Assembly (NCBI GenBank): GCA_016196065.1
Contig: JACPYL010000012.1
Span: forward strand, 62,001 to 126,000
Reading direction: 5' to 3'
From: Acidobacteriota bacterium
Lineage (GTDB): Bacteria > Acidobacteriota > Terriglobia > Terriglobales > Acidobacteriaceae
DNA length: 64,000 bases
Part shown: positions 1 through 64,000 of the stretch, piece by piece
Layout: the number at the start of each line of letters is the position of its first letter
Position numbering within the stretch: the first letter of the stretch is position 1
Position numbers and translations under genes: made by a program
The notes under the pieces: generated by a model
Database searches by the model: none
Told to the model about the DNA's origin: nothing
What the model saw: only the letters and a program-made list of their open reading frames with translations

Positions 1-843
1 CACAATGCCCTGCCAGAACAATGTTGGATGAAAGAAGTACGCGGCGAACACGATCGCTCCGGCCACAGCACACGCCGCGCCCCAGATGACGAGCACTGCC
101 TGTCGCCGCACCGGAGCGACCCATAGCATCAGCAACAGTGCGAGCAACGCCAGCACTCCGAGAGAGAACTGATGTCCTGCCGCAAGCGCCAGCGATAGTC
201 CCATCAGCAAAATACGCCGCCAGTTCCACAACACCACTTCGCGCGGAGCATACAGCGTGTGTGCGACCGCGATCCCGGTCCATATCGCTCCGAATCCGCC
301 CCACACTCCGCCCATCTCACCCAGGCTCTGCGATCCCGCCACTCCCACGATGATCGCCGGCGAAAAGCAATAGAGCATCAGCGCGATGTATCCGCCCCCG
401 TTGCCATATAGCCGGCGCGCAACATACCAGAGGGATCCGCCCAGCATCACGCCAAAAAACAGATAGGGAACCGCCGCCAGCACCTGCCATTGCGGTGGCC
501 CGATCGGCCCCGAAGCCAGACGCAGCAGAAACGGCCCTCCCGCAATCAGGTAGTACAGCGGTGAGCGGTCCGAGTCATATCCATCACGCTCGCGCACATG
601 TTCGCCCGATGACCCGCCCGTTGCCGCGTTCGAGAGCTGCGATCCCGGCGTGCCTGCCACCACGCCGTCTATCCATTGTTGCGCGCCCATGTGGATTCGT
701 ACCGCCTGCCCCGACCCCGACTCCTTATCAAGTCGCGCCTGCGCTGCCACCAGCCACAAACACTGCAACAAACACACGCCCAGCAGCGCAGCCGCCACAA
801 ATTGTGGCCTGCCAATCGCACCGGATTGAAAAAATCGCCGCAT
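1..843 (-). CDS. Polytopic membrane protein, possible GT39-like glycosyltransferase (3' end outside window)
   Basis: An open frame of 281 codons runs from ATG at 843 on the minus strand to the window edge without a stop, so the C-terminus is missing. Residues 13-35 form a first membrane segment. A hydrophilic, probably extracytoplasmic stretch follows (about 36-85), including the short motif SPLYYLIAGGPFLL, and then at least five more hydrophobic segments. A first helix, a polar loop and then a ladder of helices is the arrangement of the dolichyl-phosphate-mannose transferase (GT39/PMT) superfamily, but I could not confirm its acidic catalytic motif, so the family is a guess. The gene is divergent from the CPBP gene with a gap of only 23 bp. 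Confidence 0.6.
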   Translation of the reverse strand, partial: MRRFFQSGAIGRPQFVAAALLGVCLLQCLWLVAAQARLDKESGSGQAVRIHMGAQQWIDGVVAGTPGSQLSNAATGGSSGEHVRERDGYDSDRSPLYYLIAGGPFLLRLASGPIGPPQWQVLAAVPYLFFGVMLGGSLWYVARRLYGNGGGYIALMLYCFSPAIIVGVAGSQSLGEMGGVWGGFGAIWTGIAVAHTLYAPREVVLWNWRRILLMGLSLALAAGHQFSLGVLALLALLLMLWVAPVRRQAVLVIWGAACAVAGAIVFAAYFFHPTLFWQGIV

Positions 844-866
844 GAAGGGAGACCGAGTGTTTTACC

Positions 867-1859
867 ATGTCCGGGACCATCATGGATACGCACCCTTCCC
901 CGCCACCAGCGCCCGAGCCCGCGCAGACCGCAATCGTCGACTCGCCTCCGCCGCCAGTTCCGCAATTTATTGTTCTGGCGCGAAGAGAGAATCCTCTGTT
1001 CGCAATTTTTGTCGGCCCCCACGGCATGTACCCCGGCACGCGCTGGTTGATCTACCTTCTTCTCGGCGGAATCCTCGTAGGAGTAGTCGGCGCGATCTCG
1101 CATTTTGTCCACCGTGCGCATGACGCCTCGATCTGGTGGGGACTCGTCTCGGAAGCCGCGATCATGCTCGCCGTCATCCTTCCCGCCTTCGTGATGGCGC
1201 TCATCGAGAAGCGTCCCTTCGGCACCTTCGGCCTGCCTAAACAAAATGCCTTTCGCCGTAATTTTTGGATCGGCACTCTCTGGGGATTCGTCTCGCTCAG
1301 CGTGCTGATGATCGCCCTTCGCCTCTCCGGAGCTTTCAGTTTCGGAACCCTTTCCATCCACGGATCGCAGATCGCGAAATACGGGATCTACTACTTGATC
1401 TTCTTTCTGCTCGTTGGTTTCTTTGAGGACTTCCTCTTTCGCGGCTACTCGCAGTGGGTGTTCTCTCAGGGAATGCATTTCTGGCCAGCGGCCGCGCTAC
1501 TGTCGGTAGCCTTCGGCGCTGTCCATAGTTCGAACCCCGGCGAAAGCAAAGCCGGACTCGTCGCCGCCGCCCTCATCGGATTTTTCTTCTGCCTCACCCT
1601 GCGCCGCACTGGCGACCTCTGGTGGGCCGTCGGTTTTCACATGTCGTGGGATTGGGGCGAGAGCTATTTTTATTCCGTCCCCGACAGCGGCGGCATGATG
1701 CCCGGCCATCTGCTCAACTCATCCTTCCACGGCCCCGCCTGGCTCACCGGAGGCTCCGTCGGCCCCGAAGGCAGTCTGCTCGTCTTCGCCGTGATCGTCG
1801 CTTTGTGGGTGGCGTTCGACCGGATGTATCCGGAAGTAAAGTACGCCGCCGAGCACTGA
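867..1859 (+). CDS. CPBP family intramembrane metalloprotease
   Basis: The 330-residue protein has a proline-rich cytosolic N-terminus (residues 8-35) and about seven membrane helices. The CPBP/Abi signature is visible: E187-D188 with R192 (EDFLFR, where EExxxR is usual), H220 at the end of the FxxxH motif, and H258 with W261-D262 in the last motif. The family includes CAAX-type prenyl endopeptidases and bacterial proteases of unknown substrate that act inside the membrane. ATG 867 was chosen; ATG 882 (MDTHPSP) is an equally possible start. The second glutamate of the first motif is an aspartate here, a known variant that leaves activity uncertain. No partner gene suggests a substrate. Confidence 0.88.
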   Translation: MSGTIMDTHPSPPPAPEPAQTAIVDSPPPPVPQFIVLARRENPLFAIFVGPHGMYPGTRWLIYLLLGGILVGVVGAISHFVHRAHDASIWWGLVSEAAIMLAVILPAFVMALIEKRPFGTFGLPKQNAFRRNFWIGTLWGFVSLSVLMIALRLSGAFSFGTLSIHGSQIAKYGIYYLIFFLLVGFFEDFLFRGYSQWVFSQGMHFWPAAALLSVAFGAVHSSNPGESKAGLVAAALIGFFFCLTLRRTGDLWWAVGFHMSWDWGESYFYSVPDSGGMMPGHLLNSSFHGPAWLTGGSVGPEGSLLVFAVIVALWVAFDRMYPEVKYAAEH

Positions 1860-1923
1860 CAGAATATAGAAGGTCGGCGGCACTCAAAATTCGAACACTC
1901 CGCGATGCTATCCTCTCTTCGCC

Positions 1924-4035
1924 ATGCCTAGCCTTCGCTTCCTCGTCCTGCTCTGCGTTACCGGAATCGCCGTCGCCCAGGAGCCATTCCTCTCCACCAC
2001 ACATTGGACCGCGGTTCGCAACGAGTCGAGCGGCGCCGCCCCTTACGAGAATCTTCGCTACCTGACCACCCTGCATCGCGTTCCGGCAACCACAGATTTC
2101 GATCAGGCCGCGCAATTCGTCCTGCAAAAAGCGCGCGAGTACGGACTCGCTGACGCCCGCAGTGAGCAGTTCCCCATCGACGGCACAAAAACTTACGGCC
2201 TCATGCGCTCCTATCTCGGCTGGAATGTGGAAGCCGGAACCTTGTGGGAGGAGAGCCCGCAGCATCTTCTACTTGGCGATTGGAAGACCGATCCGATTCG
2301 TCTCGCCGACTACAGCCACTCTGCCGACGTCACCACCGCCCTCGTCGATGTCGGCAACGGCACTCACGAAGAGGACTACCGCGATAAAGATGTGCGCGGC
2401 AAGATCGTTCTCGCCGATGGCGTACTCGCTCGCGTGCAGGCAATGGCTGTGATCGCCCGCGGAGCTGCGGGCATCGTCAGCGACATGCCCAATCAAACCA
2501 CCGCCTGGTCCGGCCTCGATCCAACTCTCGTTCGCTGGGGACACCTCGACGCGCGTCAGCCTTCCGGCTTCGCGTTCATGGTCTCGCGCCAGACCGCGCA
2601 ATGTCTGCGTACCCGATTGCAGGCCGGTGAAAAAATAACCCTGAAGGCCGAAGTGAAAGCCACGGTCGGCCCCGGCCACTGGACCGTCGTCACCGCCACC
2701 ATCCCCGGCTCGGATCCCGCTGCCGGAGAAATCGTCTACAGCTGTCACCTCGACCACGAGCGTCCCGGCGCCAATGACAACGGCAGCGGATGCGTCACCA
2801 TTCTCGAGTCCGCGCGCGTGTTGTCCCGCCTGATTGCATCCGGCGCTCTGCCGCGTCCACGCCGCACGCTGCGTTTCGTCTGGGGACCGGAAGTCGAAGG
2901 CACGATGGCCTTCCTCGCGACGCATCCTGAAATCAAGCAGCGCCTCCGCGCCAACATTCACATGGACATGGTGGGCGGCGACTATTTCCGCAACAAGTCT
3001 GTCTTTCACGTCACCGCCACGCCCTGGTCGCTGCCCAGTTTCGTGACCGACGTCGGCGCAACATTTCTCGACACGATCCGGACCGCCGCCACCGATTACG
3101 CCGGGAGTGCCGCGAGCCCTGAAGCCGCCGTTGTCGAAACTCGCACCAGCGAACAAGGCACGCGCAACGAATTCATCGCCGACGTCACGCCGTATTCCGC
3201 GGGCAGCGATCACGACGACTACGATTCCTCCACCATCGCCGCGCCTTCGCTCTATTTGCGCGACTGGCCTGACCTCTACATTCACACCGACCACGACAGC
3301 CTCGCGCAGATCGATCCCACAAAGCTGCGGCGTGTCGCTCTGTTGGGCGCAGCATCGGGCTACGTATACGCCAGCGTCGACGCCTCACAACTTCCGAAGC
3401 TGCTCCCGTTCCTCACCGCCGCTTCTGAAACTCGCCTCGCCCGAACTTTTCAAGACGCCCAGAAGCTTGTCGATGACCCCAATCTCGGAGTCGACGCCGC
3501 ATGGTACGAAGCACGCAACCTCATCAACCAGTCACTCCACCGTGAGAATGCCGCGCTGCATTCACTAGTCGATCTCGCGGGCGGAACTGCTGGCTCTGAA
3601 GCAAACAACGTCAAAGCTCTCGCGACGCAAGCAACATCATTCAACGATTGGATCGACGCTCGAGCGAAACTTCGCGGAGCCAAGGGACCAGCACCCACCG
3701 CCGCCTGGCTTCAATCACCTGACGCACATCGCATCCCCGCGCGCATCGGAGACTTCGGACCTCTCACCTATCAGAACGACAACGTCCTCCTCGCGCGTCT
3801 CGGCAAAGAACGCTATGGGAAGATCAAACTCCTCAACAGCGAAGCCACTCCTTTACTGAACGCACAAGACCAGTCCGACCTCTACGCCTATGAGATCGTA
3901 AATTTCGTGGATGGCAAGCGAACCGCTGCAGAAATCCGCGACGCCGTCTCTGCCGAATATGGGCCTTTGCTTCTGAACCTCGTGACGGACTACCTGGAAG
4001 CATGCGCCGAAGCCAAAGTGATCCAATGGAAGTGA
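1924..4035 (+). CDS. Secreted M28 family zinc peptidase with PA-like insert
   Basis: A 703-residue exported peptidase. Residues 1-19 are a signal peptide ending in AVAQ. Residues about 130-240 resemble a protease-associated (PA) lid. The M28 di-zinc centre can be read: H275 and D277 in the motif CHLDHERPGANDNGSG, bridging D285, the catalytic and ligand glutamates E323/E325 (GPEVEG), D348 or D353 (HMDMVGGD) and H430 (GSDHDDYDS). These fit aminopeptidases of the M28 clan that remove N-terminal residues outside the cytoplasm. The last 60 residues (DLYAYEIVNFVDGKRT onward) look like a small winged-helix appendage, which is unusual for the family. A TATCCT hexamer at 1909-1914 lies 9 nt before the ATG. 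Confidence 0.92.
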   Translation: MPSLRFLVLLCVTGIAVAQEPFLSTTHWTAVRNESSGAAPYENLRYLTTLHRVPATTDFDQAAQFVLQKAREYGLADARSEQFPIDGTKTYGLMRSYLGWNVEAGTLWEESPQHLLLGDWKTDPIRLADYSHSADVTTALVDVGNGTHEEDYRDKDVRGKIVLADGVLARVQAMAVIARGAAGIVSDMPNQTTAWSGLDPTLVRWGHLDARQPSGFAFMVSRQTAQCLRTRLQAGEKITLKAEVKATVGPGHWTVVTATIPGSDPAAGEIVYSCHLDHERPGANDNGSGCVTILESARVLSRLIASGALPRPRRTLRFVWGPEVEGTMAFLATHPEIKQRLRANIHMDMVGGDYFRNKSVFHVTATPWSLPSFVTDVGATFLDTIRTAATDYAGSAASPEAAVVETRTSEQGTRNEFIADVTPYSAGSDHDDYDSSTIAAPSLYLRDWPDLYIHTDHDSLAQIDPTKLRRVALLGAASGYVYASVDASQLPKLLPFLTAASETRLARTFQDAQKLVDDPNLGVDAAWYEARNLINQSLHRENAALHSLVDLAGGTAGSEANNVKALATQATSFNDWIDARAKLRGAKGPAPTAAWLQSPDAHRIPARIGDFGPLTYQNDNVLLARLGKERYGKIKLLNSEATPLLNAQDQSDLYAYEIVNFVDGKRTAAEIRDAVSAEYGPLLLNLVTDYLEACAEAKVIQWK

Positions 4036-4147
4036 TCGCGTAGCGCCGGCTGCCCCGCGGGATGTCGTGGCGCGTCCTCGCCCCCACATCTGGCAATCGG
4101 TGCTGGCGCAACGGCGCAAGCTCTCACGCCCCACGCGGCCTTTGCCT

Positions 4148-4153
4148 TATACT
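4148..4153 (+). promoter_or_regulatory. -10 element of the B3 beta-lactamase gene, leaderless arrangement
   Basis: TATACT ends 6 nt before the ATG at 4160, so transcription would start at or next to the start codon. No Shine-Dalgarno sequence is present in the gap. Confidence 0.5.
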
Positions 4154-4159
4154 CCGGCA

Positions 4160-5035
4160 ATGCGGCGAAATTTCCTGATCGTTTTTTACTTGTTGATCGC
4201 GTCCTACTTTGCAGTCGATGGTGCCTTTGCCCAGCCTAGTCCCGATTGGACCGAGCCGTTCCCGCCCTTTCGCATCGCCGGAAACCTGTACTACGTAGGC
4301 AGCAAGGGCCTCGCGAACTATCTCGTCACGACTCCGCAGGGAAACATTCTCATCAACAGCGATCTCGAAGCCAATGTTCCCCTGATCCAGGCGAGCATCG
4401 AAAAACTCGGCTTCAAATTCCAGGACACAAAGATTCTGGTCATCAGTCACGCCCACTGGGACCACGATGCGGGCAGCGCGCTGCTCAAAGAGAAGACTGG
4501 CGCCACGTACATGGTGATGGACGCCGATGTGCCCGTCGTCGAGTCCGGCGGCAAATCTGACTTCGCCTATGGCAACGTTGCTGCCAACCTCTACCGTCCC
4601 GCCAAGGTCGATCGCATACTCCACGACGGCGACGAAGTTCGGTTGGGCGATACCGTTCTCGTTGCCCACCTCACGCCCGGACACACCAAGGGCTGCACGA
4701 CCTGGACGATGAAAGTGATGGAAAACAAAAAGACCTATGACGTGGTGATTGTCGGAAGCCCCAACGTGAATACCGGCTACAAGCTCATCGACAACGCGGC
4801 CTACCCGCAGATCGCCGCCGATTACGAACGCTCGTTTCGAGTTTTGAAATCCCTGCCAGCCGATATCTTTCTCGGCGCCCACGGCGCCTACTTCGGACTG
4901 GAAGAAAAATATCCTCTCCTGAAAGAAGGACACGCCAATCCCTTTGTCGATCCCACAGGCTACAAGCGCTTCGTTACTGAAAAAGAAAAAGACTTTCAGA
5001 CAGAATTAGCCCGGCAAAAACTAGCTGCGAAGTAG
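4160..5035 (+). CDS. Subclass B3 metallo-beta-lactamase
   Basis: The 291-residue protein has a signal peptide (residues 1-25, cleavage after GAFAQ) and a metallo-beta-lactamase fold. All zinc ligands of subclass B3 are visible: H97-x-H99-x-D101-H102 (SHAHWDHDAG), H175 in the B3-typical motif LTPGHTKGCTTW, and H241 (LGAHGAYFG). There is no B1-type cysteine ligand. B3 enzymes hydrolyse penicillins, cephalosporins and carbapenems in the periplasm, and environmental homologues are widespread. An in-frame ATG at 4067 would put a charged non-signal stretch in front; 4160 restores a clean signal peptide and sits behind a -10 box. No regulator of the AmpR type is adjacent, so expression is probably constitutive. 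Confidence 0.9.
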   Translation: MRRNFLIVFYLLIASYFAVDGAFAQPSPDWTEPFPPFRIAGNLYYVGSKGLANYLVTTPQGNILINSDLEANVPLIQASIEKLGFKFQDTKILVISHAHWDHDAGSALLKEKTGATYMVMDADVPVVESGGKSDFAYGNVAANLYRPAKVDRILHDGDEVRLGDTVLVAHLTPGHTKGCTTWTMKVMENKKTYDVVIVGSPNVNTGYKLIDNAAYPQIAADYERSFRVLKSLPADIFLGAHGAYFGLEEKYPLLKEGHANPFVDPTGYKRFVTEKEKDFQTELARQKLAAK

Positions 5036-5084
5036 TGGGGATAGTTCTGCCGCAGCATGCGCAGGCCAGCAAGCCGACGAGCAT

Positions 5085-5118
5085 TCCTCCGTGCTCTTCG
5101 TGTCCTCCGTGGTAAAGC
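5085..5118 (+). repeat. CTTCGTG-type intergenic repeat
   Basis: The stretch with CTCTTCGTGTCCTCCGTGGT is a degenerate copy of a sequence also present at about 16640-16690 and 41652-41698, where the unit CCTTCGTG recurs two to four times. It lies in the 115-bp gap between the convergent beta-lactamase and mnmE genes. No function can be read from it. Confidence 0.5.
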
Positions 5119-5150
5119 CCCTAGAAGTTGAGATCGCAGCAGGCCAGCAG

Positions 5151-6662
5151 TTACTTCCCAATACAAAACGTCCCAAAAATTAAATGCAGGATGTCATCCG
5201 AAGTCGTCGCCCCGGTGATCTCATCCAGCGGACGCAGCGCACTATAAAGATCGAGCAGCATCATTTCGTGCGGCACTCGGGCAGTGACCGCATTCCGAGC
5301 CGCTTCGAGCGCAGCCAGCGAATCGCCCACCAGTTTCTGATGCCGCACATTGGTAAGAAATCCGCTTTCAATCTGCGGACCAGCATCTCCTCCTACCCGT
5401 CGTAAGATTGCGGCGCGTAGCTCTGGGATGCCATCGCCTGTCAGCGCCGAAGTCCGGACGCGATCCAACTGAGAACCGGAAATTGGGAACTGAGAATTGC
5501 CTTTGTCCGATTTATTCTCCACCACGATTGCCGCCCGCCCCTCCACCTGCTTCAACAGCTCGCCATCTTCCTCGGACACCGCTTGCGTCGCATCGAGTAC
5601 CACCAGCACCAGGTCTGCGTCGGCCAGCGCTTCCATCGATTTGCGAATGCCGATACTCTCCGCCTCATCCAGCGCCCGCCGGATTCCCGCCGTATCCACC
5701 AGTTCCACAGGAATTCCACCGATTGCCACCGTCTCGCTCACCAGGTCGCGCGTCGTGCCCGGTTGCGCCGTAACAATCGCGCGTTCCCGCTCCACCAGCC
5801 GGTTGAACAAACTCGACTTCCCTACATTCGGACGCCCCACAATGGCCAGCGTCAACCCCTCATGCACCAGCTGTCCATACGCAAAACTCGCCGCCAGTCC
5901 TTCCAGCGGCCGCCGCACATCAGCAATCTGATCGAGGATGGTCGCGTCCGGCGCAATCGAAATATCGTCCTCGGCGAAATCAATCCCCGCTTCGAGCAGC
6001 GCAATCAGTCCGACCAGTGTGTGCTTGATCGGCTTGATGCGCTTTGACAACGATCCTTCCAGCTGCTGCGCCGCCACTTTCGCCTGAAACAGCGTCTGTG
6101 AATCAATCAGATCCCGGACCGCCTCCGCCTGCGTCAAGTCCAGCCGCCCGTTAAGAAATGCCCGCATCGTGAACTCGCCCGGCTCTGCCAATCGCGCCCC
6201 GCCAGCCAGGCAAAGCTCGACAATATGCCGCAACACCACCGGCGACCCATGCGCTGAAATTTCAACAATGTCGTCAGTCGTATAAGAGTGCGGCTTCGCA
6301 AAGTAAGTAACCACCACTTCATCGATCCGTTGCTCTTGTAGAGCGGGCGCCCCCGCCCGCTGCTGTTGGTGTTGGTGTGGCCCTTGCTGTCCGCCCCTCT
6401 TGACCTCCCCAACGGAGCCTCCACTCAGAGTCTGCGCGGAAGTAGTAATTCTGCCGGCATTTTCGCGGGCGAGGGCGCCCGCGCCACATCTCTCCGGTTC
6501 CACCAATTCTCCAAATACGGCCCGCCCCGCTTCCAGCGGATGTTTCAACCGCAGCATCGGCTCGGCAATCGCCCGTGCCGCCGGACCAGCCAGCCGGACG
6601 ACACCAATCCCGCCCCGCCCGGCAGGAGTCGCAATCGCCACGATTGTGTCGTCGAGATTCAC
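5151..6662 (-). CDS. mnmE: tRNA modification GTPase MnmE with an in-frame repeat insertion
   Basis: MnmE, with MnmG, installs the carboxymethylaminomethyl group on U34 of tRNAs. The N-terminal formyl-THF-binding domain, helical domain and G domain are in order: P-loop [10 protein letters not shown]3 DTAGIR, G4 NKSD, G5 SALTG, and the C-terminal CIGK whose cysteine is required for modification. The protein has 503 residues, about 50 more than usual. The excess is one low-complexity block (residues about 57-112, 6327-6494) whose DNA carries two inverted copies of the GCGGGCGCCCCCGCCCGC repeat; normal MnmE sequence resumes at [17 protein letters not shown]. The GTG start lies 6 nt behind a TAGAAT box that overlaps the stop codon of the preceding gene. 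Confidence 0.97.
6327..6494. repeat. Inverted REP-like repeat pair inside mnmE
   Basis: Two arms, GCGGGCGCCCCCGCCCGC near 6344-6361 and GCGGGCGAGGGCGCCCGCGC near 6459-6478, face each other across about 100 bp. The same repeat occurs intergenically at 30815, 32618, 33276 and 34888. The pair keeps the mnmE frame open and codes for a Gly/Ala/Gln/His-rich loop. Confidence 0.8.
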
Positions 6663-6668
6663 AGCAAC

Positions 6669-6674
6669 ATTCTA
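6669..6674 (-). promoter_or_regulatory. -10 element of mnmE, leaderless arrangement
   Basis: On the minus strand TAGAAT is followed by six bases and then the GTG start. It overlaps the TAG stop of the upstream membrane-protein gene, so mnmE can be transcribed on its own. Confidence 0.5.
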
Positions 6675-7097
6675 GCCAGTGGTGGGGACACTCAGAGGCG
6701 GCATTTGGCCTTCATCACGGGTGCGCCTCCGATACACAAAGAAGCAATACAGCGCTGGCCCGCCGAGCGGCCAGAAGACATACAGAGCAACAAACCAGAA
6801 AGCACGAGCCAGCCAGTGCGACTGGTCAAAACCGAACCAGAAATAGAGCATCGCCACCCATAACAACGCCGTGGCTGCAATCCCCGGAATCCAGACCACA
6901 GTAAACAGCGCATCAGTCAGCGGCGGCAGCTTGTTCACATTCGCAAACAACTGTGCCGCCCGCGTGCCGAAGACCGTCCCCACGAAAATCAGGTTCAGGA
7001 CGGCGCAAACCGTATAAACGCGCCGCGCCCTCCGGGACAGCATCCAGCTCCTCGTGATCGGCAGGATCAGCATCGCCCGGCAGATTACCACGCTCAC
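6672..7097 (-). CDS. Small hypothetical membrane protein
   Basis: The 141-residue product has three clear hydrophobic segments (about residues 31-50, 64-85 and 100-122), each bordered by basic residues, and a short hydrophilic tail. I do not recognise the family. It lies 9 bp upstream of mnmE on the same strand and is divergent from rpmH. The annotated start is GTG; an ATG eight codons downstream (7073) is an alternative. A conserved function with mnmE cannot be inferred from position alone. Confidence 0.6.
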
Positions 7098-7123
7098 CGT
7101 TTGCCGGATACGATGTTGCCCGT

Positions 7124-7153
7124 TTGCCCGCAGCCCGTGCCGTCATTTATACT
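7124..7153 (+). promoter_or_regulatory. Sigma-70-type promoter of the rpmH-rnpA-yidD-yidC operon
   Basis: TTGCCC (7124-7129) and TATACT (7148-7153) are 18 bp apart. About 45 bp of leader with a GGGAG ribosome-binding site separate it from rpmH, unlike the leaderless genes in this window. Confidence 0.6.
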
Positions 7154-7202
7154 TTTCGTTTGCCTTAGGGCAGTTGATTCAATCAGGGAGCAAGGATTTT
7201 TC

Positions 7203-7358
7203 ATGCCGAAACGTACATTTCAACCCAACCGACGCAAGCGCGTAAAGGTACACGGGTTCCGCACCCGTATGAAGACCAAGAGCGGAGCCGCTGTCCTGTC
7301 GCGTCGCCGGGCCAAGGGACGCAAACGCGTCGCCGTGAAAGCGGGTTTCCGCGAGTAG
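7203..7358 (+). CDS. rpmH: 50S ribosomal protein L34
   Basis: A 51-residue, very basic protein beginning [20 protein letters not shown] and containing the L34 motif [21 protein letters not shown]34 is a component of the large ribosomal subunit. The ATG at 7203 was chosen over an in-frame ATG at 7101 because it gives the canonical N-terminus and follows a GGGAGCAAGG Shine-Dalgarno region. It is the first gene of the conserved rpmH-rnpA-yidD-yidC-khpB block, with rnpA 36 bp downstream, as in most bacteria. Confidence 0.97.
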
Positions 7359-7394
7359 TTTCCCCCGTAGCGCGGGCCAATAAGCCCGTCTTTT

Positions 7395-7859
7395 GTGCAG
7401 GATTATGAGTGTGTGAGCACCGACGCTCCGAACCGGAGTGGAGAGCAACGTGTCCAGCCAGCCGAAAGCAGTGCCGGGGCAGCATTCCCCCGCACCGCCC
7501 GGTTGCTGAAACACGCCGACTTCGAACGCGTCTACAAGCAGGGTCGCCGTCATTTTTCCTCCCACATGACCGTCTTTTACTTGCGGCAAACGGAGGGTGA
7601 TGCGCGTACCGGATTCACCGTCGGTCGCGTTCTCGGAGGCGCCGTGCAGCGCAATCGCATCAAGCGCCGCATGCGTGACGCCGTCCGGCAACGGCGGACG
7701 ATTCTCCAGGGCCCAGTCGACATCGTCATCAACCCGAAGAAGTCGGTATTGAAAGTCGAGTTCCCGATCCTGCTCGAGGAAGTGACCCGAGCGTTCGAAT
7801 TGATTGCCCGCAAGCTGGCTGAGAACACGGCAGCCCAAAAGAAGACAGTCGAGAACTAG
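7395..7859 (+). CDS. rnpA: Ribonuclease P protein component
   Basis: The protein subunit of RNase P, which binds the catalytic RNA and the 5' leader of pre-tRNAs. The 154 residues contain the diagnostic RNR signature (GGAVQRNRIKRRMRDAVR, about residues 80-97) preceded by the beta-sheet core RTGFTVGRVLGG. The first 35 residues are a poorly conserved extension; a GTG at 7413 is a possible later start. The RNase P RNA gene is not in this window. Confidence 0.95.
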   Translation: MQDYECVSTDAPNRSGEQRVQPAESSAGAAFPRTARLLKHADFERVYKQGRRHFSSHMTVFYLRQTEGDARTGFTVGRVLGGAVQRNRIKRRMRDAVRQRRTILQGPVDIVINPKKSVLKVEFPILLEEVTRAFELIARKLAENTAAQKKTVEN

Positions 7860-7923
7860 ACCTCTCTACAGAACGTATCTAGGGAGACGGGTATCGAGTG
7901 TTGCATTTCTGAATGAAGAAGTT

Positions 7924-8202
7924 ATGAAGACACTGGCACTCTGGACGCTGCGCTCGTACAAACAGTGGATTTCACCGCTGCTGCCGCCCTCGTGCCGCTA
8001 CGTGCCGACCTGTTCCGAGTACGCCATCGAAGCCGTCGACCGGTTCGGAATCCTGCGTGGTGGTTTCATCGCGATCGCGAGATTACTGCGCTGCCACCCC
8101 TTTGTAAAAGGTGGATACGACCCAGTCCCGTCGGATTCTCAACCCGGACACTGGCATCATCACGCCCTGCAAACGACGAACGACGAACGACCAGCGACGT
8201 AA
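7924..8202 (+). CDS. yidD: Membrane protein insertion efficiency factor YidD
   Basis: A 92-residue member of the UPF0161/YidD family. The signature is readable: W-x-x-RSYKQWISPLLPPSCRYVPTCSEYAIEA, with cysteines at residues 24 and 30, then GGFIAIARLLRCHPF and GGYDPVP. YidD is a small membrane-associated amphipathic protein that assists YidC-dependent insertion of inner-membrane proteins. The ATG at 7924 gives the family N-terminus. It lies between rnpA (64 bp) and yidC (15 bp) in one operon. Confidence 0.96.
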   Translation: MKTLALWTLRSYKQWISPLLPPSCRYVPTCSEYAIEAVDRFGILRGGFIAIARLLRCHPFVKGGYDPVPSDSQPGHWHHHALQTTNDERPAT

Positions 8203-8217
8203 AAAGAAGAGACTCTA

Positions 8218-10074
8218 TTGGCCGACTTTCAAAATCCGCAGCAGGAACCCGGAAACGAACGCAGACTTCTCATCGTCTTTGCGCTGACCTTCCTGGTCAT
8301 CATGCTGTTCCAGCCGCTCCTGAAAAAATACGCGCCGCAACCGCCTGAGCCCAAGCCGGAAGCGACCCAGCCGCAGACGGTACAGACTTCGCCGGCTCAA
8401 ACTCCATCAACGACCGGAGCCGCAGCCTCAGCATCCTCGGGTAGCGCGAAACCGGCAGCTACGCCGGTCAAGCAAGCCTCCGGTGAATCCGAAACCGTCA
8501 TTGAGAACGACCTCTACCGCATTGTCTTCACCAATCGCGGCGGCATGGTTAAGTCCTGGGTCCTGAAAGATTACAAGGACAAACCCGAGGGTGGACCGCT
8601 CGAACTCGTCAACAAAGTGGCCGCCGATAAGTATGGCTACCCACTTTCGTTGTGGCTCTACGACGGGGGACTGCGCGACAAGGTGAACTCTGCCCTGTTT
8701 GTCCAATCTCAAACCCAACCCATTCTGCTCGGCGAGGAGTCCGCAAAGATTAGTGTTGATGCCAAAGGGCTTCAACAGGCCAGTCATGCCATTAGCGCTC
8801 CCGCGGAGATCAGCTTCGACTTTTCTGACGGCGACATCGCCGTCCACAAGACATTCAAGTTCGATCACAGCTATGTCGTCGACGTGCAGACCTCCGTCAC
8901 CCAGAAGGGCGCGGTCGTCTCCGCGTTCCCCATGTGGCCAGAAGGATTCGGCGATCAAAATACCGGCGCCAACTATGCCGCCAGCCAGATTGCCTATCAG
9001 TACAACGGCAAAGTAGAACGGCTGGCCACCGGATGGTCCCTGTTCCCGGCGATCAAGATCATCGGCGGCAACACCGTTCCCGGACCGTTTCAGTGGGCCG
9101 CCGTCTCCGATCAGTACTTCGCCGCTGTCTTCCTTCCGCAGGATCCCCAGAACGCGGCACTAGTGACTCTCCGCAGTCCGCTCGAGATTCCTCACAATCC
9201 CTCTGACCCCAGCAACAAGCAGATAGATAAAGTGGACGTATTCGGAACCGCAGTCGGTAGCCTGAAAGGCGCAACCTCCGCCCGGCTCTATGTCGGCCCG
9301 AAAGCACTGCAGGTTCTGGAAAAAGTTCCCGCACCCGGAATTACTGGTGCCGACCCGGACCTGCGCTCCATCGTCGATTTCGGCTGGCTCGGTCTGATCG
9401 CGCGCCCTCTTTTCCTTTGGCTCAAGTGGACGCACGACCACATCATCGGCAACTGGGGATGGGCGATCGTTCTGCAAACGCTCATCATCAACCTGGCTCT
9501 GCTGCCGCTTCGTCTCTCGCAGATGAAGTCGATGCTCAAGATGCAGCGCATCGCGCCGCAGATCAAAGCGATCCAGGAAAAATACAAGAAGTACACCCTG
9601 CGCGATCCGCGCAAAGCAGAGATGAACACGGAAGTCGCCGCCCTCTACAAGAAAGAAGGCGTCAACCCCGCCGGCGGATGCTTGCCCCTGCTCATCCAGA
9701 TGCCTTTCCTGTTTGCCTACTACCGCATGCTGGGTGTCGCCATCGACCTCCGCCACGCGCCCTGGGGATGGGTCCACGACTTGTCCGCGCCCGACCCGCA
9801 CTATATTCTGCCGATCGCCATTGTTGTGACCATGTTCTTCATGCAGCGCATCACGCCGCAAGCCGGCATGGATCCCGCGCAGCAGAAGATGATGAATTTC
9901 TTCATGCCCGTGATGCTCGGCTACATCAGCTTGAACCTGGCCGCCGGGCTCTGCCTGTATTGGTCGATGGGCAACCTGATCAGCATGGTGCAGCAGTCCG
10001 TAATGAACCGCACCGAACTCGGCCGGGAAATGCGCGAGATGATGGAGAAGCGCGCGAGAAAGAAAGAGAAATAA
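8218..10074 (+). CDS. yidC: Membrane protein insertase YidC
   Basis: A 618-residue Gram-negative-type YidC (Oxa1 superfamily). The N-terminal anchor (residues about 18-36) is followed by a Pro/Ala/Gln-rich linker, a large periplasmic beta-sandwich domain (about 90-360) and the conserved insertase core of five helices with the cytoplasmic hairpin QMKSMLKMQRIAPQIKAIQE. The start is TTG (8218), read as Met; no ATG gives an intact anchor. YidC inserts small membrane proteins alone and cooperates with SecYEG. It is the last gene before a 613-bp repeat-filled gap. Confidence 0.97.
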   Translation: MADFQNPQQEPGNERRLLIVFALTFLVIMLFQPLLKKYAPQPPEPKPEATQPQTVQTSPAQTPSTTGAAASASSGSAKPAATPVKQASGESETVIENDLYRIVFTNRGGMVKSWVLKDYKDKPEGGPLELVNKVAADKYGYPLSLWLYDGGLRDKVNSALFVQSQTQPILLGEESAKISVDAKGLQQASHAISAPAEISFDFSDGDIAVHKTFKFDHSYVVDVQTSVTQKGAVVSAFPMWPEGFGDQNTGANYAASQIAYQYNGKVERLATGWSLFPAIKIIGGNTVPGPFQWAAVSDQYFAAVFLPQDPQNAALVTLRSPLEIPHNPSDPSNKQIDKVDVFGTAVGSLKGATSARLYVGPKALQVLEKVPAPGITGADPDLRSIVDFGWLGLIARPLFLWLKWTHDHIIGNWGWAIVLQTLIINLALLPLRLSQMKSMLKMQRIAPQIKAIQEKYKKYTLRDPRKAEMNTEVAALYKKEGVNPAGGCLPLLIQMPFLFAYYRMLGVAIDLRHAPWGWVHDLSAPDPHYILPIAIVVTMFFMQRITPQAGMDPAQQKMMNFFMPVMLGYISLNLAAGLCLYWSMGNLISMVQQSVMNRTELGREMREMMEKRARKKEK

Positions 10075-10182
10075 GCTTCTAGCTACTGGCTTCTGGCTAC
10101 TGGCTTCTTGTTTCTAGCTCTTAAGCTTTGTGGCGTCACGTTCGTGGCTCTTTAGATTTCTAGCTGGGCTGTTTAGATGTGT

Positions 10183-10335
10183 AGCTCTGTGGCCGGTGCA
10201 GCTCTTCAAGATTTCTGGCTCTGTGGCCGGTGCAGATCTGCGAGATTTCCAGCTCTGCGGCCGGTACAGCTCTTCAGATTTCGGACTCTGCGGGCCGGTG
10301 CAGCTCTTCGGATTTCCAGCTCTGCGGCTGTGCAG
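10183..10335 (+). repeat. Imperfect 34-bp tandem repeat, about 4.5 units
   Basis: Units begin near 10183, 10217, 10251, 10285 and 10318 and share AGCTCTGTGGCCGGTGCAGC followed by a TCTTCAAGATTTC-like half. The preceding 100 bp are low-complexity variants of CTACTGGCTTCT. Frames are open in several phases only because the unit length is close to a multiple of three. Confidence 0.8.
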
Positions 10336-10355
10336 GAAACAGTGCGCCAACGGCG

Positions 10356-10640
10356 CTCCAGCCGCGAAGCGGCGGGGCAGGAAAGCCCGGCACGGAAGTG
10401 CCGGGTAAGTTGCCGCGAGAAGGTTGAGTCCTTTTAGGGACGGCACCCGTGGTGCGACGAAAGACTCCAGCCGCGAAGCGGCGGGACAGGAAAGCCCGGC
10501 ACGGAAGTGCCGGGTAGGTTGCCGCGAGAAGGTTGAGTCCCTTTAGGGACGGCACCCGTAGTGCGAGGAAAGACTCCAGCCGCGAAGCGGCGAAATATTA
10601 CAGCCCACGGCGCAAGCCGTGTGTAGCAACGCGAGATTGA
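10356..10640 (+). repeat. 109-bp tandem repeat of palindromes upstream of khpB
   Basis: Three copies begin at 10356, 10465 and 10574 with CTCCAGCCGCGAAGCGGCG. Each full unit contains three hairpins: CCGCGAAGCGG, GCCCGGCACGGAAGTGCCGGG-type, and CCCTTTAGGG. The last copy switches into the GCCCACGGCGCAAGCCGTG element. Together with 10183-10335 this fills the whole 613-bp interval between yidC and khpB. Confidence 0.85.
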
Positions 10641-10687
10641 TCGAGCCCCGAAGGGGCGAAAGAATCTGTACAGGCCGAGAGCCAACT

Positions 10688-11233
10688 ATGCCAATCGCCG
10701 ACAAAGTCGCCGCCGCCAAGAAAATTGGAGAATTCCTCCAAGCCGTCATCACTCACGGCGGATTCAAACTCAAATACCGCATCACCGTCGATCCTCCCAT
10801 CGCCGAACAGCGCGAATGGGAACATCCCGAAATCCTCGTCGAATTCGCCGGACCGGATTCCGCCCTGCTCCTCGAACGGGGAGGCGAACTCCTGCGCTCC
10901 TTCGAACTGCTGGGAACGGAAATCCTTCGCTTGCAAGGCAACGAGCACGAGAAGATTTGGTTCGACTGCAAAAACTTTCGCTCGCTGCGCATTGAGGAAC
11001 TCCAGATGGCCGCTCGCACCGCCGCTGAAAAAGTTCGTCATACAGGTGAGCCCTATCGCTTTTCGCCGATGTCGTCGCGCGAGCGCCGCATGGTTCACCT
11101 CGCATTGCGCGAGGAAAAAGATTTGCGCACTGAGAGCGATGGCGAAGGCGGACGCCGCTGCGTAGTCGTCTATCCCGGAGACCACAAATCCACCGCCAGG
11201 CCCGAACGACCGGAACGCCGCCGCATCTCATGA
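10688..11233 (+). CDS. khpB: Jag/KhpB-like RNA-binding protein (KH and R3H domains)
   Basis: A 181-residue protein with a KH-like domain (residues about 40-105) and a C-terminal R3H domain containing PYRFSPMSSRERRMVHLAL and CVVVYP. Jag/KhpB proteins bind RNA together with KhpA and influence cell elongation and division. They are encoded directly after yidC in many phyla, as here. The N-terminal Jag_N domain of Firmicute homologues is absent. The ATG at 10688 was chosen because the upstream in-frame codons lie in repeat DNA. The C-terminal tail is Arg/Pro-rich. Confidence 0.9.
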   Translation: MPIADKVAAAKKIGEFLQAVITHGGFKLKYRITVDPPIAEQREWEHPEILVEFAGPDSALLLERGGELLRSFELLGTEILRLQGNEHEKIWFDCKNFRSLRIEELQMAARTAAEKVRHTGEPYRFSPMSSRERRMVHLALREEKDLRTESDGEGGRRCVVVYPGDHKSTARPERPERRRIS

Positions 11234-11240
11234 ATTCTCG

Positions 11241-11268
11241 GTAGAGACGAGGCAAGCCTCGTCTCTAC
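11241..11268 (+). terminator. Perfect 13-bp hairpin after khpB
   Basis: GTAGAGACGAGGC and its exact complement are separated by two bases. There is no T-tract, so it may be a repeat or a factor-dependent terminator and not an intrinsic one. A relative (GTAGAGACCCGGC) occurs at 29624. Confidence 0.5.
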
Positions 11269-11584
11269 ACCACGGCCTTGAACGGAAACAATCACGTTAC
11301 GTAACCAAGTTGCACCCTTTGCGCGGCAGTTATTTTCTCGCCACTTGACAGCGAGAAAAATTAGCGTTCCCATAGAGCGCTCACGTTGAAAATGTTTGTC
11401 AGCATCACCGACGCGACAATTTTTTTTATGCTAGTATGCCGTTCGTCTCCGTTGTAAATTTCACCAAGGCAACCAGTGGCTGCGAAAGCAAAAGCTGTTC
11501 TGCGGTAAAGAAGAATTCACAGTTAAAGATTTCGGATTTCTCCCGGGCGCGCCCTCACCGGACACCCGAGTTTTCTTAAAAAAA
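11269..11584 (+). promoter_or_regulatory. dnaA upstream region
   Basis: The 316 bp before dnaA are less G+C-rich than their surroundings and contain an isolated TTGACA at 11345-11350 and a T-tract followed by TATGCT (11427-11432). I could not pair these with good spacing. No TTATCCACA-like DnaA boxes are visible. The A-rich stretch right before the ATG gives no clear Shine-Dalgarno. Confidence 0.4.
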
Positions 11585-12982
11585 ATGTCTGTTTCCAGTT
11601 CCGCCATCATCCCGAATCCGTGGGTGCGCATCCTCGATGCGCTCGAAAAGAAAATCAATCGGCACTCCTACGACACCTGGCTGAAGCCGACCCGCTATAG
11701 TCATGCCAGAGATGGAGTGCTCTTCATCCGTGTTCCCACCGCTGAATTCCGTAGCGTGGGCGACAAGTACGCCGACCTCATTCAGGAAGCCATCGACAAT
11801 CTCGGCCTCGAATATCAGGATGTAAAGTTCGTGACTGCCGAAGACGATCCTTCGAACACGCCGATTCGCCACAACGGCGGCCTTTCAATGTCCGGCTCCG
11901 GATCACAGCCCCAGTCTGCCTCCACTTCCTTCCAGACTCAGGCCCGCTTTGACTGGGACAGCGCCGCGCAACTGAACCCGCGCTACACTTTCGACGCTTT
12001 CGTCATTGGCAGCGGCAACCAGTTTGCCCACGCCGCCTGCCAGGCTGTCGCCGAGCGCCCGTCCAAGGCTTACAACCCGCTCTTCCTGTACGGGGGCGTT
12101 GGCATGGGCAAGACCCACCTGATGCAGGCCATCGGACACGAAGTCAAAATGCGCACGCCGCAAGCGTCCATCTGCTACGTCTCCAGCGAGAAGTTCACCA
12201 ACGAGATGATCAACTCGCTGCGCTACGACAAGATGACCAGCTTCCGCGACAAGTTCCGCAACGTGGACGTCCTGCTCATCGACGACATCCAGTTCCTCGC
12301 GCAGAAGGAACGCACGCAGGAAGAGTTCTTCCACACCTTCAACGCTCTGCACGAATCCATGAAGCAGATCGTGATCGCCAGCGACCGCCCGCCAAAAGAA
12401 CTGGCGGAAGTAGAAGACCGCTTGCGCAGCCGCTTCGAGTGGGGACTGATCGCCGATATCCAGCCTCCCGACCTCGAGACCAAGGTTGCCATCCTGCAAA
12501 AGAAAGCCGAGCAGGAGAAGGTCACGCTGCCGACCGAAGTCGCGCTCTTCATCGCCTCCAACATCCGCTCGAACGTTCGCGAGTTGGAAGGCGCTCTGAT
12601 CCGCCTGGTCGCGCACTCGTCCTTGATCGGCGCCGAGATCACTCTGCCCTACACCCAGCAGGTGCTGAAGAATTTCATCGACTCACAAGCACGTAGAGTG
12701 ACCATTGAGTCCATCCAGAAGGCCGTAGCGGAACAGTTCGGTCTGCGCCTGGTTGAGATCAAGGCAAAAAACAATTCGCGCTCGATCGTCTACCCACGGC
12801 AGATTGCGATGTACCTTTCCAAGCATCTGACCGAAGCTTCGCTCCCCGAGATCGGACGCCAGTTCGGCGGTAAGCACCACACCACCGTTCTGCACTCGGT
12901 CGACAAGATCGAAGAAGTCCGCAAAGGCGATAAAGATTTAAACAGGCTGCTCAATAAATTGACCGAGCAGTTGGGCGCATGA
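11585..12982 (+). CDS. dnaA: Chromosomal replication initiator protein DnaA
   Basis: A complete 465-residue DnaA. Domain I (residues 12-85: WVRILDALEKKINRHSYDTWLKP) is joined by a Ser/Gln-rich linker to the AAA+ domain with Walker A GGVGMGKTH and Walker B LLIDDIQFL. Domain IV carries the DNA-binding signature GGKHHTTVLHSVDKI. DnaA binds DnaA boxes and opens oriC. It is followed by dnaN, the usual order. Relative to the strand-composition switch at 42.7 kb, this gene would be transcribed against the replication fork, which is atypical. Confidence 0.99.
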   Translation: MSVSSSAIIPNPWVRILDALEKKINRHSYDTWLKPTRYSHARDGVLFIRVPTAEFRSVGDKYADLIQEAIDNLGLEYQDVKFVTAEDDPSNTPIRHNGGLSMSGSGSQPQSASTSFQTQARFDWDSAAQLNPRYTFDAFVIGSGNQFAHAACQAVAERPSKAYNPLFLYGGVGMGKTHLMQAIGHEVKMRTPQASICYVSSEKFTNEMINSLRYDKMTSFRDKFRNVDVLLIDDIQFLAQKERTQEEFFHTFNALHESMKQIVIASDRPPKELAEVEDRLRSRFEWGLIADIQPPDLETKVAILQKKAEQEKVTLPTEVALFIASNIRSNVRELEGALIRLVAHSSLIGAEITLPYTQQVLKNFIDSQARRVTIESIQKAVAEQFGLRLVEIKAKNNSRSIVYPRQIAMYLSKHLTEASLPEIGRQFGGKHHTTVLHSVDKIEEVRKGDKDLNRLLNKLTEQLGA

Positions 12983-12986
12983 ATCG

Positions 12987-13190
12987 CGGTTTCCACCAGT
13001 TTTTCCACCTAACGGTCCATTCTTCCTGCCCTCGGGCAGTGGATCGTCTGTGGAACCTGTGCCAGACTGGAACGGAACTTCGGAAACAGTCTTTTCTTAG
13101 TGTGATCTCCGGCGTCCAGCCGCCCGATTTTTCACACGAAGGGTTGTCACCGATCTGATTGCAGCAGCAGGAGGTGGACTCTTTTTCCAC
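12987..13190 (+). other. Cluster of weak DnaA-box-like sequences between dnaA and dnaN
   Basis: Five sequences resemble the TTATCCACA box: TTTCCACC (12990), TTTTTCCACC (13000), TGTGGAACC (13049, reverse), TTTTTCACA (13128) and TTTTTCCAC (13182). None is a perfect box. The region may bind DnaA for dnaN regulation or be a relic or secondary origin; strand composition does not switch here. Confidence 0.4.
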
Positions 13191-13279
13191 TTCTCCGGCC
13201 TACCTGCTGTTACTGCTGGTTTTATCGGTTATGCTTTTGATATAAGGAAGTAACAGAAGTAGCAGTCGGGAGAGTCATT

Positions 13280-14440
13280 ATGCCGGTGGACGTAGCCCCT
13301 GTCGTGGCCACAGCGACAACGACCATGGAAATCACCATCAGCAAATTTGAGTTGCTGCGTGAGCTGACCGCAACCCAGGGCGTCGTGGAGCGCAAGACTA
13401 CGATCCCCATTCTCTCCAACTACCTCTTCGAAGCCGCCGCGGACAAACTGCAACTCACCGCCACCGATCTCGACCTGAGCCTGCGCACCGCCTGTAACGC
13501 GAAAGTAAAAAAAGAAGGCGCCTGCACCATCCCCGCGCGCAAGCTTTACGACTACGTAAAACTTCTTCCCGACGCCGACATCACCATCAAACTGCTCGAG
13601 AATCACTGGGTCAGCATCCGCTGTGGACGATCCAATACGAAAATGGTCGGCATGGCGCGCTCGAATTTTCCCGCGCTGCCCGTATTTCCGACTGCCGGCG
13701 TCATCAAGATTCCGACTGCGGTCCTGCGCTCCATGATCTCCAAGACCGGATTCGCCATCGCCCATGAAGAATCGCGCTACACCCTGAACGGCGCGCTCAT
13801 GGTGCTGAAGAGCGAATCGATCACCATGGTCGCGACCGACGGACATCGCTTAGCCCACATCGAGCGTGCCGGAGAAAAATTCGACGGCGTCTCCGGTGAA
13901 ATGAAAACGCTCATCCCGAAAAAGGCGATGGACGAACTCAAGACTCTGCTCGACTCCACCGACGCCGAGACCATCGATTTCGCGAAAGACGAATCAACCC
14001 TGTATTTCCGCGTGGGCCAGCGCCTGCTTACCTCGCGCCAGCTCACGGGACAATTCCCCAACTACGAAGCCGTCCTGCCGAAGGAAATCACCAAGTCCAT
14101 CAGCGTGCCCGGCGCCGAACTCGGAGCCGCCATCTCCCGCGTCGCCCAGTTTGCCGACGAACGCTCCCATGCCGTCCGCCTGCGCCTGGAAAAAGATGAG
14201 CTGAAACTCTCGGCATCATCCACCGACTCCGGCGAGTCGGAGGATTCCATTGAAGTCGCCTACGCCGGCGACCCCGTGACCATCGGCTTCAACGCCCAAT
14301 ATCTGATCGACTTCATCAAGGCCACCGGCTCCACCGAAGTAAAACTGGAATTGAAAGACGCCCAGTCCGCCGGCCAGTTCCGCCCCGCCGAAGGCGACGA
14401 CTACAAGTACCGCTACATCGTCATGCCGATGCGGATCTGA
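13280..14440 (+). CDS. dnaN: DNA polymerase III sliding clamp (beta subunit)
   Basis: The 386-residue clamp has the three repeated domains of DnaN: the N-terminal motif MEITISKFELLRELTATQGV, central SMISKTGFAIAHEESRYTLNG, and the C-terminal end YRYIVMPMRI. It forms the dimeric ring that tethers polymerase III. Two starts are possible. ATG 13280 has a GGGAGAG Shine-Dalgarno seven bases upstream and adds 15 Ala/Thr/Val-rich residues, while ATG 13325 gives the usual N-terminus but has no binding site. I prefer 13280. Confidence 0.98.
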   Translation: MPVDVAPVVATATTTMEITISKFELLRELTATQGVVERKTTIPILSNYLFEAAADKLQLTATDLDLSLRTACNAKVKKEGACTIPARKLYDYVKLLPDADITIKLLENHWVSIRCGRSNTKMVGMARSNFPALPVFPTAGVIKIPTAVLRSMISKTGFAIAHEESRYTLNGALMVLKSESITMVATDGHRLAHIERAGEKFDGVSGEMKTLIPKKAMDELKTLLDSTDAETIDFAKDESTLYFRVGQRLLTSRQLTGQFPNYEAVLPKEITKSISVPGAELGAAISRVAQFADERSHAVRLRLEKDELKLSASSTDSGESEDSIEVAYAGDPVTIGFNAQYLIDFIKATGSTEVKLELKDAQSAGQFRPAEGDDYKYRYIVMPMRI

Positions 14441-14479
14441 GACCGTTCGACTGACATCGGATCCGGCAAGAATATCAAG

Positions 14480-14520
14480 AGGGGAGAAGGGATTCGGTCC
14501 CTCCTCCCCTTTGTTTTTCT
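14480..14520 (+). terminator. Intrinsic terminator of dnaN
   Basis: A 13-bp stem with one mismatch (AGGGGAGAAGGGA against its complement, loop TTCGG) is followed by TTGTTTTTCT. It isolates dnaN from mscL. Confidence 0.9.
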
Positions 14521-14626
14521 GCCTCAAACGCGCGGGATAGATAGCGGCCTAACATCGCCAATTGGCTTGACCAACTCTCCGCTCGCAAGTTACATTTGGC
14601 GCCGAATTCTATTTAGGAGGCACCCT

Positions 14627-15043
14627 ATGCTTTCAGGCTTTAAGCAATTCATTCTGCGCGGCAACGTAGTAGATCTGGCAGTCGGCGTCGTGATCGGCGC
14701 TGCTTTTGGCGGAGTGGTCACCGCTCTGGTCAAATCTCTGATCGAGCCGCTCATTGCCCTTCTCGTAGGCAAGCCCGATTTCACCGCGATCACCTTTACC
14801 GTCGGCACCACCGTCTTCCCGATCGGCGCGTTCATCACCGCCCTTGTGAATTTCCTGTTGGTCGCCGCCGCGATTTACTTCTTCGTCGTGACTCCGATCA
14901 ACGCCCTGATCGCCCGTACGCGCAAAGATCCAGCGCCGGCCGATCCGACCACCAAGAAGTGCCCGGAATGCCTGAGCGAGATTCCCCTCGACGCCCGCCG
15001 CTGTGCCCATTGCTCACAGCCGGTGGCAAGCCGAGCAGCCTAA
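14627..15043 (+). CDS. mscL: Large-conductance mechanosensitive channel MscL with C-terminal zinc ribbon
   Basis: Residues 1-100 are a standard MscL: amphipathic start MLSGFKQFILRGNVVDLAVG, TM1 (about 14-38) and TM2 (about 66-89). MscL forms a homopentameric pore that releases solutes on hypo-osmotic shock. The cytoplasmic tail differs from the usual short helix bundle: after a Pro/Ala linker it carries CPEC (C112, C115) and CAHC (C126, C129), a double zinc-ribbon knuckle. ATG 14627 follows a perfect AGGAGG at 14615. The gene is monocistronic behind the dnaN terminator. Confidence 0.95.
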   Translation: MLSGFKQFILRGNVVDLAVGVVIGAAFGGVVTALVKSLIEPLIALLVGKPDFTAITFTVGTTVFPIGAFITALVNFLLVAAAIYFFVVTPINALIARTRKDPAPADPTTKKCPECLSEIPLDARRCAHCSQPVASRAA

Positions 15044-15104
15044 CGCCCGTCAGGGGATGTTTCTCGATCGTGGTGCGAGTGCCAAGCGGGTTTTGACTTA
15101 AGTG

Positions 15105-15195
15105 GAAGAGCGGCCCTTCAGGGTCGCGTTAGGATTCCAATAACAAGGGCCTTCAGGCCCCGAGATCATCGGGGCTTGCAGCGCCCCATCCCCCC
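15105..15195 (+). repeat. Palindromes before rpmB
   Basis: Short hairpins GCCCTTCAGGGTC (15112), GGGCCTTCAGGCCC (15149) and CCCCGAGATCATCGGGG (15157) lie in the mscL-rpmB gap. Their loops read TTCA on the plus strand like most repeats left of 42.5 kb. Confidence 0.6.
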
Positions 15196-15278
15196 GCCCT
15201 TGGCGAAATCGCCCAATTTCCTGTAAAATCACTCTTTACCTGTCAAGCGGCATCAAGCCCCAAAAGGATTCAGGAGTT

Positions 15279-15467
15279 ATGGCACGAGTCTGTGAAATCT
15301 GCGGCAAGGGGCCGCAGTTCGGAAACAACATCAGCCACGCCCACAACGTGACCAAACGGCGCTGGAACGTCAATCTGCGCCCCGTTCATGCCAAGGTTGG
15401 CGCCGCCACCAAGCGGATGCGCGTGTGCACGTCCTGCTTGCGTAGCGGTAAAGTCGTCAAGGCGTAA
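15279..15467 (+). CDS. rpmB: 50S ribosomal protein L28
   Basis: A 62-residue L28 with the N-terminal [20 protein letters not shown], the basic core [12 protein letters not shown] and the C-terminal [14 protein letters not shown]. The two CxxC pairs (C5/C8, C50/C53) mark the zinc-binding form of L28. L28 joins the large subunit near the tRNA exit site. A GGAG ribosome-binding site lies six bases before the ATG. A TAAAAT box is visible about 60 bp upstream. Confidence 0.97.
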
Positions 15468-15509
15468 GTTGTAGCCTGGTTCGATTTCCACCCCTTAATT
15501 CAGTGGAAC

Positions 15510-15550
15510 TGTCATCCCGACCCTGAGCTTGCCGAAGGGCCAGGGATCCG
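15510..15550 (+). repeat. TGTCATCCCGA-type repeat, diverged copy
   Basis: AACTGTCATCCCGACCCTGA followed by CCAGGGATC matches the first half and end of the repeat found at 39774 and 39963. It lies between convergent rpmB and the FKBP gene. Confidence 0.6.
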
Positions 15551-15577
15551 CATTTCCTCGCCCGGGAGCGAGCTGCG

Positions 15578-16090
15578 CTAGCGCACGCTCACCAGCACCA
15601 CGTCAAAGATCAGCGTCGCATCCGGCGGAATCAGCCCGGGATATCCCTTCGGACCATATGCCAGGTTCCCCGGAATCCGCAGCTGCCGCTTCCCGCCGAC
15701 TTTCATTCCGGCAACGCCTTCGTCCCAACCCTTGATGACCTGCCCGGCGCCAATCAAGAAATCAAATGGACGTCCCGTCCCCACCGAGCTATCGAACTTT
15801 TTCCCGCTCGTTAGCCAGCCCGTGTAGTCGACCTTCACATGCTGGCCGCTATGCGCCTCAGCGCCTGTGCCTGCCTTGATGTCCCAGTACTGGAGTCCAC
15901 TCGCCGTCTTGACCCCGTCTCCCATAACCTTCGTCGGCCCCGCCGCAGGACGCGCCACCGGCCGGTGCACCGCCGGCTTACTCGCCGTCGGTTTGCTCGC
16001 CGTTGTAGGAGCCTTCTTGGTTGTAGTTCCCGTCTGCGCGAAAGCAAAAGTTGCCATCCCGAATAGAACCGCCACCACAAATGTTTTCAT
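15578..16090 (-). CDS. Exported FKBP-type peptidyl-prolyl isomerase
   Basis: The 170-residue protein has a signal peptide (residues 1-19, MATFAFAQ), a Thr/Lys/Pro/Ala-rich spacer (20-65) and a single FKBP domain (about 75-170). The active-site aromatic and FD residues are present in [16 protein letters not shown], then [19 protein letters not shown] and the conserved [10 protein letters not shown]. It would catalyse prolyl isomerisation of exported proteins. The gene lies 59 bp downstream of ridA on the same strand and may be co-transcribed with it. Confidence 0.95.
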
Positions 16091-16149
16091 GATCTCTTCT
16101 CCGACTTCCGAGTTTGAAACCTCTGCAATCCGACCTCTAACCTCTGACC

Positions 16150-16527
16150 TTAAACCAGCGCGATCACATCGATCTCGACCAGCACATCTTTCGGAAGCCG
16201 CGCCGCCTCCACCGTCGTACGCGCCGGGAAAGCAGCGGTGAAATAACGACCATACACTTCATTCATTGCCGCGAAGTCTCCCATATTCTTCAGGAAGACC
16301 GTGCACCGGACCGCCTTATCCAGACTGGTGCCCGCCGCCTTGAGCAGCCCGGCAAGGTTCTTGAAGACACGCTCCGTTTGCACCGAGACGTCTCCCGCAA
16401 CCACTTGTTGAGTCGCTGGATCGATCGCCACCTGGCCGGACGTAAATACAAATCCATTGGCTCGAATCGCCTGCGAATAAGGACCGATCGCCTTGGGAGC
16501 CTGATCGGTAGCAATCACATCACGCAT
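16150..16527 (-). CDS. ridA: RidA family enamine/imine deaminase
   Basis: A 125-residue YjgF/YER057c/UK114 protein. RidA hydrolyses reactive enamine/imine intermediates released by PLP enzymes such as threonine dehydratase. Family landmarks: [12 protein letters not shown] at the N-terminus, [13 protein letters not shown], and the substrate-binding arginine in [10 protein letters not shown] with [13 protein letters not shown] near the end. The start at 16527 follows GGAGG on the minus strand; an upstream in-frame ATG (16575) has no such site. Confidence 0.95.
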
Positions 16528-16714
16528 AAATCCTCCCGACGCAGAAGTAGCGTCGCTTTCTTCGACAAAAATCAATCCCCAGGCACGAAGTGAGATTAAC
16601 GCAGATTCCCCAAACCGAAGTCAACCAATCCCCTCACTTCAGCCTCCCTTAGTGAACCTTCGTGAAACCTCAGTGTCCTTCGTGGTAGAGCCTTTGAATT
16701 TAAACGGGCCTTCC
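16528..16714. repeat. ridA-ruvX gap with CTTCGTG repeat
   Basis: The interval contains the degenerate repeat AGTGAACCTTCGTGAAACCT and AGTGTCCTTCGTGGTAGAG (16650-16690), related to those at 5085 and 41652. Otherwise nothing is recognised. Confidence 0.5.
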
Positions 16715-17146
16715 TTACCGGTGCGCCTCCAGCCATGACTGCAAAATCAGCGTCGCCGCCATCCGGTCCACCGCCTTGGCCCGCTTCTCAATCGAGAGAT
16801 CTGTTTCCCGCAACAGCCGGTTCGCTTCCGTCGACGTCCACCGCTCGTCCCACAAGTGGACCGTGACCCCCAGGTGGTGCCGCAAATCGTCGGCGAAGAC
16901 GCGCATCTTTTCCGACTGCGTCCCTTCCGCTCCACTCAACCGCAGCGGCAGTCCAACCACCACTTCCTCGATCTGATACTTGGCCAGCAGCCGCCGCAGC
17001 ACTTCGAGATCCGTGCGCTTATTCTTCCGCTGGATCGTATCGATTCCCTGCGCCGTGATTCCCAACTGGTCCGAGACCGCCACCCCAATACGCCGCGCGC
17101 CCACGTCGAGAGCCATGATGCGAGTGCGCAAGACGGAATCGGTCAT
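16715..17146 (-). CDS. ruvX: YqgF/RuvX family nuclease
   Basis: A 143-residue RNase H-fold protein of the YqgF family, a putative pre-16S rRNA nuclease and Holliday-junction-resolvase-like protein. The catalytic acidic motif MALDVGARRIGVAVSD, the second motif VVVGLPLRLSG and the C-terminal DERWTSTEANR are all present. The ATG (17146) follows TACAAT after five bases and has no ribosome-binding site. It is divergent from the AI-2E permease gene. Confidence 0.95.
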   Translation of the reverse strand: MTDSVLRTRIMALDVGARRIGVAVSDQLGITAQGIDTIQRKNKRTDLEVLRRLLAKYQIEEVVVGLPLRLSGAEGTQSEKMRVFADDLRHHLGVTVHLWDERWTSTEANRLLRETDLSIEKRAKAVDRMAATLILQSWLEAHR

Positions 17147-17151
17147 AAGGC

Positions 17152-17157
17152 ATTGTA
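17152..17157 (-). promoter_or_regulatory. -10 element of ruvX, leaderless arrangement
   Basis: TACAAT on the minus strand, five bases before the ATG. Confidence 0.5.
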
Positions 17158-17276
17158 AATTGCATCCCGCTGGAGACCGGCGATTTCAATAGCCGCGCCC
17201 ACAGTTTCCTGATCGCCCTTCGCAATCCGTTCGTGCAAAACTTCGCACAGTCAGGCAGAATGATGCCCGGCGCGCA

Positions 17277-18323
17277 ATGGACTCCGTCGACACACACCGC
17301 AGGCATCACTGGTCGCTGACGCTGCTCGGCATCGGCCTGATCATCGTGTTCGCCTACTACGGAGAATCCGTTCTGGCCGTGATGTTCTTCTCCATCCTCC
17401 TGACATTCATTCTGGATCCGCTCGTCGAACTCTTCAGCATCCATCTGCGTCTTCCGCGCGCTCTCGGCTCGCTGACGGCCGTCCTCATCCTGCTCGCGAT
17501 CCTGTACGGAATTTCTTATGCCTCCTACAGCCGCGCTGTCGCCTTTGTTGACTCCGTGCCGCAGTATTCCCAGAAAATTCGCTCGATGCTGAAGCCCTTT
17601 CGCCAGCAGGCCGAGAAATTGGAGAAGACGCAGGAAGCCGTTGGCGAGCCCGAACCAACCAACGTGCTCGCCGTGCGGCAGGTCACCAGCTGGGCCGATA
17701 TGCTCACGCACGGCGTCAGTACGCTGACCGAAGTCCTGCTCGCGGCTTCGTTCGTTCCGTTTCTTGCTTATTTTCTGTTGACCTGGAAGCATCACGCGCG
17801 TTCCGCGACCGTCATGCTCTTTCCACTCGAGCATCGCCACACCGCGTACGTCACGCTCGGCCTGATCGGCAAGATGTTGCAGAGCTTCATCGTCGGTAAT
17901 CTCCTGATTGGCCTGCTCATCTCCGGCATCAGCGTCATCATTTTCTGGCTGCTCGGAGTTCCGTTCTTCTATTTCATCGGATTCGCCAGCGGCTTCCTCA
18001 GCCTCGTGCCTTATTTGGGCCTGGTTCTCGCGATGGTGCCTCCCATCCTCGTTGGCCTCGGACAACTCGATGCCAGCGACTTGTTGGCAGTAGTCTTCGT
18101 CGTCATCCTCCTCCATCTGTTCGCCCTGAATGTCCTGTATCCAAAAATGCTAGGCGCTCGCCTCAAGCTCAACCCTCTGGCGGTCACCATCGCACTCCTT
18201 TTCTGGGGATGGATCTGGGGCGCCATCGGATTAGTTCTCGCCATTCCCATCACTGGAGCACTGAAGATCATCTTCGACCACGTGGAATCCATGAAAGCTT
18301 TCGCAGCATGGCTCGGCGAATAA
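17277..18323 (+). CDS. AI-2E family transporter (PerM/TqsA-like permease)
   Basis: A 348-residue polytopic membrane protein with two N-terminal helices (about 14-60), a cytoplasmic region (85-135) and about five C-terminal helices. Characteristic pieces are MFFSILLTFILDPLVELF near the start and GFLSLVPYLGLVLAMVPPIL with VLYPKMLGARLKLNPLAV in the second half. The family includes TqsA (autoinducer-2 export) and sodium/proton antiporters, so the substrate is unknown. The 130-bp divergent gap to ruvX contains no obvious promoter for this gene. Confidence 0.92.
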   Translation: MDSVDTHRRHHWSLTLLGIGLIIVFAYYGESVLAVMFFSILLTFILDPLVELFSIHLRLPRALGSLTAVLILLAILYGISYASYSRAVAFVDSVPQYSQKIRSMLKPFRQQAEKLEKTQEAVGEPEPTNVLAVRQVTSWADMLTHGVSTLTEVLLAASFVPFLAYFLLTWKHHARSATVMLFPLEHRHTAYVTLGLIGKMLQSFIVGNLLIGLLISGISVIIFWLLGVPFFYFIGFASGFLSLVPYLGLVLAMVPPILVGLGQLDASDLLAVVFVVILLHLFALNVLYPKMLGARLKLNPLAVTIALLFWGWIWGAIGLVLAIPITGALKIIFDHVESMKAFAAWLGE

Positions 18324-18477
18324 GCCCTCGCGCCGATTACCAGTAACGTAGATTGCCGGCTGCACCTGACATCCAACTGATTACTCCGAGTGACCGATGG
18401 TCCCCTGACAAACACAGAATTTTGTTGTATCGTCTGATTTCGCGTGTCTGAGGGGGCAGCGGAGCGAGGGGTTCGTT

Positions 18478-20958
18478 TTGTCCAGAAAGTTTGGATTGAA
18501 GGCCTGTGTGTCCCTGGGGGCAGTGTTCTTTCTGCCGATGATGGTTCGGGCGCTTCCGCCCGGATTTCCCTCTGCCTCACCTTCCTCGCAAGTCCAATCA
18601 GAAGCCGCCACTCCCGCACCCCAGCGACTTTCCACCGATTCCGAAGGCGGCCTGGTCATTCCCCGCCTTTCCCGCGCTCCAACTCTTGAAGAGTTCCTCA
18701 CCATGCAGCCGGAAGGCGAAGCTGCGCTCGCCATGGCTAAGGTCACAAAGTTTGTCCAGCGCGATCCCCACGACGGCGAACCCGTTACCCAACCCACCGA
18801 AGCCTATCTCGGATACGACGACAAGAATCTCTACGTCGTCTTCGTCTGTCACGACGATCCCGCGAAAATTCGCGCCCACGAAACTCGACGCGAAGGCTTC
18901 GATGGCACCGACGACGATGTCGCCATCATGCTCGACACGTTTCACGATCGCCGTCGTGCTTATGAATTTGAAGTCAATCCCAAAGGCATTCAGTGGGACG
19001 CCGTTTGGACCGAAGCTTCATTCGCTGACACCGGCGGCAACTTCGACACCTCGTTCGATACCGTGTGGAATTCCAAAGGAAAAGTTACCAGCCAGGGCTA
19101 CGTCGCCTGGATGGCCATCCCATTTCGCAGCCTGCGCTTCAGTTCCGCACACGATCAGACGTGGGGCATCATCCTGCTGCGCGAAATTATTCGCGATAAC
19201 GAGAAGTCGTTCTGGCCGCACATCTCCGTCAACCGTGAAGGTCGGCTCGGCCAGGCTGGAACCGCCAAGGGGCTCAGTGGGATTTCTCCGGGCCGCAACA
19301 TTCAGCTCATTCCTTACACGCTGTTGAATTCCTTCCACAGCGTCGACGACCGCGTCGCGGGAGGCACGCCTTGCCCCACGCCGCTTCTGCCCGATCGCAA
19401 TTGCGCCGCGTTTCAGAATCGCGATATCGGCGGAACCTTCGGCCTCGACGGCAAGCTGATTCTCAAGGACAGCCTGGTGCTCGACGTGACCGCCAATCCT
19501 GACTTCAGCCAGGTCGAATCCGACCAGCCCCAGGTTACCGTCAACCAGCGCTACGAAGTCTACTTTCCCGAGAAGCGTCCGTTCTTCATCGAGAACGCCG
19601 ACTACTTCCGCACACCGATCGACCTGTTCTTCACGCGACGCATCGTCAATCCCACCGGCGGAATTCGTTTGACCGGCAAAGTCGGACCCTACTCGCTCGG
19701 AATTTTATCCAGCGACGATCGCGGCCCCGGATTGACCCGGGATCCCAACGATAGAGATCTCTTCAAGTCGCGCGACTATTTCACCATCGCGCGCGTCTCA
19801 CGCGACATCTTCAAGCAGTCCAGCATCGGTGCGATTTTTACAGATTGGGAATCCCCGGCGACTTCGAACGTCAACCTCGACCGCCGCAGCGATTTCAATC
19901 GCGTCGGCGGCATCGACTCGCGGCTCAAGTTTTCCACGAACTGGACTGCGGACCTTCAAGCCGTGGTGAGTTCCACAAATTTCGGCGGTTTCTACTCATT
20001 CGGCGAAAACTACAAAGCCGACGTGACCTACACCAGCCGCCATCTGAATCACACCGGCACATTCAACGACGTTAGCCCCGGTTTCACTACCGTCCCCGGA
20101 TTCGTCACGCGTCCCGACATCCGTGAGTATCGCGATGACACGGCTTATTTCTTTCGCCCGAAACATGGACCAGTCGTCAGCTGGGGGCCGGAACTGTCCG
20201 GCCATTGGACGTGGGACCACAACGGTTTGCGTCTCGATACCGACTACTTGCCTAGTCTGAACGTCAACCTCAAGCGCCAGACGCGCATCAGCATCTTCCC
20301 GTATGAAGAATTCCGCGAGCGCCTCCGCCCATCGGACTATCCGGGAGTACTCGACAGCAGCGTGGATTTTCACGAGCACTCGAGCGGTCTAAACGTCTCC
20401 AGTTCGCCGTTTGCGCAGTTAACTCTCGGTGGGTACTACTTCTGGGGTGATGCCGTAAATTTCATTCCCGGATCAGTCGATCCATTCAGCAAACCGTATC
20501 TGGCCCGCTCGGACCTGGGCGCTGGAGTGTTGACCGTGCGTCCGATCACGCCCCTCAGGATCGACAACACATATTTATTCAGCCGTCTGCGCACGCGCGA
20601 AACCAACGCGAATGTTTTTAATAATCACATCATCCGCAGCCAGTGGAACCTGCAAATCAATCGGCAACTGTCCTTGCGCGCGATCATGCAATACAGCGCC
20701 ACGCTCACGCAGAATCAACCTGGAAATGAACTCAACATCTTCACGTTTCTGCCCACGACGAAGAACTTCAATACCGATTTTCTGATTACCTACCTCGTGC
20801 ATCCCGGCACGGCAGTCTATGTCGGCTACAACAGCAACCAGCAGAACCTCGACCCCGCCCTCGCCCTCGGCGAATTCGGAAGCGTCGCTCGTTCCAATCG
20901 CCTCATCAACGACGGACGCCTCTTCTTCGTAAAAGTCTCCTACCTCTTCCGCTTCTGA
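18478..20958 (+). CDS. DUF5916 outer-membrane protein with CBM9-like N-terminal domain
   Basis: The 826-residue exported protein has a signal peptide (residues 1-26), a carbohydrate-binding CBM9-like domain (about 55-240; it contains EAYLGYDDKNLYVVFVCHD and AYEFEVNPKG) and a long beta-barrel-like region typical of DUF5916, with FPEKRPFFIENADYF at about 360. It ends in SYLFRF, a terminal aromatic expected of BAM substrates. Homologues are abundant in Acidobacteria and Bacteroidetes; the function is unknown, presumably surface binding or transport. The start codon is TTG. No partner gene is adjacent. Confidence 0.9.
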   Translation: MSRKFGLKACVSLGAVFFLPMMVRALPPGFPSASPSSQVQSEAATPAPQRLSTDSEGGLVIPRLSRAPTLEEFLTMQPEGEAALAMAKVTKFVQRDPHDGEPVTQPTEAYLGYDDKNLYVVFVCHDDPAKIRAHETRREGFDGTDDDVAIMLDTFHDRRRAYEFEVNPKGIQWDAVWTEASFADTGGNFDTSFDTVWNSKGKVTSQGYVAWMAIPFRSLRFSSAHDQTWGIILLREIIRDNEKSFWPHISVNREGRLGQAGTAKGLSGISPGRNIQLIPYTLLNSFHSVDDRVAGGTPCPTPLLPDRNCAAFQNRDIGGTFGLDGKLILKDSLVLDVTANPDFSQVESDQPQVTVNQRYEVYFPEKRPFFIENADYFRTPIDLFFTRRIVNPTGGIRLTGKVGPYSLGILSSDDRGPGLTRDPNDRDLFKSRDYFTIARVSRDIFKQSSIGAIFTDWESPATSNVNLDRRSDFNRVGGIDSRLKFSTNWTADLQAVVSSTNFGGFYSFGENYKADVTYTSRHLNHTGTFNDVSPGFTTVPGFVTRPDIREYRDDTAYFFRPKHGPVVSWGPELSGHWTWDHNGLRLDTDYLPSLNVNLKRQTRISIFPYEEFRERLRPSDYPGVLDSSVDFHEHSSGLNVSSSPFAQLTLGGYYFWGDAVNFIPGSVDPFSKPYLARSDLGAGVLTVRPITPLRIDNTYLFSRLRTRETNANVFNNHIIRSQWNLQINRQLSLRAIMQYSATLTQNQPGNELNIFTFLPTTKNFNTDFLITYLVHPGTAVYVGYNSNQQNLDPALALGEFGSVARSNRLINDGRLFFVKVSYLFRF

Positions 20959-21129
20959 CCAGTCGTAACCTTCGCGCCCACGCAATGCCCGCGCGATTCC
21001 ACGCAATCCTATACGCCAAAGGCCCACGCCCAACGGCCGACGCCTAACGCCCCACACACACCTAAGGCCCGCACAGCCCACGCTCCCCGTGCCGCACAAC
21101 TGCGTTTGCATGCCTGGAAATTTTTTAAG

Positions 21130-21300
21130 CCTGTGCCCGCCATAGCCGCGAAGTGGCGCAAGATTGCAGCCCACGGCGTAAGCCGTGGGTCTAGTTTGTG
21201 AGGATGCACCAAGCCCCGAAGGGGCGAAAGAAACTTGGGTGGCGCAGCGGTTTACCGCTGCGGTCAGCATCACCTATTGGACGGGGCTTTAGCCCCCGCC
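21130..21300 (+). repeat. Three palindromic repeats between the DUF5916 gene and tilS
   Basis: In order: CAGCCCACGGCGTAAGCCGTG (about 21166-21188), AGCCCCGAAGGGGCG (about 21211-21226) and GGGTGGCGCAGCGGTTTACC (21235-21265), then GGGGCTTTAGCCCC (21284-21297) running into tilS. All are in the orientation typical of the left half of the window. The remaining part of the 311-bp gap is low-complexity C-rich sequence. Confidence 0.8.
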
Positions 21301-22658
21301 CTTTCCACCACTCGAATCCAAATTCCCATTCCCTCCGCCCCAACATCCGCCGGCGCCGCAAATCCCCGCATCCACACCAGACTCCCGCCCGCCACGACTA
21401 CCGGCCAGTTCCCCTTTGCCTCGCCGACAATATGCCGATTGCTGAGCAGGTCTTTTACCTTCTTTTCTGCCTTCGTGTGCGCCGGCCAGAAGCGATCCCC
21501 CGCGCGCCAGTTGCGCACCGTGACTTCTCCCGTCAACTTTGCTGGATCAAGCAATCCACCACGCTCGTCCTGCGGAACCGCATCCTGTTCCACCAACATC
21601 GCTTCCATCCGAATCCCCAATTCCGGGACATCAACCGCGCCCGGAACGGACAATCGGTATTCATAGTCCGACAATCTCGGATCGCGGCCCGCTTCCAGGC
21701 AAATCTCGCGCTGCGTGCGACGCACGAACCGCCCACCGCCCGGCAGTTCCACTCGCTTGCCCGCCGGACCGAACGCAAGTTCCCGCACTTCTTCAATCAA
21801 ACGAAACGAAACCGTCGGATCCGCTGCATTCGCTTCCAGCCATCCCCGAATCAACCGCCGCTGCCCCGCGACCGGCTGCGTCGTCAACGCGCTCACCTCC
21901 AGACGACCTCCTTCCTCTGTTGGACGAACCTCCGGATGCCCCTCCACCCAATGCTCTTCTTCCCCACGCGCGATTTCCGCTAGGTCCGCAAGATTCTCCA
22001 CCGCCGCCGTCCCGAAATCTTTCTTCAACACTGGCAGCAAGCGATGCCGAACCCGATTGCGCAAAAATGACAGATCGCGATTGGAAGAATCTTCCCGCCA
22101 AGTCTGTCCGCGCTCTCGCAGATAACTCTCCACGTCGGCCCGCCGAAAACCAAGCAGCGGACGCACCACCTCACCGCCCGTCTCCTCCAGCTTCAGCCGC
22201 GGATGAATCCCGGCCAGCCCTCGAATCCCCGCCCCGCGCAACATTCGGAGCAGCACCGTCTCCGCCTGATCATCCAGCGTGTGCGCAGTAGCGACCTTCG
22301 TCACGCGACCCTCTGCCGCCAGCTTCCGAAAGAAGTCATAGCGCAGTTTCCGCGCGCCCGCTTCAATTCCAGACGTCCGATCAATCATTCCCGCGACATC
22401 CTTATGCAATTCCAGCCCTTGCTGACGAGCCAGCTCGGCTACAAAACGCTCGTCTTCATCGGACTCCTGTCCGCGCAGCTTGTGATTGACGTGCACCACT
22501 GACAATCCGATTCCTAGCTCCGCTCGCAATTCGACCAGCAGAAGCAGGAGCCCCACCGAATCTGCGCCCCCAGACACGGCCACGCCCAGCCGATCTCCCG
22601 CCCGGATCAGTTCCTGCTTGCGAATTGTTTTCAGCAGCCGCTCCGCCAGATCGTGCAC
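21270..22658 (-). CDS. tilS: tRNA(Ile)-lysidine synthase
   Basis: TilS attaches lysine to C34 of the AUA-decoding tRNA-Ile, an essential step. The PP-loop ATP-pyrophosphatase motif SGGADSVGLLLLLVELR is at residues 30-46, VVHVNHKLRGQESDEDERFV follows, and the substrate region TAHTLDDQAETVLLRMLRG is intact. A C-terminal TilS domain ends near RFWPAHTKAEKKVKDLLS. The length of 462 is normal. The final residues (ERAGAKAPSNR) are encoded by a GGGGCTTTAGCCCC repeat. The GTG start lies six bases behind TACCAT. Confidence 0.96.
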   Translation of the reverse strand: MHDLAERLLKTIRKQELIRAGDRLGVAVSGGADSVGLLLLLVELRAELGIGLSVVHVNHKLRGQESDEDERFVAELARQQGLELHKDVAGMIDRTSGIEAGARKLRYDFFRKLAAEGRVTKVATAHTLDDQAETVLLRMLRGAGIRGLAGIHPRLKLEETGGEVVRPLLGFRRADVESYLRERGQTWREDSSNRDLSFLRNRVRHRLLPVLKKDFGTAAVENLADLAEIARGEEEHWVEGHPEVRPTEEGGRLEVSALTTQPVAGQRRLIRGWLEANAADPTVSFRLIEEVRELAFGPAGKRVELPGGGRFVRRTQREICLEAGRDPRLSDYEYRLSVPGAVDVPELGIRMEAMLVEQDAVPQDERGGLLDPAKLTGEVTVRNWRAGDRFWPAHTKAEKKVKDLLSNRHIVGEAKGNWPVVVAGGSLVWMRGFAAPADVGAEGMGIWIRVVERAGAKAPSNR

Positions 22659-22664
22659 GGGGAA

Positions 22665-22670
22665 ATGGTA
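22665..22670 (-). promoter_or_regulatory. -10 element of tilS, leaderless arrangement
   Basis: TACCAT on the minus strand, six bases (TTCCCC) before the GTG start. Confidence 0.45.
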
Positions 22671-22776
22671 ACGCAGGAAGCGTTGTCAGGTTTGTCGGAT
22701 ATGGCAAGCCAGCAATGACCCAGAAAAGACTGCGGCATGCGACCGTGCGAACAGCTAGAAGACTTGAGCAGACTAT

Positions 22777-23121
22777 CTATTCGGTAGGAGAAAACTTGAT
22801 CTGTACGACTTCCCGGGTCTCGCGCGTGGACTTTTCCCATCGCCACCGCCGCACCGCGTTCGCCGCAGCCTGGGCCAGAACGGGGTGCCCTCCCAGGACG
22901 TCAACGGTCTTTACGCTTCCATCCGGGGCGACCAGCGCTTCCATCTTCACCGTACCCGACACTCCCATGCTTCGGGCCAGTGTCGGACAAGGCGGTGCTA
23001 CATGCTCCAGCAACGTTCGCTTTGCGGCAGCCTCCTGCGCCCAGGCGTCCTTTGACCCCGAAAGTAAGGCGGCAGCAACAACAATCACGCCCACCACAAT
23101 CGGACGTGCCAAAATTTTCAT
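22777..23121 (-). CDS. Secreted TonB C-terminal-domain protein
   Basis: A 114-residue protein consisting of a signal sequence (residues 1-28, SKDAWAQ) and a single TonB_C domain (about 45-110: GVSGTVKMEALVAPDGSVK, GGHPVLAQAAANAVRRWRWE). There is no Pro-rich periplasm-spanning linker. Classical TonB couples proton-motive force to outer-membrane receptors; this form, if the signal is cleaved, cannot do so alone and may be a periplasmic adaptor. It is divergent from the Cys/His-rich protein and the TonB-dependent receptor. Confidence 0.85.
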   Translation of the reverse strand: MKILARPIVVGVIVVAAALLSGSKDAWAQEAAAKRTLLEHVAPPCPTLARSMGVSGTVKMEALVAPDGSVKTVDVLGGHPVLAQAAANAVRRWRWEKSTRETREVVQIKFSPTE

Positions 23122-23327
23122 ATACCTAAAATCTAAGGGAAACAGCGACCCGGCAGAAGATTACACAGGTAATCGCTGCGGTGAAACGAAAGCCTGCGTG
23201 CCCGTTGCTGATTAGGGTTGTTGCAGAAAGCATCGCCGCTGGACGTGCTCCCACCCCGTTCCCTGTAGTATCCTTTTTTCAACGTGGGGCAGCCCGCAAG
23301 GGCTACCAAGAAACTTCATCAGAAGAT

Positions 23328-23714
23328 ATGCAGCGCTGGATTGCCAGGCTTCTCGTGTTGGTGATGATCGTCCCGGCCTTCGGGCCGCTGGCGATGGCTC
23401 GCGCCTCCGAGACCATGGCGCCGCACTGTTCCCGGCAGCCCGCCCAGCCCGTGATGCAGTGTCATCAAGGCATGGCGATGCCGATGTCCTCTGCGCCGTC
23501 ATCTCCCGAAACATCGTTCCAGTCCGTCAATTCCTGTTGTCAGAATCATGATTGCTGCCGTGGACTCGCCACCTCTCAGTGGGCGCAAGCGCCATCGCAG
23601 CAGACCATCCAGCACGTACTACCGACCTCCGAGACCCAGCGTATCTCGATCGCGCTCCTGACTTTCAGCAATATCTCCGACAGCGATTCCGCCCGCGCTC
23701 CGCCCCTGCTCTAA
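23328..23714 (+). CDS. Exported Cys/His/Met-rich small protein
   Basis: A 128-residue protein with a signal peptide (residues 1-26) and a mature part rich in metal-binding residues: HCSRQPAQPVMQCHQGMAMPM and CCQNHDCCRG, with six cysteines, five histidines and several methionines. I do not recognise a family. The composition resembles proteins handling copper or another soft metal. It lies 194 bp upstream of a TonB-dependent receptor on the same strand, which suggests, without proving, a metal-related unit. The in-frame ATG at 23181 would precede the signal peptide; 23328 is preferred. Confidence 0.65.
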   Translation: MQRWIARLLVLVMIVPAFGPLAMARASETMAPHCSRQPAQPVMQCHQGMAMPMSSAPSSPETSFQSVNSCCQNHDCCRGLATSQWAQAPSQQTIQHVLPTSETQRISIALLTFSNISDSDSARAPPLL

Positions 23715-23908
23715 CTCCTCATAACCGGACGCATCCCGATGCAAACCGCACCAGCTGAAAGCAGCCTGCATAGGCCGCCTTTGTCTGTGTCGAAGTTTTG
23801 CATGGGATATGCGCACGCAGAACCAGCCAGCCACAGAGCGGAGTCATCCGTGAGCCCAGCGCGTCAGTGCTGGGTCCGCTCGATGAAAAGACGAGCTAAG
23901 GACTGAAC
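23715..23908 (+). other. Leader region before the TonB-dependent receptor
   Basis: The 194 bp contain a hairpin CCCAGCGCGTCAGTGCTGGG (about 23858-23877) shortly before the receptor start. I looked for a cobalamin or other known riboswitch and saw no conserved box. The hairpin may be one of the dispersed palindromes. Confidence 0.35.
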
Positions 23909-26209
23909 ATGAGCACCCACAACACGATCCGGACCACTCTCATCCCGGCGCTGGTAACCCTGATCTTTGCAATCATCCCGCCTGCTGCCCACGCCTCCAT
24001 CCTCGGATCCGTCCGCGGCCTCATCCACGATCCCCAGCACCGTCCCGTCACCGGTGCGACCGTGAAACTCCACGCCACGAACTCGCAGTTCGAACAGACC
24101 GCCACCAGCACCGATGCCGGAGAATTCACATTCGAGAAGATTCCCATCGGTGAGTACACCGTGGATGTTCAATCCACCGGCTTTCGCACCGAGCAGCAGC
24201 ATCTCGCACTCTCCTCCAGTCGTGACGTCCGCCTTCATTTTTCTCTCACATTGGCCGCCACGACGGAGACTGTGGAAGTCCAGGATGCACCCATGACCGT
24301 GAATCCGACTTCATCCACCACTGCCACCTTGATCAGCCGCGCAGACATCGCCCAGACTCCCGGTGCCGACCAATCCAATTCGCTGGCCATGATCACCAGC
24401 ACCGTGCCCAGCGCCTATATCGTCCACGACCAGCTTCACATCCGCGGCGGACACCAAGTCTCCTGGCTCCTCGACGGCGTGCCCGTCCCCAACACCAACA
24501 TCGCCTCCAACGTCGGACCGCAATTCGATCCTAAAGACATCGACTACCTTGAAGTGCAGCGTGGCGGATACAACGCCGAATACGGAGACCGCAGCTACGG
24601 CGTCTTCAACGTCGTGACCCGTTCTGGCTTCGAGCGCAACCGCCAGGCCGAACTCACCACCAGTTACGGGAGCTTCAACAACACTGACAATCAAATCAGT
24701 TTCGGCGACCACTCCGAGCGCCTCGCCTACTACGGCAGCTTTTCCGGATATCGCAACGACCTCGGCCTCGAAACTCCCATCACCCGCGTGCAGCACGATC
24801 AGGCGGCCGGTCTCGGTGGATTCGGCTCCATCATTTTCAACAAGACTGCGAACGATCAGTTGAGGTTCGTCACCTCCGTCCGCGGCGATCATTACCAGGT
24901 CCCGATTGATCCCAACGATCCCGCCACTGCTGACAATCGTGACGTCGAAAATGAACGCGATGCCTTCGTCAATTTTTCCTGGATTCACACCGCCGGCCCT
25001 GGCTTGACCTTCACCGTCTCGCCCTTCTACCACTTCAACCGCGCCCACTACGCCGGCAACTTTGTTGGCACCTTCAATGGAAATCCTGCTGACGCCGTCG
25101 CCATTCCCGAAGACGATCGCGGCTCCAACTACTTCGGCGGCACGGCCATGCTGGCCATCCAGCGCGGTAAGCACAACGCTCGCATCGGACTGCAATCCTG
25201 GGGACAACGTGACAATCAACTTTTCGGCGTGGCCAGCAGCGATCCCGAACAGACTCCACTCCACATCCGCGACACCGCCTGGGGATCGGTCTCCGCGATC
25301 TTTCTTGAAGACCAGGTTCACCTGACCGACTGGCTGACCGTCAACGCCGGAGTCCGCCTCACCCGCTTTCAAGGCCCGCGCCAGCTCGATGGCGAAACTT
25401 CACAATCCATCAGAGTGAATGACAACGCCGCCGACCCGCGTATCGGCGCAGCCCTCCGCATCCCGAAACTGAACTGGGTTGCCCGCGCATTTTATGGGCG
25501 CTACTATCAGGCTCCGCCGCTGCTCACCGTTACCGGAGCGTTGCTCAATCAATGCACCGACGCCGGATGCAACTTTGCGCCCCTGCACGGAGAGCGTGAC
25601 GAGCAACGTGAGTTCGGCCTCGCCATCCCCGTCAAAGGCTGGACCATCGACCTCTCCAACTTCCGCACCGGAGCCAAGAACTTCTTCGACCATGACGCGC
25701 TCGGCAATTCCAACATCTTCTTCCCGCTCACCCTCGATCACGCGCGCATTCGCGGATGGGAAGTCAGCGCCTCATCTCCACGTCTTGCGAATCGCGTTTC
25801 CTGGCGCCTCGCCTATTCCCATCAGCACGCCGATTGGAATGGCATCGTCACCGGCGGCCTCATCACCGGAGACGTTTGCGAAGATCCGCTCTGCCAGCTC
25901 GACCACGATCAGCGCGACACTCTTTCCACCGGCGCGAACGTGAATTTGCCCTGGCACGCCTGGGCTGACTTCGGCATCAGCTACGGTTCTGGCTTCGTGG
26001 ACGGCGACGGCCCCACCCACCTGCCATCCCACACCACCTACGACCTCTCGCTCGGCAAATCCTTCGGCGAAAACTGGAGCGTCCGTTTCACCGGACTAAA
26101 TCTAACCAACCATCACTATCTCCTCGACAACAGCAACACCTTCGGCGGCACCCATTTCGCGAATCCCCGCGAAGTAAGCGTGCAGCTGAAATACCGCTTC
26201 CATTTCTGA
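23909..26209 (+). CDS. TonB-dependent outer-membrane receptor with carboxypeptidase-regulatory domain
   Basis: A 766-residue receptor. A signal peptide (1-28) is followed by a carboxypeptidase D regulatory-like beta-sandwich (about 31-115: SVRGLIHDPQHRPVTGATVKL), a plug domain (about 120-235, with HIRGGHQVSWLLDGVPVPN and VQRGGYNAEYGD) and a 22-strand barrel ending in LKYRFHF. Such receptors import large or scarce ligands using TonB. The ligand is unknown; the neighbouring metal-binding protein makes a metal complex one possibility. A GGACTGAAC sequence precedes the ATG. Confidence 0.93.
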   Translation: MSTHNTIRTTLIPALVTLIFAIIPPAAHASILGSVRGLIHDPQHRPVTGATVKLHATNSQFEQTATSTDAGEFTFEKIPIGEYTVDVQSTGFRTEQQHLALSSSRDVRLHFSLTLAATTETVEVQDAPMTVNPTSSTTATLISRADIAQTPGADQSNSLAMITSTVPSAYIVHDQLHIRGGHQVSWLLDGVPVPNTNIASNVGPQFDPKDIDYLEVQRGGYNAEYGDRSYGVFNVVTRSGFERNRQAELTTSYGSFNNTDNQISFGDHSERLAYYGSFSGYRNDLGLETPITRVQHDQAAGLGGFGSIIFNKTANDQLRFVTSVRGDHYQVPIDPNDPATADNRDVENERDAFVNFSWIHTAGPGLTFTVSPFYHFNRAHYAGNFVGTFNGNPADAVAIPEDDRGSNYFGGTAMLAIQRGKHNARIGLQSWGQRDNQLFGVASSDPEQTPLHIRDTAWGSVSAIFLEDQVHLTDWLTVNAGVRLTRFQGPRQLDGETSQSIRVNDNAADPRIGAALRIPKLNWVARAFYGRYYQAPPLLTVTGALLNQCTDAGCNFAPLHGERDEQREFGLAIPVKGWTIDLSNFRTGAKNFFDHDALGNSNIFFPLTLDHARIRGWEVSASSPRLANRVSWRLAYSHQHADWNGIVTGGLITGDVCEDPLCQLDHDQRDTLSTGANVNLPWHAWADFGISYGSGFVDGDGPTHLPSHTTYDLSLGKSFGENWSVRFTGLNLTNHHYLLDNSNTFGGTHFANPREVSVQLKYRFHF

Positions 26210-26278
26210 AGACTGGAAAGAGAGGCTGGAAATAGAAGGCTCGAAACATAACAGGCAAGAGCCTAAATTGCAGACCGA

Positions 26279-26375
26279 ACATAGCCCAGCGCTTCAGCGC
26301 TGGGTAAAACGGAGGACACGCCTCAAGTCCCGGAGGGACGACTGGAGATAGCCCGGCGTTTAAGTGCCGGGTCCG
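26279..26375 (+). repeat. Palindromes before ompH
   Basis: GCCCAGCGCTTCAGCGCTGGG (about 26283-26303), a GTCCCGGAGGGAC hairpin (about 26328) and AGCCCGGCGTTTAAGTGCCGGG-type (about 26350-26371) fill the gap downstream of the receptor. Confidence 0.7.
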
Positions 26376-26421
26376 GTCAGCCGCATCCATTACTCAATAA
26401 ATCTCGCCTCTGACCCCCGAA

Positions 26422-26451
26422 TTGACGCTGCCCAAGCAACCTCCGTATAAT
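26422..26451 (+). promoter_or_regulatory. Sigma-70-type promoter of ompH
   Basis: TTGACG (26422-26427) and TATAAT (26446-26451), spacer 18. The transcript would have a leader of about 110 nt containing a short frame from ATG 26455 of 15 codons, which I regard as incidental. Confidence 0.75.
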
Positions 26452-26566
26452 TCTATGCGTCCACACCATCTAGACGGTTCTGTGGGATATCGCCACGCCT
26501 GACGTTCGGCGTGAAGAGCCGGCACCGAGCATTTCCGGAACTATTCCGAAGGAGTTCAAAGGATCA

Positions 26567-27283
26567 ATGACCAGCAAGTTTATGAGAATTCTTGTGGCTG
26601 CAGTGTTCGCACTATCCCTGAGCGCATGGGCGCAGACCGCCGCGGACAACGCCGGCGCCCCCAACGCACCATCCTCTGCTGCTGCCACCCCGCTCGCCAC
26701 CGGCACCAAGGTTGGCACCATTAACATTGAAGGCGCAATCTTCAACTGCAACGAAGGTCGCCGTGACGCCGAAGCCCTCAGCAAGAAGCTCGAACCCAAG
26801 CAGGCCGAACTGAAGGGGGTCAGCGACGAAATCGAAGGCCTCAAGAAGCAGCTCAGCACCCAGGGCGACAAGATGAACGAGGAAGCCGCCGCCACCCTTC
26901 GCAAACAGATCGAGACCAAGCAAAAAGCATTCGAACGCTCGGTCCAGGACGCCCGCGAAGAAGCGCAGGGCCAGCAGGGCGAGATCATGCAGCGCGTGCT
27001 CGGCAAGATGGCGCCCGTGATCGCGAAGTACGCTGCCGACAACGGCTACGGACTTCTCATCGACACCTCTCAACAATGGCCGCAAGGTCCCGTAATCATG
27101 GCTGGACCCTCCGTTGACCTCACCACCCAGATCATCGAAGCCTACAACATTAAGTCGGGAGTGCCCGCACCGCCAGCATCCGCTGGAGGAACGAAGCCTG
27201 CGGCGAAGCCCGCAACCTCGCCTGCGAAACCGGCGGCTGCCCCGGCTCCCAAGCCTGCCACGAGCAATCCGCCGAAGCAGTAA
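26567..27283 (+). CDS. OmpH/Skp family periplasmic chaperone
   Basis: A 238-residue protein with a signal peptide (1-23), an Ala/Pro/Thr spacer, then an OmpH domain (about 48-190). The core starts with KVGTINIEGAIFNCNEGRRD, continues as a long coiled coil (about 75-150, heptads rich in K/E/Q) and ends in APVIAKYAADNGYGLLIDTS. Skp/OmpH chaperones hold unfolded outer-membrane proteins. The Pro/Ala/Lys-rich tail (195-238) is unusual. The gene sits just after an outer-membrane receptor and before tonB, with its own promoter and terminator. Confidence 0.92.
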   Translation: MTSKFMRILVAAVFALSLSAWAQTAADNAGAPNAPSSAAATPLATGTKVGTINIEGAIFNCNEGRRDAEALSKKLEPKQAELKGVSDEIEGLKKQLSTQGDKMNEEAAATLRKQIETKQKAFERSVQDAREEAQGQQGEIMQRVLGKMAPVIAKYAADNGYGLLIDTSQQWPQGPVIMAGPSVDLTTQIIEAYNIKSGVPAPPASAGGTKPAAKPATSPAKPAAAPAPKPATSNPPKQ

Positions 27284-27312
27284 CGACACCAATCATCGAA
27301 CGATAGTTCCCA

Positions 27313-27345
27313 AGGCCGCGTGCAAGCGCGGCCTGTTTCTTTTTC
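27313..27345 (+). terminator. Intrinsic terminator of ompH
   Basis: Eight-bp stem AGGCCGCG/CGCGGCCT with a six-base loop, followed by GTTTCTTTTTCTC. Confidence 0.9.
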
Positions 27346-27423
27346 TCTCCGCATCGTTTCTGCAGGAGCAAACTCCGCCGCACAGGTGTCTGTAGCACTA
27401 ACGGGGCCCGTTCGGAGGACATC

Positions 27424-28140
27424 ATGTTCAACACGCTCGAAACTTCCTGGGATCACTCCGCCCGCCGCGGTTGGTCCGCTCTCGCATCCTTCACCGCGCA
27501 AGCCATGGCATTGAGTTTGTTGTTGCTCATCCCGCTGTTGATCGTTCCAGGCCCGCCGCACCTCATGTTCTGGGAGAGGGTCATTCTTCCGCCTCCCGGC
27601 CGAACTGCGCCGCCCGTGCTTCGTCAGCATCCCGCAGAGCAAGCCACCACCAATCTCAATGGAGAACACGTGATTGCGCCACCCAGTATTCCGGACACGA
27701 TCGCCGATGTGCACGATAGGCCGGTTGCGGACACGCCTGACCTCAGAAATTTGCCACTAGATGGTGGAATAGGACCGGCTCGACGTGGCGTCGACAATTC
27801 AGTCGGAAATTCCATCGCGGTCGTTCCGCCCAAGCCCCCAGCTCCCACGCACCCTCTGAAGATTTCTCACTGGGCGGAAGGCAATCTCATCTTTCGCGTG
27901 CAGCCCGTCTATCCACCACTCGCTCGCCAGGCGCGCATTCAAGGAACGGTGCAACTGCGAGCCATCATCAGCAAACAAGGGACAATCGAAAATCTGATCT
28001 TGGAGAGCGGACATCCCATGCTCGCCGGAGCCGCCATCGACGCCGTCCGTCAATGGCGCTATCGTCCCTACCTCCTCAACGACGACCCCATAGAAATCGA
28101 AACCGAAATCACCGTGAACTTCTTGTTGTCGGGGAACTAG
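27424..28140 (+). CDS. TonB family energy transducer
   Basis: A 238-residue TonB. One membrane anchor lies at about residues 21-43 (ASFTAQAMALSLLLLIPLLI), a Pro-rich periplasmic linker at about 50-140, and a C-terminal TonB domain at about 150-238 with YPPLARQARIQGTVQLRAII and GHPMLAGAAIDAVRQWRYRP. It connects an ExbB/ExbD motor (not in this window) to TonB-dependent receptors such as that at 23909. A GGAGG site (27414) precedes the ATG by five bases. Confidence 0.92.
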   Translation: MFNTLETSWDHSARRGWSALASFTAQAMALSLLLLIPLLIVPGPPHLMFWERVILPPPGRTAPPVLRQHPAEQATTNLNGEHVIAPPSIPDTIADVHDRPVADTPDLRNLPLDGGIGPARRGVDNSVGNSIAVVPPKPPAPTHPLKISHWAEGNLIFRVQPVYPPLARQARIQGTVQLRAIISKQGTIENLILESGHPMLAGAAIDAVRQWRYRPYLLNDDPIEIETEITVNFLLSGN

Positions 28141-28144
28141 AAGC

Positions 28145-28200
28145 GAGCCGCGGAGCGGCGCAAGATTACAGCCCACGGCGCAAGCCGTGGGTTAGCGCCG
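28145..28200 (+). repeat. CCGCGGAGCGG / CCCACGGCGCAAGCCGTGGG palindromes
   Basis: Two adjacent hairpins (AGCCGCGGAGCGGCG, and CAGCCCACGGCGCAAGCCGT continuing GGG) match those at 10574-10620 and 21150-21190 and the reversed copy at 63415-63470. Confidence 0.8.
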
Positions 28201-28249
28201 GAAAGTCTCTAGCCCCGGGGGCGATAGCAACAAGTCTCGCCTGGTGGGA

Positions 28250-28431
28250 GTGGCTCAGTTTGAAAGAGATTCGTATCAGGGCATCGCTTCAGCGATGCCG
28301 CGAAATACGAAAATCAAGCGGCTTGAGCCGCTGGGCTTGAGGGCAAGGCAGCGGCTGAAGCCGGTTCGCGGTTGTTTCTTTGGCATGCCTGAAGGCATGC
28401 GCTGATACGAATCTCTTTCAACCTGAGCCAC
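28250..28431. repeat. MITE-like element with 29-bp terminal inverted repeats
   Basis: The left end (28250-28278, starting GTGGCTCAGTTTGAAAGAGA) and the right end (28403-28431) are reverse complements at 28 of 29 positions. The 124-bp interior holds four small hairpins (ATCGCTTCAGCGAT, GCGGCTTGAGCCGC, CGGCTGAAGCCG, GCATGCCTGAAGGCATGC). No coding capacity. Related ends lie near 61500-61545 and 57210. The right end is 12 bp upstream of the alr -10 box. Confidence 0.85.
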
Positions 28432-28443
28432 TACCCGCCCGTT

Positions 28444-28449
28444 TATAAT
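28444..28449 (+). promoter_or_regulatory. -10 element of alr, leaderless arrangement
   Basis: Perfect TATAAT seven bases before the GTG start. Upstream promoter sequence is provided by the end of the inverted-repeat element. Confidence 0.6.
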
Positions 28450-28456
28450 CGCCCCA

Positions 28457-29611
28457 GTGAACGCCCCGCGCCGTGACCGCTCTCCGACAACGACCAGCCC
28501 CAACTGGGCTGAAGTTTCCCTCGACGCTCTCCGCCACAACTACCGCGCTGTCGGCAAGCATGTCGGGGAGAATGTCCGCATCTGCGCCGTCGTCAAGGCC
28601 GACGCCTACGGACACGGCTCCGCCCGCTGCGCCCAGGCTCTCGAATCCGAAGGCGCGCCCTGGTTCGGAGTCACCGGCACCGAAGAAGCCATGGCTCTCC
28701 GCCAGGCCGGAATCAAGGCCCGCCTTCTCTTGATGACCGGCATCTGGAAAGGCGAAGAAGACGAAGTTGTCGCCAACCAGCTCACGCCGATCGTCTGGGA
28801 AAAATGGCACATCGATCGGCTCGAAGCCGCCGCCTCAAGAAAACAGACCACACTCCCCGTCCATCTCAAGATCGATACCGGGATGACCCGCCTCGGCGTA
28901 TGCCCTGAAGCGTTGCCCGCGATCATTGCCGCGCTCGCTTCCAGCCCTCATCTCAAACTCGAAGGCGTGAGCACGCACTTCGCAACCGTCCGCGATCCCG
29001 AGAAGACGCGTAAACAAACCGCGCTCTTCGAAGGCGCTCTCGCCATTCTCGCCGCAAACAAATTGCAGCCCGCACTCATCCACATGGCGAACTCCGCCGC
29101 GACGCTCGCCCGTTCCGAAACCTGGAAGACCTTGATCCGTCCCGGCATCGCCCTCTACGGATACTCCAAAATTCGCACCGCCGGCACCAAACCTGTCGAC
29201 GTCGCGACGCCGCTTCATCCCGTACTTGCCTGGAAGACCCGCCTGATCGCTCTGAAAGACGTTGCTCCCGGACAAGCCATCGGCTACGGCGGCACATTCG
29301 TCACCCAGCAGCGCAGCCGCATCGCGATCCTGCCCGTGGGCTACGCCGACGGCTTTCACCGCCTCCTCTCCAATCGCGGACGCGTCATCGTTCGCGGTGA
29401 ATTCGCTCCCGTCGTCGGAAGCGTCTCCATGGACCTCACCACCGTTGACGTCACCAGCATTCCCGGCATCGATATCGGCGACGAAGTGATCCTGATGGGA
29501 GAAAGCAATAACAAAATCATCGATGCCGGAGAACACGCCCGCATCTGCGAAACCATCCCCTACGAAATCCTCTGCAGCATCTCCAAACGAGTCCCCAGAA
29601 TCTACCTGTAG
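28457..29611 (+). CDS. alr: Alanine racemase
   Basis: Alr interconverts L- and D-alanine with PLP and supplies D-Ala for peptidoglycan. The 384-residue protein has the PLP-lysine motif VVKADAYGHG (K47 region), the TIM-barrel segments KIDTGMTRLGV and LIHMANSAATL, and the second-domain motif IGYGGTFVTQ with the catalytic tyrosine. It ends in the characteristic SISKRVPRIYL. The GTG start is supported by the N-terminal W-x-E-V-x-L-D-A-L-x-x-N motif shortly after it. No binding site is present; a leaderless mRNA is likely. Confidence 0.96.
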   Translation: MNAPRRDRSPTTTSPNWAEVSLDALRHNYRAVGKHVGENVRICAVVKADAYGHGSARCAQALESEGAPWFGVTGTEEAMALRQAGIKARLLLMTGIWKGEEDEVVANQLTPIVWEKWHIDRLEAAASRKQTTLPVHLKIDTGMTRLGVCPEALPAIIAALASSPHLKLEGVSTHFATVRDPEKTRKQTALFEGALAILAANKLQPALIHMANSAATLARSETWKTLIRPGIALYGYSKIRTAGTKPVDVATPLHPVLAWKTRLIALKDVAPGQAIGYGGTFVTQQRSRIAILPVGYADGFHRLLSNRGRVIVRGEFAPVVGSVSMDLTTVDVTSIPGIDIGDEVILMGESNNKIIDAGEHARICETIPYEILCSISKRVPRIYL

Positions 29612-29654
29612 AGACCCTAGAGTAGAGACCCGGCTTGCCGCGTCTCCCCGCTGC

Positions 29655-29660
29655 TAAAAT
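29655..29660 (+). promoter_or_regulatory. -10 element of the ABHD18-like gene, leaderless arrangement
   Basis: TAAAAT seven bases before ATG 29668. Confidence 0.4.
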
Positions 29661-29667
29661 CAAGCTG

Positions 29668-30804
29668 ATGCCCTCGCGCTACGCCCAATGGATGTATAAC
29701 TGGGAAACCCGTCTCACCTCGGTCGATAACAACCGCGTGATCCGCCCCTTGGACTGGGGCGTCGAATGGACCCAGCACTGGCCCGGCCGCAATGGAGGCC
29801 CCTCCAGCCACTCGCCCGCCGACCTGCTCGCCTATTTCAAAACTTTCAACGACCACATCATCGAGAACAGCGACGCCTTCTACTCCTACCAGAAGCCAAC
29901 CGACTTCCGTCTCGAGCGCCGTGAAGTCCAGGTCTTCAGCACTCGCGCCGTTCCCGACCCAAAGTTAGAAGAGAAAGTTCGTGGCACGTACGCCGACTTC
30001 CTCCGCTTCACTTCGCCCGTACGAACTCCCTATCCCGAGAACGATCTAGCCAACGCCCGCTGGTTTCCCGCTGAAGAAAAAAAACATGCAGGACAATCCC
30101 GCCGCGCCGTAGTCCTTCTCCCGCACTGGAACGCCGACGCCCTCGCCTATAACTCCCTGTGCCGCGCCTTCAACTGGATGGGCATCTCCGTCCTGCGTCT
30201 AAGCCTGCCGCATCACGACATTCGCCGTCCCAAAGAAATTCATCGCGCCGACTACGCCGTCTCCGCCAACATTGGCCGCACCATGGACGCCATGCGCCAG
30301 GGCGTCATCGACGTCCGCTGTTGTCTCGACTGGCTCGAATCGCAAGGCTACAACCGCTTCGGCATCGTCGGTACCAGCCTCGGATCCTGTTACGCCTTCA
30401 TTGCCACCGCCCACGATCCGCGCATCAGCGTTGCCGCCTTCAATCACGCTTCTACTTATGTCGCCGACGTAGTCTGGCACGGACAATCCACCCGCCACGT
30501 TCGCGAGGGATTGGAGCCCGCGATTCAACTCGACGATCTTCGCAACGTATGGCGTGCCGTCAGCCCGATGGTCTACTTCGACAAATTTTCCCGATGGCCC
30601 CGCAAATCGCTGATCATCTATGCGCGCTACGATCTGACCTTCTTACCCGAGTTATCCGAAGCCGTCGTCGACGAATTCGCCCGCCACAAACTCAACCACA
30701 AAGTAGTCGTCCTCCCCTGCGGCCACTACACCATGGGAGAAACTCCCTTCAAATACATGGACGGCTGGCAACTAGGAAACTTCCTGAGAACCGCCTTCGA
30801 CTAA
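29668..30804 (+). CDS. Alpha/beta hydrolase, ABHD18 (DUF2048)-like
   Basis: A 378-residue cytosolic alpha/beta hydrolase. The nucleophile elbow is GTSLGS (FGIVGTSLGSCYAF). Before it are the conserved VLLPHWNADALAYNSLCRAF and ISVLRLSLPHHD strands, and near the end the acid and histidine candidates are LIIYARYDLTFLPE and VVLPCGHYTMGETPF. This arrangement matches the ABHD18/DUF2048 group of unknown substrate. ATG 29668 was chosen over 29635 because it begins at a conserved SRYAQWMYNWE region and lies behind a -10 box. It follows alr by 56 bp, possibly an independent transcript. Confidence 0.82.
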   Translation: MPSRYAQWMYNWETRLTSVDNNRVIRPLDWGVEWTQHWPGRNGGPSSHSPADLLAYFKTFNDHIIENSDAFYSYQKPTDFRLERREVQVFSTRAVPDPKLEEKVRGTYADFLRFTSPVRTPYPENDLANARWFPAEEKKHAGQSRRAVVLLPHWNADALAYNSLCRAFNWMGISVLRLSLPHHDIRRPKEIHRADYAVSANIGRTMDAMRQGVIDVRCCLDWLESQGYNRFGIVGTSLGSCYAFIATAHDPRISVAAFNHASTYVADVVWHGQSTRHVREGLEPAIQLDDLRNVWRAVSPMVYFDKFSRWPRKSLIIYARYDLTFLPELSEAVVDEFARHKLNHKVVVLPCGHYTMGETPFKYMDGWQLGNFLRTAFD

Positions 30805-30814
30805 CAAAAAACCT

Positions 30815-30845
30815 ATGTGGCGCGGGCGCCCCCGCCCGCGAACCC
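30815..30845 (+). repeat. GCGGGCGCCCCCGCCCGC repeat
   Basis: TGTGGCGCGGGCGCCCCCGC plus CCGCGAAC, the type copy of the repeat family found at 32618, 33276, 34888 and inside mnmE. Confidence 0.85.
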
Positions 30846-30864
30846 ATGAAGTCTCACGAGGTCC

Positions 30865-32493
30865 TTACTGCACAGTGAAACTTCCCCTGGCAATTGCCGA
30901 ACCGCCCTTGGTCTTCAACGAGACCTTAGCCGGTGAGGTGACGCCTGCCGGCACCGTTGCCGTCACCGCCGTGTCGGAAACCACGTTGAAAACGCCCGGC
31001 CCCAGAACCACACGGCCAATGGTGACGCTCGTGGTCTGCTTCAGGCTCATGCCGGTAATTGTGATCACAGTTCCCACCGGCCCGCTCTTCGGATTAAAGT
31101 CCGAGATGGAGGGAAGCACTTTGAACGTCTGCGGCGTTACCAGGTCGCCGGTTGGCATGCTGACTTTGACTGGGCCAGTCATCGCGCCCGCCAGGGGCGA
31201 AATGATCGCCGCGGTATCGTTGATCGGGATGAGCTTCCCCGGCCCGCCTCCAAACGTGACCCCGGTAGCGCTTAAGAAACCTTGTCCCAGGATTCCCGCC
31301 GCATCCCCAACGTGACCCGACGTGATGATGACGAGTGAGATGAAGGGCTTCAGACTGGCGTCATAACTGTAAAGAACGCCGTAGGCCGGCTGTTGGCTTC
31401 CTCCGTGATTCGTCGTGCCGTAGATGATCCCATTGGTATGCAACACAGGTGTGGACATCGGCGTGTCGCCGCTGGATGTGCCAAAGTCGTGCAGCACGGT
31501 AAAGGTTGTTCCCTGCGTATTGATCTTGAACAGAGTGCCTTGGCTGTTGGCTCCTCCCCTCGTGGCGACGCTGTACAGGAACCCGTCACTTCCCTGGACC
31601 ATTCCGGCCGGCGGATTCTCGCCCTCGATAGCCTGAAAGCTGTGCAGCGTCTTGTAACCACCGCCGGTGGCCGACATCACGAATACGCTCCCGAACCCGT
31701 TCGCGCCTCCCCAATTTGTAGTGCCGTAGAGCTTTCCGTCCGCCGCTTGCAGGACGGGGCCAGCAGGGTTCTTTCCCTCGGTTCCAGAGGTGCCAAAACT
31801 GTGGACGATCTTCAGTACTCCCTTTGTCGTCAGCCGGAACACTGTGCCTTGATTAAACGTGCCACCATTCGGAGTCGTCCCATAAAGATTTCCATCCGTA
31901 CCCAGAATGAGGGGCGCAATTGTCTGTGAGGGTAGCGTTGCGATAACCGAGAACGCCCCGGTGGACAAATTGATCTTGTACGCTTTGCCCGGATTCGTCC
32001 CGTTGTCGGTAACTCCGTAAATATTCCCATCTGGTGCCTGGATGGGTGGAGCCCAGGGGAATGCGCCGTCGGTGCCATCGGTGAAGTTGTACAGGATGGT
32101 CATGACTCCGTCGCGATACTTGAAAACTGTGCCTTTATCCGACGTGCCGCCTCGTTCCGTCGCCCCGTAGAAGTTGCCGTCCCATCCGAAACTCAGTCCC
32201 GACTGCGGCGTGTTCCCATCCGGTTTGCCGAGAAAGTCGTAGAGATCGAGCACGGTTCCGTCGGGTGCGATGCTGAAGACCGAGCCATCGTGGGACAGCT
32301 GCGTTTGCAGCGTTCCATAGAGGCTGCCGTCCAATCCTTGTGTGAGCAATGCGGGGCCCATCGGATTGGCTCCTTCCTGGTGCCAGTCAAAGTTGTGCAC
32401 TTCGGTGTACTGCGCGTGCAGCAGCGGACTGACAGCAAGAAGAACGAATGCAAGAACGAAACGGATGGATCGGGCGGCTACGAAGGGACTCAT
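30865..32493 (-). CDS. GloVer-repeat exported protein with C-terminal IPT/TIG-like domain
   Basis: A 542-residue secreted protein: signal peptide (1-27, PLLHAQ), then about nine tandem repeats of roughly 38 residues whose core reads like GNLYGTTPNGGTFNQGTVF (GloVer repeats, TIGR03803, a presumed beta-propeller), and a C-terminal immunoglobulin-like region with ISDFNPKSGPVGTVITITG resembling IPT/TIG domains. The function is unknown; a surface or extracellular role is likely. An AAGGAG site precedes the ATG. It converges with the hydrolase gene at 29668. Confidence 0.9.
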   Translation of the reverse strand: MSPFVAARSIRFVLAFVLLAVSPLLHAQYTEVHNFDWHQEGANPMGPALLTQGLDGSLYGTLQTQLSHDGSVFSIAPDGTVLDLYDFLGKPDGNTPQSGLSFGWDGNFYGATERGGTSDKGTVFKYRDGVMTILYNFTDGTDGAFPWAPPIQAPDGNIYGVTDNGTNPGKAYKINLSTGAFSVIATLPSQTIAPLILGTDGNLYGTTPNGGTFNQGTVFRLTTKGVLKIVHSFGTSGTEGKNPAGPVLQAADGKLYGTTNWGGANGFGSVFVMSATGGGYKTLHSFQAIEGENPPAGMVQGSDGFLYSVATRGGANSQGTLFKINTQGTTFTVLHDFGTSSGDTPMSTPVLHTNGIIYGTTNHGGSQQPAYGVLYSYDASLKPFISLVIITSGHVGDAAGILGQGFLSATGVTFGGGPGKLIPINDTAAIISPLAGAMTGPVKVSMPTGDLVTPQTFKVLPSISDFNPKSGPVGTVITITGMSLKQTTSVTIGRVVLGPGVFNVVSDTAVTATVPAGVTSPAKVSLKTKGGSAIARGSFTVQ

Positions 32494-32804
32494 ATGCTAC
32501 TCCTTATTGAGTAATGTGCGAAACCAGACCCAATTGGCTCACGCTCCACAAAAAAAAGCCGGCACGAAATCGTTAATTTCGACCTAACCCCCGTATTTTC
32601 AGCTCACAGAAAAACATGTGGCGCGGGCGCCCCCGCCCGCGAACCCCGAATCTCTCCCCCGCCCCGACAGGGACCACGAGTGCACCCGTCCTACATGACG
32701 TTGGAAGTACATCAATCATCCCGTAGCCGCCAGCGTCAAAATCCTTTTTCAAAACGCAAGCTCGTCGGCGTAGCCTGCCAAAGTGCTCGATGAGAGGAGC
32801 GGTC
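32494..32804. other. Divergent gap between the GloVer and cupin genes
   Basis: Contains one GCGGGCGCCCCCGCCCGC repeat (32618-32645) followed by diverged sequence related to that after the copies at 33276 and 34888. Beyond that I see only the ribosome-binding sites of the two flanking genes. Confidence 0.6.
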
Positions 32805-33248
32805 ATGAAAAGGCTAAAGCTCGCAGTATTGGTCTGCGCCACAGTCACGCTGATGTTGGGGGATACGACCAGGAAAGAGATCATCGCGTGCACTCCGCAA
32901 CAAGTGCGATGGTTCACGCCGTCGTACTACACCGATGGCCGCGAGCGAGCGCAGTTATTCGGCGACTCAAGCCGCGGCGGTGCATGGATCGATCGTGTCA
33001 GGATGCCCGCCGGCAAACGCGTCCTCGCGCATACGCACCCGCAGGACGAACTCGTCACGGTCATCGAAGGAACTTGGTATGTGGGCCAGGGAACAAGATT
33101 CAACTCCAAAGAGCTGAAAGCGTATCCGCCGGGCAGTTTCATCGTCATTCCGGCCGGCATAGCTCATTTTGTTGAGGCGAAGGACGGTACCGTAATCGTT
33201 CAACTCAACGGCAATGGCAAATTTCACACGGACTATGTTGAGAAATAG
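32805..33248 (+). CDS. Exported cupin-domain protein
   Basis: A 147-residue single-domain cupin with a signal peptide (residues 1-21). Both cupin motifs are visible: AHTHPQDELVTVIEGTWYVG, with two of the metal-ligand histidines and the glutamate, and PGSFIVIPAGIAHFVEAKDG, with the last histidine. Substrate unknown. The start ATG 32805 follows GAGGAG with good spacing; an upstream ATG (32790) overlaps the site. Flanked on both sides by repeats. Confidence 0.88.
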   Translation: MKRLKLAVLVCATVTLMLGDTTRKEIIACTPQQVRWFTPSYYTDGRERAQLFGDSSRGGAWIDRVRMPAGKRVLAHTHPQDELVTVIEGTWYVGQGTRFNSKELKAYPPGSFIVIPAGIAHFVEAKDGTVIVQLNGNGKFHTDYVEK

Positions 33249-33269
33249 AGATTGCCAAGCCATGCATTT

Positions 33270-33690
33270 GTGTTCGCGGGCGCCCCCGCCCGCGAACACT
33301 ATACCGCTCCTCAACTTCAACAGGGTGCACTCGTTCCCCCGCCCATCTTGCTCTTGGGTGGCGCAGCGGTTCACCGCTGCGATCAAGACTGTCTTTGTAT
33401 GAAATGAGACCATAGCCCCCGCCCGCGAACTCTATACCGCTCCTCAACTTCAACAGGGAGTAACTCGTTCCCCCGCCCATTTTGCTTTTGGGTGGCGCAG
33501 CGGTTCACCGCTGCGATCAAGACTGTCTTTCTAGGAGAGAGGGCTTTAGCCCCGCCGGCCCCGACTATAGATCGGAGCGCAGCCGCCAGTGCACTACCGT
33601 TTAGAGAGGACAAGAACGGGAGGGCACGACTTCAGTCGTGCCGCCGAGTTCGCTAGAGACGAGGGGCTTTAGCCCCGGAGGTAATAGGAG
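33270..33690 (+). repeat. Composite repeat cluster with two tandem copies of about 135 bp
   Basis: The unit is CCCCCGCCCGCGAAC, then CTATACCGCTCCTCAACTTC, then a GTTCCCCCGCCCAT stretch and the hairpin GGTGGCGCAGCGGTTCACCG (33353-33385 and 33486-33519). It is followed by GGGCTTTAGCCC (33540), CACGACTTCAGTCGTG (33627) and GGGGCTTTAGCCCC (33664). This fills the 510-bp gap before the epoxide hydrolase gene. No gene is seen. Confidence 0.85.
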
Positions 33691-33758
33691 TTACATTAAG
33701 GGACGCCTTCCCCGTTGCGCGGCATCTCGAAGATCACGACCAAGAGGGAGTAATTGCA

Positions 33759-34835
33759 GTGGAACCATTTCGAATTCAAGTCGCGGATGACGTGCTCAAT
33801 GATTTGCGGGGACGGTTGCGCCAAACAAGATGGCCCGACCAGGTACCCGGCATCGACTGGAAACAAGGCACCGAGTTGAACTGGCTGCGACGCCTCGTGT
33901 CCTACTGGGCCGACGAGTTCGACTGGCGTAGCTGGGAGCGAAGGCTCAACGCGCTGAACCACTTCACCTGGGAGGGCATCCACTTTGTGCACCAGCGTGC
34001 GACATCCGGTAGTGGTGTGCCGCTCATTCTCACGCACGGCTGGCCCGGCAGTTTCCTCGATTACGTGCCGATGCTGCCGATGCTCGAACACTTCGACGTG
34101 GTCGTACCCTCCCTGCCCGGTTATGGTTTTTCGCCGCGTCCACCCAAAGTCGGCATCAACTATCGGTACGTCGCGGATCGCTTGCACCGGCTCATGTCTG
34201 AGCTTGGGTATTCGCGTTACGCCGCGAGCGGTTATGACTTTGGCGCCGGAGTAACGACGATCCTTGCGTTCGACCATCCCCAGTCGGTGGTCGGGATCCA
34301 TCTCACCACACTGGAATCGGATCTCGCCCCCGTGGTGGACGACAAGGATCTATCCGATGCTGAGCGTTCGTACCTCGCGGTGAATCGGGCCTGGGATGTG
34401 ACGGAGCGCGGATACAGCGCGATCCAGTCCACCAAGCCGCAGACGGTTGGCTATGGACTCAACGACTCCCCGGCAGGGCTCGCGGCGTATCTCGGCGAGA
34501 AGTGGCACTCGTGGAGCGACGTTACCCCGGCCGACGACTTCCTCTGCGCCACGTTCACTCTGTACTGGATCACCCAGAGCATCACTTCGTCGATGCGCGA
34601 CTATTGGGACAATCGCTGGCACCCGGTCGATCCCGCTTACATCAGCACGCCCACCGCGTTTGGTCTGTTCGCGCACCAGAAAGTTCCCGAGGGTGACCTG
34701 CCTCGCTCGTATTTGGAACGCCTATACAACATCCAGCGCTGGACCGTCTTTCCGCGCGGCGGCCACTTCGCCCACGCTGAGGAACCAGCAGCAGTAGCAG
34801 CAGACCTGACCACCTTCTTCCGTACCCTAAGCTGA
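33759..34835 (+). CDS. Epoxide hydrolase (EHN-domain alpha/beta hydrolase)
   Basis: A 358-residue enzyme with the N-terminal EHN domain (MEPFRIQVADDVLNDLRGRL, about 1-105) followed by an alpha/beta hydrolase core. The oxyanion motif is LTHGWPGSFLDYV, the nucleophile is the aspartate of SGYDFGAG, and the catalytic histidine is in GGHFAHAEEP. The family opens epoxides to diols. The usual nucleophile context GGDWG is altered to GYDFG, so the activity may differ. The start is GTG, with an AGAGGGAG sequence nine bases upstream. No linked pathway genes. Confidence 0.88.
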   Translation: MEPFRIQVADDVLNDLRGRLRQTRWPDQVPGIDWKQGTELNWLRRLVSYWADEFDWRSWERRLNALNHFTWEGIHFVHQRATSGSGVPLILTHGWPGSFLDYVPMLPMLEHFDVVVPSLPGYGFSPRPPKVGINYRYVADRLHRLMSELGYSRYAASGYDFGAGVTTILAFDHPQSVVGIHLTTLESDLAPVVDDKDLSDAERSYLAVNRAWDVTERGYSAIQSTKPQTVGYGLNDSPAGLAAYLGEKWHSWSDVTPADDFLCATFTLYWITQSITSSMRDYWDNRWHPVDPAYISTPTAFGLFAHQKVPEGDLPRSYLERLYNIQRWTVFPRGGHFAHAEEPAAVAADLTTFFRTLS

Positions 34836-34884
34836 GGGCCATGCAACAAGTCGGAGCCCTGGCACGAGGAAGATTTGAAAAGCC

Positions 34885-34960
34885 TATGTGGCGCGGGCGC
34901 CCCCGCCCGCGAACTCTATACCGCCCCTCGACTTCAAGAGGGGCTGCTCGCCCCAGAACC
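34885..34960 (+). repeat. GCGGGCGCCCCCGCCCGC repeat with CTATACCGC tail
   Basis: Third complete copy of the composite element, without the GGTGGCGCAGCGG hairpin, between convergent genes. Confidence 0.8.
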
Positions 34961-34996
34961 CTAGCTCCATCCCGTAGCTCTGAAAGCCAACCACGC

Positions 34997-36412
34997 TTAC
35001 CCTAGATTCGCGAGCAACTTGGCGCCCGCACCCTCGGGTTGCCCGGGCCACCCGCCAGCCAGCAGGAAAGCGACGATTATTGTCGTTCCGTGTGAATCGG
35101 ATTCAATATTAAAACTCCCGCCCAGATCGGCAACACGCTCGCGCATCCCGCTAAGACCGACTCCCACATTGGTGATATGTAGGTCAGAACTTTGCATCAA
35201 CCTCGCGGGCATGCCCTGTCCGAAATCTTGCACCCTTAGCAGTGCCTGGTTTTCTGTGATGGTCAGGCCGATCTCCACTGAAGAACTGCCGGAATGTCGG
35301 TGGACATTCGTGAGACTCTCTTGCAAGATGCGGAAGAGTGCGATTTCTGTTAATTCGGGGAGTCGATCCATACCGTCGGGTAAGGCCAGCCTGACTTCAA
35401 TCCCGCTTCGTTTTGCGAATTCATCCGTGAACCAGCGGGCTGCGGAAGCAAACCCAACCTCATCCAACAGGGGAGGATGTAAGAGGCAAGAAAGAGTACG
35501 GGTTTCGACGATGCTGCGTTCGACCGATTCCAAAGCGTCTGCCAATGCTTCGGTTTGGCTCGGTGCAGCGGAACCACTCAGGGAGTCCAAATTCATTTTT
35601 ATGCTGACCAAATACTGCCCCAAACTGTCGTGAAGATTGCGAGCAATTCTCCTGCGCTCTTCATCCTGCAAACGCATAAGCTGGACCGAGAGGTGCCTGA
35701 GCATGGCGGTGCGACTCTGGACCGCAGACTCAAGTTCTCCGTTTGCAAGGCGCAACTCACTTTCGCTTTTCCGGAGCGCTTCTTCCGCCCGTTGGCGTTC
35801 CGTTACGCTTTCCCGCAAGGCTTCCTCCGCCCGCTTGCGCTCAGTGACATTGTAGAAACAGTTGATCGCGCCCCGGATTTCTCCTTGGTCATCCGTGAGC
35901 GGAGCGATATTCACAATGACGACAATGCGTGAGCCATCGGGCCGTTCAATATGTACTTCCGCATCATGCATCCACGGTATCTTGCCACTCAACACGTCCC
36001 CCATAGGGCATTGCTCGTGCGGCATGAAACTACCGTCTGGGCGGTACATCTTGAACGAGCCGCAAAACCGCTCGTCGGTATCACCGCGTTCCGGCTTGCG
36101 GCCCCACAGTTCCGCTGCGCGATTGTTGTAATCCCGGATTACGCCGGAAACATCACAGGAATAGACGGCGACGGGGGCCAAATCGAACAAGGTACGATAG
36201 CGCCCTTCACTTTCGAGCAGATCGTGTTCGGCCCGCTGGAGATCGACAGCCCTTTCATCTCGGAGCGTTCGATTGAGCTTCGTAGTTGAGGCTCCGCCTA
36301 CCTCGGTCATCCAGCAGTTCACGGAAGCGGGCATCGATTGTGGAGCTTGCTGCTTGAATGTGCTCATGAGTAAAACAGATAATGCACCAAGGCCGTGGAC
36401 AGGTATGCTCAC
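34997..36412 (-). CDS. PAS-domain sensor histidine kinase (NarL/DegS-type HisKA_3)
   Basis: A 471-residue cytosolic kinase. A PAS domain (about 65-195, starting SEGRYRTLFDLAPVAVYSCD) with PAC segment is followed by a coiled coil and a HisKA_3 H-box, DEERRRIARNLHDSLGQYL, whose histidine is the phosphorylation site. The HATPase domain has the N-box ESLTNVHRHS and G-box GVGLSGMRERVADLGG. HisKA_3 kinases normally pair with LuxR-type regulators; none is present here. The next gene on this strand is a receiver-only protein 95 bp upstream. The start is uncertain (GTG 36412 or ATG 36367). Confidence 0.93.
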   Translation of the reverse strand: MSIPVHGLGALSVLLMSTFKQQAPQSMPASVNCWMTEVGGASTTKLNRTLRDERAVDLQRAEHDLLESEGRYRTLFDLAPVAVYSCDVSGVIRDYNNRAAELWGRKPERGDTDERFCGSFKMYRPDGSFMPHEQCPMGDVLSGKIPWMHDAEVHIERPDGSRIVVIVNIAPLTDDQGEIRGAINCFYNVTERKRAEEALRESVTERQRAEEALRKSESELRLANGELESAVQSRTAMLRHLSVQLMRLQDEERRRIARNLHDSLGQYLVSIKMNLDSLSGSAAPSQTEALADALESVERSIVETRTLSCLLHPPLLDEVGFASAARWFTDEFAKRSGIEVRLALPDGMDRLPELTEIALFRILQESLTNVHRHSGSSSVEIGLTITENQALLRVQDFGQGMPARLMQSSDLHITNVGVGLSGMRERVADLGGSFNIESDSHGTTIIVAFLLAGGWPGQPEGAGAKLLANLG

Positions 36413-36507
36413 TTTTGATCATGGCTCCTTCAACAAGAGCGATAGGATCCTTTTCTTAAACACGGGCCGAGCTTCGAGCCTGAGCAGTGGACCTCGAGGA
36501 GTTGGTT

Positions 36508-37008
36508 TCAAGCCTCTCTCATCAAGAAAAGGGATCCAGCCTCAGCTTTCGCGCCCTCCGGCCGCGCAGGGGAAGCCGCCAAGACCCTCGTGATTTCCTG
36601 GAGAAGCTTTTTGATCGGCTGTCCCTTTTGCCAAAAAGCATCGGCCTTAATCACGGCCATATCTTGCCCAAGAACGTACCCTCCGCTCATGGCGACGATT
36701 GCGATGTGCGGAAAGCGCTGGCGTACGATCGTCAGAAATTCAAGTCCTGACATCCGAGGCATATGCAAATCCGAGATGATTACATCAGGCAAGGATTGGC
36801 TGAGCGCGAGTATTCCGTCCAGTCCGTCTGCGGCGGTGAGAACGTCATAGCCCTCGTTCTCTAGAATGGCTTTGGTGGTTTCGCGTATCGCAGGTTCATC
36901 GTCCACCACCAGAATGCGGTAGCGAAACTGAGGCACGACCCTTGCTTCTAACGGCGAGACGGATTCGGCAGATTGTATTTTCGATGGTTCAAGACTTGGT
37001 GATGACAT
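36508..37008 (-). CDS. Single-domain response regulator (CheY-like)
   Basis: A 166-residue protein with one receiver domain (about 30-145): acidic pair VVDDEPAIRE, phospho-acceptor aspartate in VIISDLHMPRMSGLEF, the serine switch AMSGGY, and the conserved lysine in FWQKGQPIKKL. There is no output domain; the tail is Ala/Glu-rich. It is upstream of and co-oriented with the PAS kinase, so the two may form a phosphorelay acting through protein contacts. The 10-mer TTGAACAGAC lies 127 bp upstream on the same strand. Confidence 0.92.
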   Translation of the reverse strand: MSSPSLEPSKIQSAESVSPLEARVVPQFRYRILVVDDEPAIRETTKAILENEGYDVLTAADGLDGILALSQSLPDVIISDLHMPRMSGLEFLTIVRQRFPHIAIVAMSGGYVLGQDMAVIKADAFWQKGQPIKKLLQEITRVLAASPARPEGAKAEAGSLFLMREA

Positions 37009-37335
37009 TTTGGGTGCATTCGATTCCGGGGAGATCGATTTACCCCTAAGTTCGTGGCGGAAACGCGTGTGGGAGAGCTTCTTCCCATCATGGTTTGTCC
37101 ATTCCCCAAATGGTAATCGGCTTACATGACTAAGGTCTGTTCAATAGAGATCAACTTGGAGAGAGTGCACAGGAATCGACAGGGCTGTTGCAGGACGAAC
37201 TGACCTTCTTAGTGAGGCAATTGCCAGAATTGGAATTACGTTTTGAACTGGGCCATATGGCTGTGGAATCTCAAGAAGCGGATCGACGAGAGTCTTCGCT
37301 CTTACTTATCGAGGCGCGCCCGGCAAAAGCCAGAC
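37009..37335. other. Intergenic region upstream of the receiver gene
   Basis: The region holds GTCTGTTCAA at 37135-37144 (TTGAACAGAC on the minus strand), identical to sequences upstream of both sRNA-like elements at 39.5 kb. Nothing else is recognised and no gene is supported. Confidence 0.4.
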
Positions 37336-37617
37336 CTACTCGATCTCGTTCCACACGTACAGGAATTCGGTATCGCTGGCGGTGGCTACTTTGCGGCCAC
37401 CTTTGTGAATGGCTCGATTTAACGCAGACCGCACGTTTTCTTTGCTCTCGTCTAACGCCGCCAATGGCACTCGGAGCGCAACCCCAGCGGGGAGCTGATC
37501 GAGGTCGGAGAAAATCTGCGTCACAATTTGCTTGTGCTTTCCGTTCCGGCCCTGCGGTACATCCACTTGCGCCATCGTCTTGAAATTCATTGCGATCTTT
37601 TCGCGTGGTGTGCCCAT
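37336..37617 (-). CDS. Small conserved-looking hypothetical protein
   Basis: The 93-residue product has a balanced globular composition (TQIFSDLDQLPAGVALRVPL, KENVRSALNRAIHKGGRKVA) and no signal or membrane segment. I do not recognise a family. A GAGAGG site lies seven bases before the ATG. Coding signature and spacing support a real gene; the function is unknown. The C-terminal basic helix followed by a beta strand would suit a nucleic-acid-binding protein, which is speculation. Confidence 0.6.
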   Translation of the reverse strand: MGTPREKIAMNFKTMAQVDVPQGRNGKHKQIVTQIFSDLDQLPAGVALRVPLAALDESKENVRSALNRAIHKGGRKVATASDTEFLYVWNEIE

Positions 37618-37689
37618 CGGAGACCTCTCGCAGAAGCAATTTCGCTAACCTGACGTAACCCTATCGTAATACAACCTGACACTGTCGTA

Positions 37690-37765
37690 CAGCACACATT
37701 TCGACGCGCTAGGACCCCGTAGGGGGGGTACGTCCCGTCTCGTTGAGAGCTGTATAACCCCATTA
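37690..37765. other. G-tract hairpin region upstream of the small-ORF/crp pair
   Basis: AGGACCCCGTAGGGGGGGTA followed by CGTCCC can fold (GGAC.CCC...GGG..GTCC) and lies about 140 bp before the pair at 37873. It could be an operator or part of a 5' leader. No match to a known riboswitch was recognised. Confidence 0.3.
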
Positions 37766-37872
37766 ACATCAGCAATTTAACGCCATAATGCGGACGAAAG
37801 ATTATCCAAAAGATATAACCCGTATTGATTCGGGACTGCTACGGTGTGAAAGAGATAGATAGGAGAAATTCA

Positions 37873-38190
37873 GTGAGCGAGCCGAAAACACATTTCGAAC
37901 AGATTCCCGTAGAAGTGGTGAAGAAGATTGCTGCCATCCTTCCGGCAAAGGAACTCCCGAACGACGATGCAACCGGCGATGACACGGCAGAGATCGAAAC
38001 CGAGGGCAAAGTTACCGCTGCGGACGAACGTTGGCGCGAAGTAGCGCAGAAAGTCCAGCACGAAGCGGACCCGCAAAAGATGATCGGATTGGTGCAGGAA
38101 CTTATTGCCACATTTGACAACGAAAACAAACGCCTGGCGCACAGGCAGTACCCTGCAAGGCAGTCCGGCGCCTCCGCGGAGCAATCATGA
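37873..38190 (+). CDS. Hypothetical protein translationally coupled to the Crp/Fnr regulator
   Basis: A 105-residue acidic protein (VSEPKTHFEQIPVEVVKKIA, then EIETEGKVTAADERWREVAQ) without signal or membrane segment. The GTG start at 37873 follows AGGAGA with ideal spacing; an upstream in-frame start at 37825 lacks one. Its stop overlaps the start of the regulator (ATGA at 38187-38190). The central part, KVQHEADPQKMIGLVQELIA, resembles small acidobacterial proteins of unknown function. The role is unknown. Confidence 0.7.
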   Translation: MSEPKTHFEQIPVEVVKKIAAILPAKELPNDDATGDDTAEIETEGKVTAADERWREVAQKVQHEADPQKMIGLVQELIATFDNENKRLAHRQYPARQSGASAEQS

Positions 38191-38852
38191 GGGCCGTTGT
38201 GACCGCGAAGAAACTGGCCAAATTCGATCCCGACGCTTTCCTTTCTACCATCGCTGGTGGCAGAAAGGTTGCAACCTTCCTCAAAAAGCAGGCGATATTC
38301 CTGCAGGATGATTCCTCGGACGCTGTTTTCTATATCCACAAAGGAAAAGTAAAACTCAGCGTCGTGTCAAAGAGCGGGAAGGAAGCCACCATCGGCATTC
38401 TAGGTGAGAAGGATTTCTTCGGTGAGGGGTGCCTCACGGCGCAAGCTGTGCGTCTGTGCTCCGCGACCGCGCTCACCGATTGCTCGGTTATGCGGATCGA
38501 GAGGAAAGCCATGATGGAAGTGCTTCACCGGGAACACATGTTTTCCGATATGTTCGTCGCGTATCTGCTGACGCGCAACATCCGCTACGAGGCGGACCTG
38601 GTGGACCAGCTCTTTAATTCCAGTGAGAAACGGCTGGCTCGTGTTCTGCTTTTGCTGGCTCGCTTTGGCAAGAACGAAGCTCCGGAGGTTTCAATTCCCA
38701 AGATCAGTCAGGAAACTCTGGCGGCGATGGTGGGCACGACTCGTTCGCGGGTGAGCTTTTTCATGAACCGGTTCAGAAAGTTAGGCTTCATCCAGTACAA
38801 CGGCGTGCTTGAGGTGCACAGCTCACTTCTCAACGTTGTTCTTCACGACTAG
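38187..38852 (+). CDS. Crp/Fnr family transcriptional regulator
   Basis: A 221-residue regulator with a cyclic-nucleotide-binding-like beta-roll (about 20-130: IHKGKVKLSVVSKSGKEATI, GEKDFFGEGCLTA) and a C-terminal winged helix (about 155-220: SQETLAAMVGTTRSRVSFFM, the recognition helix, followed by NRFRKLGFI). The phosphate-binding cassette residues RxA/S of cAMP-binding Crp are not clear and there is no N-terminal FNR cysteine cluster, so the signal is unknown. It is coupled to the preceding small gene by a 4-bp overlap. Confidence 0.95.
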   Translation: MRAVVTAKKLAKFDPDAFLSTIAGGRKVATFLKKQAIFLQDDSSDAVFYIHKGKVKLSVVSKSGKEATIGILGEKDFFGEGCLTAQAVRLCSATALTDCSVMRIERKAMMEVLHREHMFSDMFVAYLLTRNIRYEADLVDQLFNSSEKRLARVLLLLARFGKNEAPEVSIPKISQETLAAMVGTTRSRVSFFMNRFRKLGFIQYNGVLEVHSSLLNVVLHD

Positions 38853-38978
38853 CACGGTGTTTCGCACCCTGGGACTGCGCACTCGTGCCGACATCACCAC
38901 CCTGGGTTTCGCCATTTCCCGGGTGACTTCGGCGAGTGTGGCTTTAGCTTCTTGCTCTCTTGTCTCTCTCTTGCCCAT
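38823..38978 (-). CDS. Possible small basic protein, convergent with the Crp/Fnr gene
   Basis: A frame of 51 codons from ATG 38978 encodes MGKRETREQEAKATLAEVTR and a basic tail, overlapping the 3' end of the regulator gene by 30 bp. Composition is protein-like but no good ribosome-binding site is visible. It could be chance; low confidence. Confidence 0.28.
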   Translation of the reverse strand: MGKRETREQEAKATLAEVTREMAKPRVVMSARVRSPRVRNTVLVVKNNVEK

Positions 38979-39051
38979 ACTTTTGATCGTTGCATGTCTC
39001 CAGGGCATCCGCTGAGCAATTTAGATCAATACGGATGATTGTTCGCGGCGG

Positions 39052-39057
39052 TATAAT
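39052..39057 (+). promoter_or_regulatory. -10 element before the 60-residue gene
   Basis: TATAAT at 39052-39057, about 110 bp upstream of the ATG at 39168; no convincing -35. The leader contains the hairpin AGGTCTTCTGACCT (39091-39104). Confidence 0.45.
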
Positions 39058-39167
39058 GAAGTTTGAGGTGGCTACCACGTTCTCCTCTTTCAGGTCTTCT
39101 GACCTAAGCCAGTCCATCTGAAGTTCTCCCCGACCTTAGGTTCGTCTTTCGAGGAAGCGGTGTTTCC

Positions 39168-39350
39168 ATGCTTTTTGAAGCGATCCGTCATGAAGTAGAT
39201 CAACTCCATAGCGTCAGCTCGCGTCTTGAGGGACTGGCTGAGCAACACCCACCGGTAGCAGAAGCACTCATTACTATCGCGGGAAACGTTCGAAACACGG
39301 CCACAATATTGGCCGTCGTCGTGGCGACGAAAGGGCCCAAGCCGATGTAA
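39168..39350 (+). CDS. 60-residue hypothetical protein
   Basis: The protein begins MLFEAIRHEVDQLHSVSSRL and continues as two predicted helices (EQHPPVAEALITIAGNVRNTA, then TILAVVVAT). The amphipathic, leucine-rich composition and a GAGGAAG site eight bases before the ATG support translation. I do not recognise the family. It lies next to the sRNA-like pair, whose first terminator ends about 20 bp beyond its stop on the opposite strand. Confidence 0.6.
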   Translation: MLFEAIRHEVDQLHSVSSRLEGLAEQHPPVAEALITIAGNVRNTATILAVVVATKGPKPM

Positions 39351-39370
39351 GCCCGCCAGGCAGTCTTCAT

Positions 39371-39465
39371 GAAATAAAAATGGCGCAGTCTCGTTGGCTG
39401 CGCCATCCCGACTGACGGTCATTTCGGGGGAAGGCTGGACCGTAGCTCGTTCGACCCCTTCGGCT
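39371..39465 (-). ncRNA. sRNA-like element A (sibling of element B)
   Basis: Read on the minus strand: a hairpin CGGTC/GACCG with the C-rich loop CAGCCTTCCCCCGAAAT (about 39414-39440), then the terminator stem TGGCGCAG/CTGCGCCA (39381-39405) followed by TTTTTATTTC. TTGAACAGAC lies at 39506-39497 upstream. The structure, order and spacing match element B 147 bp away. The ends are estimates. Confidence 0.6.
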
Positions 39466-39517
39466 GAAACAAAGATAGAATCCTGGCAGATATTCTGTCT
39501 GTTCAATCTTGCACACG

Positions 39518-39605
39518 AAACAAAAAAAGGCGCAGTCACGATGGACTGCGCCCTTCCAGAGTAGCGGTCTTGGGGAAAGACCGTTGCTTGACTCTCAACC
39601 CAATG
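39518..39605 (-). ncRNA. sRNA-like element B (sibling of element A)
   Basis: On the minus strand: hairpin CGGTCTT/AAGACCG with loop TCCCC (about 39565-39583), then GGCGCAGTC/GACTGCGCC (39529-39552) followed by TTTTTTTGTTTC, a textbook intrinsic terminator. TTGAACAGAC is at 39640-39631. No start codon with coding potential lies between. The C-rich loop could pair with Shine-Dalgarno sequences. Confidence 0.65.
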
Positions 39606-39773
39606 AACAGTACAAGGCGTACGAATTCCCGTCTGTTCAAAATTAGACAGCTCCGAATATTTGTACCGCCTAGCAGACGCCTTGACCTCACTCAAGACCC
39701 GTAATCCCGACGCCCACACTCAAGAACTGTCATCCCGACGCCCACACTCAAGAACCGTCATCCCGCCGCCTCA

Positions 39774-39822
39774 CTCAAGAACTGTCATCCCGAACGGAGT
39801 GAGGGATCTGCAGTTCCGCAGC
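39774..39822 (+). repeat. TGTCATCCCGAACGGAGTGA repeat, copy 1
   Basis: CTCAAGAACTGTCATCCCGA continuing into CGGAGTGAGGGATCTGCAGT and TCCGC. The second copy at 39963 differs at a few positions. Shorter versions of its first half (CTCAAGAACTGTCATCCCGA) occur at 39690-39775. Confidence 0.85.
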
Positions 39823-39824
39823 GC

Positions 39825-39959
39825 GCCCAATACCACGACCCTTCCATCACCAAGTGGGACACCTTCCACTACATCTACGCCGTCCTGCACCACCCCGAGT
39901 GCCGCGAGCGCTACGCCGCCAACCTCCGCCGCGAATTGCCGCGCATTCCATTCGCCGCG
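39825..39959 (+). pseudogene. Fragment of a type ISP restriction-modification enzyme
   Basis: In the frame beginning at 39825 the DNA encodes AQYHDPSITKWDTFHYIYAV then LHHPECRERYAANLRRELPR and IPFA. This is the conserved helical motif near the C-terminus of type ISP restriction-modification enzymes (single-polypeptide ATPase-nuclease-methylase proteins). Only about 45 codons remain, with no start, bounded on both sides by copies of the same dispersed repeat. The rest of the gene is not in the window. Confidence 0.7.
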
Positions 39960-39962
39960 GCC

Positions 39963-40055
39963 TCGCTCAAGAACTGTCATCCCGAACGAAGTGAGGGATC
40001 TGCAGTTCCGCCGCGCGCTGACAAACTGCAGATCTCGCGCCGCTCGGGATGACAG
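39963..40055 (+). repeat. TGTCATCCCGAACGAAGTGA repeat, copy 2 with inverted remnant
   Basis: A second direct copy (39963-40012) is followed by CTGCAGATCTCGCGCCGCTC and GGGATGACAG, an inverted partial copy, so this end is a large imperfect hairpin. Confidence 0.8.
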
Positions 40056-40078
40056 ATCAAAAAAGGGATGATCCCAAG

Positions 40079-40245
40079 CTTTTGGGCGGCGCAGCAGTTC
40101 ACCGCTGCGATGCGGCATCCGCTTTTGGGTGGCGCAGCGGTTTACCGCTGCGATTAAGGCGCTTTTTTGAGGTGGGGGCTTCAGCCCCCGAAGGCCTCGA
40201 CCACAGAATGGATTGCACGCGAAGTGCAGTCTTAAGAGAGACAGA
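40079..40245 (+). repeat. Two GGTGGCGCAGCGG hairpins and GGGGGCTTCAGCCCCC
   Basis: Hairpins at 40079-40111 and 40122-40155 in the left-half orientation, then GGGGGCTTCAGCCCCC at about 40175-40190 and a diverged tail. The rest of the gap to parB (40246-40474) holds nothing recognised. Confidence 0.85.
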
Positions 40246-40474
40246 GTCTCCCCACTTGTTACTGTTCAGGTTCCGCCCTCGGTTCGGGCGACCGCATGGA
40301 ATCTTTACAGTTAATCGACAAAAGGCAATTCCCACTCTGACTTCGATAAGCGGGTTTCATGAGAAAAGAATTTCCACAATTGTGGCGCGAAGCCACCGTA
40401 CTGCCCCACTTTGTACTCGCTTGGTTCCCAGGTACAAACTAGCGGCCAGGAGCTAGTAGCTAGAAGCGTTCCCG

Positions 40475-41599
40475 TCACTTCCCCCGCAACATTCCCACTA
40501 CCCGGTCAAAATCTTCCAAAGTCCCATATTCAATCGTGATTTTCCCTTTCCCTCTGCGATCCCGAATCCGCACCCGCATACCCAGGACGGTCTCCAGCGA
40601 CCGTTGTGCTGCCCGCACATTCGGATCCACCCATCTCGCCCCTTTGCCCGGACCACGATCCCCTTCCGGTCGCTCCATCGGGACATTCATGTCCAGGACC
40701 GCATCTTCCAACTGCAGCACCGACATCTTCTTCTTTACGACCAGCGCCGCCAGCTTTGAGATCTGCGACTCGTCATGCAGCACCAGCAACTCGCGCGCAT
40801 GGCTATACGTCAGATCACCGCGCTCGATCAGATACTGCACATCCTCCGGCAACTTCAGCAGCCGCAGATAATTCGATACTGTTTCCCGCGACGTCCCCAC
40901 CCGGCGTCCGATTTCTTCCTGGGTCAAACCAAATTCCGTGCTCAGATGCGCGAACGCCTGCGCCTGCTCCAGGCAATCCAGATCCTGCCGCTGCAGGTTC
41001 TCGACAATCGTCATCTCGGCTGCTTGCTGTTCCGACACGCGCTTCACGATTGCCGGAATCGTCGACTTCCCAGCCAGCTTCGAAGCCCGCAATCGCCGCT
41101 CGCCCAGGATCAGCACATAGCGCCCGTCCAATCCCGGACGCACCACAATCGGCTGAATCACTCCTTGTACCTGGATCGACCGCGCCAATTCCTTCAGCAA
41201 ATCATCATCAAATCCTGTTCTGGTCTGATGCGGATTGTTCTCGATCGCATCCAGGGCCAACTCCATCGGCTGTCCATCCGGAGCTCTCTGCGCCGCCATC
41301 GCCTGCAAATCAACCGATTCGGGTTGCGTCGAGTCGCCAGGGGAGCCCGAAGCCAACACCGTAGCGCCGGCGCCCTCGCCGGCTGTCGCGGGGGCACCCT
41401 GCCCGCGCAGACGATCTGCATCAGACACAGAACTCGCGTGGGAATCATCCTTGCGCGCGCTTTGCGCCGTGGTGGGATCGGTCACCACAACTCTCGGCCC
41501 CGGTAACAGCGACTCCAACCCGCGCCCCAAAGCCCGCCGCTTCTCCACGGCCTTCTCCGCCACCTTCTCTACCCCAACCTTCTCAACAGGAATTGCCAT
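40475..41599 (-). CDS. parB: Chromosome partitioning protein ParB
   Basis: A 374-residue ParB (CTP-dependent parS-binding clamp). After RRALGRGLESLL (about 22-33) there is a long unconserved linker (35-110), then the N-terminal CTPase domain with NPHQTRTGF, GERRLRASKLAG and ENLQRQDLDCLEQAQA, the helix-turn-helix LTQEEIGRRVGTSRETVSNY, and a C-terminal dimerisation domain. Part of the linker (residues 66-85, GQGAPATAGEGAGAT) is encoded by palindromic DNA like the REP-type repeat. ATG 41599 follows GAGAGGAAG; the upstream TTG 41617 is rejected. Confidence 0.97.
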   Translation of the reverse strand: MAIPVEKVGVEKVAEKAVEKRRALGRGLESLLPGPRVVVTDPTTAQSARKDDSHASSVSDADRLRGQGAPATAGEGAGATVLASGSPGDSTQPESVDLQAMAAQRAPDGQPMELALDAIENNPHQTRTGFDDDLLKELARSIQVQGVIQPIVVRPGLDGRYVLILGERRLRASKLAGKSTIPAIVKRVSEQQAAEMTIVENLQRQDLDCLEQAQAFAHLSTEFGLTQEEIGRRVGTSRETVSNYLRLLKLPEDVQYLIERGDLTYSHARELLVLHDESQISKLAALVVKKKMSVLQLEDAVLDMNVPMERPEGDRGPGKGARWVDPNVRAAQRSLETVLGMRVRIRDRRGKGKITIEYGTLEDFDRVVGMLRGK

Positions 41600-41651
41600 C
41601 ACGCTTCCTCTCCGCAACGATTTCCGAAAAGCTCACATCACCCGCCAGATT

Positions 41652-41698
41652 CCCTTCGTGCCCCTTCGTGAACCCTTAGTGCCCTTCGTGGTGAGGGT
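41652..41698 (+). repeat. CTTCGTG repeat between parB and parA
   Basis: CCCTTCGTGCCCCTTCGTGA, CCCTTAGTG and CCCTTCGTGGTGAGG, three to four units, the clearest copy of the family also seen at 5085 and 16650. Confidence 0.65.
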
Positions 41699-41741
41699 TT
41701 GACTTTAAGATCGATATCAATAAATATAGATGACCATCGAT

Positions 41742-42533
41742 CTAAGCCGCCCCCGCCTCATCCCGCGCCGCCAGGTGCCGGTCCAGCAGTTCTTTCGCCA
41801 GCCGGATATAACTCTCCGCCCCCCGCGACCGGACGTCATACAGCAACGCCGGCTTCCCGTAACTCGGCGCCTCTGCCAGCCGGATATTCCTCGGGATCGT
41901 TGTCGTACACAACTTCTCCCCAAAATATTTCTTCAACTCCTCCGCCACCTGCTGCGCGAGGTTTGTCCGCTCATCGAACATAGTGAGCACCACCCCATCG
42001 ACAGCCAGGGAAGGATTCAATGCGACCCGGATCCTCTCGATTGTATCCAGCAACTCACTGACTCCTTCCAGCGCAAAATACTCCGCCTGCATCGGAATCA
42101 GGACTCCATTCGCCGCCACCAATCCATTCAGCGTGAGTAGATCCAGCGCCGGTGGACAATCCAGCACGATGAATTCAAACCGATCTTTCACCAGGTCGAG
42201 GGCATCCCGCAGCCGATACTCGCGCCGATCCGCATCGACCAGCTCGAGGTTTGCGCCAATCAAGTTCTTGTGCGAAGGGATCAGCCACAGCTGTTCAAGT
42301 TCCGTAAGCTGAAGCGCCTCTTCCGCGGAGGCCGCGCCCATGATCACGTCGTAGGTACTGATTCGATCCGGATCTTTCCGCATGCCCAGGCCGCTACTGG
42401 CATTGGATTGCGGATCGCAATCCACCAGCAGCGTGTTGACTTCAGCAGCAGCAAGAGAAGAAGCAAGGTTGATGGCAGTCGTAGTCTTGCCGACGCCACC
42501 CTTCTGGTTGGCAACCGCGATAATACGTCCCAT
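41742..42533 (-). CDS. parA: Chromosome partitioning ATPase ParA (Soj)
   Basis: A 263-residue ParA. The deviant Walker A motif KGGVGKTTTAINLASSLA is at residues 11-28, Walker A' LLVDCDPQSNASSGLG at about 38-53, and the Walker B region FIVLDCPPALDLLTLNGL at about 115. With ParB it segregates origin regions. ATG 42533 gives the canonical MGRIIAVANQKGG start; the open frame continues upstream only because it crosses parS sites. It is 142 bp upstream of parB. Its coding strand is G-rich, whereas that of rsmG, next door on the same strand, is C-rich. Confidence 0.98.
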   Translation of the reverse strand: MGRIIAVANQKGGVGKTTTAINLASSLAAAEVNTLLVDCDPQSNASSGLGMRKDPDRISTYDVIMGAASAEEALQLTELEQLWLIPSHKNLIGANLELVDADRREYRLRDALDLVKDRFEFIVLDCPPALDLLTLNGLVAANGVLIPMQAEYFALEGVSELLDTIERIRVALNPSLAVDGVVLTMFDERTNLAQQVAEELKKYFGEKLCTTTIPRNIRLAEAPSYGKPALLYDVRSRGAESYIRLAKELLDRHLAARDEAGAA

Positions 42534-42612
42534 GATTTTTGTGAGCGGAGAACTCGCGGGCCAGAATAGTTCCAACCGATATGTGAATGCAATGCCGCAT
42601 TTTGGTGCAGCA

Positions 42613-42628
42613 TGTTCCACGTGGAACA
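42613..42628. promoter_or_regulatory. parS site 1
   Basis: TGTTCCACGTGGAACA, a perfect 16-bp palindrome of the ParB-binding type (consensus TGTTTCACGTGAAACA). Confidence 0.92.
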
Positions 42629-42660
42629 TTTTGAAATCACATGTGCAAGTTTGGTGGGAG

Positions 42661-42676
42661 TGTTCCACGTGGAACA
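42661..42676. promoter_or_regulatory. parS site 2
   Basis: TGTTCCACGTGGAACA, identical to site 1 and 48 bp from it. Confidence 0.92.
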
Positions 42677-42755
42677 CTGCGGCTGTTTCCAGGAGGACGA
42701 GGAGGGTAGCCCTCCCACATTTAGAATGGAAGTTTCGGATGTCGTAAGGCGAAAT

Positions 42756-42771
42756 GTTCCACGCGGAACAT
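42756..42771. promoter_or_regulatory. parS site 3
   Basis: TGTTCCACGCGGAACA, one base different from sites 1 and 2. Confidence 0.88.
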
Positions 42772-42893
42772 TGGGAGGCGAATAGTCTCACAATGAGATT
42801 ACTGCAATATTTTCCCACTATAGCCTTAATAGACGGGAGTTTTTCCACTTCGCTGCCATTTTTACCCAGAATTTAGAAACAAAATTCCCACAA

Positions 42894-43559
42894 TCACTGG
42901 GGAATACTGATCGACAACATTCTGGATTGTGACTCAGGTACCGGAATGGGGGGTACCCAATGGAGGCCGAGGCCTTCGAGGGAGGGGAGTTGGGAGGAGC
43001 CGATCAGGAGGACGATCCGGCCGGTTGAGGAGGCCAGGCGGGCGGCAACGGGGAGGATGGTTTCGAAGTGCTCTACGGCTCTGAGGGTGACGACGTCGGA
43101 CTTGGTGGTGAGGGTTTCGGCGCGGGCGGTTATTACATTGACGTCCGTCAATGTAAGGGCACGGATGACTTCGCGAAGAAAGGCGGCTTTCTTGTGATTC
43201 GATTCGACGAGGGTCAGGGAGATGTGAGGCGCCCAGATTTTGATCGGAAGGCCAGGGAAGCCGGCGCCGGAACCGATGTCGAGGACGGTGCTTGGGTGGT
43301 GTGTGGTTGCGCCGGGGTCAGCGGGCGTGGGCGCCCGATCCACACAAGCTGCGTTGGGAAAAAGGTGGCGGGCGAGAAAAAGCGATTCTCCGAAATGGCG
43401 GGCCACGATCTGGTCGGCGTCGCGGATCGCGGTGAGGTTGATGCGGGAATTCCAGCGGAGTAGTAGATCGATGTACGTCGATATTTGACCGAGCTGCACT
43501 TTGGGGAGTGTCCTATCCAAGAATGGATGGAGCAGGGCGGCGATGCGGGCGGGGTCCAT
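42894..43559 (-). CDS. rsmG: 16S rRNA (guanine-N7) methyltransferase RsmG (GidB)
   Basis: RsmG methylates G527 of 16S rRNA using SAM. The 221-residue protein has the N-terminal helical lead with LLLRWNSRINLTAIRD, the SAM motif VLDIGSGAGFPGLPIKI, the downstream LTLVESNHKKAAFLREV and the rRNA-binding region VVTLRAVEHFE. A Pro/Thr-rich insert (ACVDRAPTPADPGATTHHPS) precedes the SAM motif. A TATAAT lies 12 bp before the ATG. Base use differs sharply from parA, its neighbour on the same strand: here the plus strand is G-rich. Confidence 0.96.
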   Translation of the reverse strand: MDPARIAALLHPFLDRTLPKVQLGQISTYIDLLLRWNSRINLTAIRDADQIVARHFGESLFLARHLFPNAACVDRAPTPADPGATTHHPSTVLDIGSGAGFPGLPIKIWAPHISLTLVESNHKKAAFLREVIRALTLTDVNVITARAETLTTKSDVVTLRAVEHFETILPVAARLASSTGRIVLLIGSSQLPSLEGLGLHWVPPIPVPESQSRMLSISIPQ

Positions 43560-43619
43560 GGACGCTTAGGGATTATAAGGTCAGAGGTGTGAGGGTAGAT
43601 TGAGGAAGGTAGGGGCGGG

Positions 43620-44345
43620 AATCCTCGGGGGCTAAAGCCCAACTAGTGGTGTCAGCGGATCGCAGCGGTGAACCGCTGCGCCACTCAAAATCGGAAGCGT
43701 AACGTATCGGGTCAAGATGCTTCGCCGTACAAAAACACATCTGGGTGAGTGAACATCGGCACGGCCTGAAGAAGTGGTGGTGCATTCTGTCGTCCCTTCG
43801 GGGCCGCCCCTCTTGGGGCTGATGAAGGCGCTCATGCCTAGGGTGGAATAGTGGACTGGGGCTGGAGCCTCAGGGAAAGCCCGATCGGTGGGGGCAAGCT
43901 GATCGCAGCGGTGAACCGCTGCGCCGCCCAAAATCACACCCAGCGTATCGGCGAATCAAAATGCTGTGGCCATGCAAAATTACATGTGAGTGAAGTGAAC
44001 ATCGGCACGGCGTGAAGAAGTGGCGCTGCATCTGTCGTCCCTGCGGGACTTGTTCATCTACCGCGCTCCAGCCCAGCGCTGAAGCGCTGGGCTAACTTAA
44101 GCCGCCCCTCAGGGGCTGATGACGGTGCTCATGCCTCACGGCGAAATAAATAATGGATTGGCGCCGGAAACGTCAGGGGCTAAAGCCCGGTCAGAGGGGA
44201 CGGGGATCGCAGCGGTGAACCGCTGCGCCCACCCAAAAACAAAAAGCGTAACGTATCGGCGAATCAAAGCGCCGCGGCCATGCAAAATCACGTATGAGTG
44301 AAGTGAACATCGGAACGGCCCTGAAGGAGGATAGACAACCCCTTC
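43620..44345 (+). repeat. Three tandem copies of a 243-304-bp repeat-bearing unit
   Basis: Copies begin at 43658, 43901 and 44205 with GATCGCAGCGGTGAACCGCT and share CGTAACGTATCGGCGAATCA, GTGAGTGAAGTGAACATCGG and GGGGCTGATGA segments. Copy 2 carries an extra GCCCAGCGCTGAAGCGCTGG hairpin; copy 3 is truncated. A further remnant lies at 45240-45312. This occupies the 800-bp gap after rsmG; no gene is supported. Confidence 0.85.
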
Positions 44346-44359
44346 AACTACCACCTTTT

Positions 44360-45019
44360 CTACTCGATGGAATCTAGATGCAGGCCGTCTTTGTGCGACG
44401 AAAAGGTGAGTCTCCAGTTATTGGTTCGCGTACTCAGGGAGACCAATCGACTCCTCCCGCGCTTCCGGTAGCGTATCCGGTAGTCGACTTCGGCCAAACG
44501 ATATCTAATCGCTGGCTTGCTGAAAAAGCGCTGCCGAATTTCTCGGTGCATGAGAAAGAGGTAGAGAACGCTCGCCGATCCGAGTTGCGAATCGTGGAGT
44601 GCAGGCACTGATTTCAGCAGACTGTTCATGACAGCGAGGTTGTTTGGCAGGCTCGGGGACGGCATTGAGACCATTCCTTCTCCGGCGGCCCAGATCAACT
44701 GCACGGGAGATTCGCTTGTAGCCTTCACAATGGTGCAGACATACGAGTAGTCGACGTGAATTGCTGTGTGGAAACGCAGCATCTCAGCATTTGGAAGCCA
44801 AGGCACATCCACGGCCTCGCACCAGCTAAATCCGGTTCGTTCGTCCCCAAGCAAGCGGATTACCTCCGGGGATGATCCGACCGAATTTTCGTTAGCCGTG
44901 CATGGACGAACAAACGCATCGCTTGAACCTGTCGCCTGCGCGGTCACAAACGTGGTGCTTGCCAGGGATAGTACAAACACAAGCGAAGACCATAACGTTC
45001 TTCCGCATTTCGGCATCAT
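44360..45019 (-). CDS. Exported hypothetical protein
   Basis: The 219-residue product starts MMPKCGRTLWSSLVFVLSLA, a clear signal peptide cleaved near TFVTAQA, and continues without recognisable domains (FSWCEAVDVPWLPNAEMLRF, HVDYSYVCTIVKAT). The C-terminal 50 residues are very basic. A GGGAG site precedes the ATG. Flanked on both sides by the GATCGCAGCGG repeat units. The upstream extension of the frame to 45262 runs through repeat DNA and is not credible. Confidence 0.55.
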   Translation of the reverse strand: MMPKCGRTLWSSLVFVLSLASTTFVTAQATGSSDAFVRPCTANENSVGSSPEVIRLLGDERTGFSWCEAVDVPWLPNAEMLRFHTAIHVDYSYVCTIVKATSESPVQLIWAAGEGMVSMPSPSLPNNLAVMNSLLKSVPALHDSQLGSASVLYLFLMHREIRQRFFSKPAIRYRLAEVDYRIRYRKRGRSRLVSLSTRTNNWRLTFSSHKDGLHLDSIE

Positions 45020-45239
45020 TCGATCTCCCGGAGAAACAGGTCTCATCCATTTAGACACCACAACTGCATTCACATGGGTGCATTCATTTGGGAACAATGC
45101 GATGGTTGTTGACAACCCGCACACTGGCTCGTAGTTGGCGATTACACTCATTGACCGTGGGTCACTGCCTATCACCTGGTTGCAGTCGTTGCGGGGCGGA
45201 GTAGCCAGGGTAGTACCAGCGATTCCAAGTTGATGAACA

Positions 45240-45312
45240 GCCACTGCGCCACTCAAAGACAAGAAGCGTAACGTGTCGGCGGGTCAAAACGCTGCGCCAC
45301 CCAAAAGCAAAA
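45240..45312 (+). repeat. Remnant of the 43.6-44.3 kb repeat unit
   Basis: CTGCGCCACTCAAAGACAAG, AGCGTAACGTGTCGGCGGGT and CGCTGCGCCACCCAAAAGCA; matches the first 70 bp of the tandem unit without its hairpin. Confidence 0.7.
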
Positions 45313-45325
45313 GACGGCTGCCGTT

Positions 45326-47506
45326 TTATTGCTTGGCTGATCCGCTCACTTCATTCCACAGGAAGCCTAGTTCGTCCGCGGTGTCGGTGATTGCCTGGGT
45401 GATGGAAACGCCGGAGCTGTGTCCGCTGATGGTTTGGTAGTGCAGAAGGATTGGGCGATCATTCGCGTTTGACGACTGCACCAGAGCAGTCATCTTGCGG
45501 GCATGGAGAGGATCGACGCGGGTGTCGCTGTCTCCGGTGTTGAACATGATGGCGGGAAACTTCGTCCCTGGCTTCACGTTGTGATAGGGAGAATATTTCA
45601 GCAGGTAGGGGAACTGCTCGGCTTTTTCTGCGGATCCATATTCGGTCGTCCACCACTTGCCGACCAGGAAATTCTGATAGCGCAGCATGTCGAGCAGCGG
45701 ATAGCCGCACCAGATTGCGCCAAACATTTCTGGATGCTGCGTCATGGCGGCGCCCATGAGCAGGCCGCCGTTCGAACGTCCGCGAATCGCCAGCTTCGGA
45801 ACGGAAGTGTATTTCTCATCGACCAGATACTGGGCCGCGCCGAAAAAGTCGTCGAAGGAATTCTGCTTGTTCTCGAACATGGCGCCCTTGTGCCACTTCT
45901 CGCCATACTCGCCGCCGCCGCGCAGGTTCGGCTGTGCGTAGAATCCGCCCTGCTCCATCCACCAGGCAAACTCCGGATTCCAGTTCGGCTCCATATTCAC
46001 GAGGAACCCACCGTAAGCCCACATCAACGCAGGAGTGGTGCCGTCACGTTTCACGCCCTTCTTCGAAGAGATGAACATCGGCACGCGCGTCCCGTCTTTC
46101 GAAGTGTAGAAGACCTGCTTCACCTCATATTGGTCGGAATCGAACGGCACGCTGGGCTTGGCGAAGACTTCCGTCTTGCCGCTCGCGACGTCATAGCGAT
46201 AAATCGCCGGCGGGATAATGAACGACTCAAAGCTATAGAAGCCTTCCGTGTTCCTGGCATCGGAATGTCCAAACAATATGGAACCCGCCCCTAGCGTGGG
46301 ATACGCGACGTTGCCGGCCGACTTTCCGTCCAAAGCGAAGATGCGGGTTTCCGTTACCACGTCGTGCAGGCCGGTGACGAACAGCTTGCCGCCGACAATC
46401 GAAATGTCGGAGATGACGTCCTTGCCCTCGGGGACGATGGTCTTCCAGTTCGACGGCTCGGGATGGGCGGTGTCGAGTTTCACCACACGATAGTTCGGAG
46501 CCTGGTAGTCGGTCATCACGTAGAAGTCGTCGCCATAATTCACCGGCGAAAACCGGCTATCGATCCCGCGGATCAGCGGACAAATTGGAGAGTCCTTCTT
46601 GCGCAGGTCTTTGAAATAGAAATCCTCGCGCGTAGCCGGGACGCCGTGCACCACGCCGATCGTAACGAAGCGCTCGTTCTCGGTGATGTCCATGCCGATC
46701 AGATCCATCGGCCCGAAAGTTTCGTCGCCGAAAGTCTTGCCGAAAATGAGTTCATCGCCGGCCGCCGGCGATCCCAGCTTGTGATAGAAGACGAGCGACC
46801 CGGTCGGATCAAAGCGTGCGTAGTAGAGGCCCTGCTTGTCGGGACTGAGGGAAATGCCGGAATAACGCGCGGAAGGCAAAGTGTCGGGCAGTTCACGATT
46901 CTTGGTGAGGTCAGTTTCATTGATTTCGAGGACGTGCACCGACTCCTCGTCCGCGCCGCCCGACCGGACGCCATACACCAGGAGCGTGCCATCCTTCGAC
47001 ACGTCATTAACGTGCACGGAAGTATTTTGATCGGCGCTCAGCTTGGTGGCGTCGATCAGGCGCTCGTCCGCGCCATGCAGGCCGCGGCGCATGTAGATCG
47101 ATCCCTGATTCTCGTCTGCCAGGCGTTTCTTGAAAAAGTAAATTCCGCCGCGCTCGAGCGGGATGCTGTAACTCTCCACGCGTTCCAGTTTGGCAAGCTC
47201 ACTCATGATCGCCGGACGAATTTTTACCTGCGAAAGATACTGCTCGGTGTACTTCATCTGCTCATCGATCCAGGCGCGAGTGGCCGGAGCTTTCCCGTCC
47301 TCGAGCCAGCGGTACGGATCGGTGATTGAAGTGCCGTGAAGGTCCTCGGTAACCGGCTGAGTTGCAGTAGCAGGCGGAGGCGGAAGTGTGATTCCATTGC
47401 CCCCTTTGACTGCAGAAGGATTGTCGGCGGCGAAGGAGAGATAAGAAAAGAGCGGGAGCATAAGAAAGAAGATAAGCCGGAGAGTTGCCGAGTGAGCAGC
47501 GTTCAT
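45326..47506 (-). CDS. Exported prolyl oligopeptidase (S9A)
   Basis: A 726-residue periplasmic serine peptidase that cleaves short peptides after proline. Signal peptide 1-27 (SYLSFAA), N-terminal segment TSITDPYRWLEDGKAPATRA, a seven-blade propeller (about 90-440), then the alpha/beta hydrolase domain. The nucleophile is in IRGRSNGGLLMGAAM, the aspartate near GDSDTRVDPLHARKM and the histidine at SGHSSG near the end. The MWAYGGF and NLRGGGEYGEKWH motifs are S9A hallmarks. The sequence is complete. No operon partner. Confidence 0.96.
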   Translation of the reverse strand: MNAAHSATLRLIFFLMLPLFSYLSFAADNPSAVKGGNGITLPPPPATATQPVTEDLHGTSITDPYRWLEDGKAPATRAWIDEQMKYTEQYLSQVKIRPAIMSELAKLERVESYSIPLERGGIYFFKKRLADENQGSIYMRRGLHGADERLIDATKLSADQNTSVHVNDVSKDGTLLVYGVRSGGADEESVHVLEINETDLTKNRELPDTLPSARYSGISLSPDKQGLYYARFDPTGSLVFYHKLGSPAAGDELIFGKTFGDETFGPMDLIGMDITENERFVTIGVVHGVPATREDFYFKDLRKKDSPICPLIRGIDSRFSPVNYGDDFYVMTDYQAPNYRVVKLDTAHPEPSNWKTIVPEGKDVISDISIVGGKLFVTGLHDVVTETRIFALDGKSAGNVAYPTLGAGSILFGHSDARNTEGFYSFESFIIPPAIYRYDVASGKTEVFAKPSVPFDSDQYEVKQVFYTSKDGTRVPMFISSKKGVKRDGTTPALMWAYGGFLVNMEPNWNPEFAWWMEQGGFYAQPNLRGGGEYGEKWHKGAMFENKQNSFDDFFGAAQYLVDEKYTSVPKLAIRGRSNGGLLMGAAMTQHPEMFGAIWCGYPLLDMLRYQNFLVGKWWTTEYGSAEKAEQFPYLLKYSPYHNVKPGTKFPAIMFNTGDSDTRVDPLHARKMTALVQSSNANDRPILLHYQTISGHSSGVSITQAITDTADELGFLWNEVSGSAKQ

Positions 47507-47599
47507 AAGCTCGATATTCTATAGCGCCGCGGAATCGGCCGCCATCACGTGGGTAGGTTCACGTCAAGGCGTGCCAGCACTCCGATCACCTGAGCCACC

Positions 47600-47705
47600 C
47601 GCCGCAGAATGTATCCCTCAGGCGCTGAAGCGCTCGTCAAAAAGAGGCTTGGCGGCACGAGTGAACTCAGGCCCTCCCCCAACGGCTCTTGATTCGCTCC
47701 GCAGA
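47600..47705 (+). repeat. GGCGCTGAAGCGC / GGCACGAGTGAACTC repeat
   Basis: CCTCAGGCGCTGAAGCGCTC and GGCGGCACGAGTGAACTC, then CTTGATTCGC; the same composite element as at 50585 and 50800. It lies in the 381-bp gap between the divergent prolyl oligopeptidase and serine hydrolase genes, together with undefined sequence. Confidence 0.75.
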
Positions 47706-47887
47706 AGGGGGCCATTCGCCGTGGATTTGTATCCCACACGAAGAGGACCATTTTTGGCCTAAGTTGGAAGAAAATACGTCATCAGAAAAAAATCAGATTT
47801 TTGTGAATACTTCCAGAGCCCGAATCTGCTATTCAGGAGCGGCCTTCTATTGAGCCAAGCGTAATTGTGTCGGAGCAATTCCCTAGC

Positions 47888-49048
47888 ATGCGCAAATCGA
47901 TGAAAATTCTGAGAGTTGGGCTGGTTGGTTGCGTCTTGGCCGCACTGCCCGCGTATTCGGTAGCCCAGGGGCTGAACGATGCCGTTGCATCCGGGAAGGT
48001 CGATGAAGCCATTCGCGCGCAGATGCAGGCACAGAAGATTCCCGGGGTGAGCCTGGCCGTCATCCGCGACGGCAAAATTATCAAGGCGACGGGCTATGGT
48101 CTGGCGAACATCGAACTCAACGTTCCCGTCACGCCGGCGTCGATCTTCCAATCCGGGTCGATCGGCAAGCAATTTACGGCGACAGCCATATTGATGCTGG
48201 TGGAAGACGGCAAAGTCGGGCTGGATGACAGCATCACGAAATATTTTCCCGAAGCTCCGCCGGCGTGGAATGCGATCACGATCCGACATCTCTTAAGTCA
48301 TACCTCAGGGCTGCCGGATGTTTGGGGCCAAACCGAGCAGGACGCTTATACCAAGGGAATCGTTGATTCCCGCCGCGACTACACCGAAGACGAACTGCTT
48401 CAGCGATACGTCAAACTGCAACCGCAGTTCCCACCCGGTGACCGATGGGAGTATTGCAGCACGGGGTACCAGCTTCTTGGTTTCCTGATTCATCGCCTGA
48501 CCGGCAAGGTGCACTTCGATTTCATTCGGGAGCGTATTTTCCAGCCCCTCGGCATGGACACCGCCCGTGTCATCAGTGAAGCCGATATCGTCCTCAACCG
48601 CAGCGGTGGTTACATCATGGTCAAGGGAGAGCTGAAGAACCAGGACTGGATCGCCCCGTCTCTGAATACCACGGCTGATGGGTCCTACTACATGACCGTG
48701 CTTGATCTCGCGAAATGGGATGCCGCGCTCTACACCGAGAAAATCTTAAAAAAATCCCGTCGGGAGCAGATGTTTACTCCAGCAAAACTCAACGCCGGCA
48801 AAACTTACCCAGACCCCTACGGCTTCGGATGGCAAATCAACAATGCAAACGGACATCGTGTTGTGTGGCACACCGGGGGGAACCAGGGGTTCTTCGTCAT
48901 CATCTCCCGCTATCTGGACGACCGGCTGACCATTGTCGCCATGACGAACCTCGATGAATTTCACTGTGACGTGGTCAAGATGGCAGGGGCGGTCGCGTCT
49001 ATTTACATTCCGGAGACGGCGGGAGCGAATCCGGTCAAAGACTGGTAG
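47888..49048 (+). CDS. Exported serine hydrolase of the beta-lactamase/penicillin-binding (S12) superfamily
   Basis: A 386-residue protein with a signal peptide (about 1-27, PAYSVAQ). The SxxK motif is SIGK (FQSGSIGKQFTATAILML), preceded by the usual VPVTPASIFQ. The second motif, normally YxN, reads YCS (WEYCSTGYQLLGFL). The third motif region is VVWHTGGNQGFF (HTGG, typical of esterases and DD-peptidases of this group). The substrate is unknown. The loss of the YxN asparagine argues against a true beta-lactamase. Start ATG 47888 is the best fit; ATG 47900 is possible. It is 14 bp from the amine oxidase gene, so the two form an operon. Confidence 0.88.
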   Translation: MRKSMKILRVGLVGCVLAALPAYSVAQGLNDAVASGKVDEAIRAQMQAQKIPGVSLAVIRDGKIIKATGYGLANIELNVPVTPASIFQSGSIGKQFTATAILMLVEDGKVGLDDSITKYFPEAPPAWNAITIRHLLSHTSGLPDVWGQTEQDAYTKGIVDSRRDYTEDELLQRYVKLQPQFPPGDRWEYCSTGYQLLGFLIHRLTGKVHFDFIRERIFQPLGMDTARVISEADIVLNRSGGYIMVKGELKNQDWIAPSLNTTADGSYYMTVLDLAKWDAALYTEKILKKSRREQMFTPAKLNAGKTYPDPYGFGWQINNANGHRVVWHTGGNQGFFVIISRYLDDRLTIVAMTNLDEFHCDVVKMAGAVASIYIPETAGANPVKDW

Positions 49049-49062
49049 CAAGGAGATCAACG

Positions 49063-50544
49063 ATGAGTGACACACCTTCGAAACGCGCGCTATCTCGTCG
49101 CGAGGCCATCAAGGCGTTGGGCGTCGGCGGCGCCGCTGCCATCGCCGTTGATCCGCTACTAGCCCAAGGCCCCGCACAAAGCTCGGCCCATCGGGTCGAC
49201 GTGGTGATCGTCGGAGCGGGCTTTGCCGGGATGATGGCGGCGCGCAGCCTGATCCGCTCGGGCAAGAAAGTAGTTGTGCTGGAAGCGCGCAACCGTGTCG
49301 GCGGACGGGCAAAGCCGGCCATGCTAGCGGGGCATCCCATCGATGGCGGGGCCATGTGGGTGGGGCCGACACAAACCCGGCTGCTGGAAACGATCAAAGA
49401 GTATGGCCTGCACACTCGTCCACAGTTCCTGAAGGGCAAGAACATTCTGGAAGTAAATGGCAAGCGCGTCACGGCCGACGGTGAAACTGCCGGCTGGGAG
49501 GCTGCGACTCAGGCGGAGTGCGATCGTGTTACCGCCGAACTGGACCGCCTGTCGGCGCAAGTGGTGCTGGAGGCCCCTTGGACAACGCCGCAAGCGGAGA
49601 CTCTCGACCGCCTCACCGTGGAAGAATGGCTGAAGGCCAATACGAAAGACAAGATTGTGCTCCGGTACTTCGAGAGTGCAACCCGTGCCCTTTTTACCGC
49701 CGACCCCTACCAGATGTCCTTCCTGTATTTCCTTTTCTATCTCCGTTCGGGCGACAACTTCAATGCTCTGTACGGGTTCGACGAAAATTCAGCGCAGGCA
49801 TTCCTGGTGAACGAGAGCATGCATCAGGTCGCGGTGAAAGTCGCTGCGAAACTCGGGGACGCGATACGACTGGAAACGCCAGTCACCGCGATCGCGCAGG
49901 ATGGCGCCGGCGTCACCGTGGTTTCCGGGAAAGGCGAATGGCGTGGGGACTACGCGATTGTGGCAGTCCCGCTGCCGCTTTCGGTGCGCATGACCTACAC
50001 CCCGCCTCTCCCTTCCCATCGCGATGCGCTCGCGCAGCACATGCCGATGGGTTCGGTCATCAAGTACTGGGTGGCATACGAGAAGCCATTCTGGCGCGAG
50101 CGCGGACTGAACGGACTGCTGGGGAGCGACGAACCACCTTCGAATCTGGTTGCGGCTGACACCACGCCAGCGGCGGGAGTCCCAGGGTTCTTAACGGCAT
50201 TCATCGACGCGGCCGGCGCGCTGGAATGGTCAGGTCGACCGATGGAAGAACGTAAAAAGATGATCGTGGATCGGATCGTCAGTTTTCTCGGGCCGGAAGC
50301 GGCAAATCCCATCGACTACGAAGATCAGGACTGGCCCTCGGACCCGTGGAGCCGAGGTTGTTTCGGGGCCAGCATGGGTCCCGGAGTGATGACGACGCTG
50401 GGCAAAATAATTCGCGAGCCTCATGGACGCATCCACTGGGCTGGGTCAGAAACATCGACCAGGTGGATGGGTTATATCGACGGCGCGATTCGCTCGGGAG
50501 AGCGGGCGGCCGCAGAGATTCTGGCGAATTACAAACCGAAATGA
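49063..50544 (+). CDS. Flavin monoamine oxidase family protein with Tat-type signal
   Basis: A 493-residue FAD oxidase. The N-terminus ALSRREAIKALGVGGAAAIA fits a twin-arginine signal. The FAD-binding motif VVIVGAGFAGMMAARSLIRS with VLEARNRVGGRA follows (about residues 45-85), and the C-terminal FAD contact is HWAGSETSTRWMGYIDGAI. The family (MAO/LSD1/PAO-like) oxidises amines to imines. It is encoded directly behind the S12 hydrolase with a GGAG site in the 14-bp gap, suggesting a joint extracytoplasmic function, for example processing an amide and then its amine; this is inference. Confidence 0.92.
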   Translation: MSDTPSKRALSRREAIKALGVGGAAAIAVDPLLAQGPAQSSAHRVDVVIVGAGFAGMMAARSLIRSGKKVVVLEARNRVGGRAKPAMLAGHPIDGGAMWVGPTQTRLLETIKEYGLHTRPQFLKGKNILEVNGKRVTADGETAGWEAATQAECDRVTAELDRLSAQVVLEAPWTTPQAETLDRLTVEEWLKANTKDKIVLRYFESATRALFTADPYQMSFLYFLFYLRSGDNFNALYGFDENSAQAFLVNESMHQVAVKVAAKLGDAIRLETPVTAIAQDGAGVTVVSGKGEWRGDYAIVAVPLPLSVRMTYTPPLPSHRDALAQHMPMGSVIKYWVAYEKPFWRERGLNGLLGSDEPPSNLVAADTTPAAGVPGFLTAFIDAAGALEWSGRPMEERKKMIVDRIVSFLGPEAANPIDYEDQDWPSDPWSRGCFGASMGPGVMTTLGKIIREPHGRIHWAGSETSTRWMGYIDGAIRSGERAAAEILANYKPK

Positions 50545-50584
50545 GTTTGTTAGGTTCTGTATCGAGATGGAAAACCTGTCCCCG

Positions 50585-50880
50585 GAATTTCCCCTCGGGT
50601 GCTGAAGCACCGTCAATATGAGCGACTTGGCGGCACGAGTGAACTCGTGCCCTCCCGAAACTCGTGCCCTTTCCGATAGTCTCGTGGCCTCCCAGAGTCT
50701 CTTGATTCGTGAATTTCCTCGGACCGTGAAGGCTGGGTTCTCCCCAGGGTGCGGTCCACAGTGAGCCGTTTACGGAAGAAGGAACGAGCCAAGAAAAGTT
50801 CACCTCAGGCGCTGAAGCGCTCGTCAAATAAACGAGTTGGTGGCACGAGTGAACTCGTGCCCTCCCGAAAATCTCGTGTC
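50585..50880 (+). repeat. Two copies of the GGCACGAGTGAACTCGTGCC composite repeat
   Basis: Copies at about 50585-50660 and 50800-50870 share a GCTGAAGC hairpin, TTGGCGGCACGAGTGAACTC and GTGCCCTCCC, each followed by degenerate CTCGTG and TTGATTCG motifs. They occupy most of the 542-bp gap after the amine oxidase gene. Confidence 0.85.
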
Positions 50881-50968
50881 CAAAACCCGTGTCCTGGCCC
50901 AAACCTCTTGATTCGCGCGGTTCGGGAAGATTGTCCAACGGGTGAATTTGGTTGGGTTCGGGAGAAGT

Positions 50969-50974
50969 TATAAT
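50969..50974 (+). promoter_or_regulatory. -10 element of the RND efflux operon
   Basis: TATAAT at 50969-50974; a weak TTTGGT lies 16 bp upstream. The leader to the ATG at 51087 is about 105 nt. Confidence 0.5.
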
Positions 50975-51086
50975 ACTGACGGTTCGTGGTATCGCCTTTG
51001 AACCGCGCATCCGCGCGGGAGGGTGAAAGGTCGCAATCGCCGACGGGGGTTGTCCGGGCGAGGCCGATCGGGGTGGACTTCCTTTT

Positions 51087-52328
51087 ATGCATCGTGATTT
51101 CCCCAGGTCGGCCGGGCTTGTGGTGGCAGGACTCGCTGCGCTCCTTTCCGTCAGTTGCTCCAATACCAATTCCAGCGCGGCGGCTACGGACGCTTCCAAG
51201 ACTATTCCGGTTCGCATCTTCACCGTCCAAGAAGAGACGACACTCCGTCGCGTGCAGGCGGTGGGATCGTTGTTCGCGTATGAAGAAAGCACGCTAAGCG
51301 CCGAGGTGGAGGGCATCGTTTCCAAGGTGCTGGTGGATGTGGGCGACACGGTGCGCGAAGGGCAGCCGCTGATCCTGCTGGACCAGCGCGAGTTGCAGTT
51401 CGAGGTGGACCGTCAACAGGGGTTGGTGCGACAGGTGCGCGCGCAACTGGGGATTGGGGCAAATGAGCAGCCTTTGGATCCGAAGAAAATGGCGGCAGTG
51501 CAGCGCGCGGAGGCAGATCTGTTTGATGCGGAGCGAAAGTATGGACGCGCCAAAGAACTTTTCAAAGACGCTCTGATCTCACAGCAGCAGCTGGACGAAG
51601 TGGCCAGCCGCTATCAGAGCATGAAGGCGACCTACGATTTGTCGTTGCAGGAGGCGGACCGGCTCAAGGCGTTGCTGACGTCAAGCGAGGCGAGCGAAAG
51701 GCTGGCGGAAAAGAAACTGGCTGATGCGACGATTCGCGCGCCGTTTTCGGGGGACATCAAGACGCGGAACGTGCATCCCGGAGAATATCTGCGGATCCAG
51801 AGTCCGGTGATGGTGCTGGTGCGCACCGATCAATTGCGCGCGAAGTTGGCGGTGCCGGAGCGCTGGGCAGGATGGGTAAAGGAAGGCGCGACGGTCGATC
51901 TGCAAGTGGAAGCGTTTCCTGGCGAGACATTTCAGGGACGGGTGTCGAGAATCAATCCGTCGGTTTCGCAGGACTCGCGCACTTTTGAGGCGGAGGCGCT
52001 GCTCGACAATCGGAACGGACGGCTCAAGCCCGGCTTCTTTGTGCAAGCGTCGCTGCCGAGCAAGAAGGAAGAGACAGCGATGTTCGTTCCGGACGTGGCG
52101 GTCAACTATCGCTACGGTGTTTATAAAGTTTTCGTGTTGAACGGCAATCGCGTCGCCGAGAAACAGATTCGTCCAGCGGGGCAGACCGAAGACGAGAAGG
52201 GCCGGCGATTTGAAATCGCAGAGGGACTGAAGCCCGGTGACCGCGTGGCGGCCCGGGATTCAGGAGAGTTGCACGACGGCGATACCGTTCGCGAGCAGTC
52301 TGGAACGTCAACACCTGTAGCAAAATAA
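51087..52328 (+). CDS. RND efflux periplasmic adaptor lipoprotein (HlyD/AcrA family)
   Basis: A 413-residue membrane-fusion protein. The signal ends in the lipobox LLSVSC (Cys at about 25), so it is a lipoprotein. Biotinyl-lipoyl-like halves flank a coiled-coil hairpin: STLSAEVEGIVSKVLVDVGD and RAPFSGDIKTRNVHPGEYL enclose the helical hairpin (about 105-215), and a beta-barrel domain follows. It links the inner-membrane RND pump to an outer-membrane channel. The pump gene is 18 bp downstream. No Shine-Dalgarno is obvious before the ATG. Confidence 0.94.
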   Translation: MHRDFPRSAGLVVAGLAALLSVSCSNTNSSAAATDASKTIPVRIFTVQEETTLRRVQAVGSLFAYEESTLSAEVEGIVSKVLVDVGDTVREGQPLILLDQRELQFEVDRQQGLVRQVRAQLGIGANEQPLDPKKMAAVQRAEADLFDAERKYGRAKELFKDALISQQQLDEVASRYQSMKATYDLSLQEADRLKALLTSSEASERLAEKKLADATIRAPFSGDIKTRNVHPGEYLRIQSPVMVLVRTDQLRAKLAVPERWAGWVKEGATVDLQVEAFPGETFQGRVSRINPSVSQDSRTFEAEALLDNRNGRLKPGFFVQASLPSKKEETAMFVPDVAVNYRYGVYKVFVLNGNRVAEKQIRPAGQTEDEKGRRFEIAEGLKPGDRVAARDSGELHDGDTVREQSGTSTPVAK

Positions 52329-52346
52329 CCGGAATATCACTCACCT

Positions 52347-55300
52347 ATGAAGGTCACCGAAATCTGCGTCAAGCATCCGGTATTCACTGTGATGCTGATC
52401 GCATTTCTGGTGACGCTGGGCGCGTTTTCCTATCGCGGGCTGGCGGTCGATCTGTTTCCGAGAGCAGATCCGGCCACGGTGAACGTGGAGGTACGTTTGC
52501 CGGGAGCGACTCCTGAAGAAATGATTACCGGAGTTGTGCTGCCGCTGGAAGACGCAATCTCTTCGGTGAGCGGCGTGGACGAGATCAGCGTTTACTCCAC
52601 GGAAGGGTTTGCTGATATTACGTGTACGTTCGTTCTGGAGCGCGACATCGAGGGCGCGGCGCAGGACATTCGGGAAAAGGTCGCGGCTGCCATCAATCAA
52701 CTGCCGCGTGACACGCTGCCTCCGGTGATCACGAAACAGGATCCGCAATCGGATCCGATCATGACGCTGCTGGTGAGCGGTCCGATGAGCCGCCGCGAGT
52801 TGACGGAGATTGCCGACAAGCAGGTGCGGCGCGCGATTCAGACTGTCGATGGCGTCGGCAGCGTGGACTTGAATGGCGGACAGCAGCGGCAGATCCGCGT
52901 TTTGCTCGACGCGCAGAAACTGACTTCGCACAACTTCACAGTTCTCGACGTGCGCCAGGCGCTGCAGCGCGAAAACATCGAAGCGCCGGGCGGGCGCATG
53001 ATTACCGGCCCGCAGGAATTGGGATTGCGGACGCTGGGACGCGTCACTTCGGCGGACCAGTTCAGTGATGTGGTGGTGGGAACGCAAGGCGGAATTCCGA
53101 TCCGCGTTCGCGACGTCGCGCAGGTCGAGGACAGCGCACAGGAACTTCGCACGTGGTCGGCACTGTTCCGGAAGAACGAGGCGGCACAGGACATCGTCAG
53201 CATTCAGGTGCTTCGTCAATCGGGCGCGAATACCGTCAAGGTCGCAGACAACGTCAGGAGCAAAGTAGCGGAGTTGCAATCCCAGTTGCCGCCCGGGGTG
53301 AAGTTGCTGGTGATCCACGATATTTCGGACTTCATCAAGGCGTCGGTGCACTCGCTGATCGAGCACCTGATTCTGGGTAGCATTCTCGCCAGCCTGATTG
53401 TCTGGCTGTTCATGAGGAACTGGCGAGCGGTCATCATTGCGGCGGTGGCCATTCCCGCGTCGGTAATCGCGACCTTCACGCTGATGCGTGGGATGGATTT
53501 TTCGCTGAACAACATGACGCTCCTGGCTCTGACGCTGTCAGTCGGCATCGTCATCGATGACGCGATCATTGTTCTGGAAAATATTTTCCGGTTCATGGAG
53601 GAAAAAGGAAAAGGACCGATCCAGGCGGCGATTGAGGCGACTCGTGAAATCGGCCTCGCGGTGATGGCGACGACGTTGTCGCTCATCATTATTTTTCTGC
53701 CGATCGCGTTCATGACGGGATACGCCCGCAAGTATGTGAACTCATTTGGCTGGACGATGGCGATGGCGATCCTCGTTTCACTGCTGGTCGCGTTTACGCT
53801 GACGCCGATGATGAGCAGCCGTCTGCTGCGGCTTAATACAACCGGCAAAACATCGCACTCGGGAAAGCTGCTGCTGTACGTAGAAGACCGCTACATGAAG
53901 ATGCTGCAGTGGTCGCTGGCGCATCGGGGCGCGATCATTCTGATTTGCGCGGCAACATTTCTTTCGACTTTCGGTCTCTACCGTCTGGTGGGCCGCGACT
54001 GGATTCCGGCGGACGATCAATCAGAACTGCTGAGTTCATTCACGCTTCCTGAAGGCACTTCGCTGCAGAAGACGAGCGAGATGGCAACTGATATCGCCAA
54101 ACGCGTCGTCGCTTTGCCGGAAGTTACGTTCGTGCAAAGCCTGACCCACGGGCCGACCAATCACGCTCATCTTTTCATAGGGCTGGTTCCACGCGGTGAA
54201 CGAAAACTGAGCCATCAACAACTGGCCACAAGAGTTCGCGGCATTCTGGCGGGCTATCGCAATATCACTTACAACGTGCGCCTGCCTTCAGTGCTGGGCG
54301 GCGAGATTTATTTTCCAATCGCGGCGGTCATTCGCGGACCTGACCTCGGCCAGCTGGCGGAAATCAGCAAGAAGGTCGCGGATCGCATGCGGAAATATCC
54401 CGACCTGGTGGATGTGAACCCGAGCTTGAATCTGAACACGCCAGAACTACAGGTGAAAGTCGACCGGCAACGCGCCGCCGACATCGGCGTACGCATGACC
54501 GACATCAGCGATGCGGTTCGTTTGTTCTACTCCGGTGAAGACGAAATCACGCGCTTCAAAGAAGGGTCCGAACAATATCCGGTGACGATGCAGCTGCTCC
54601 AGGAGCAACGCGATAATCCCGACGTGCTGAATCGCATGATGGTTCCCTCGTCGAAACTGGGGCAAGTGCGGCTGGAGAGTGTGGCGTCAATTGGACGCGG
54701 GTTCGGTCCGGCTTCGCTGTGGCGCTACAACCGGGAATTTCAGGTGAGCGTGTACGCCAACGTGACGTCGGGATATCCGCTCGATGTGGCGGCCGGGCAC
54801 ACGATGCAATCGATCAAAGAGATCGGCCTACCCGCGGGCTATTCGTATCTTTTCTCCGGGCAAGTGAAAGTGCTCGAGGAGACCACGTGGAACCTGCTGC
54901 TGGCGATGCTGCTGGCGTCGGTCTTCATGTACATGGTCCTGGCCGCGCAGTTTGAGAGTTTTTCGCATCCCTTCATCATCATGCTCACGTTGCCGTTGAG
55001 CATTCCGTTCGCGCTGTTCTCGTTGTGGATCACGGGCCGCGCACTCAGCCTGTGGAGCGCGCTGGGAATGTTTCTACTGCTGGGGATCGTCAAGAAAAAT
55101 GGAATTTTGCAGGTGGACTACACCAACCGGCTGATCGCGGAAGGAATGCCGCTGCGGGAAGCGATTCTGGAAGCGAACCGGGTAAGGCTGCGCCCTATTC
55201 TCATGACCACGCTGTCGATCATTGCCGGACTGATTCCAGTTGCCATCGGGTTGGGTGCTGGGTCCGAGCAGCGCGCGTCGATTGCGGTGACGATTATCGG

Positions 55301-55451
55301 AGGACAGACGCTGTGTCTGTTGTTGACGCTGCTCGTTGTCCCGGTCGCGTATTCCTATTTATCGGAATTGCAGAGTCTTCCGTGGCGCGAATGGAAGGGC
55401 CATTTGCTTGGCCGCGCTGCTGAGCAAGAAAGACCATCCGAGGGCGACTGA
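52347..55451 (+). CDS. RND efflux permease (AcrB/MexB superfamily)
   Basis: A 1034-residue inner-membrane pump with 12 helices and two large periplasmic loops (about 35-340 and 560-870). The proton-relay pair is visible in TM4, LSVGIVIDDAIIVLENIFRF. The N-terminus KVTEICVKHPVFTVMLIAFL and the repeated internal halves are typical. HAE-type pumps expel drugs, dyes or heavy metals; this sequence does not reveal the substrate. There is no outer-membrane factor or TetR/MarR regulator next to the pair, so a TolC-like partner must come from elsewhere. Confidence 0.95.
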   Translation: MKVTEICVKHPVFTVMLIAFLVTLGAFSYRGLAVDLFPRADPATVNVEVRLPGATPEEMITGVVLPLEDAISSVSGVDEISVYSTEGFADITCTFVLERDIEGAAQDIREKVAAAINQLPRDTLPPVITKQDPQSDPIMTLLVSGPMSRRELTEIADKQVRRAIQTVDGVGSVDLNGGQQRQIRVLLDAQKLTSHNFTVLDVRQALQRENIEAPGGRMITGPQELGLRTLGRVTSADQFSDVVVGTQGGIPIRVRDVAQVEDSAQELRTWSALFRKNEAAQDIVSIQVLRQSGANTVKVADNVRSKVAELQSQLPPGVKLLVIHDISDFIKASVHSLIEHLILGSILASLIVWLFMRNWRAVIIAAVAIPASVIATFTLMRGMDFSLNNMTLLALTLSVGIVIDDAIIVLENIFRFMEEKGKGPIQAAIEATREIGLAVMATTLSLIIIFLPIAFMTGYARKYVNSFGWTMAMAILVSLLVAFTLTPMMSSRLLRLNTTGKTSHSGKLLLYVEDRYMKMLQWSLAHRGAIILICAATFLSTFGLYRLVGRDWIPADDQSELLSSFTLPEGTSLQKTSEMATDIAKRVVALPEVTFVQSLTHGPTNHAHLFIGLVPRGERKLSHQQLATRVRGILAGYRNITYNVRLPSVLGGEIYFPIAAVIRGPDLGQLAEISKKVADRMRKYPDLVDVNPSLNLNTPELQVKVDRQRAADIGVRMTDISDAVRLFYSGEDEITRFKEGSEQYPVTMQLLQEQRDNPDVLNRMMVPSSKLGQVRLESVASIGRGFGPASLWRYNREFQVSVYANVTSGYPLDVAAGHTMQSIKEIGLPAGYSYLFSGQVKVLEETTWNLLLAMLLASVFMYMVLAAQFESFSHPFIIMLTLPLSIPFALFSLWITGRALSLWSALGMFLLLGIVKKNGILQVDYTNRLIAEGMPLREAILEANRVRLRPILMTTLSIIAGLIPVAIGLGAGSEQRASIAVTIIGGQTLCLLLTLLVVPVAYSYLSELQSLPWREWKGHLLGRAAEQERPSEGD

Positions 55452-55455
55452 AGCG

Positions 55456-57018
55456 TTACCCTTCCGACTGCGGCTTCGTCGCGGCCGGCATTAGTTCGAT
55501 ATCTGCAATACCGTCCTTCGCGCACATTTCCTGCCAGGCATCATTCCCAATCTTGCCGTCGGAAAGTTGCAGGGTGAGTTGGAATGGCTGCAGTTGGTGG
55601 CCGTCTTTTTCAAGATAGAACTCGCCGGGAAGAGAGTGCAAGTTCCATCCGTGGTTGACCAGGGCCAGAGCAAAGGCGGTAGAGACAAGCCCGCGAGCGC
55701 GCTGAATTCTTTGTTCCTGGGTCAACAACATTCCTGCTGGATCTCGCATGATCGCGGCGACGTCGGGAACTTTTCCGAGTGCCTTGGGAATACTTGCAAC
55801 GGTCTCTCCTTGAAGTTGCGCCGCAAGCGGTTCGGCGTATGCGGCTATGGATCCCTTCCAAGTGGGAATGAGGACGACGGGGCCACTTTCCTGCCAAGAC
55901 ACGGGCTGCAAGAAATTCTTTGGCATCTGGGGATTGGCCACTTCCAGAAAATTCAGTTCCGCCTGGTCGATGTCGGTGAGCAGGATCGAAGCGGGTTGAT
56001 GGTCCTCTGCCATGGCATCAACAGAGAGCAGGTTGGCGGCGGCGATGCGATCGCGCAACGGAGGATGACTGTCGTAGGGATCAACCTTGGCTTCGGCGAT
56101 TTGAGCGGCCAAGCCCTTCTGAACGCCTTCCGCAATCTGGGGCGCGATCAGGAATTGCGAAAAGCCGTCGGCGATCGCGGGGAGGCGTCCGGCGCTGAGC
56201 ATGGGCGCCACTTCAGTTCTCCAATAGGAAGGCCAGGCAAGGGCGGAGGCGTGGACTCCGCGAAGTCCGCTGATCAGGGAAACTTGTCCAGCGACGAGGC
56301 AAGCGAGCTCGTCGGCGCGATACTCCTGTTTGCGAGAGACGAAATTGATGGCGCGTAGAAACAGCAGCCAATACCAATGAAGAAGTTTGAATACGACTGT
56401 ATAGAAGATCGCGACCAGGGCCGGTAAGCTCATTTGTCCGATCGAGCCCATGTTCTGGAAGGTGCGCACCATCGACATCTGAGTGCGGTGCAGCCATGGG
56501 CCAAGACTGGTGTCCCCGCCATAGTAATGCGCAAATTCGTGAGCGAGGATGGCGCGGAACTGAGAAACATTGAGCGCAGCAAGCAGCGGCAGTCCGAGTC
56601 CCATGACGCGACGGCTGCCGATGCCCATCAGCCCGCCGCGATCGGCGACCCAGGCGTTGGGATCTCCGATGAGATAGACCTCGCGCGGGAGAGGCTCGCC
56701 AAGTTTGGAGGCGATCTGCTGGATCTCGGTGAATAGCTGGGGATGAGAAGCTGGTTCGAGTAAGAGTCCAGGCGGTTCGAACTTATCGATTCGCGGGACG
56801 AGGGACCAGAGCATGACGGCGGCGACGACGATCCCGCCTAAGAACAAGACCAGCGTGTTGAAATTCATGGCCGCGGTTAGTAAGAGGAAGGGTAGATACA
56901 CACATAAGGACGCGAGCAGAATCATGAAAATGTAGGAGAGCAAAACCATGAACATCGCCAAGCTGGCGAATAACATGAGCGAGCGCCGAGGAGGGATAGT
57001 TACTGCGGAGCCCTGCAT
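55456..57018 (-). CDS. M48 family zinc metallopeptidase
   Basis: A 520-residue membrane peptidase. Two helices lie at about 15-40 and 45-65. The catalytic HExxH is ILAHEFAHYYGGD (about residue 170), and the third ligand glutamate is in RKQEYRADELACLVAG. Flanking hydrophobic segments (about 205-225) match the HtpX/Ste24-like layout. The C-terminal half (300-520) is unrecognised and soluble-looking. Its stop lies 5 bp from that of the convergent RND pump gene. The substrate is unknown; quality control of membrane proteins is the general role of the family. Confidence 0.9.
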   Translation of the reverse strand: MQGSAVTIPPRRSLMLFASLAMFMVLLSYIFMILLASLCVYLPFLLLTAAMNFNTLVLFLGGIVVAAVMLWSLVPRIDKFEPPGLLLEPASHPQLFTEIQQIASKLGEPLPREVYLIGDPNAWVADRGGLMGIGSRRVMGLGLPLLAALNVSQFRAILAHEFAHYYGGDTSLGPWLHRTQMSMVRTFQNMGSIGQMSLPALVAIFYTVVFKLLHWYWLLFLRAINFVSRKQEYRADELACLVAGQVSLISGLRGVHASALAWPSYWRTEVAPMLSAGRLPAIADGFSQFLIAPQIAEGVQKGLAAQIAEAKVDPYDSHPPLRDRIAAANLLSVDAMAEDHQPASILLTDIDQAELNFLEVANPQMPKNFLQPVSWQESGPVVLIPTWKGSIAAYAEPLAAQLQGETVASIPKALGKVPDVAAIMRDPAGMLLTQEQRIQRARGLVSTAFALALVNHGWNLHSLPGEFYLEKDGHQLQPFQLTLQLSDGKIGNDAWQEMCAKDGIADIELMPAATKPQSEG

Positions 57019-57049
57019 AAGACGGGCGCCATCATAACATGACAGACGA

Positions 57050-57130
57050 TGGTCAGGCCTCAGCGGCTAAAGCCGCTAGGGAAACGAGCTGCTATCGCAG
57101 CGGTGAACCGCTGCGCCACCCAAAAGCACA
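57050..57130 (+). repeat. AGCGGCTAAAGCCGCT and GCAGCGGTGAACCGCTGC hairpins
   Basis: At about 57062-57077 and 57094-57125, both in the right-half orientation, in the 266-bp gap between the M48 gene and gyrA. A trace of the CTGTGATACGAAAC end motif of the inverted-repeat element is at about 57210. Confidence 0.8.
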
Positions 57131-57284
57131 GGGCAATATCACTAAGCAGCCTCACGCTGTGCTACCCATCGGCAAGAGCAAACTGTTTTCCGCAGGTTCT
57201 GCAGCGATGCTGTGATACGAAACGTACGATCAGTTTCCGGTCCACACTTCTACATTTTCAGACTTCCACCTTCAATTTACTTCT

Positions 57285-59948
57285 CTACTGAATCAGCGTG
57301 CCGTTGCCGTTTTCTTCGGCGACTGGGGCAATGACTACGGCGGCTGCTACGCGATCTCCGGGTTCGAGACTCAGCAGGCGGACGCCTTGCGCGGCTCGGC
57401 CGGATTCGCGGATGGTGCTCGAGTCCATGCGGATGATCTTGCCGTACTGGCTGATCAACATCACTTCGGATTCTTCGCTGACCTGCGCGATGCCGACGAC
57501 TTTGCCATTGCGGGCAGTGGTCTTCACGTTGATCACGCCGGAACCGCCTCGGCCTTGCAAGCGGTATTCGTCGGCGGGAGTGCGCTTGCCGTATCCGGCT
57601 TCGGTCACCGACAGAATCAGGCTGCCTTTGATGGGCAGAGTTTCGTCGGTGGCGGTGGCTTCGACGCCGGCTTTGGCGATGATGGTTTCGGCTTCGGTGT
57701 CGGCCTTCTTCGCGTCTTTCGGAGTGGTCGCCATGCCGACGATGTAGTCGTCCTTGTCGAGGTTCATGCCGCGGACTCCGTAGGCGGGACGGCCCATGGG
57801 GCGGACGTCACCTTCGTCGAAGCGAATGGCTTGGCCGTCGTGCGAGGCGAGGAAGATGATCTGTGCGCCATCGGTCAGAGTGACTCCGACTAACTCGTCG
57901 CCTTTGTCGATGCCGACCGCGATGATGCCGCGTTGCATGACGTGGCTGAAATCTTTCAGCTCAGTCTTTTTCACGGTGCCGTTCCTGGTGGCGAAGAAAA
58001 CGTAGCGTCCTTCTTCTTCGAGATTGCGGACGGCTAACATCGTGCGCACGGTTTCTCCTGGCTGGAGAGCGACCAGGTTGCCGACGTGCTTGCCTTTTCC
58101 GGCGGCGGCGATGTCGGGGATTTCGTAGACCTTCAGCCAGAAGACTCGTCCGGTGTTGGTGAAGATCAGGATGTAAGCGTGCGTCGAGGCGAGGAAGAGG
58201 TGCTCGACGAAATCCTCGTCGCGCGTCTTCATGCCGGTGCGTCCCGTGCCGCCGCGGCGCTGCATGCGGTAGGTGGAGATCGGCGTGCGCTTCATGTAGC
58301 CGCCGTGGCTTACGGTGACGGCGACCTGCTCGTCGGCGATCAGGTCTTCGAGCAGGATCTCGGCGGCTTCGTCTTCGATGACGGTACGGCGGGCGTCGCC
58401 GTAGAGCTTTTTCACTTCTTCAAGTTCTTTGATGATGACGCTGCGGAGCTTTTTCTCGGAGCCGAGGATCGATTGGAATTCTTCGATGGCTTCGCGGATT
58501 TGCTTCAACTCGTTGGAAATTTCGTCGATCGAGAGTTTGGTCAGGCGATGGAGTTGGAGTTCGAGGATCGCATCGGCTTGCTTCGAGGTGAAGGGCTTGT
58601 CGGCGGGGAGCTTCGGAGCGCGTCCGGTGACGTTGATGTCGATCTTTTTGCCGCCAAAGTGGGCGACCAAGTTTTCGCGCGCATCGGCGCGGTTGGCGCT
58701 GGCGCGGATGATCGTGATCACGTTATCGAGATGGTCAAGCGCAGTGAGATAACCTTCTAAGATGTGCTCGCGGTCTTGCGCTTTGTTCAGCAAGTAGGCG
58801 GTGCGGCGGCGCACGACGTCGACACGGTGATCAATGAAGTGCTTGATCGCCTGGATCAGGCCCATCTCTTTCGGCTGGGCGTTGACGACCGCCAGCAGAA
58901 TCATGCTGAAGCCTTCCTGCATGGAGGTGTGCTTGTAGAGTTGGTTCAGGACGATCTGGGGCTCGGCTCCGCGCTTGAGTTCGATGACGATGCGCATGCC
59001 GTCGCGATCGCTCTCGTCGCGGATATCGGAGATGTCGTCGATCGTCTTTTCATTCACCAGGTCGGCCATGCGCTCGATGAGGCGCGCTTTGTTTACCTGG
59101 TAAGGGATCTCGGTGACGATGATCGCCTGGCGGTCCTTGTTGAAAGTTTCGATGGCGGCGCGGGCACGCATCATGAAACGGCCGCGGCCGGTGCGGTAGG
59201 CTTCGAAAATTCCGGCACGTCCGTGGATGATGCCGGCGGTGGGGAAATCGGGGCCTTGCACGAATTTCAAAATTTCCGGCAACTGCGCGTTGGGATTATT
59301 CACCAGCGTGATCGTCGCGTCGACAATCTCGGTGAGATTGTGTGGCGGAATTTTTGTGGCCATGCCGACGGCGATTCCGTCGGAACCATTCACCAATAAA
59401 TTTGGATAGCGCGCGGGCAGGACGGCGGGCTGCGTTTCGGTGCCGTCGTAATTGGGATAGAAATCTACGGCTTCTTTATCGAGGTCTTCTAACAGCGCGG
59501 TCGACACACGTGCTAAACGGGCTTCAGTGTAACGATCGGCTGCGGGAGGATCACCGTCTACCGATCCGAAATTTCCCTGACCATCGACGAGCGGGGCGCG
59601 CATGGCGAAGGGCTGCGCGAGGCGAACCAACGCATCGTAGACCGCGAGGTTTCCGTGGGGATGGTATTTGCCCATGACGTCGCCGACGATGCGGGCGCAT
59701 TTGCGGGTGGGGCCGCCGGGGCGAAGACCCATCTGCTGCATGGTGTAGAGAATGCGGCGATGGACAGGCTTCAGTCCGTCGCGAACGTCGGGCAAGGCAC
59801 GGCCGATGATGACGGAAAGAGAGTAGTCGAGATACGACCGCTTCATCTCCTCTTCAATATTGACGGGCTGAATATTGAGGGCGCCGGGACCGCTGTCGCC
59901 GGGAGGAGGTGTCAGGGGGAGTTCGGGATTCTTGGGATCGTCAGGCAT
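57285..59948 (-). CDS. gyrA: DNA gyrase subunit A
   Basis: An 887-residue GyrA. The breakage-reunion domain contains the catalytic tyrosine Y140 (ADRYTEARL) and the quinolone-determining region [20 protein letters not shown]. The C-terminal beta-pinwheel carries the GyrA box [10 protein letters not shown], which separates gyrase from topoisomerase IV. With GyrB it introduces negative supercoils. The residues equal to E. coli D82-S83 are N100-L101; leucine at 83 is the classical quinolone-resistance substitution in enterobacteria. D87 is conserved (D105). gyrB is not in the window. Confidence 0.98.
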
Positions 59949-59954
59949 GAAGAT

Positions 59955-60145
59955 TCAGGTCTCAGGTGCCAGGTCTCAGGTGCCAGGAAAGGCCTATGGA
60001 TTCGGGCCGTCCCGATACCGCTAACCGCTTCATTTACAGCGAGATACTAGGTCTGGAACTAGCGAGAATTATAGCATAAAGGGGGTGGGGCTGCCGAGCT
60101 TTGCTCGGCTGGACAGGTCGGAGACCTGTCCCCACATGGGTCCCC
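59955..60145. repeat. Short direct and inverted repeats upstream of gyrA
   Basis: AGGTCTCAGGTGCC occurs twice in tandem (59958-59985). Further on are GCCGAGCTTTGCTCGGC (60092-60108) and GGACAGGTC-GGAGACCTGTCC (60111-60131), two hairpins without T-tracts between gyrA and the metallophosphoesterase gene. I see no promoter with confidence. Confidence 0.6.
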
Positions 60146-60152
60146 ACACGGG

Positions 60153-61424
60153 TTAGCTTCTCCGCAGGGTTAGCAGGGTGATTTCTGGGGGCACGCCGAT
60201 GCGCACTGGGAAGCCGAAGGTTCCCAAGCCGCGATTCACATAGAGCGCAGCTTTGTGTGCGCCGTTGCTCGAAACATTCCCACTGGCATGCCCGTTCGAC
60301 ATTGGCAACGTGTAGTGTCCCGCCACGAAGGGCGTGATCAGTCTGGCGGGGGTTACGCTGTGGTCTACGATTTCGAACTTTACTTGGCCGCCGTGGGTGT
60401 GGCCGGCTAGGCTCAGCTCGATGCCTAAGTCGGCGGCGCGGTTGAATGAGTTTGGATTGTGGGATAGAAGAATGTTCGGCATGTCGCGGCGGATGAGATG
60501 TTCAATTTCCTGCAGCATGGGGCCGGTGCTGCCGCCGCTGGTCATGTGGTCGCGTTGATAGTCGACGCCTAACAGGTTGAAGGTGGCTCCGTTGTGTTCG
60601 ATCACTTTATTTTGGGCGCGCAGTAGTTGCATGCCTTTTTCTTTGAAGAGGCGCTGGGCGTCGTCTTCTACTCCAGCATAGATTTCGTGATTGCCGTTAC
60701 ATCCGTAGACGCCGAGCGGGGCTCGCAGGCGGCTGAGTTCGTTGATGCAGGTTTCCAGTGGATCGCCTTCGCGGCTGACGAAGTCTCCGGTGACGAAGGC
60801 GATGTCGGCGCGGAGATCGTTGGCCATGTCGACGGCGCGCGCGATTTCCGCGGGCGGCATGTAGTCGCCGATGTGGATGTCGCTGAGTTGCGCGATGCGC
60901 AGGCCGTCGAGTTCGAGGGGAAGGTTGGCTATGGGGACGTCCACGCGCTCGATGGTGTAGCGGAGGCGGCCAGCGGCGAATCCGTAGGTCGCGGCTAGAA
61001 ATGGAACGCTGCCGGCAAACATGGCGGCATATTGAAAGAACGCGCGACGCTGGGGATTGAAGGCTCCGGCTACCGCTCCCGGACGCAGACGTGCGACTAG
61101 ATTCGTAAGGTATTCGATTCCGCCTACGGACTGGACGGCCAGGAATCCGAAGAAAGATGCAATCAGCCACAAGCTGGAATAGGTGATTAGGCTCTTGCCG
61201 AAAGTGAGGCGAGAAACGGCGCGGCCGAGAAGAGGATCGAGGAGCGCTGCGACCAGGGCGACTGCGACGACGATGAGTGCGGCATGCAATCCCGTACGCC
61301 ACGCGGGGCTGGAGAGAGCGGCGATCCAGGACCAGGTCCGGACGAACCAGAAACGCTGGACTGCGTAGATCAGGCCGAGGAACAAGGCTAAGAAAAGGAT
61401 GCGGACCAGGATCAGGGTGAACAC
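60153..61424 (-). CDS. Membrane-anchored metallophosphoesterase
   Basis: A 423-residue protein with four to five N-terminal membrane helices (about 1-165) and a calcineurin-like phosphoesterase domain (about 180-423). All metal motifs are visible: LSDIHIGDYM, GDFVSREGD, GNHEIYAG, LLSHNPNSF and LAGHTHGGQ. Related YkuE/YaeI-type proteins act on lipid phosphates such as UDP-2,3-diacylglucosamine, but the substrate here is unknown. GTG 61424 was chosen: it follows TACTCT after six bases, while the longer frame to 61493 runs through a repeat palindrome. Confidence 0.9.
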   Translation of the reverse strand: MFTLILVRILFLALFLGLIYAVQRFWFVRTWSWIAALSSPAWRTGLHAALIVVAVALVAALLDPLLGRAVSRLTFGKSLITYSSLWLIASFFGFLAVQSVGGIEYLTNLVARLRPGAVAGAFNPQRRAFFQYAAMFAGSVPFLAATYGFAAGRLRYTIERVDVPIANLPLELDGLRIAQLSDIHIGDYMPPAEIARAVDMANDLRADIAFVTGDFVSREGDPLETCINELSRLRAPLGVYGCNGNHEIYAGVEDDAQRLFKEKGMQLLRAQNKVIEHNGATFNLLGVDYQRDHMTSGGSTGPMLQEIEHLIRRDMPNILLSHNPNSFNRAADLGIELSLAGHTHGGQVKFEIVDHSVTPARLITPFVAGHYTLPMSNGHASGNVSSNGAHKAALYVNRGLGTFGFPVRIGVPPEITLLTLRRS

Positions 61425-61430
61425 TCCATT

Positions 61431-61436
61431 AGAGTA
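61431..61436 (-). promoter_or_regulatory. -10 element of the metallophosphoesterase gene, leaderless arrangement
   Basis: TACTCT on the minus strand, six bases before GTG 61424. Confidence 0.4.
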
Positions 61437-61474
61437 CGCCTTGTTAGATGCGGGGCGGGGGGCGGAAGGCGCAA

Positions 61475-61765
61475 CCCCTAAAGGGGCTCGCAATTGGGCG
61501 GAATATCGGTATCGCTGAAGCGATACCCTGATACGAAACTGAGTCTAGCAGCAGCATGGCACCGGGAAAAGACAGCCTCGGCGGCTGAACAGTTTGCTGA
61601 AGAAGTCCGCTGCAAGTGCGTCAGGGGCTGAAGCCCAGTTAGAAAACAACGGTGTTATCGCAGCGGTGAACCGCTGCGCCACCCAAAAACAAAGTTTTTC
61701 AGCAAACTGTGAAGCCGGACGTTGTATGGCCTTTACGGCACGGCTGAAGCCGTGCCCTCCCGACT
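61475..61765 (+). repeat. Repeat cluster overlapping the argH 3' end
   Basis: In order: AACCCCTAAAGGGGCTC, GGTATCGCTGAAGCGATACC then CTGATACGAAAC, GGGGCTGAAGCCC, GCAGCGGTGAACCGCTGC (61660) and GGCACGGCTGAAGCCGTGCC (61737-61756). A 15-of-16 inverted pair, ACAGTTTGCTGAAGAA (61587) and TTTTTCAGCAAACTGT (about 61695), encloses the middle. The last hairpin lies within argH. Confidence 0.8.
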
Positions 61766-63127
61766 ACGCAGGGCGGCGGCGCGCTCCCGCGCATTTTGTA
61801 GTGCGCGTTTCACGTGTCTTGGGGCGGTGCCGCCGGGGACATCGTGTAGGGCGAGGACTTCTTCGAGGCCGAGTTTCGAGGGGAAGGCGGCGTCAAAGGC
61901 CGGGTTGATCGCTTGCAGGTCGGGAAGAGGAAGTTTTTGCAGATCGCATCCACGGCCGGTAGCCAGGGCTACGGCTTTGCCTACGGCTTCGTGGGCGAGG
62001 CGACTGGGGACTCCGCGTTCGACCAGGTAGGCGGCGGCGGCCCAGGCGTTCATGAAATTGGATTGGGCGTCGTGTTCCATTTTCTTCAAGTCAAATTCCA
62101 CGGTGCGCATGAATCCGGTGACGAGCGGGAGCATGCTGGTGACGGTGTCGGCGGCAAGAAAAAGTGGTTCCTGACTCTCCTGCATATCTTTGTTGTAGGC
62201 GAGGGGGAGGCCTTTTACGAGAGTCTGCAGGGTGGAGGCGTATCCCATGACGCGCGCCGACTTGCCTCTTACTAACTCGAGTAAGTCGGGATTCTTCTTT
62301 TGCGGCATGGCGCTGCTGCCGGTGGAATAAGGCTCGGGCAACTCCACGAATCCGTAGGCGGGAGTGGAGAAGAGAATCATCTCTTCGGCCCAGCGGCTCA
62401 GATGCAACGCCAGTTGCGCTAGTGTGTTGACGAATTCTATGGCGAAGTCGCGATCGCTGGTGGCGTCGATGCTGTTGGCGGTGGGCGCGTCGAAAGCGAG
62501 ATCCTTGGCGATCTCCTGACGGTTGAGCGCGAGCGTGGCTCCGGCCACAGCGCCTGATCCAAGTGGGCATTGATTGGTGCGCCTTCGGCAATCCGCGAGG
62601 CGGGTGCTATCGCGGAGGAACATCTCGGCATAAGCCAGAAGCCAGTGCGCAACGAGAACAGGCTCCGCAGGTTGCAGATGCGTGTAGGCGGGCATGGCTG
62701 CCGGGCCGGCGGCGTCGGCGGGGGCGATGAGGGAGTCGATCCAGTCGGCCAGCTGGATTTGCAGGGTGTCAATGCCGGCGCGAACAAAGAGGCGGAGGTC
62801 TGTGGCGATTTGTTCGTTGCGACTGCGTCCAGTGTGGAGTTTGTAGCCGGTGTCGCCGATTAATTTCGCGAGTTGCTTTTCTACGTAGTGGTGGACGTCT
62901 TCCGCTTCGGAGTCGACGGGTTCGTGCTTTCCGATCTCGTCGAGGGCGGTTTGGATTTTCTCCAGTTCATCTTTCGTGAGAACCTGGGCGCGTTCGAGGG
63001 CACGGGCATGAGCCTTGCTGGCTGCGAGTTCGAAGAGGAGCAGGCGGCGATCGTAGGGGAACGAGCGCTGCCACTGTTCGAAGTCGGGATCGAGCGGTTG
63101 GCGGAAACGGCCGGACCACATTTTCAC
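61733..63127 (-). CDS. argH: Argininosuccinate lyase
   Basis: ArgH splits argininosuccinate into arginine and fumarate, the last step of arginine synthesis. The 464-residue protein contains the fumarase/aspartase superfamily signature GSSAMPQKKNPDLLELVRGK with the catalytic serine, HTGRSRNEQIATDLRLF and AYTHLQPAEPVLVAHWLLAY. The last ten residues (SREGTASAVP) come from a GGCACGGCTGAAGCCGTGCC repeat that spans the 3' end. argG lies upstream on the same strand with a 372-bp repeat-filled gap. The start is GTG 63127 or ATG 63121. Confidence 0.97.
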   Translation of the reverse strand: MKMWSGRFRQPLDPDFEQWQRSFPYDRRLLLFELAASKAHARALERAQVLTKDELEKIQTALDEIGKHEPVDSEAEDVHHYVEKQLAKLIGDTGYKLHTGRSRNEQIATDLRLFVRAGIDTLQIQLADWIDSLIAPADAAGPAAMPAYTHLQPAEPVLVAHWLLAYAEMFLRDSTRLADCRRRTNQCPLGSGAVAGATLALNRQEIAKDLAFDAPTANSIDATSDRDFAIEFVNTLAQLALHLSRWAEEMILFSTPAYGFVELPEPYSTGSSAMPQKKNPDLLELVRGKSARVMGYASTLQTLVKGLPLAYNKDMQESQEPLFLAADTVTSMLPLVTGFMRTVEFDLKKMEHDAQSNFMNAWAAAAYLVERGVPSRLAHEAVGKAVALATGRGCDLQKLPLPDLQAINPAFDAAFPSKLGLEEVLALHDVPGGTAPRHVKRALQNARERAAALRSREGTASAVP

Positions 63128-63134
63128 AACGCTA

Positions 63135-63475
63135 CCTCGGGGGCTAAAGCCCCAATCACAAAGAGTCTATATCGCAGCGGTGAACCGCTGCGCCACCCAA
63201 AAGCAAAGGCAACGGACAACCGCCTGCGCCACCCAAAAAAAGTCAACGGAGAACCGCCGCGCCACCAAAAGCAAGTCGGCGGTGAACCACCGCGTCACGC
63301 AAAAGCAAAGTCAAGATCGTATTTGTTCATGTCTGCATTGGCTGGCGGTCGTTGACTCAACCTGCGCGTTCGCTTCTTTCGCCCCGTCGGGGCTGGCGTC
63401 CTTCTGACAAAAGAAACCCACGGCTTGCGCCGTGGGCTGTAATCTTACGCCGCTGCGCGGCTGCGGCAATTTGCT
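63135..63475 (+). repeat. argG-argH gap: tandem hairpin array and CCCACGGC palindromes
   Basis: GGGGGCTAAAGCCCC (63138-63152) and a full GCAGCGGTGAACCGCTGC hairpin (63171-63203) are followed by three degenerate copies of about 33 bp (ending CGCCACCCAAAA or similar), up to 63315. Further on CCCACGGCTTGCGCCGTGGG (63417-63436) and CGCCGCTGCGCGGCTGCGG (63448-63466) are reversed copies of the elements at 10.6, 21.1 and 28.1 kb. Confidence 0.85.
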
Positions 63476-63499
63476 ATTGTGACGCCGTCCTCGAACCGC

Positions 63500-64000
63500 T
63501 CATCCGACTTCGACCTGTTTTTCGGTTTGCGTCTTGGCGCGGACGCGGGAGGGGAGGCCGAGGATTTTGATGAAGCCTTCGGCATCTTTCTGATCGTAGC
63601 TGGCTCCCATGGTGAAAGACGAAAGATCGGTGCGGTAGAGCGAGTAATCGGATTTGCGTCCGGTCACGGTTACGTTGCCTTTGTAGAGCGAGAGGCCCAC
63701 GGCGCCAGTGATCGTTTGCTGGGTGGGCGCTACAAATGCGTCGAGCGCTTCGCGCAGCGGAGTGAACCAGAGGCCGAAGTAAACCAGTTCGGCATACTTC
63801 AGGGCGACGTGCTGCTTGAAGTGCAGCAGATCACGGTCGAGGCAGAGGGCTTCGAGTTCTCCGTGGGCGGTTAGGAGCAGAGTGCCTCCGGGAGTTTCGT
63901 AGCAGCCGCGGGATTTGATTCCTACGAAGCGATTTTCTACCAGGTCGATGCGTCCGACGGCGTTGCGTCCGGCGATTTCATTGAGAAGTTCGACCAGGGA
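63500..64000 (-). CDS. argG: Argininosuccinate synthase, C-terminal part (5' end outside window)
   Basis: The last 166 codons of ArgG, which condenses citrulline and aspartate with ATP. Recognisable pieces are ELLNEIAGRNAVGRIDLVEN, FVGIKSRGCYETPGG, LLTAHGELEALCLDRDLLHF and VTGRKSDYSLYRTDLSSFTM, followed by the family's YDQKDAEGFIKILGLPSR. The frame is open to the window edge. It stands upstream of argH on the same strand, so arginine genes are grouped here, although the repeat-filled gap may separate the transcripts. Confidence 0.95.
   Translation of the reverse strand, partial: SLVELLNEIAGRNAVGRIDLVENRFVGIKSRGCYETPGGTLLLTAHGELEALCLDRDLLHFKQHVALKYAELVYFGLWFTPLREALDAFVAPTQQTITGAVGLSLYKGNVTVTGRKSDYSLYRTDLSSFTMGASYDQKDAEGFIKILGLPSRVRAKTQTEKQVEVG

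Follow-up and report, generated by a model that had tools for sequence, protein, structure and literature searches.

What are the two short units that are repeated on the minus strand between parB and a Crp/Fnr-family gene in a genome of the Acidobacteriota, and how might they be switched on and act? The window is a stretch of 64,000 nucleotides, in which the original prediction had placed two tandem minus-strand sRNA candidates with C-rich loops. Both units, A (upstream) and B (downstream), are present at that place, with their terminator repeats 147 nt apart start-to-start and their TTGAACAG boxes 134 nt apart. Each contains the CGGTC/GACCG hairpin and the GGCGCAG/CTGCGCC stem followed by T residues, and in the predicted fold each exposes a C-rich loop (TCCCC in A, CAGCCTTCCCCCGAAAT in B). 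The order of parts common to A and B is a palindrome, a -10-like hexamer, a leader, a two-tier hairpin and an intrinsic terminator (Table 1); the terminator of B was absent from the output of the consensus terminator scan that listed that of A. One part had been misplaced: TTGAACAGAC, first taken as a piece of the RNA, instead makes up the right half of an operator, itself a palindrome, that precedes the putative promoter. These features support A and B as candidate tandem sibling sRNAs, apparently free-standing genes of roughly 80–95 nt. Our preferred reading, to which we give a probability of about 65%, is that they are sibling sRNAs activated by a Crp/Fnr paralogue and acting by the C-rich loop, probably at ribosome-binding sites. 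Its parts that are supported, on sequence grounds, are the operator, the spacing of the -10 box, hairpin 1, the terminator, the lack of a conserved reading frame and the existence of a family. A mechanically called ORF of 209 aa spans both units; a coding reading was dropped because spacer and loop lengths in relatives differ by non-multiples of three. Just upstream of the pair lie repeats of ~28 bp (CCTCACTCAAGAACTGTCATCCCGA...), four in tandem at 39686-39797 and one at 39961-39989, which resemble an intergenic repeat family.

Table 1. Features of the sRNA locus, with positions numbered from the first letter of the window.
Feature	Position	Strand	Basis or remark
Operator of A, CTGTCTAATTTTGAACAG, imperfect palindrome of CRP/FNR geometry	39633..39650	-	motif also before family members and other genes
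-10-like box TTGTAC of A, 17 nt past the operator	39610..39615	-	inferred promoter element
sRNA A, about 82 nt, start inferred	39522..39603	-	promoter spacing and terminator
Hairpin 1 of A	39558..39595	-	outer stem AGAGT/ACTCT, inner stem CGGTCTT/AAGACCG
Apical loop TCCCC of A hairpin 1	39572-39576	-	
Intrinsic terminator of A: 14-pair stem, T tract	39524..39557	-	terminator scan
Operator of B, GTGTGCAAGATTGAACAG, directly past the terminator of A	39499..39516	-	
-10-like box TTCTAT of B, 18 nt past the operator	39475..39480	-	inferred promoter element
sRNA B, about 93 nt, start inferred	39376..39468	-	folding, held-out model, promoter spacing
Hairpin 1 of B	39409..39449	-	inner stem ACGGTC/GACCGT, weak outer stem
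Loop CAGCCTTCCCCCGAAAT of B hairpin 1	39421-39437	-	
Intrinsic terminator of B, GATGGCGCAG...CTGCGCCATT, T tract	39376..39407	-	sequence and folding
Crp/Fnr-family regulator (Pfam cNMP_binding and HTH_Crp_2), convergent with the sRNA pair	38187..38852	+	proposed activator
parB	40475-41617	-	next Pfam-identified gene upstream of the pair

A blastn search of 61 genomes with the pair returned only its match to itself, and relatives surfaced through a terminator/C-loop script, a terminator pattern and covariance models. The script, run over Crp loci, and the terminator pattern revealed a second tandem pair in genome G010, 478 bp downstream of a Crp paralogue. Outside the window the pattern had five matches, of which only that of G010 is homologous; the others include G012:C25, G009:C106 and G014:C48, and a match at G012:C87 was rejected on reading as a plain gene terminator. 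The layout of terminator and C-rich loop was seen in no ParB locus (L036-L056) except that of the window, and in 17 of these 21 loci the sequence runs on downstream for 1200 bases or more past the matched part; parB synteny is no lead to relatives. A covariance model of four units, the window pair and the G010 pair (R1), gave matches at E ≤ 1 in 18 of the 24 genomes of the genus, the weak ones being on reading mostly an operator only or chance. Thirty-three candidate stretches were read by eye and 22 units were kept, including the two of the window. Further complete units were found at named Crp loci (L195, L159, L166) and outside the genus (L245, L246, L247, L251). The covariance-model search of acidobacterial genomes that had been suggested as a check thus yielded, with reading by eye, 27 complete units beyond the window pair, in relatives of Candidatus Sulfotelmatobacter (Terriglobia). 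Two of the members, L124 and L127, are weak, and L125/L261 is possibly a member whose hairpin is longer. Stretches left uncounted comprise L250, which has the operator and hairpin 1 and no clear terminator; R1 matches in which hairpin 1 was absent by reading (L125, L126, L128-L132, L114:5339, L122:7358, L131:7340 and L112:3722); and L228 (G012:C92:6265-6375), which is very like the unit of G012:C17 and has no operator. L228 is a possible decayed or re-wired copy of such a unit.

Two models built with the window excluded gave different views of the pair. The first (R3), made from 15 full units of the 22, ranked B (E = 2.0e-7) and A (1.7e-5) as its top two matches in their own genome, the third being at 0.0475; on the window alone, or with stricter filters, only B was listed, and A overlaps B by 4 nt. 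The discovery is not wholly independent, because the training units of R3 had been found via R1, which contained the window. In a family-wide search at E ≤ 0.01 R3 had matches in 18 of 200 genomes and 11 of 79 genera, part of which were read by eye. The second model (R2) was restricted to the RNA part of six of the 22 units. It returned 19 matches in 13 of 150 genomes, six of them its own seed and at least three (L224, L226, L227) not members by reading. R2 had no match in the own genome of the pair, and in the fetched loci (348 kb) it listed B at E = 0.09 and missed A. The RNA-only model sees B weakly and misses A, so the window pair has a divergent hairpin 1. The window RNAs would therefore be divergent members, if members, and their assignment is based largely on operator, terminator and layout.

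Folding of single sequences gave mixed values. Against dinucleotide shuffles, A folds with z = -4.3 (its 3' 80 nt with z = -4.9), while B gave z = -0.8 as a whole unit and -3.2 for its 3' 76 nt. Hairpin 1 on its own is weak by this measure, with z = -2.0 in A, -0.25 in B and a mean of -1.6 over 22 units, five of them below -2. RNAalifold on MAFFT alignments (one of which left out L117 and L118, with their long terminator loops, and L127) recovered the terminator only, and the structure was therefore named by hand and the sequences were re-aligned by model. In the R2-fitted alignment of 20 matches, which includes B of the window, omits A and contains one spurious row (L123, plus strand), 94.3% of 400 cells are paired. 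Double changes occur in 12 of 21 pairs (28 cells), a level that none of 500 shuffles attained; for further pair types five of 500 shuffles were as high, and slid registers were all far lower. All three helices covary, with double changes in 4/5 pairs of helix 1 and 3/6 of helix 2. Pairing by hand, for which L127 and a copy at L109 with the same hairpin 1 as L064u2 were left out, gave 189 of 205 cells, whereas 2000 shuffles averaged 169 and reached 178 at most; both this count and that of the model are biased towards structure by construction. Variants of the outer stem include GGAGC/GCUCC, CGAGC/GCUCG, GGAAC/GUUCC, AGAGU/ACUCU and CAAGG/CCUUG. Relatives thus preserve the stems, by covariation as well as by hand pairing, on which point the original prediction had staked itself. 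Its 'compensatory' CTT/AAG pairs, present in one unit, are a mere extension of the stem, and double changes are seen only across the family.

The best-conserved part is the terminator, which is kept in relatives as helix 3. It is conceivable on this account that the units are mere Crp-responsive promoters with insulating terminators, whose short transcript has no function, and the poor scores of the window RNAs with the RNA-only model point the same way. We nevertheless regard such a reading as distinctly improbable, given that hairpin 1 covaries in both tiers although it is unneeded for termination, and that a hairpin with such a loop, rich in C, is met again in L246 and L251, which belong to other genera. 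The apical loops, 27 of which were cut by hand, are 54% C when pooled; CCC or a longer run is present in 19 of the 27 (16 of 24 distinct) and absent from eight. One unit, L120:6006-6176, carries hairpin 1 twice, each with the stem GCGGCC/GGYCGU. This doubling, like the repeated binding sites of sponges, would suit sRNAs that titrate a protein or another sRNA instead of pairing at ribosome-binding sites, as would the better conservation of structure than of loop sequence. CsrA sponges are expected to show GGA in their loops, however, whereas these loops are C-rich, and no candidate partner emerged, so that titration seems unlikely and sibling sRNAs that pair through the loop remain the preferred reading.

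The sequence that leads into each unit bears on its control. The TTGAACAG common to A and B is half of the operator palindrome CTGTnCAAnnTTGnACAG and not RNA. Both operators are near-palindromes of 18 bp and of the form TGTnC-N6-GnACA, which is the 16-bp geometry of the CRP site TGTGA-N6-TCACA; that of A carries one mismatch to the palindrome. With at most one mismatch, the 12-letter palindrome occurs at eight places in its own genome (two exact, with A and B among the eight) versus one for the reversed control. One of these sites is upstream of a receiver-domain ORF (L069) and another lies between a second Crp paralogue and a small hydrophobic-looking ORF (L072) that has no Pfam match. The pattern TGWGCAATTTTGAACAG has 35 matches in the 24 genomes of the genus and none as a reversed control. 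Its context was read by eye at 30 of the 35: five lead into family units (L263, L267, L277, L282, which is the weak member L124, and L288), and eight into ORFs that begin like receiver domains, the start codon being 42-44 nt past the operator in five. Crp loci of named genomes (80 loci, 589 kb; nearly all from MAGs, mostly labelled Acidobacteriaceae, Acidobacteria, Terriglobia or Candidatus Sulfotelmatobacter) hold 64 matches at up to one mismatch and 13 exact ones (62 and 11 distinct), while 30 shuffled palindromes averaged 0.5 (maximum 3) and were never matched exactly. The 21 ParB loci (77 kb) hold three matches, two of which are A and B. A -10-like box follows the operator by 17-18 nt in 25 of 28 units and is absent in three; a sigma-70 consensus scan found no promoter at the units. 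Each window unit has what appears to be an operator of CRP geometry at an activating position, and this binding site probably belongs to a CRP-type regulator.

The neighbouring Crp/Fnr paralogue is, on indirect grounds, the likely activator of both units. In an alignment with E. coli CRP its recognition helix retains the Arg of R180, but Ser and Phe stand in place of E181 and R185; on the DNA side, the G of TG is kept in the operator and the second G of TGTGA is variable. This match of helix and operator is a concordance and not a test. The regulator alignment also places Arg at CRP R82 and no Ser at S83. A Crp homologue lies within 6 kb in 7 of 19 sRNA loci, versus 0.31 expected from the per-genome Crp numbers, and a simulation of 200,000 runs never rose above five loci. 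Without the window and G010, the loci of discovery, the count is 5 of 17. The 19 loci are not all independent, because some are orthologous or recently duplicated (L064/L109, L112/L121, L113/L114, L117/L118 and L122/L123), and at L115 the Crp copy is broken into four pieces. The number of Crp matches per genome correlates with that of units (Spearman 0.62, P = 0.0014, 24 genomes), the unit numbers having been entered by hand and the value being uncorrected for draft assembly and shared ancestry. Viewed from the regulator, only five of the 80 named Crp loci hold a member by eye (L198 with two units, L158, L195, L159 and L166), and most such Crp genes are therefore without a family RNA within the up to 4 kb examined on each side. 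Nine of the 24 genomes of the genus have no R3 match at E ≤ 0.05, and seven of these nine hold Crp-family matches. The remaining 12 of the 19 loci, some with short flanks, have no Crp gene within 6 kb, as might be expected if the sRNAs are as proposed and their regulator is another Crp-family or an unrelated dimeric protein, a reading that overlaps the preferred one in all but the activator. That the neighbour is not the activator is nonetheless doubtful in view of the 16-bp CRP geometry of the operator, the 64 sites at Crp loci versus one in the 20 ParB loci other than that of the window, and the clustering of seven loci with Crp.

The surroundings of the units are varied. Receiver-domain genes adjoin four tested loci (L064, L109, L119, L121), L111 has a gene for a universal stress protein beside it, and Pfam recognised nothing in five further ORFs next to units. 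The next downstream ORF, as called mechanically, shares the strand of the unit in 6 of 18 loci, and in G010 a receiver gene follows 170 nt on; a unit could in such places be a cis-acting leader or attenuator of the downstream gene. It is very improbable that this is their general role, since the next ORF is on the opposite strand in the other 12 loci, the window included, the G010 receiver gene has an operator of its own (L064:3922), and the units end in terminators. Spread as a mobile element was also tentatively set aside, the flanks of the loci sharing Crp genes and orthologous neighbourhoods; two duplicated segments of 326-357 bp were found in flanks (L117/L118 and L113/L114).

On the preferred reading of activated, loop-pairing sibling sRNAs, a Crp/Fnr-family protein, most simply the next-door paralogue, would bind CTGTnCAAnnTTGnACAG near -35, the position of a class II activator, with the operator about 40 nt before a start of transcription that would fall about 7 nt past a TTGTAA-like -10 box. 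The RNA would fold into the two-tier hairpin, exposing its C-rich apical loop, and would stop at the intrinsic terminator. The loop could then pair with mRNAs where these are rich in G, the likeliest places being Shine-Dalgarno regions, in a step proposed by analogy with RsaE/RoxS (PMC4409812). Such pairing would block translation or destabilise the mRNA, probably with Hfq, and the sRNAs would give the regulator a repressing arm. Sibling copies would allow an effect of dose or separate targets, as for other tandem siblings (PMC4211561). In this scheme transcription, the identity and sense of the regulator, the use of Hfq, the mode of pairing and the targets are what we infer. Hfq is above the Pfam cut-off in all 24 genomes of the genus (strong in 21, and weak inside a longer ORF in three).

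FnrS of Enterobacteria is an sRNA whose gene is activated by a CRP/FNR-family protein, and the half-site of FNR is TTGAT; the units here share with FnrS the proposed activation and differ in the operator half-site. The CcsR RNAs carry a C-rich loop motif. CcsR1-4, or cuckoo RNAs, of Rhodobacter and other Alphaproteobacteria are sibling sRNAs in a row beside the gene for a small regulatory protein, and RNase E releases them from a single precursor, which is transcribed under RpoH and carries a terminator at the 3' end (PMC10253847). The window pair resembles this arrangement in having several siblings in a row beside a regulatory protein gene; unlike CcsR, each unit has its own operator and terminator, the upstream gene is parB rather than DUF1127, and the layout of a single precursor is not matched. 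RsaE/RoxS of Staphylococcus and Bacillus has C-rich regions able to pair with Shine-Dalgarno sequences and is activated by the redox-responsive ResD/SrrA (PMC4409812). It shares with our units a C-rich region suited to such pairing and a (here proposed) activation by a regulator. It belongs to another phylum, the units have no Rfam match and their proposed regulator is of the Crp family; RoxS further has four C-rich regions in one RNA, unlike the units here. OmrA/OmrB, AbcR1/2 and PrrF1/2 are likewise adjacent pairs of related sRNAs (in S. meliloti, AbcR lies between regulator genes; PMC4211561), in Proteobacteria and with other regulators, and again no Rfam match links our units to them. Acido-1 (RF01686) and Acido-Lenti-1 (RF01687) are candidate non-coding RNAs of Acidobacteria (PMC2864571); the units differ from both, Acido-Lenti-1 matching eight other places in the window and Acido-1 none. 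The eight Acido-Lenti-1 RNAs score above the gathering score and lie within window positions 10360-63462; a run of three, spaced 109 bp apart, occupies 10360-10623.

No known family had been recognised from the sequence, and Rfam 15 agrees, with no gathering-score match at the units, whether in the window or at 10 loci of the family, and, below that score, chance-level values only (for example RF02278 at 22 bits versus a cut-off of 50). Literature searches, including Acidobacteria with RNA terms and with most subscription journals outside their scope, found nothing on the family, and no paper in the literature searched holds both 'Sulfotelmatobacter' and 'small RNA'. The family thus looks undescribed in Rfam and in that literature. 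Acidobacteria are common in soils and little was found on their small RNAs; here an sRNA family can be tested together with the motif of its operator, a candidate activator and other genes, receiver-domain ones included, that have this operator. If borne out, the family would add another case, apparently unrelated, of the C-rich-loop strategy of RsaE and CcsR.

One Crp/Fnr subfamily is expanded in the genus, with 0 to 14 matches per genome (fragments included) and at least one in 22 of the 24 genomes. We put forward as a tentative and rather improbable idea that repeated duplication has multiplied a cassette made up of the sRNA with its operator and a Crp-type regulator, in many cases joined by a receiver-domain gene. 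Such duplication would have led to genomes with as many as 14 matches to the Crp family and at least four sibling sRNAs, each cassette set having its own loop and targets, and the regulator family would be diversifying alongside private repressor RNAs. Short units of other kinds are also preceded by the operator. At L190:4784-4914, L199:3063-3190 and L204:5065-5193 there is a different one, with a terminator of the kind AAAAGCGCTCTCCTCTCCAGCAGGGCGCTTTT and a CU-rich loop, which L255 resembles. Another operator-driven short unit, in genome G002 at L114:5339-5470 and L280 (near 1501), has a CCAGCGC...GCGCTGG terminator and a CUCUCUC stretch.
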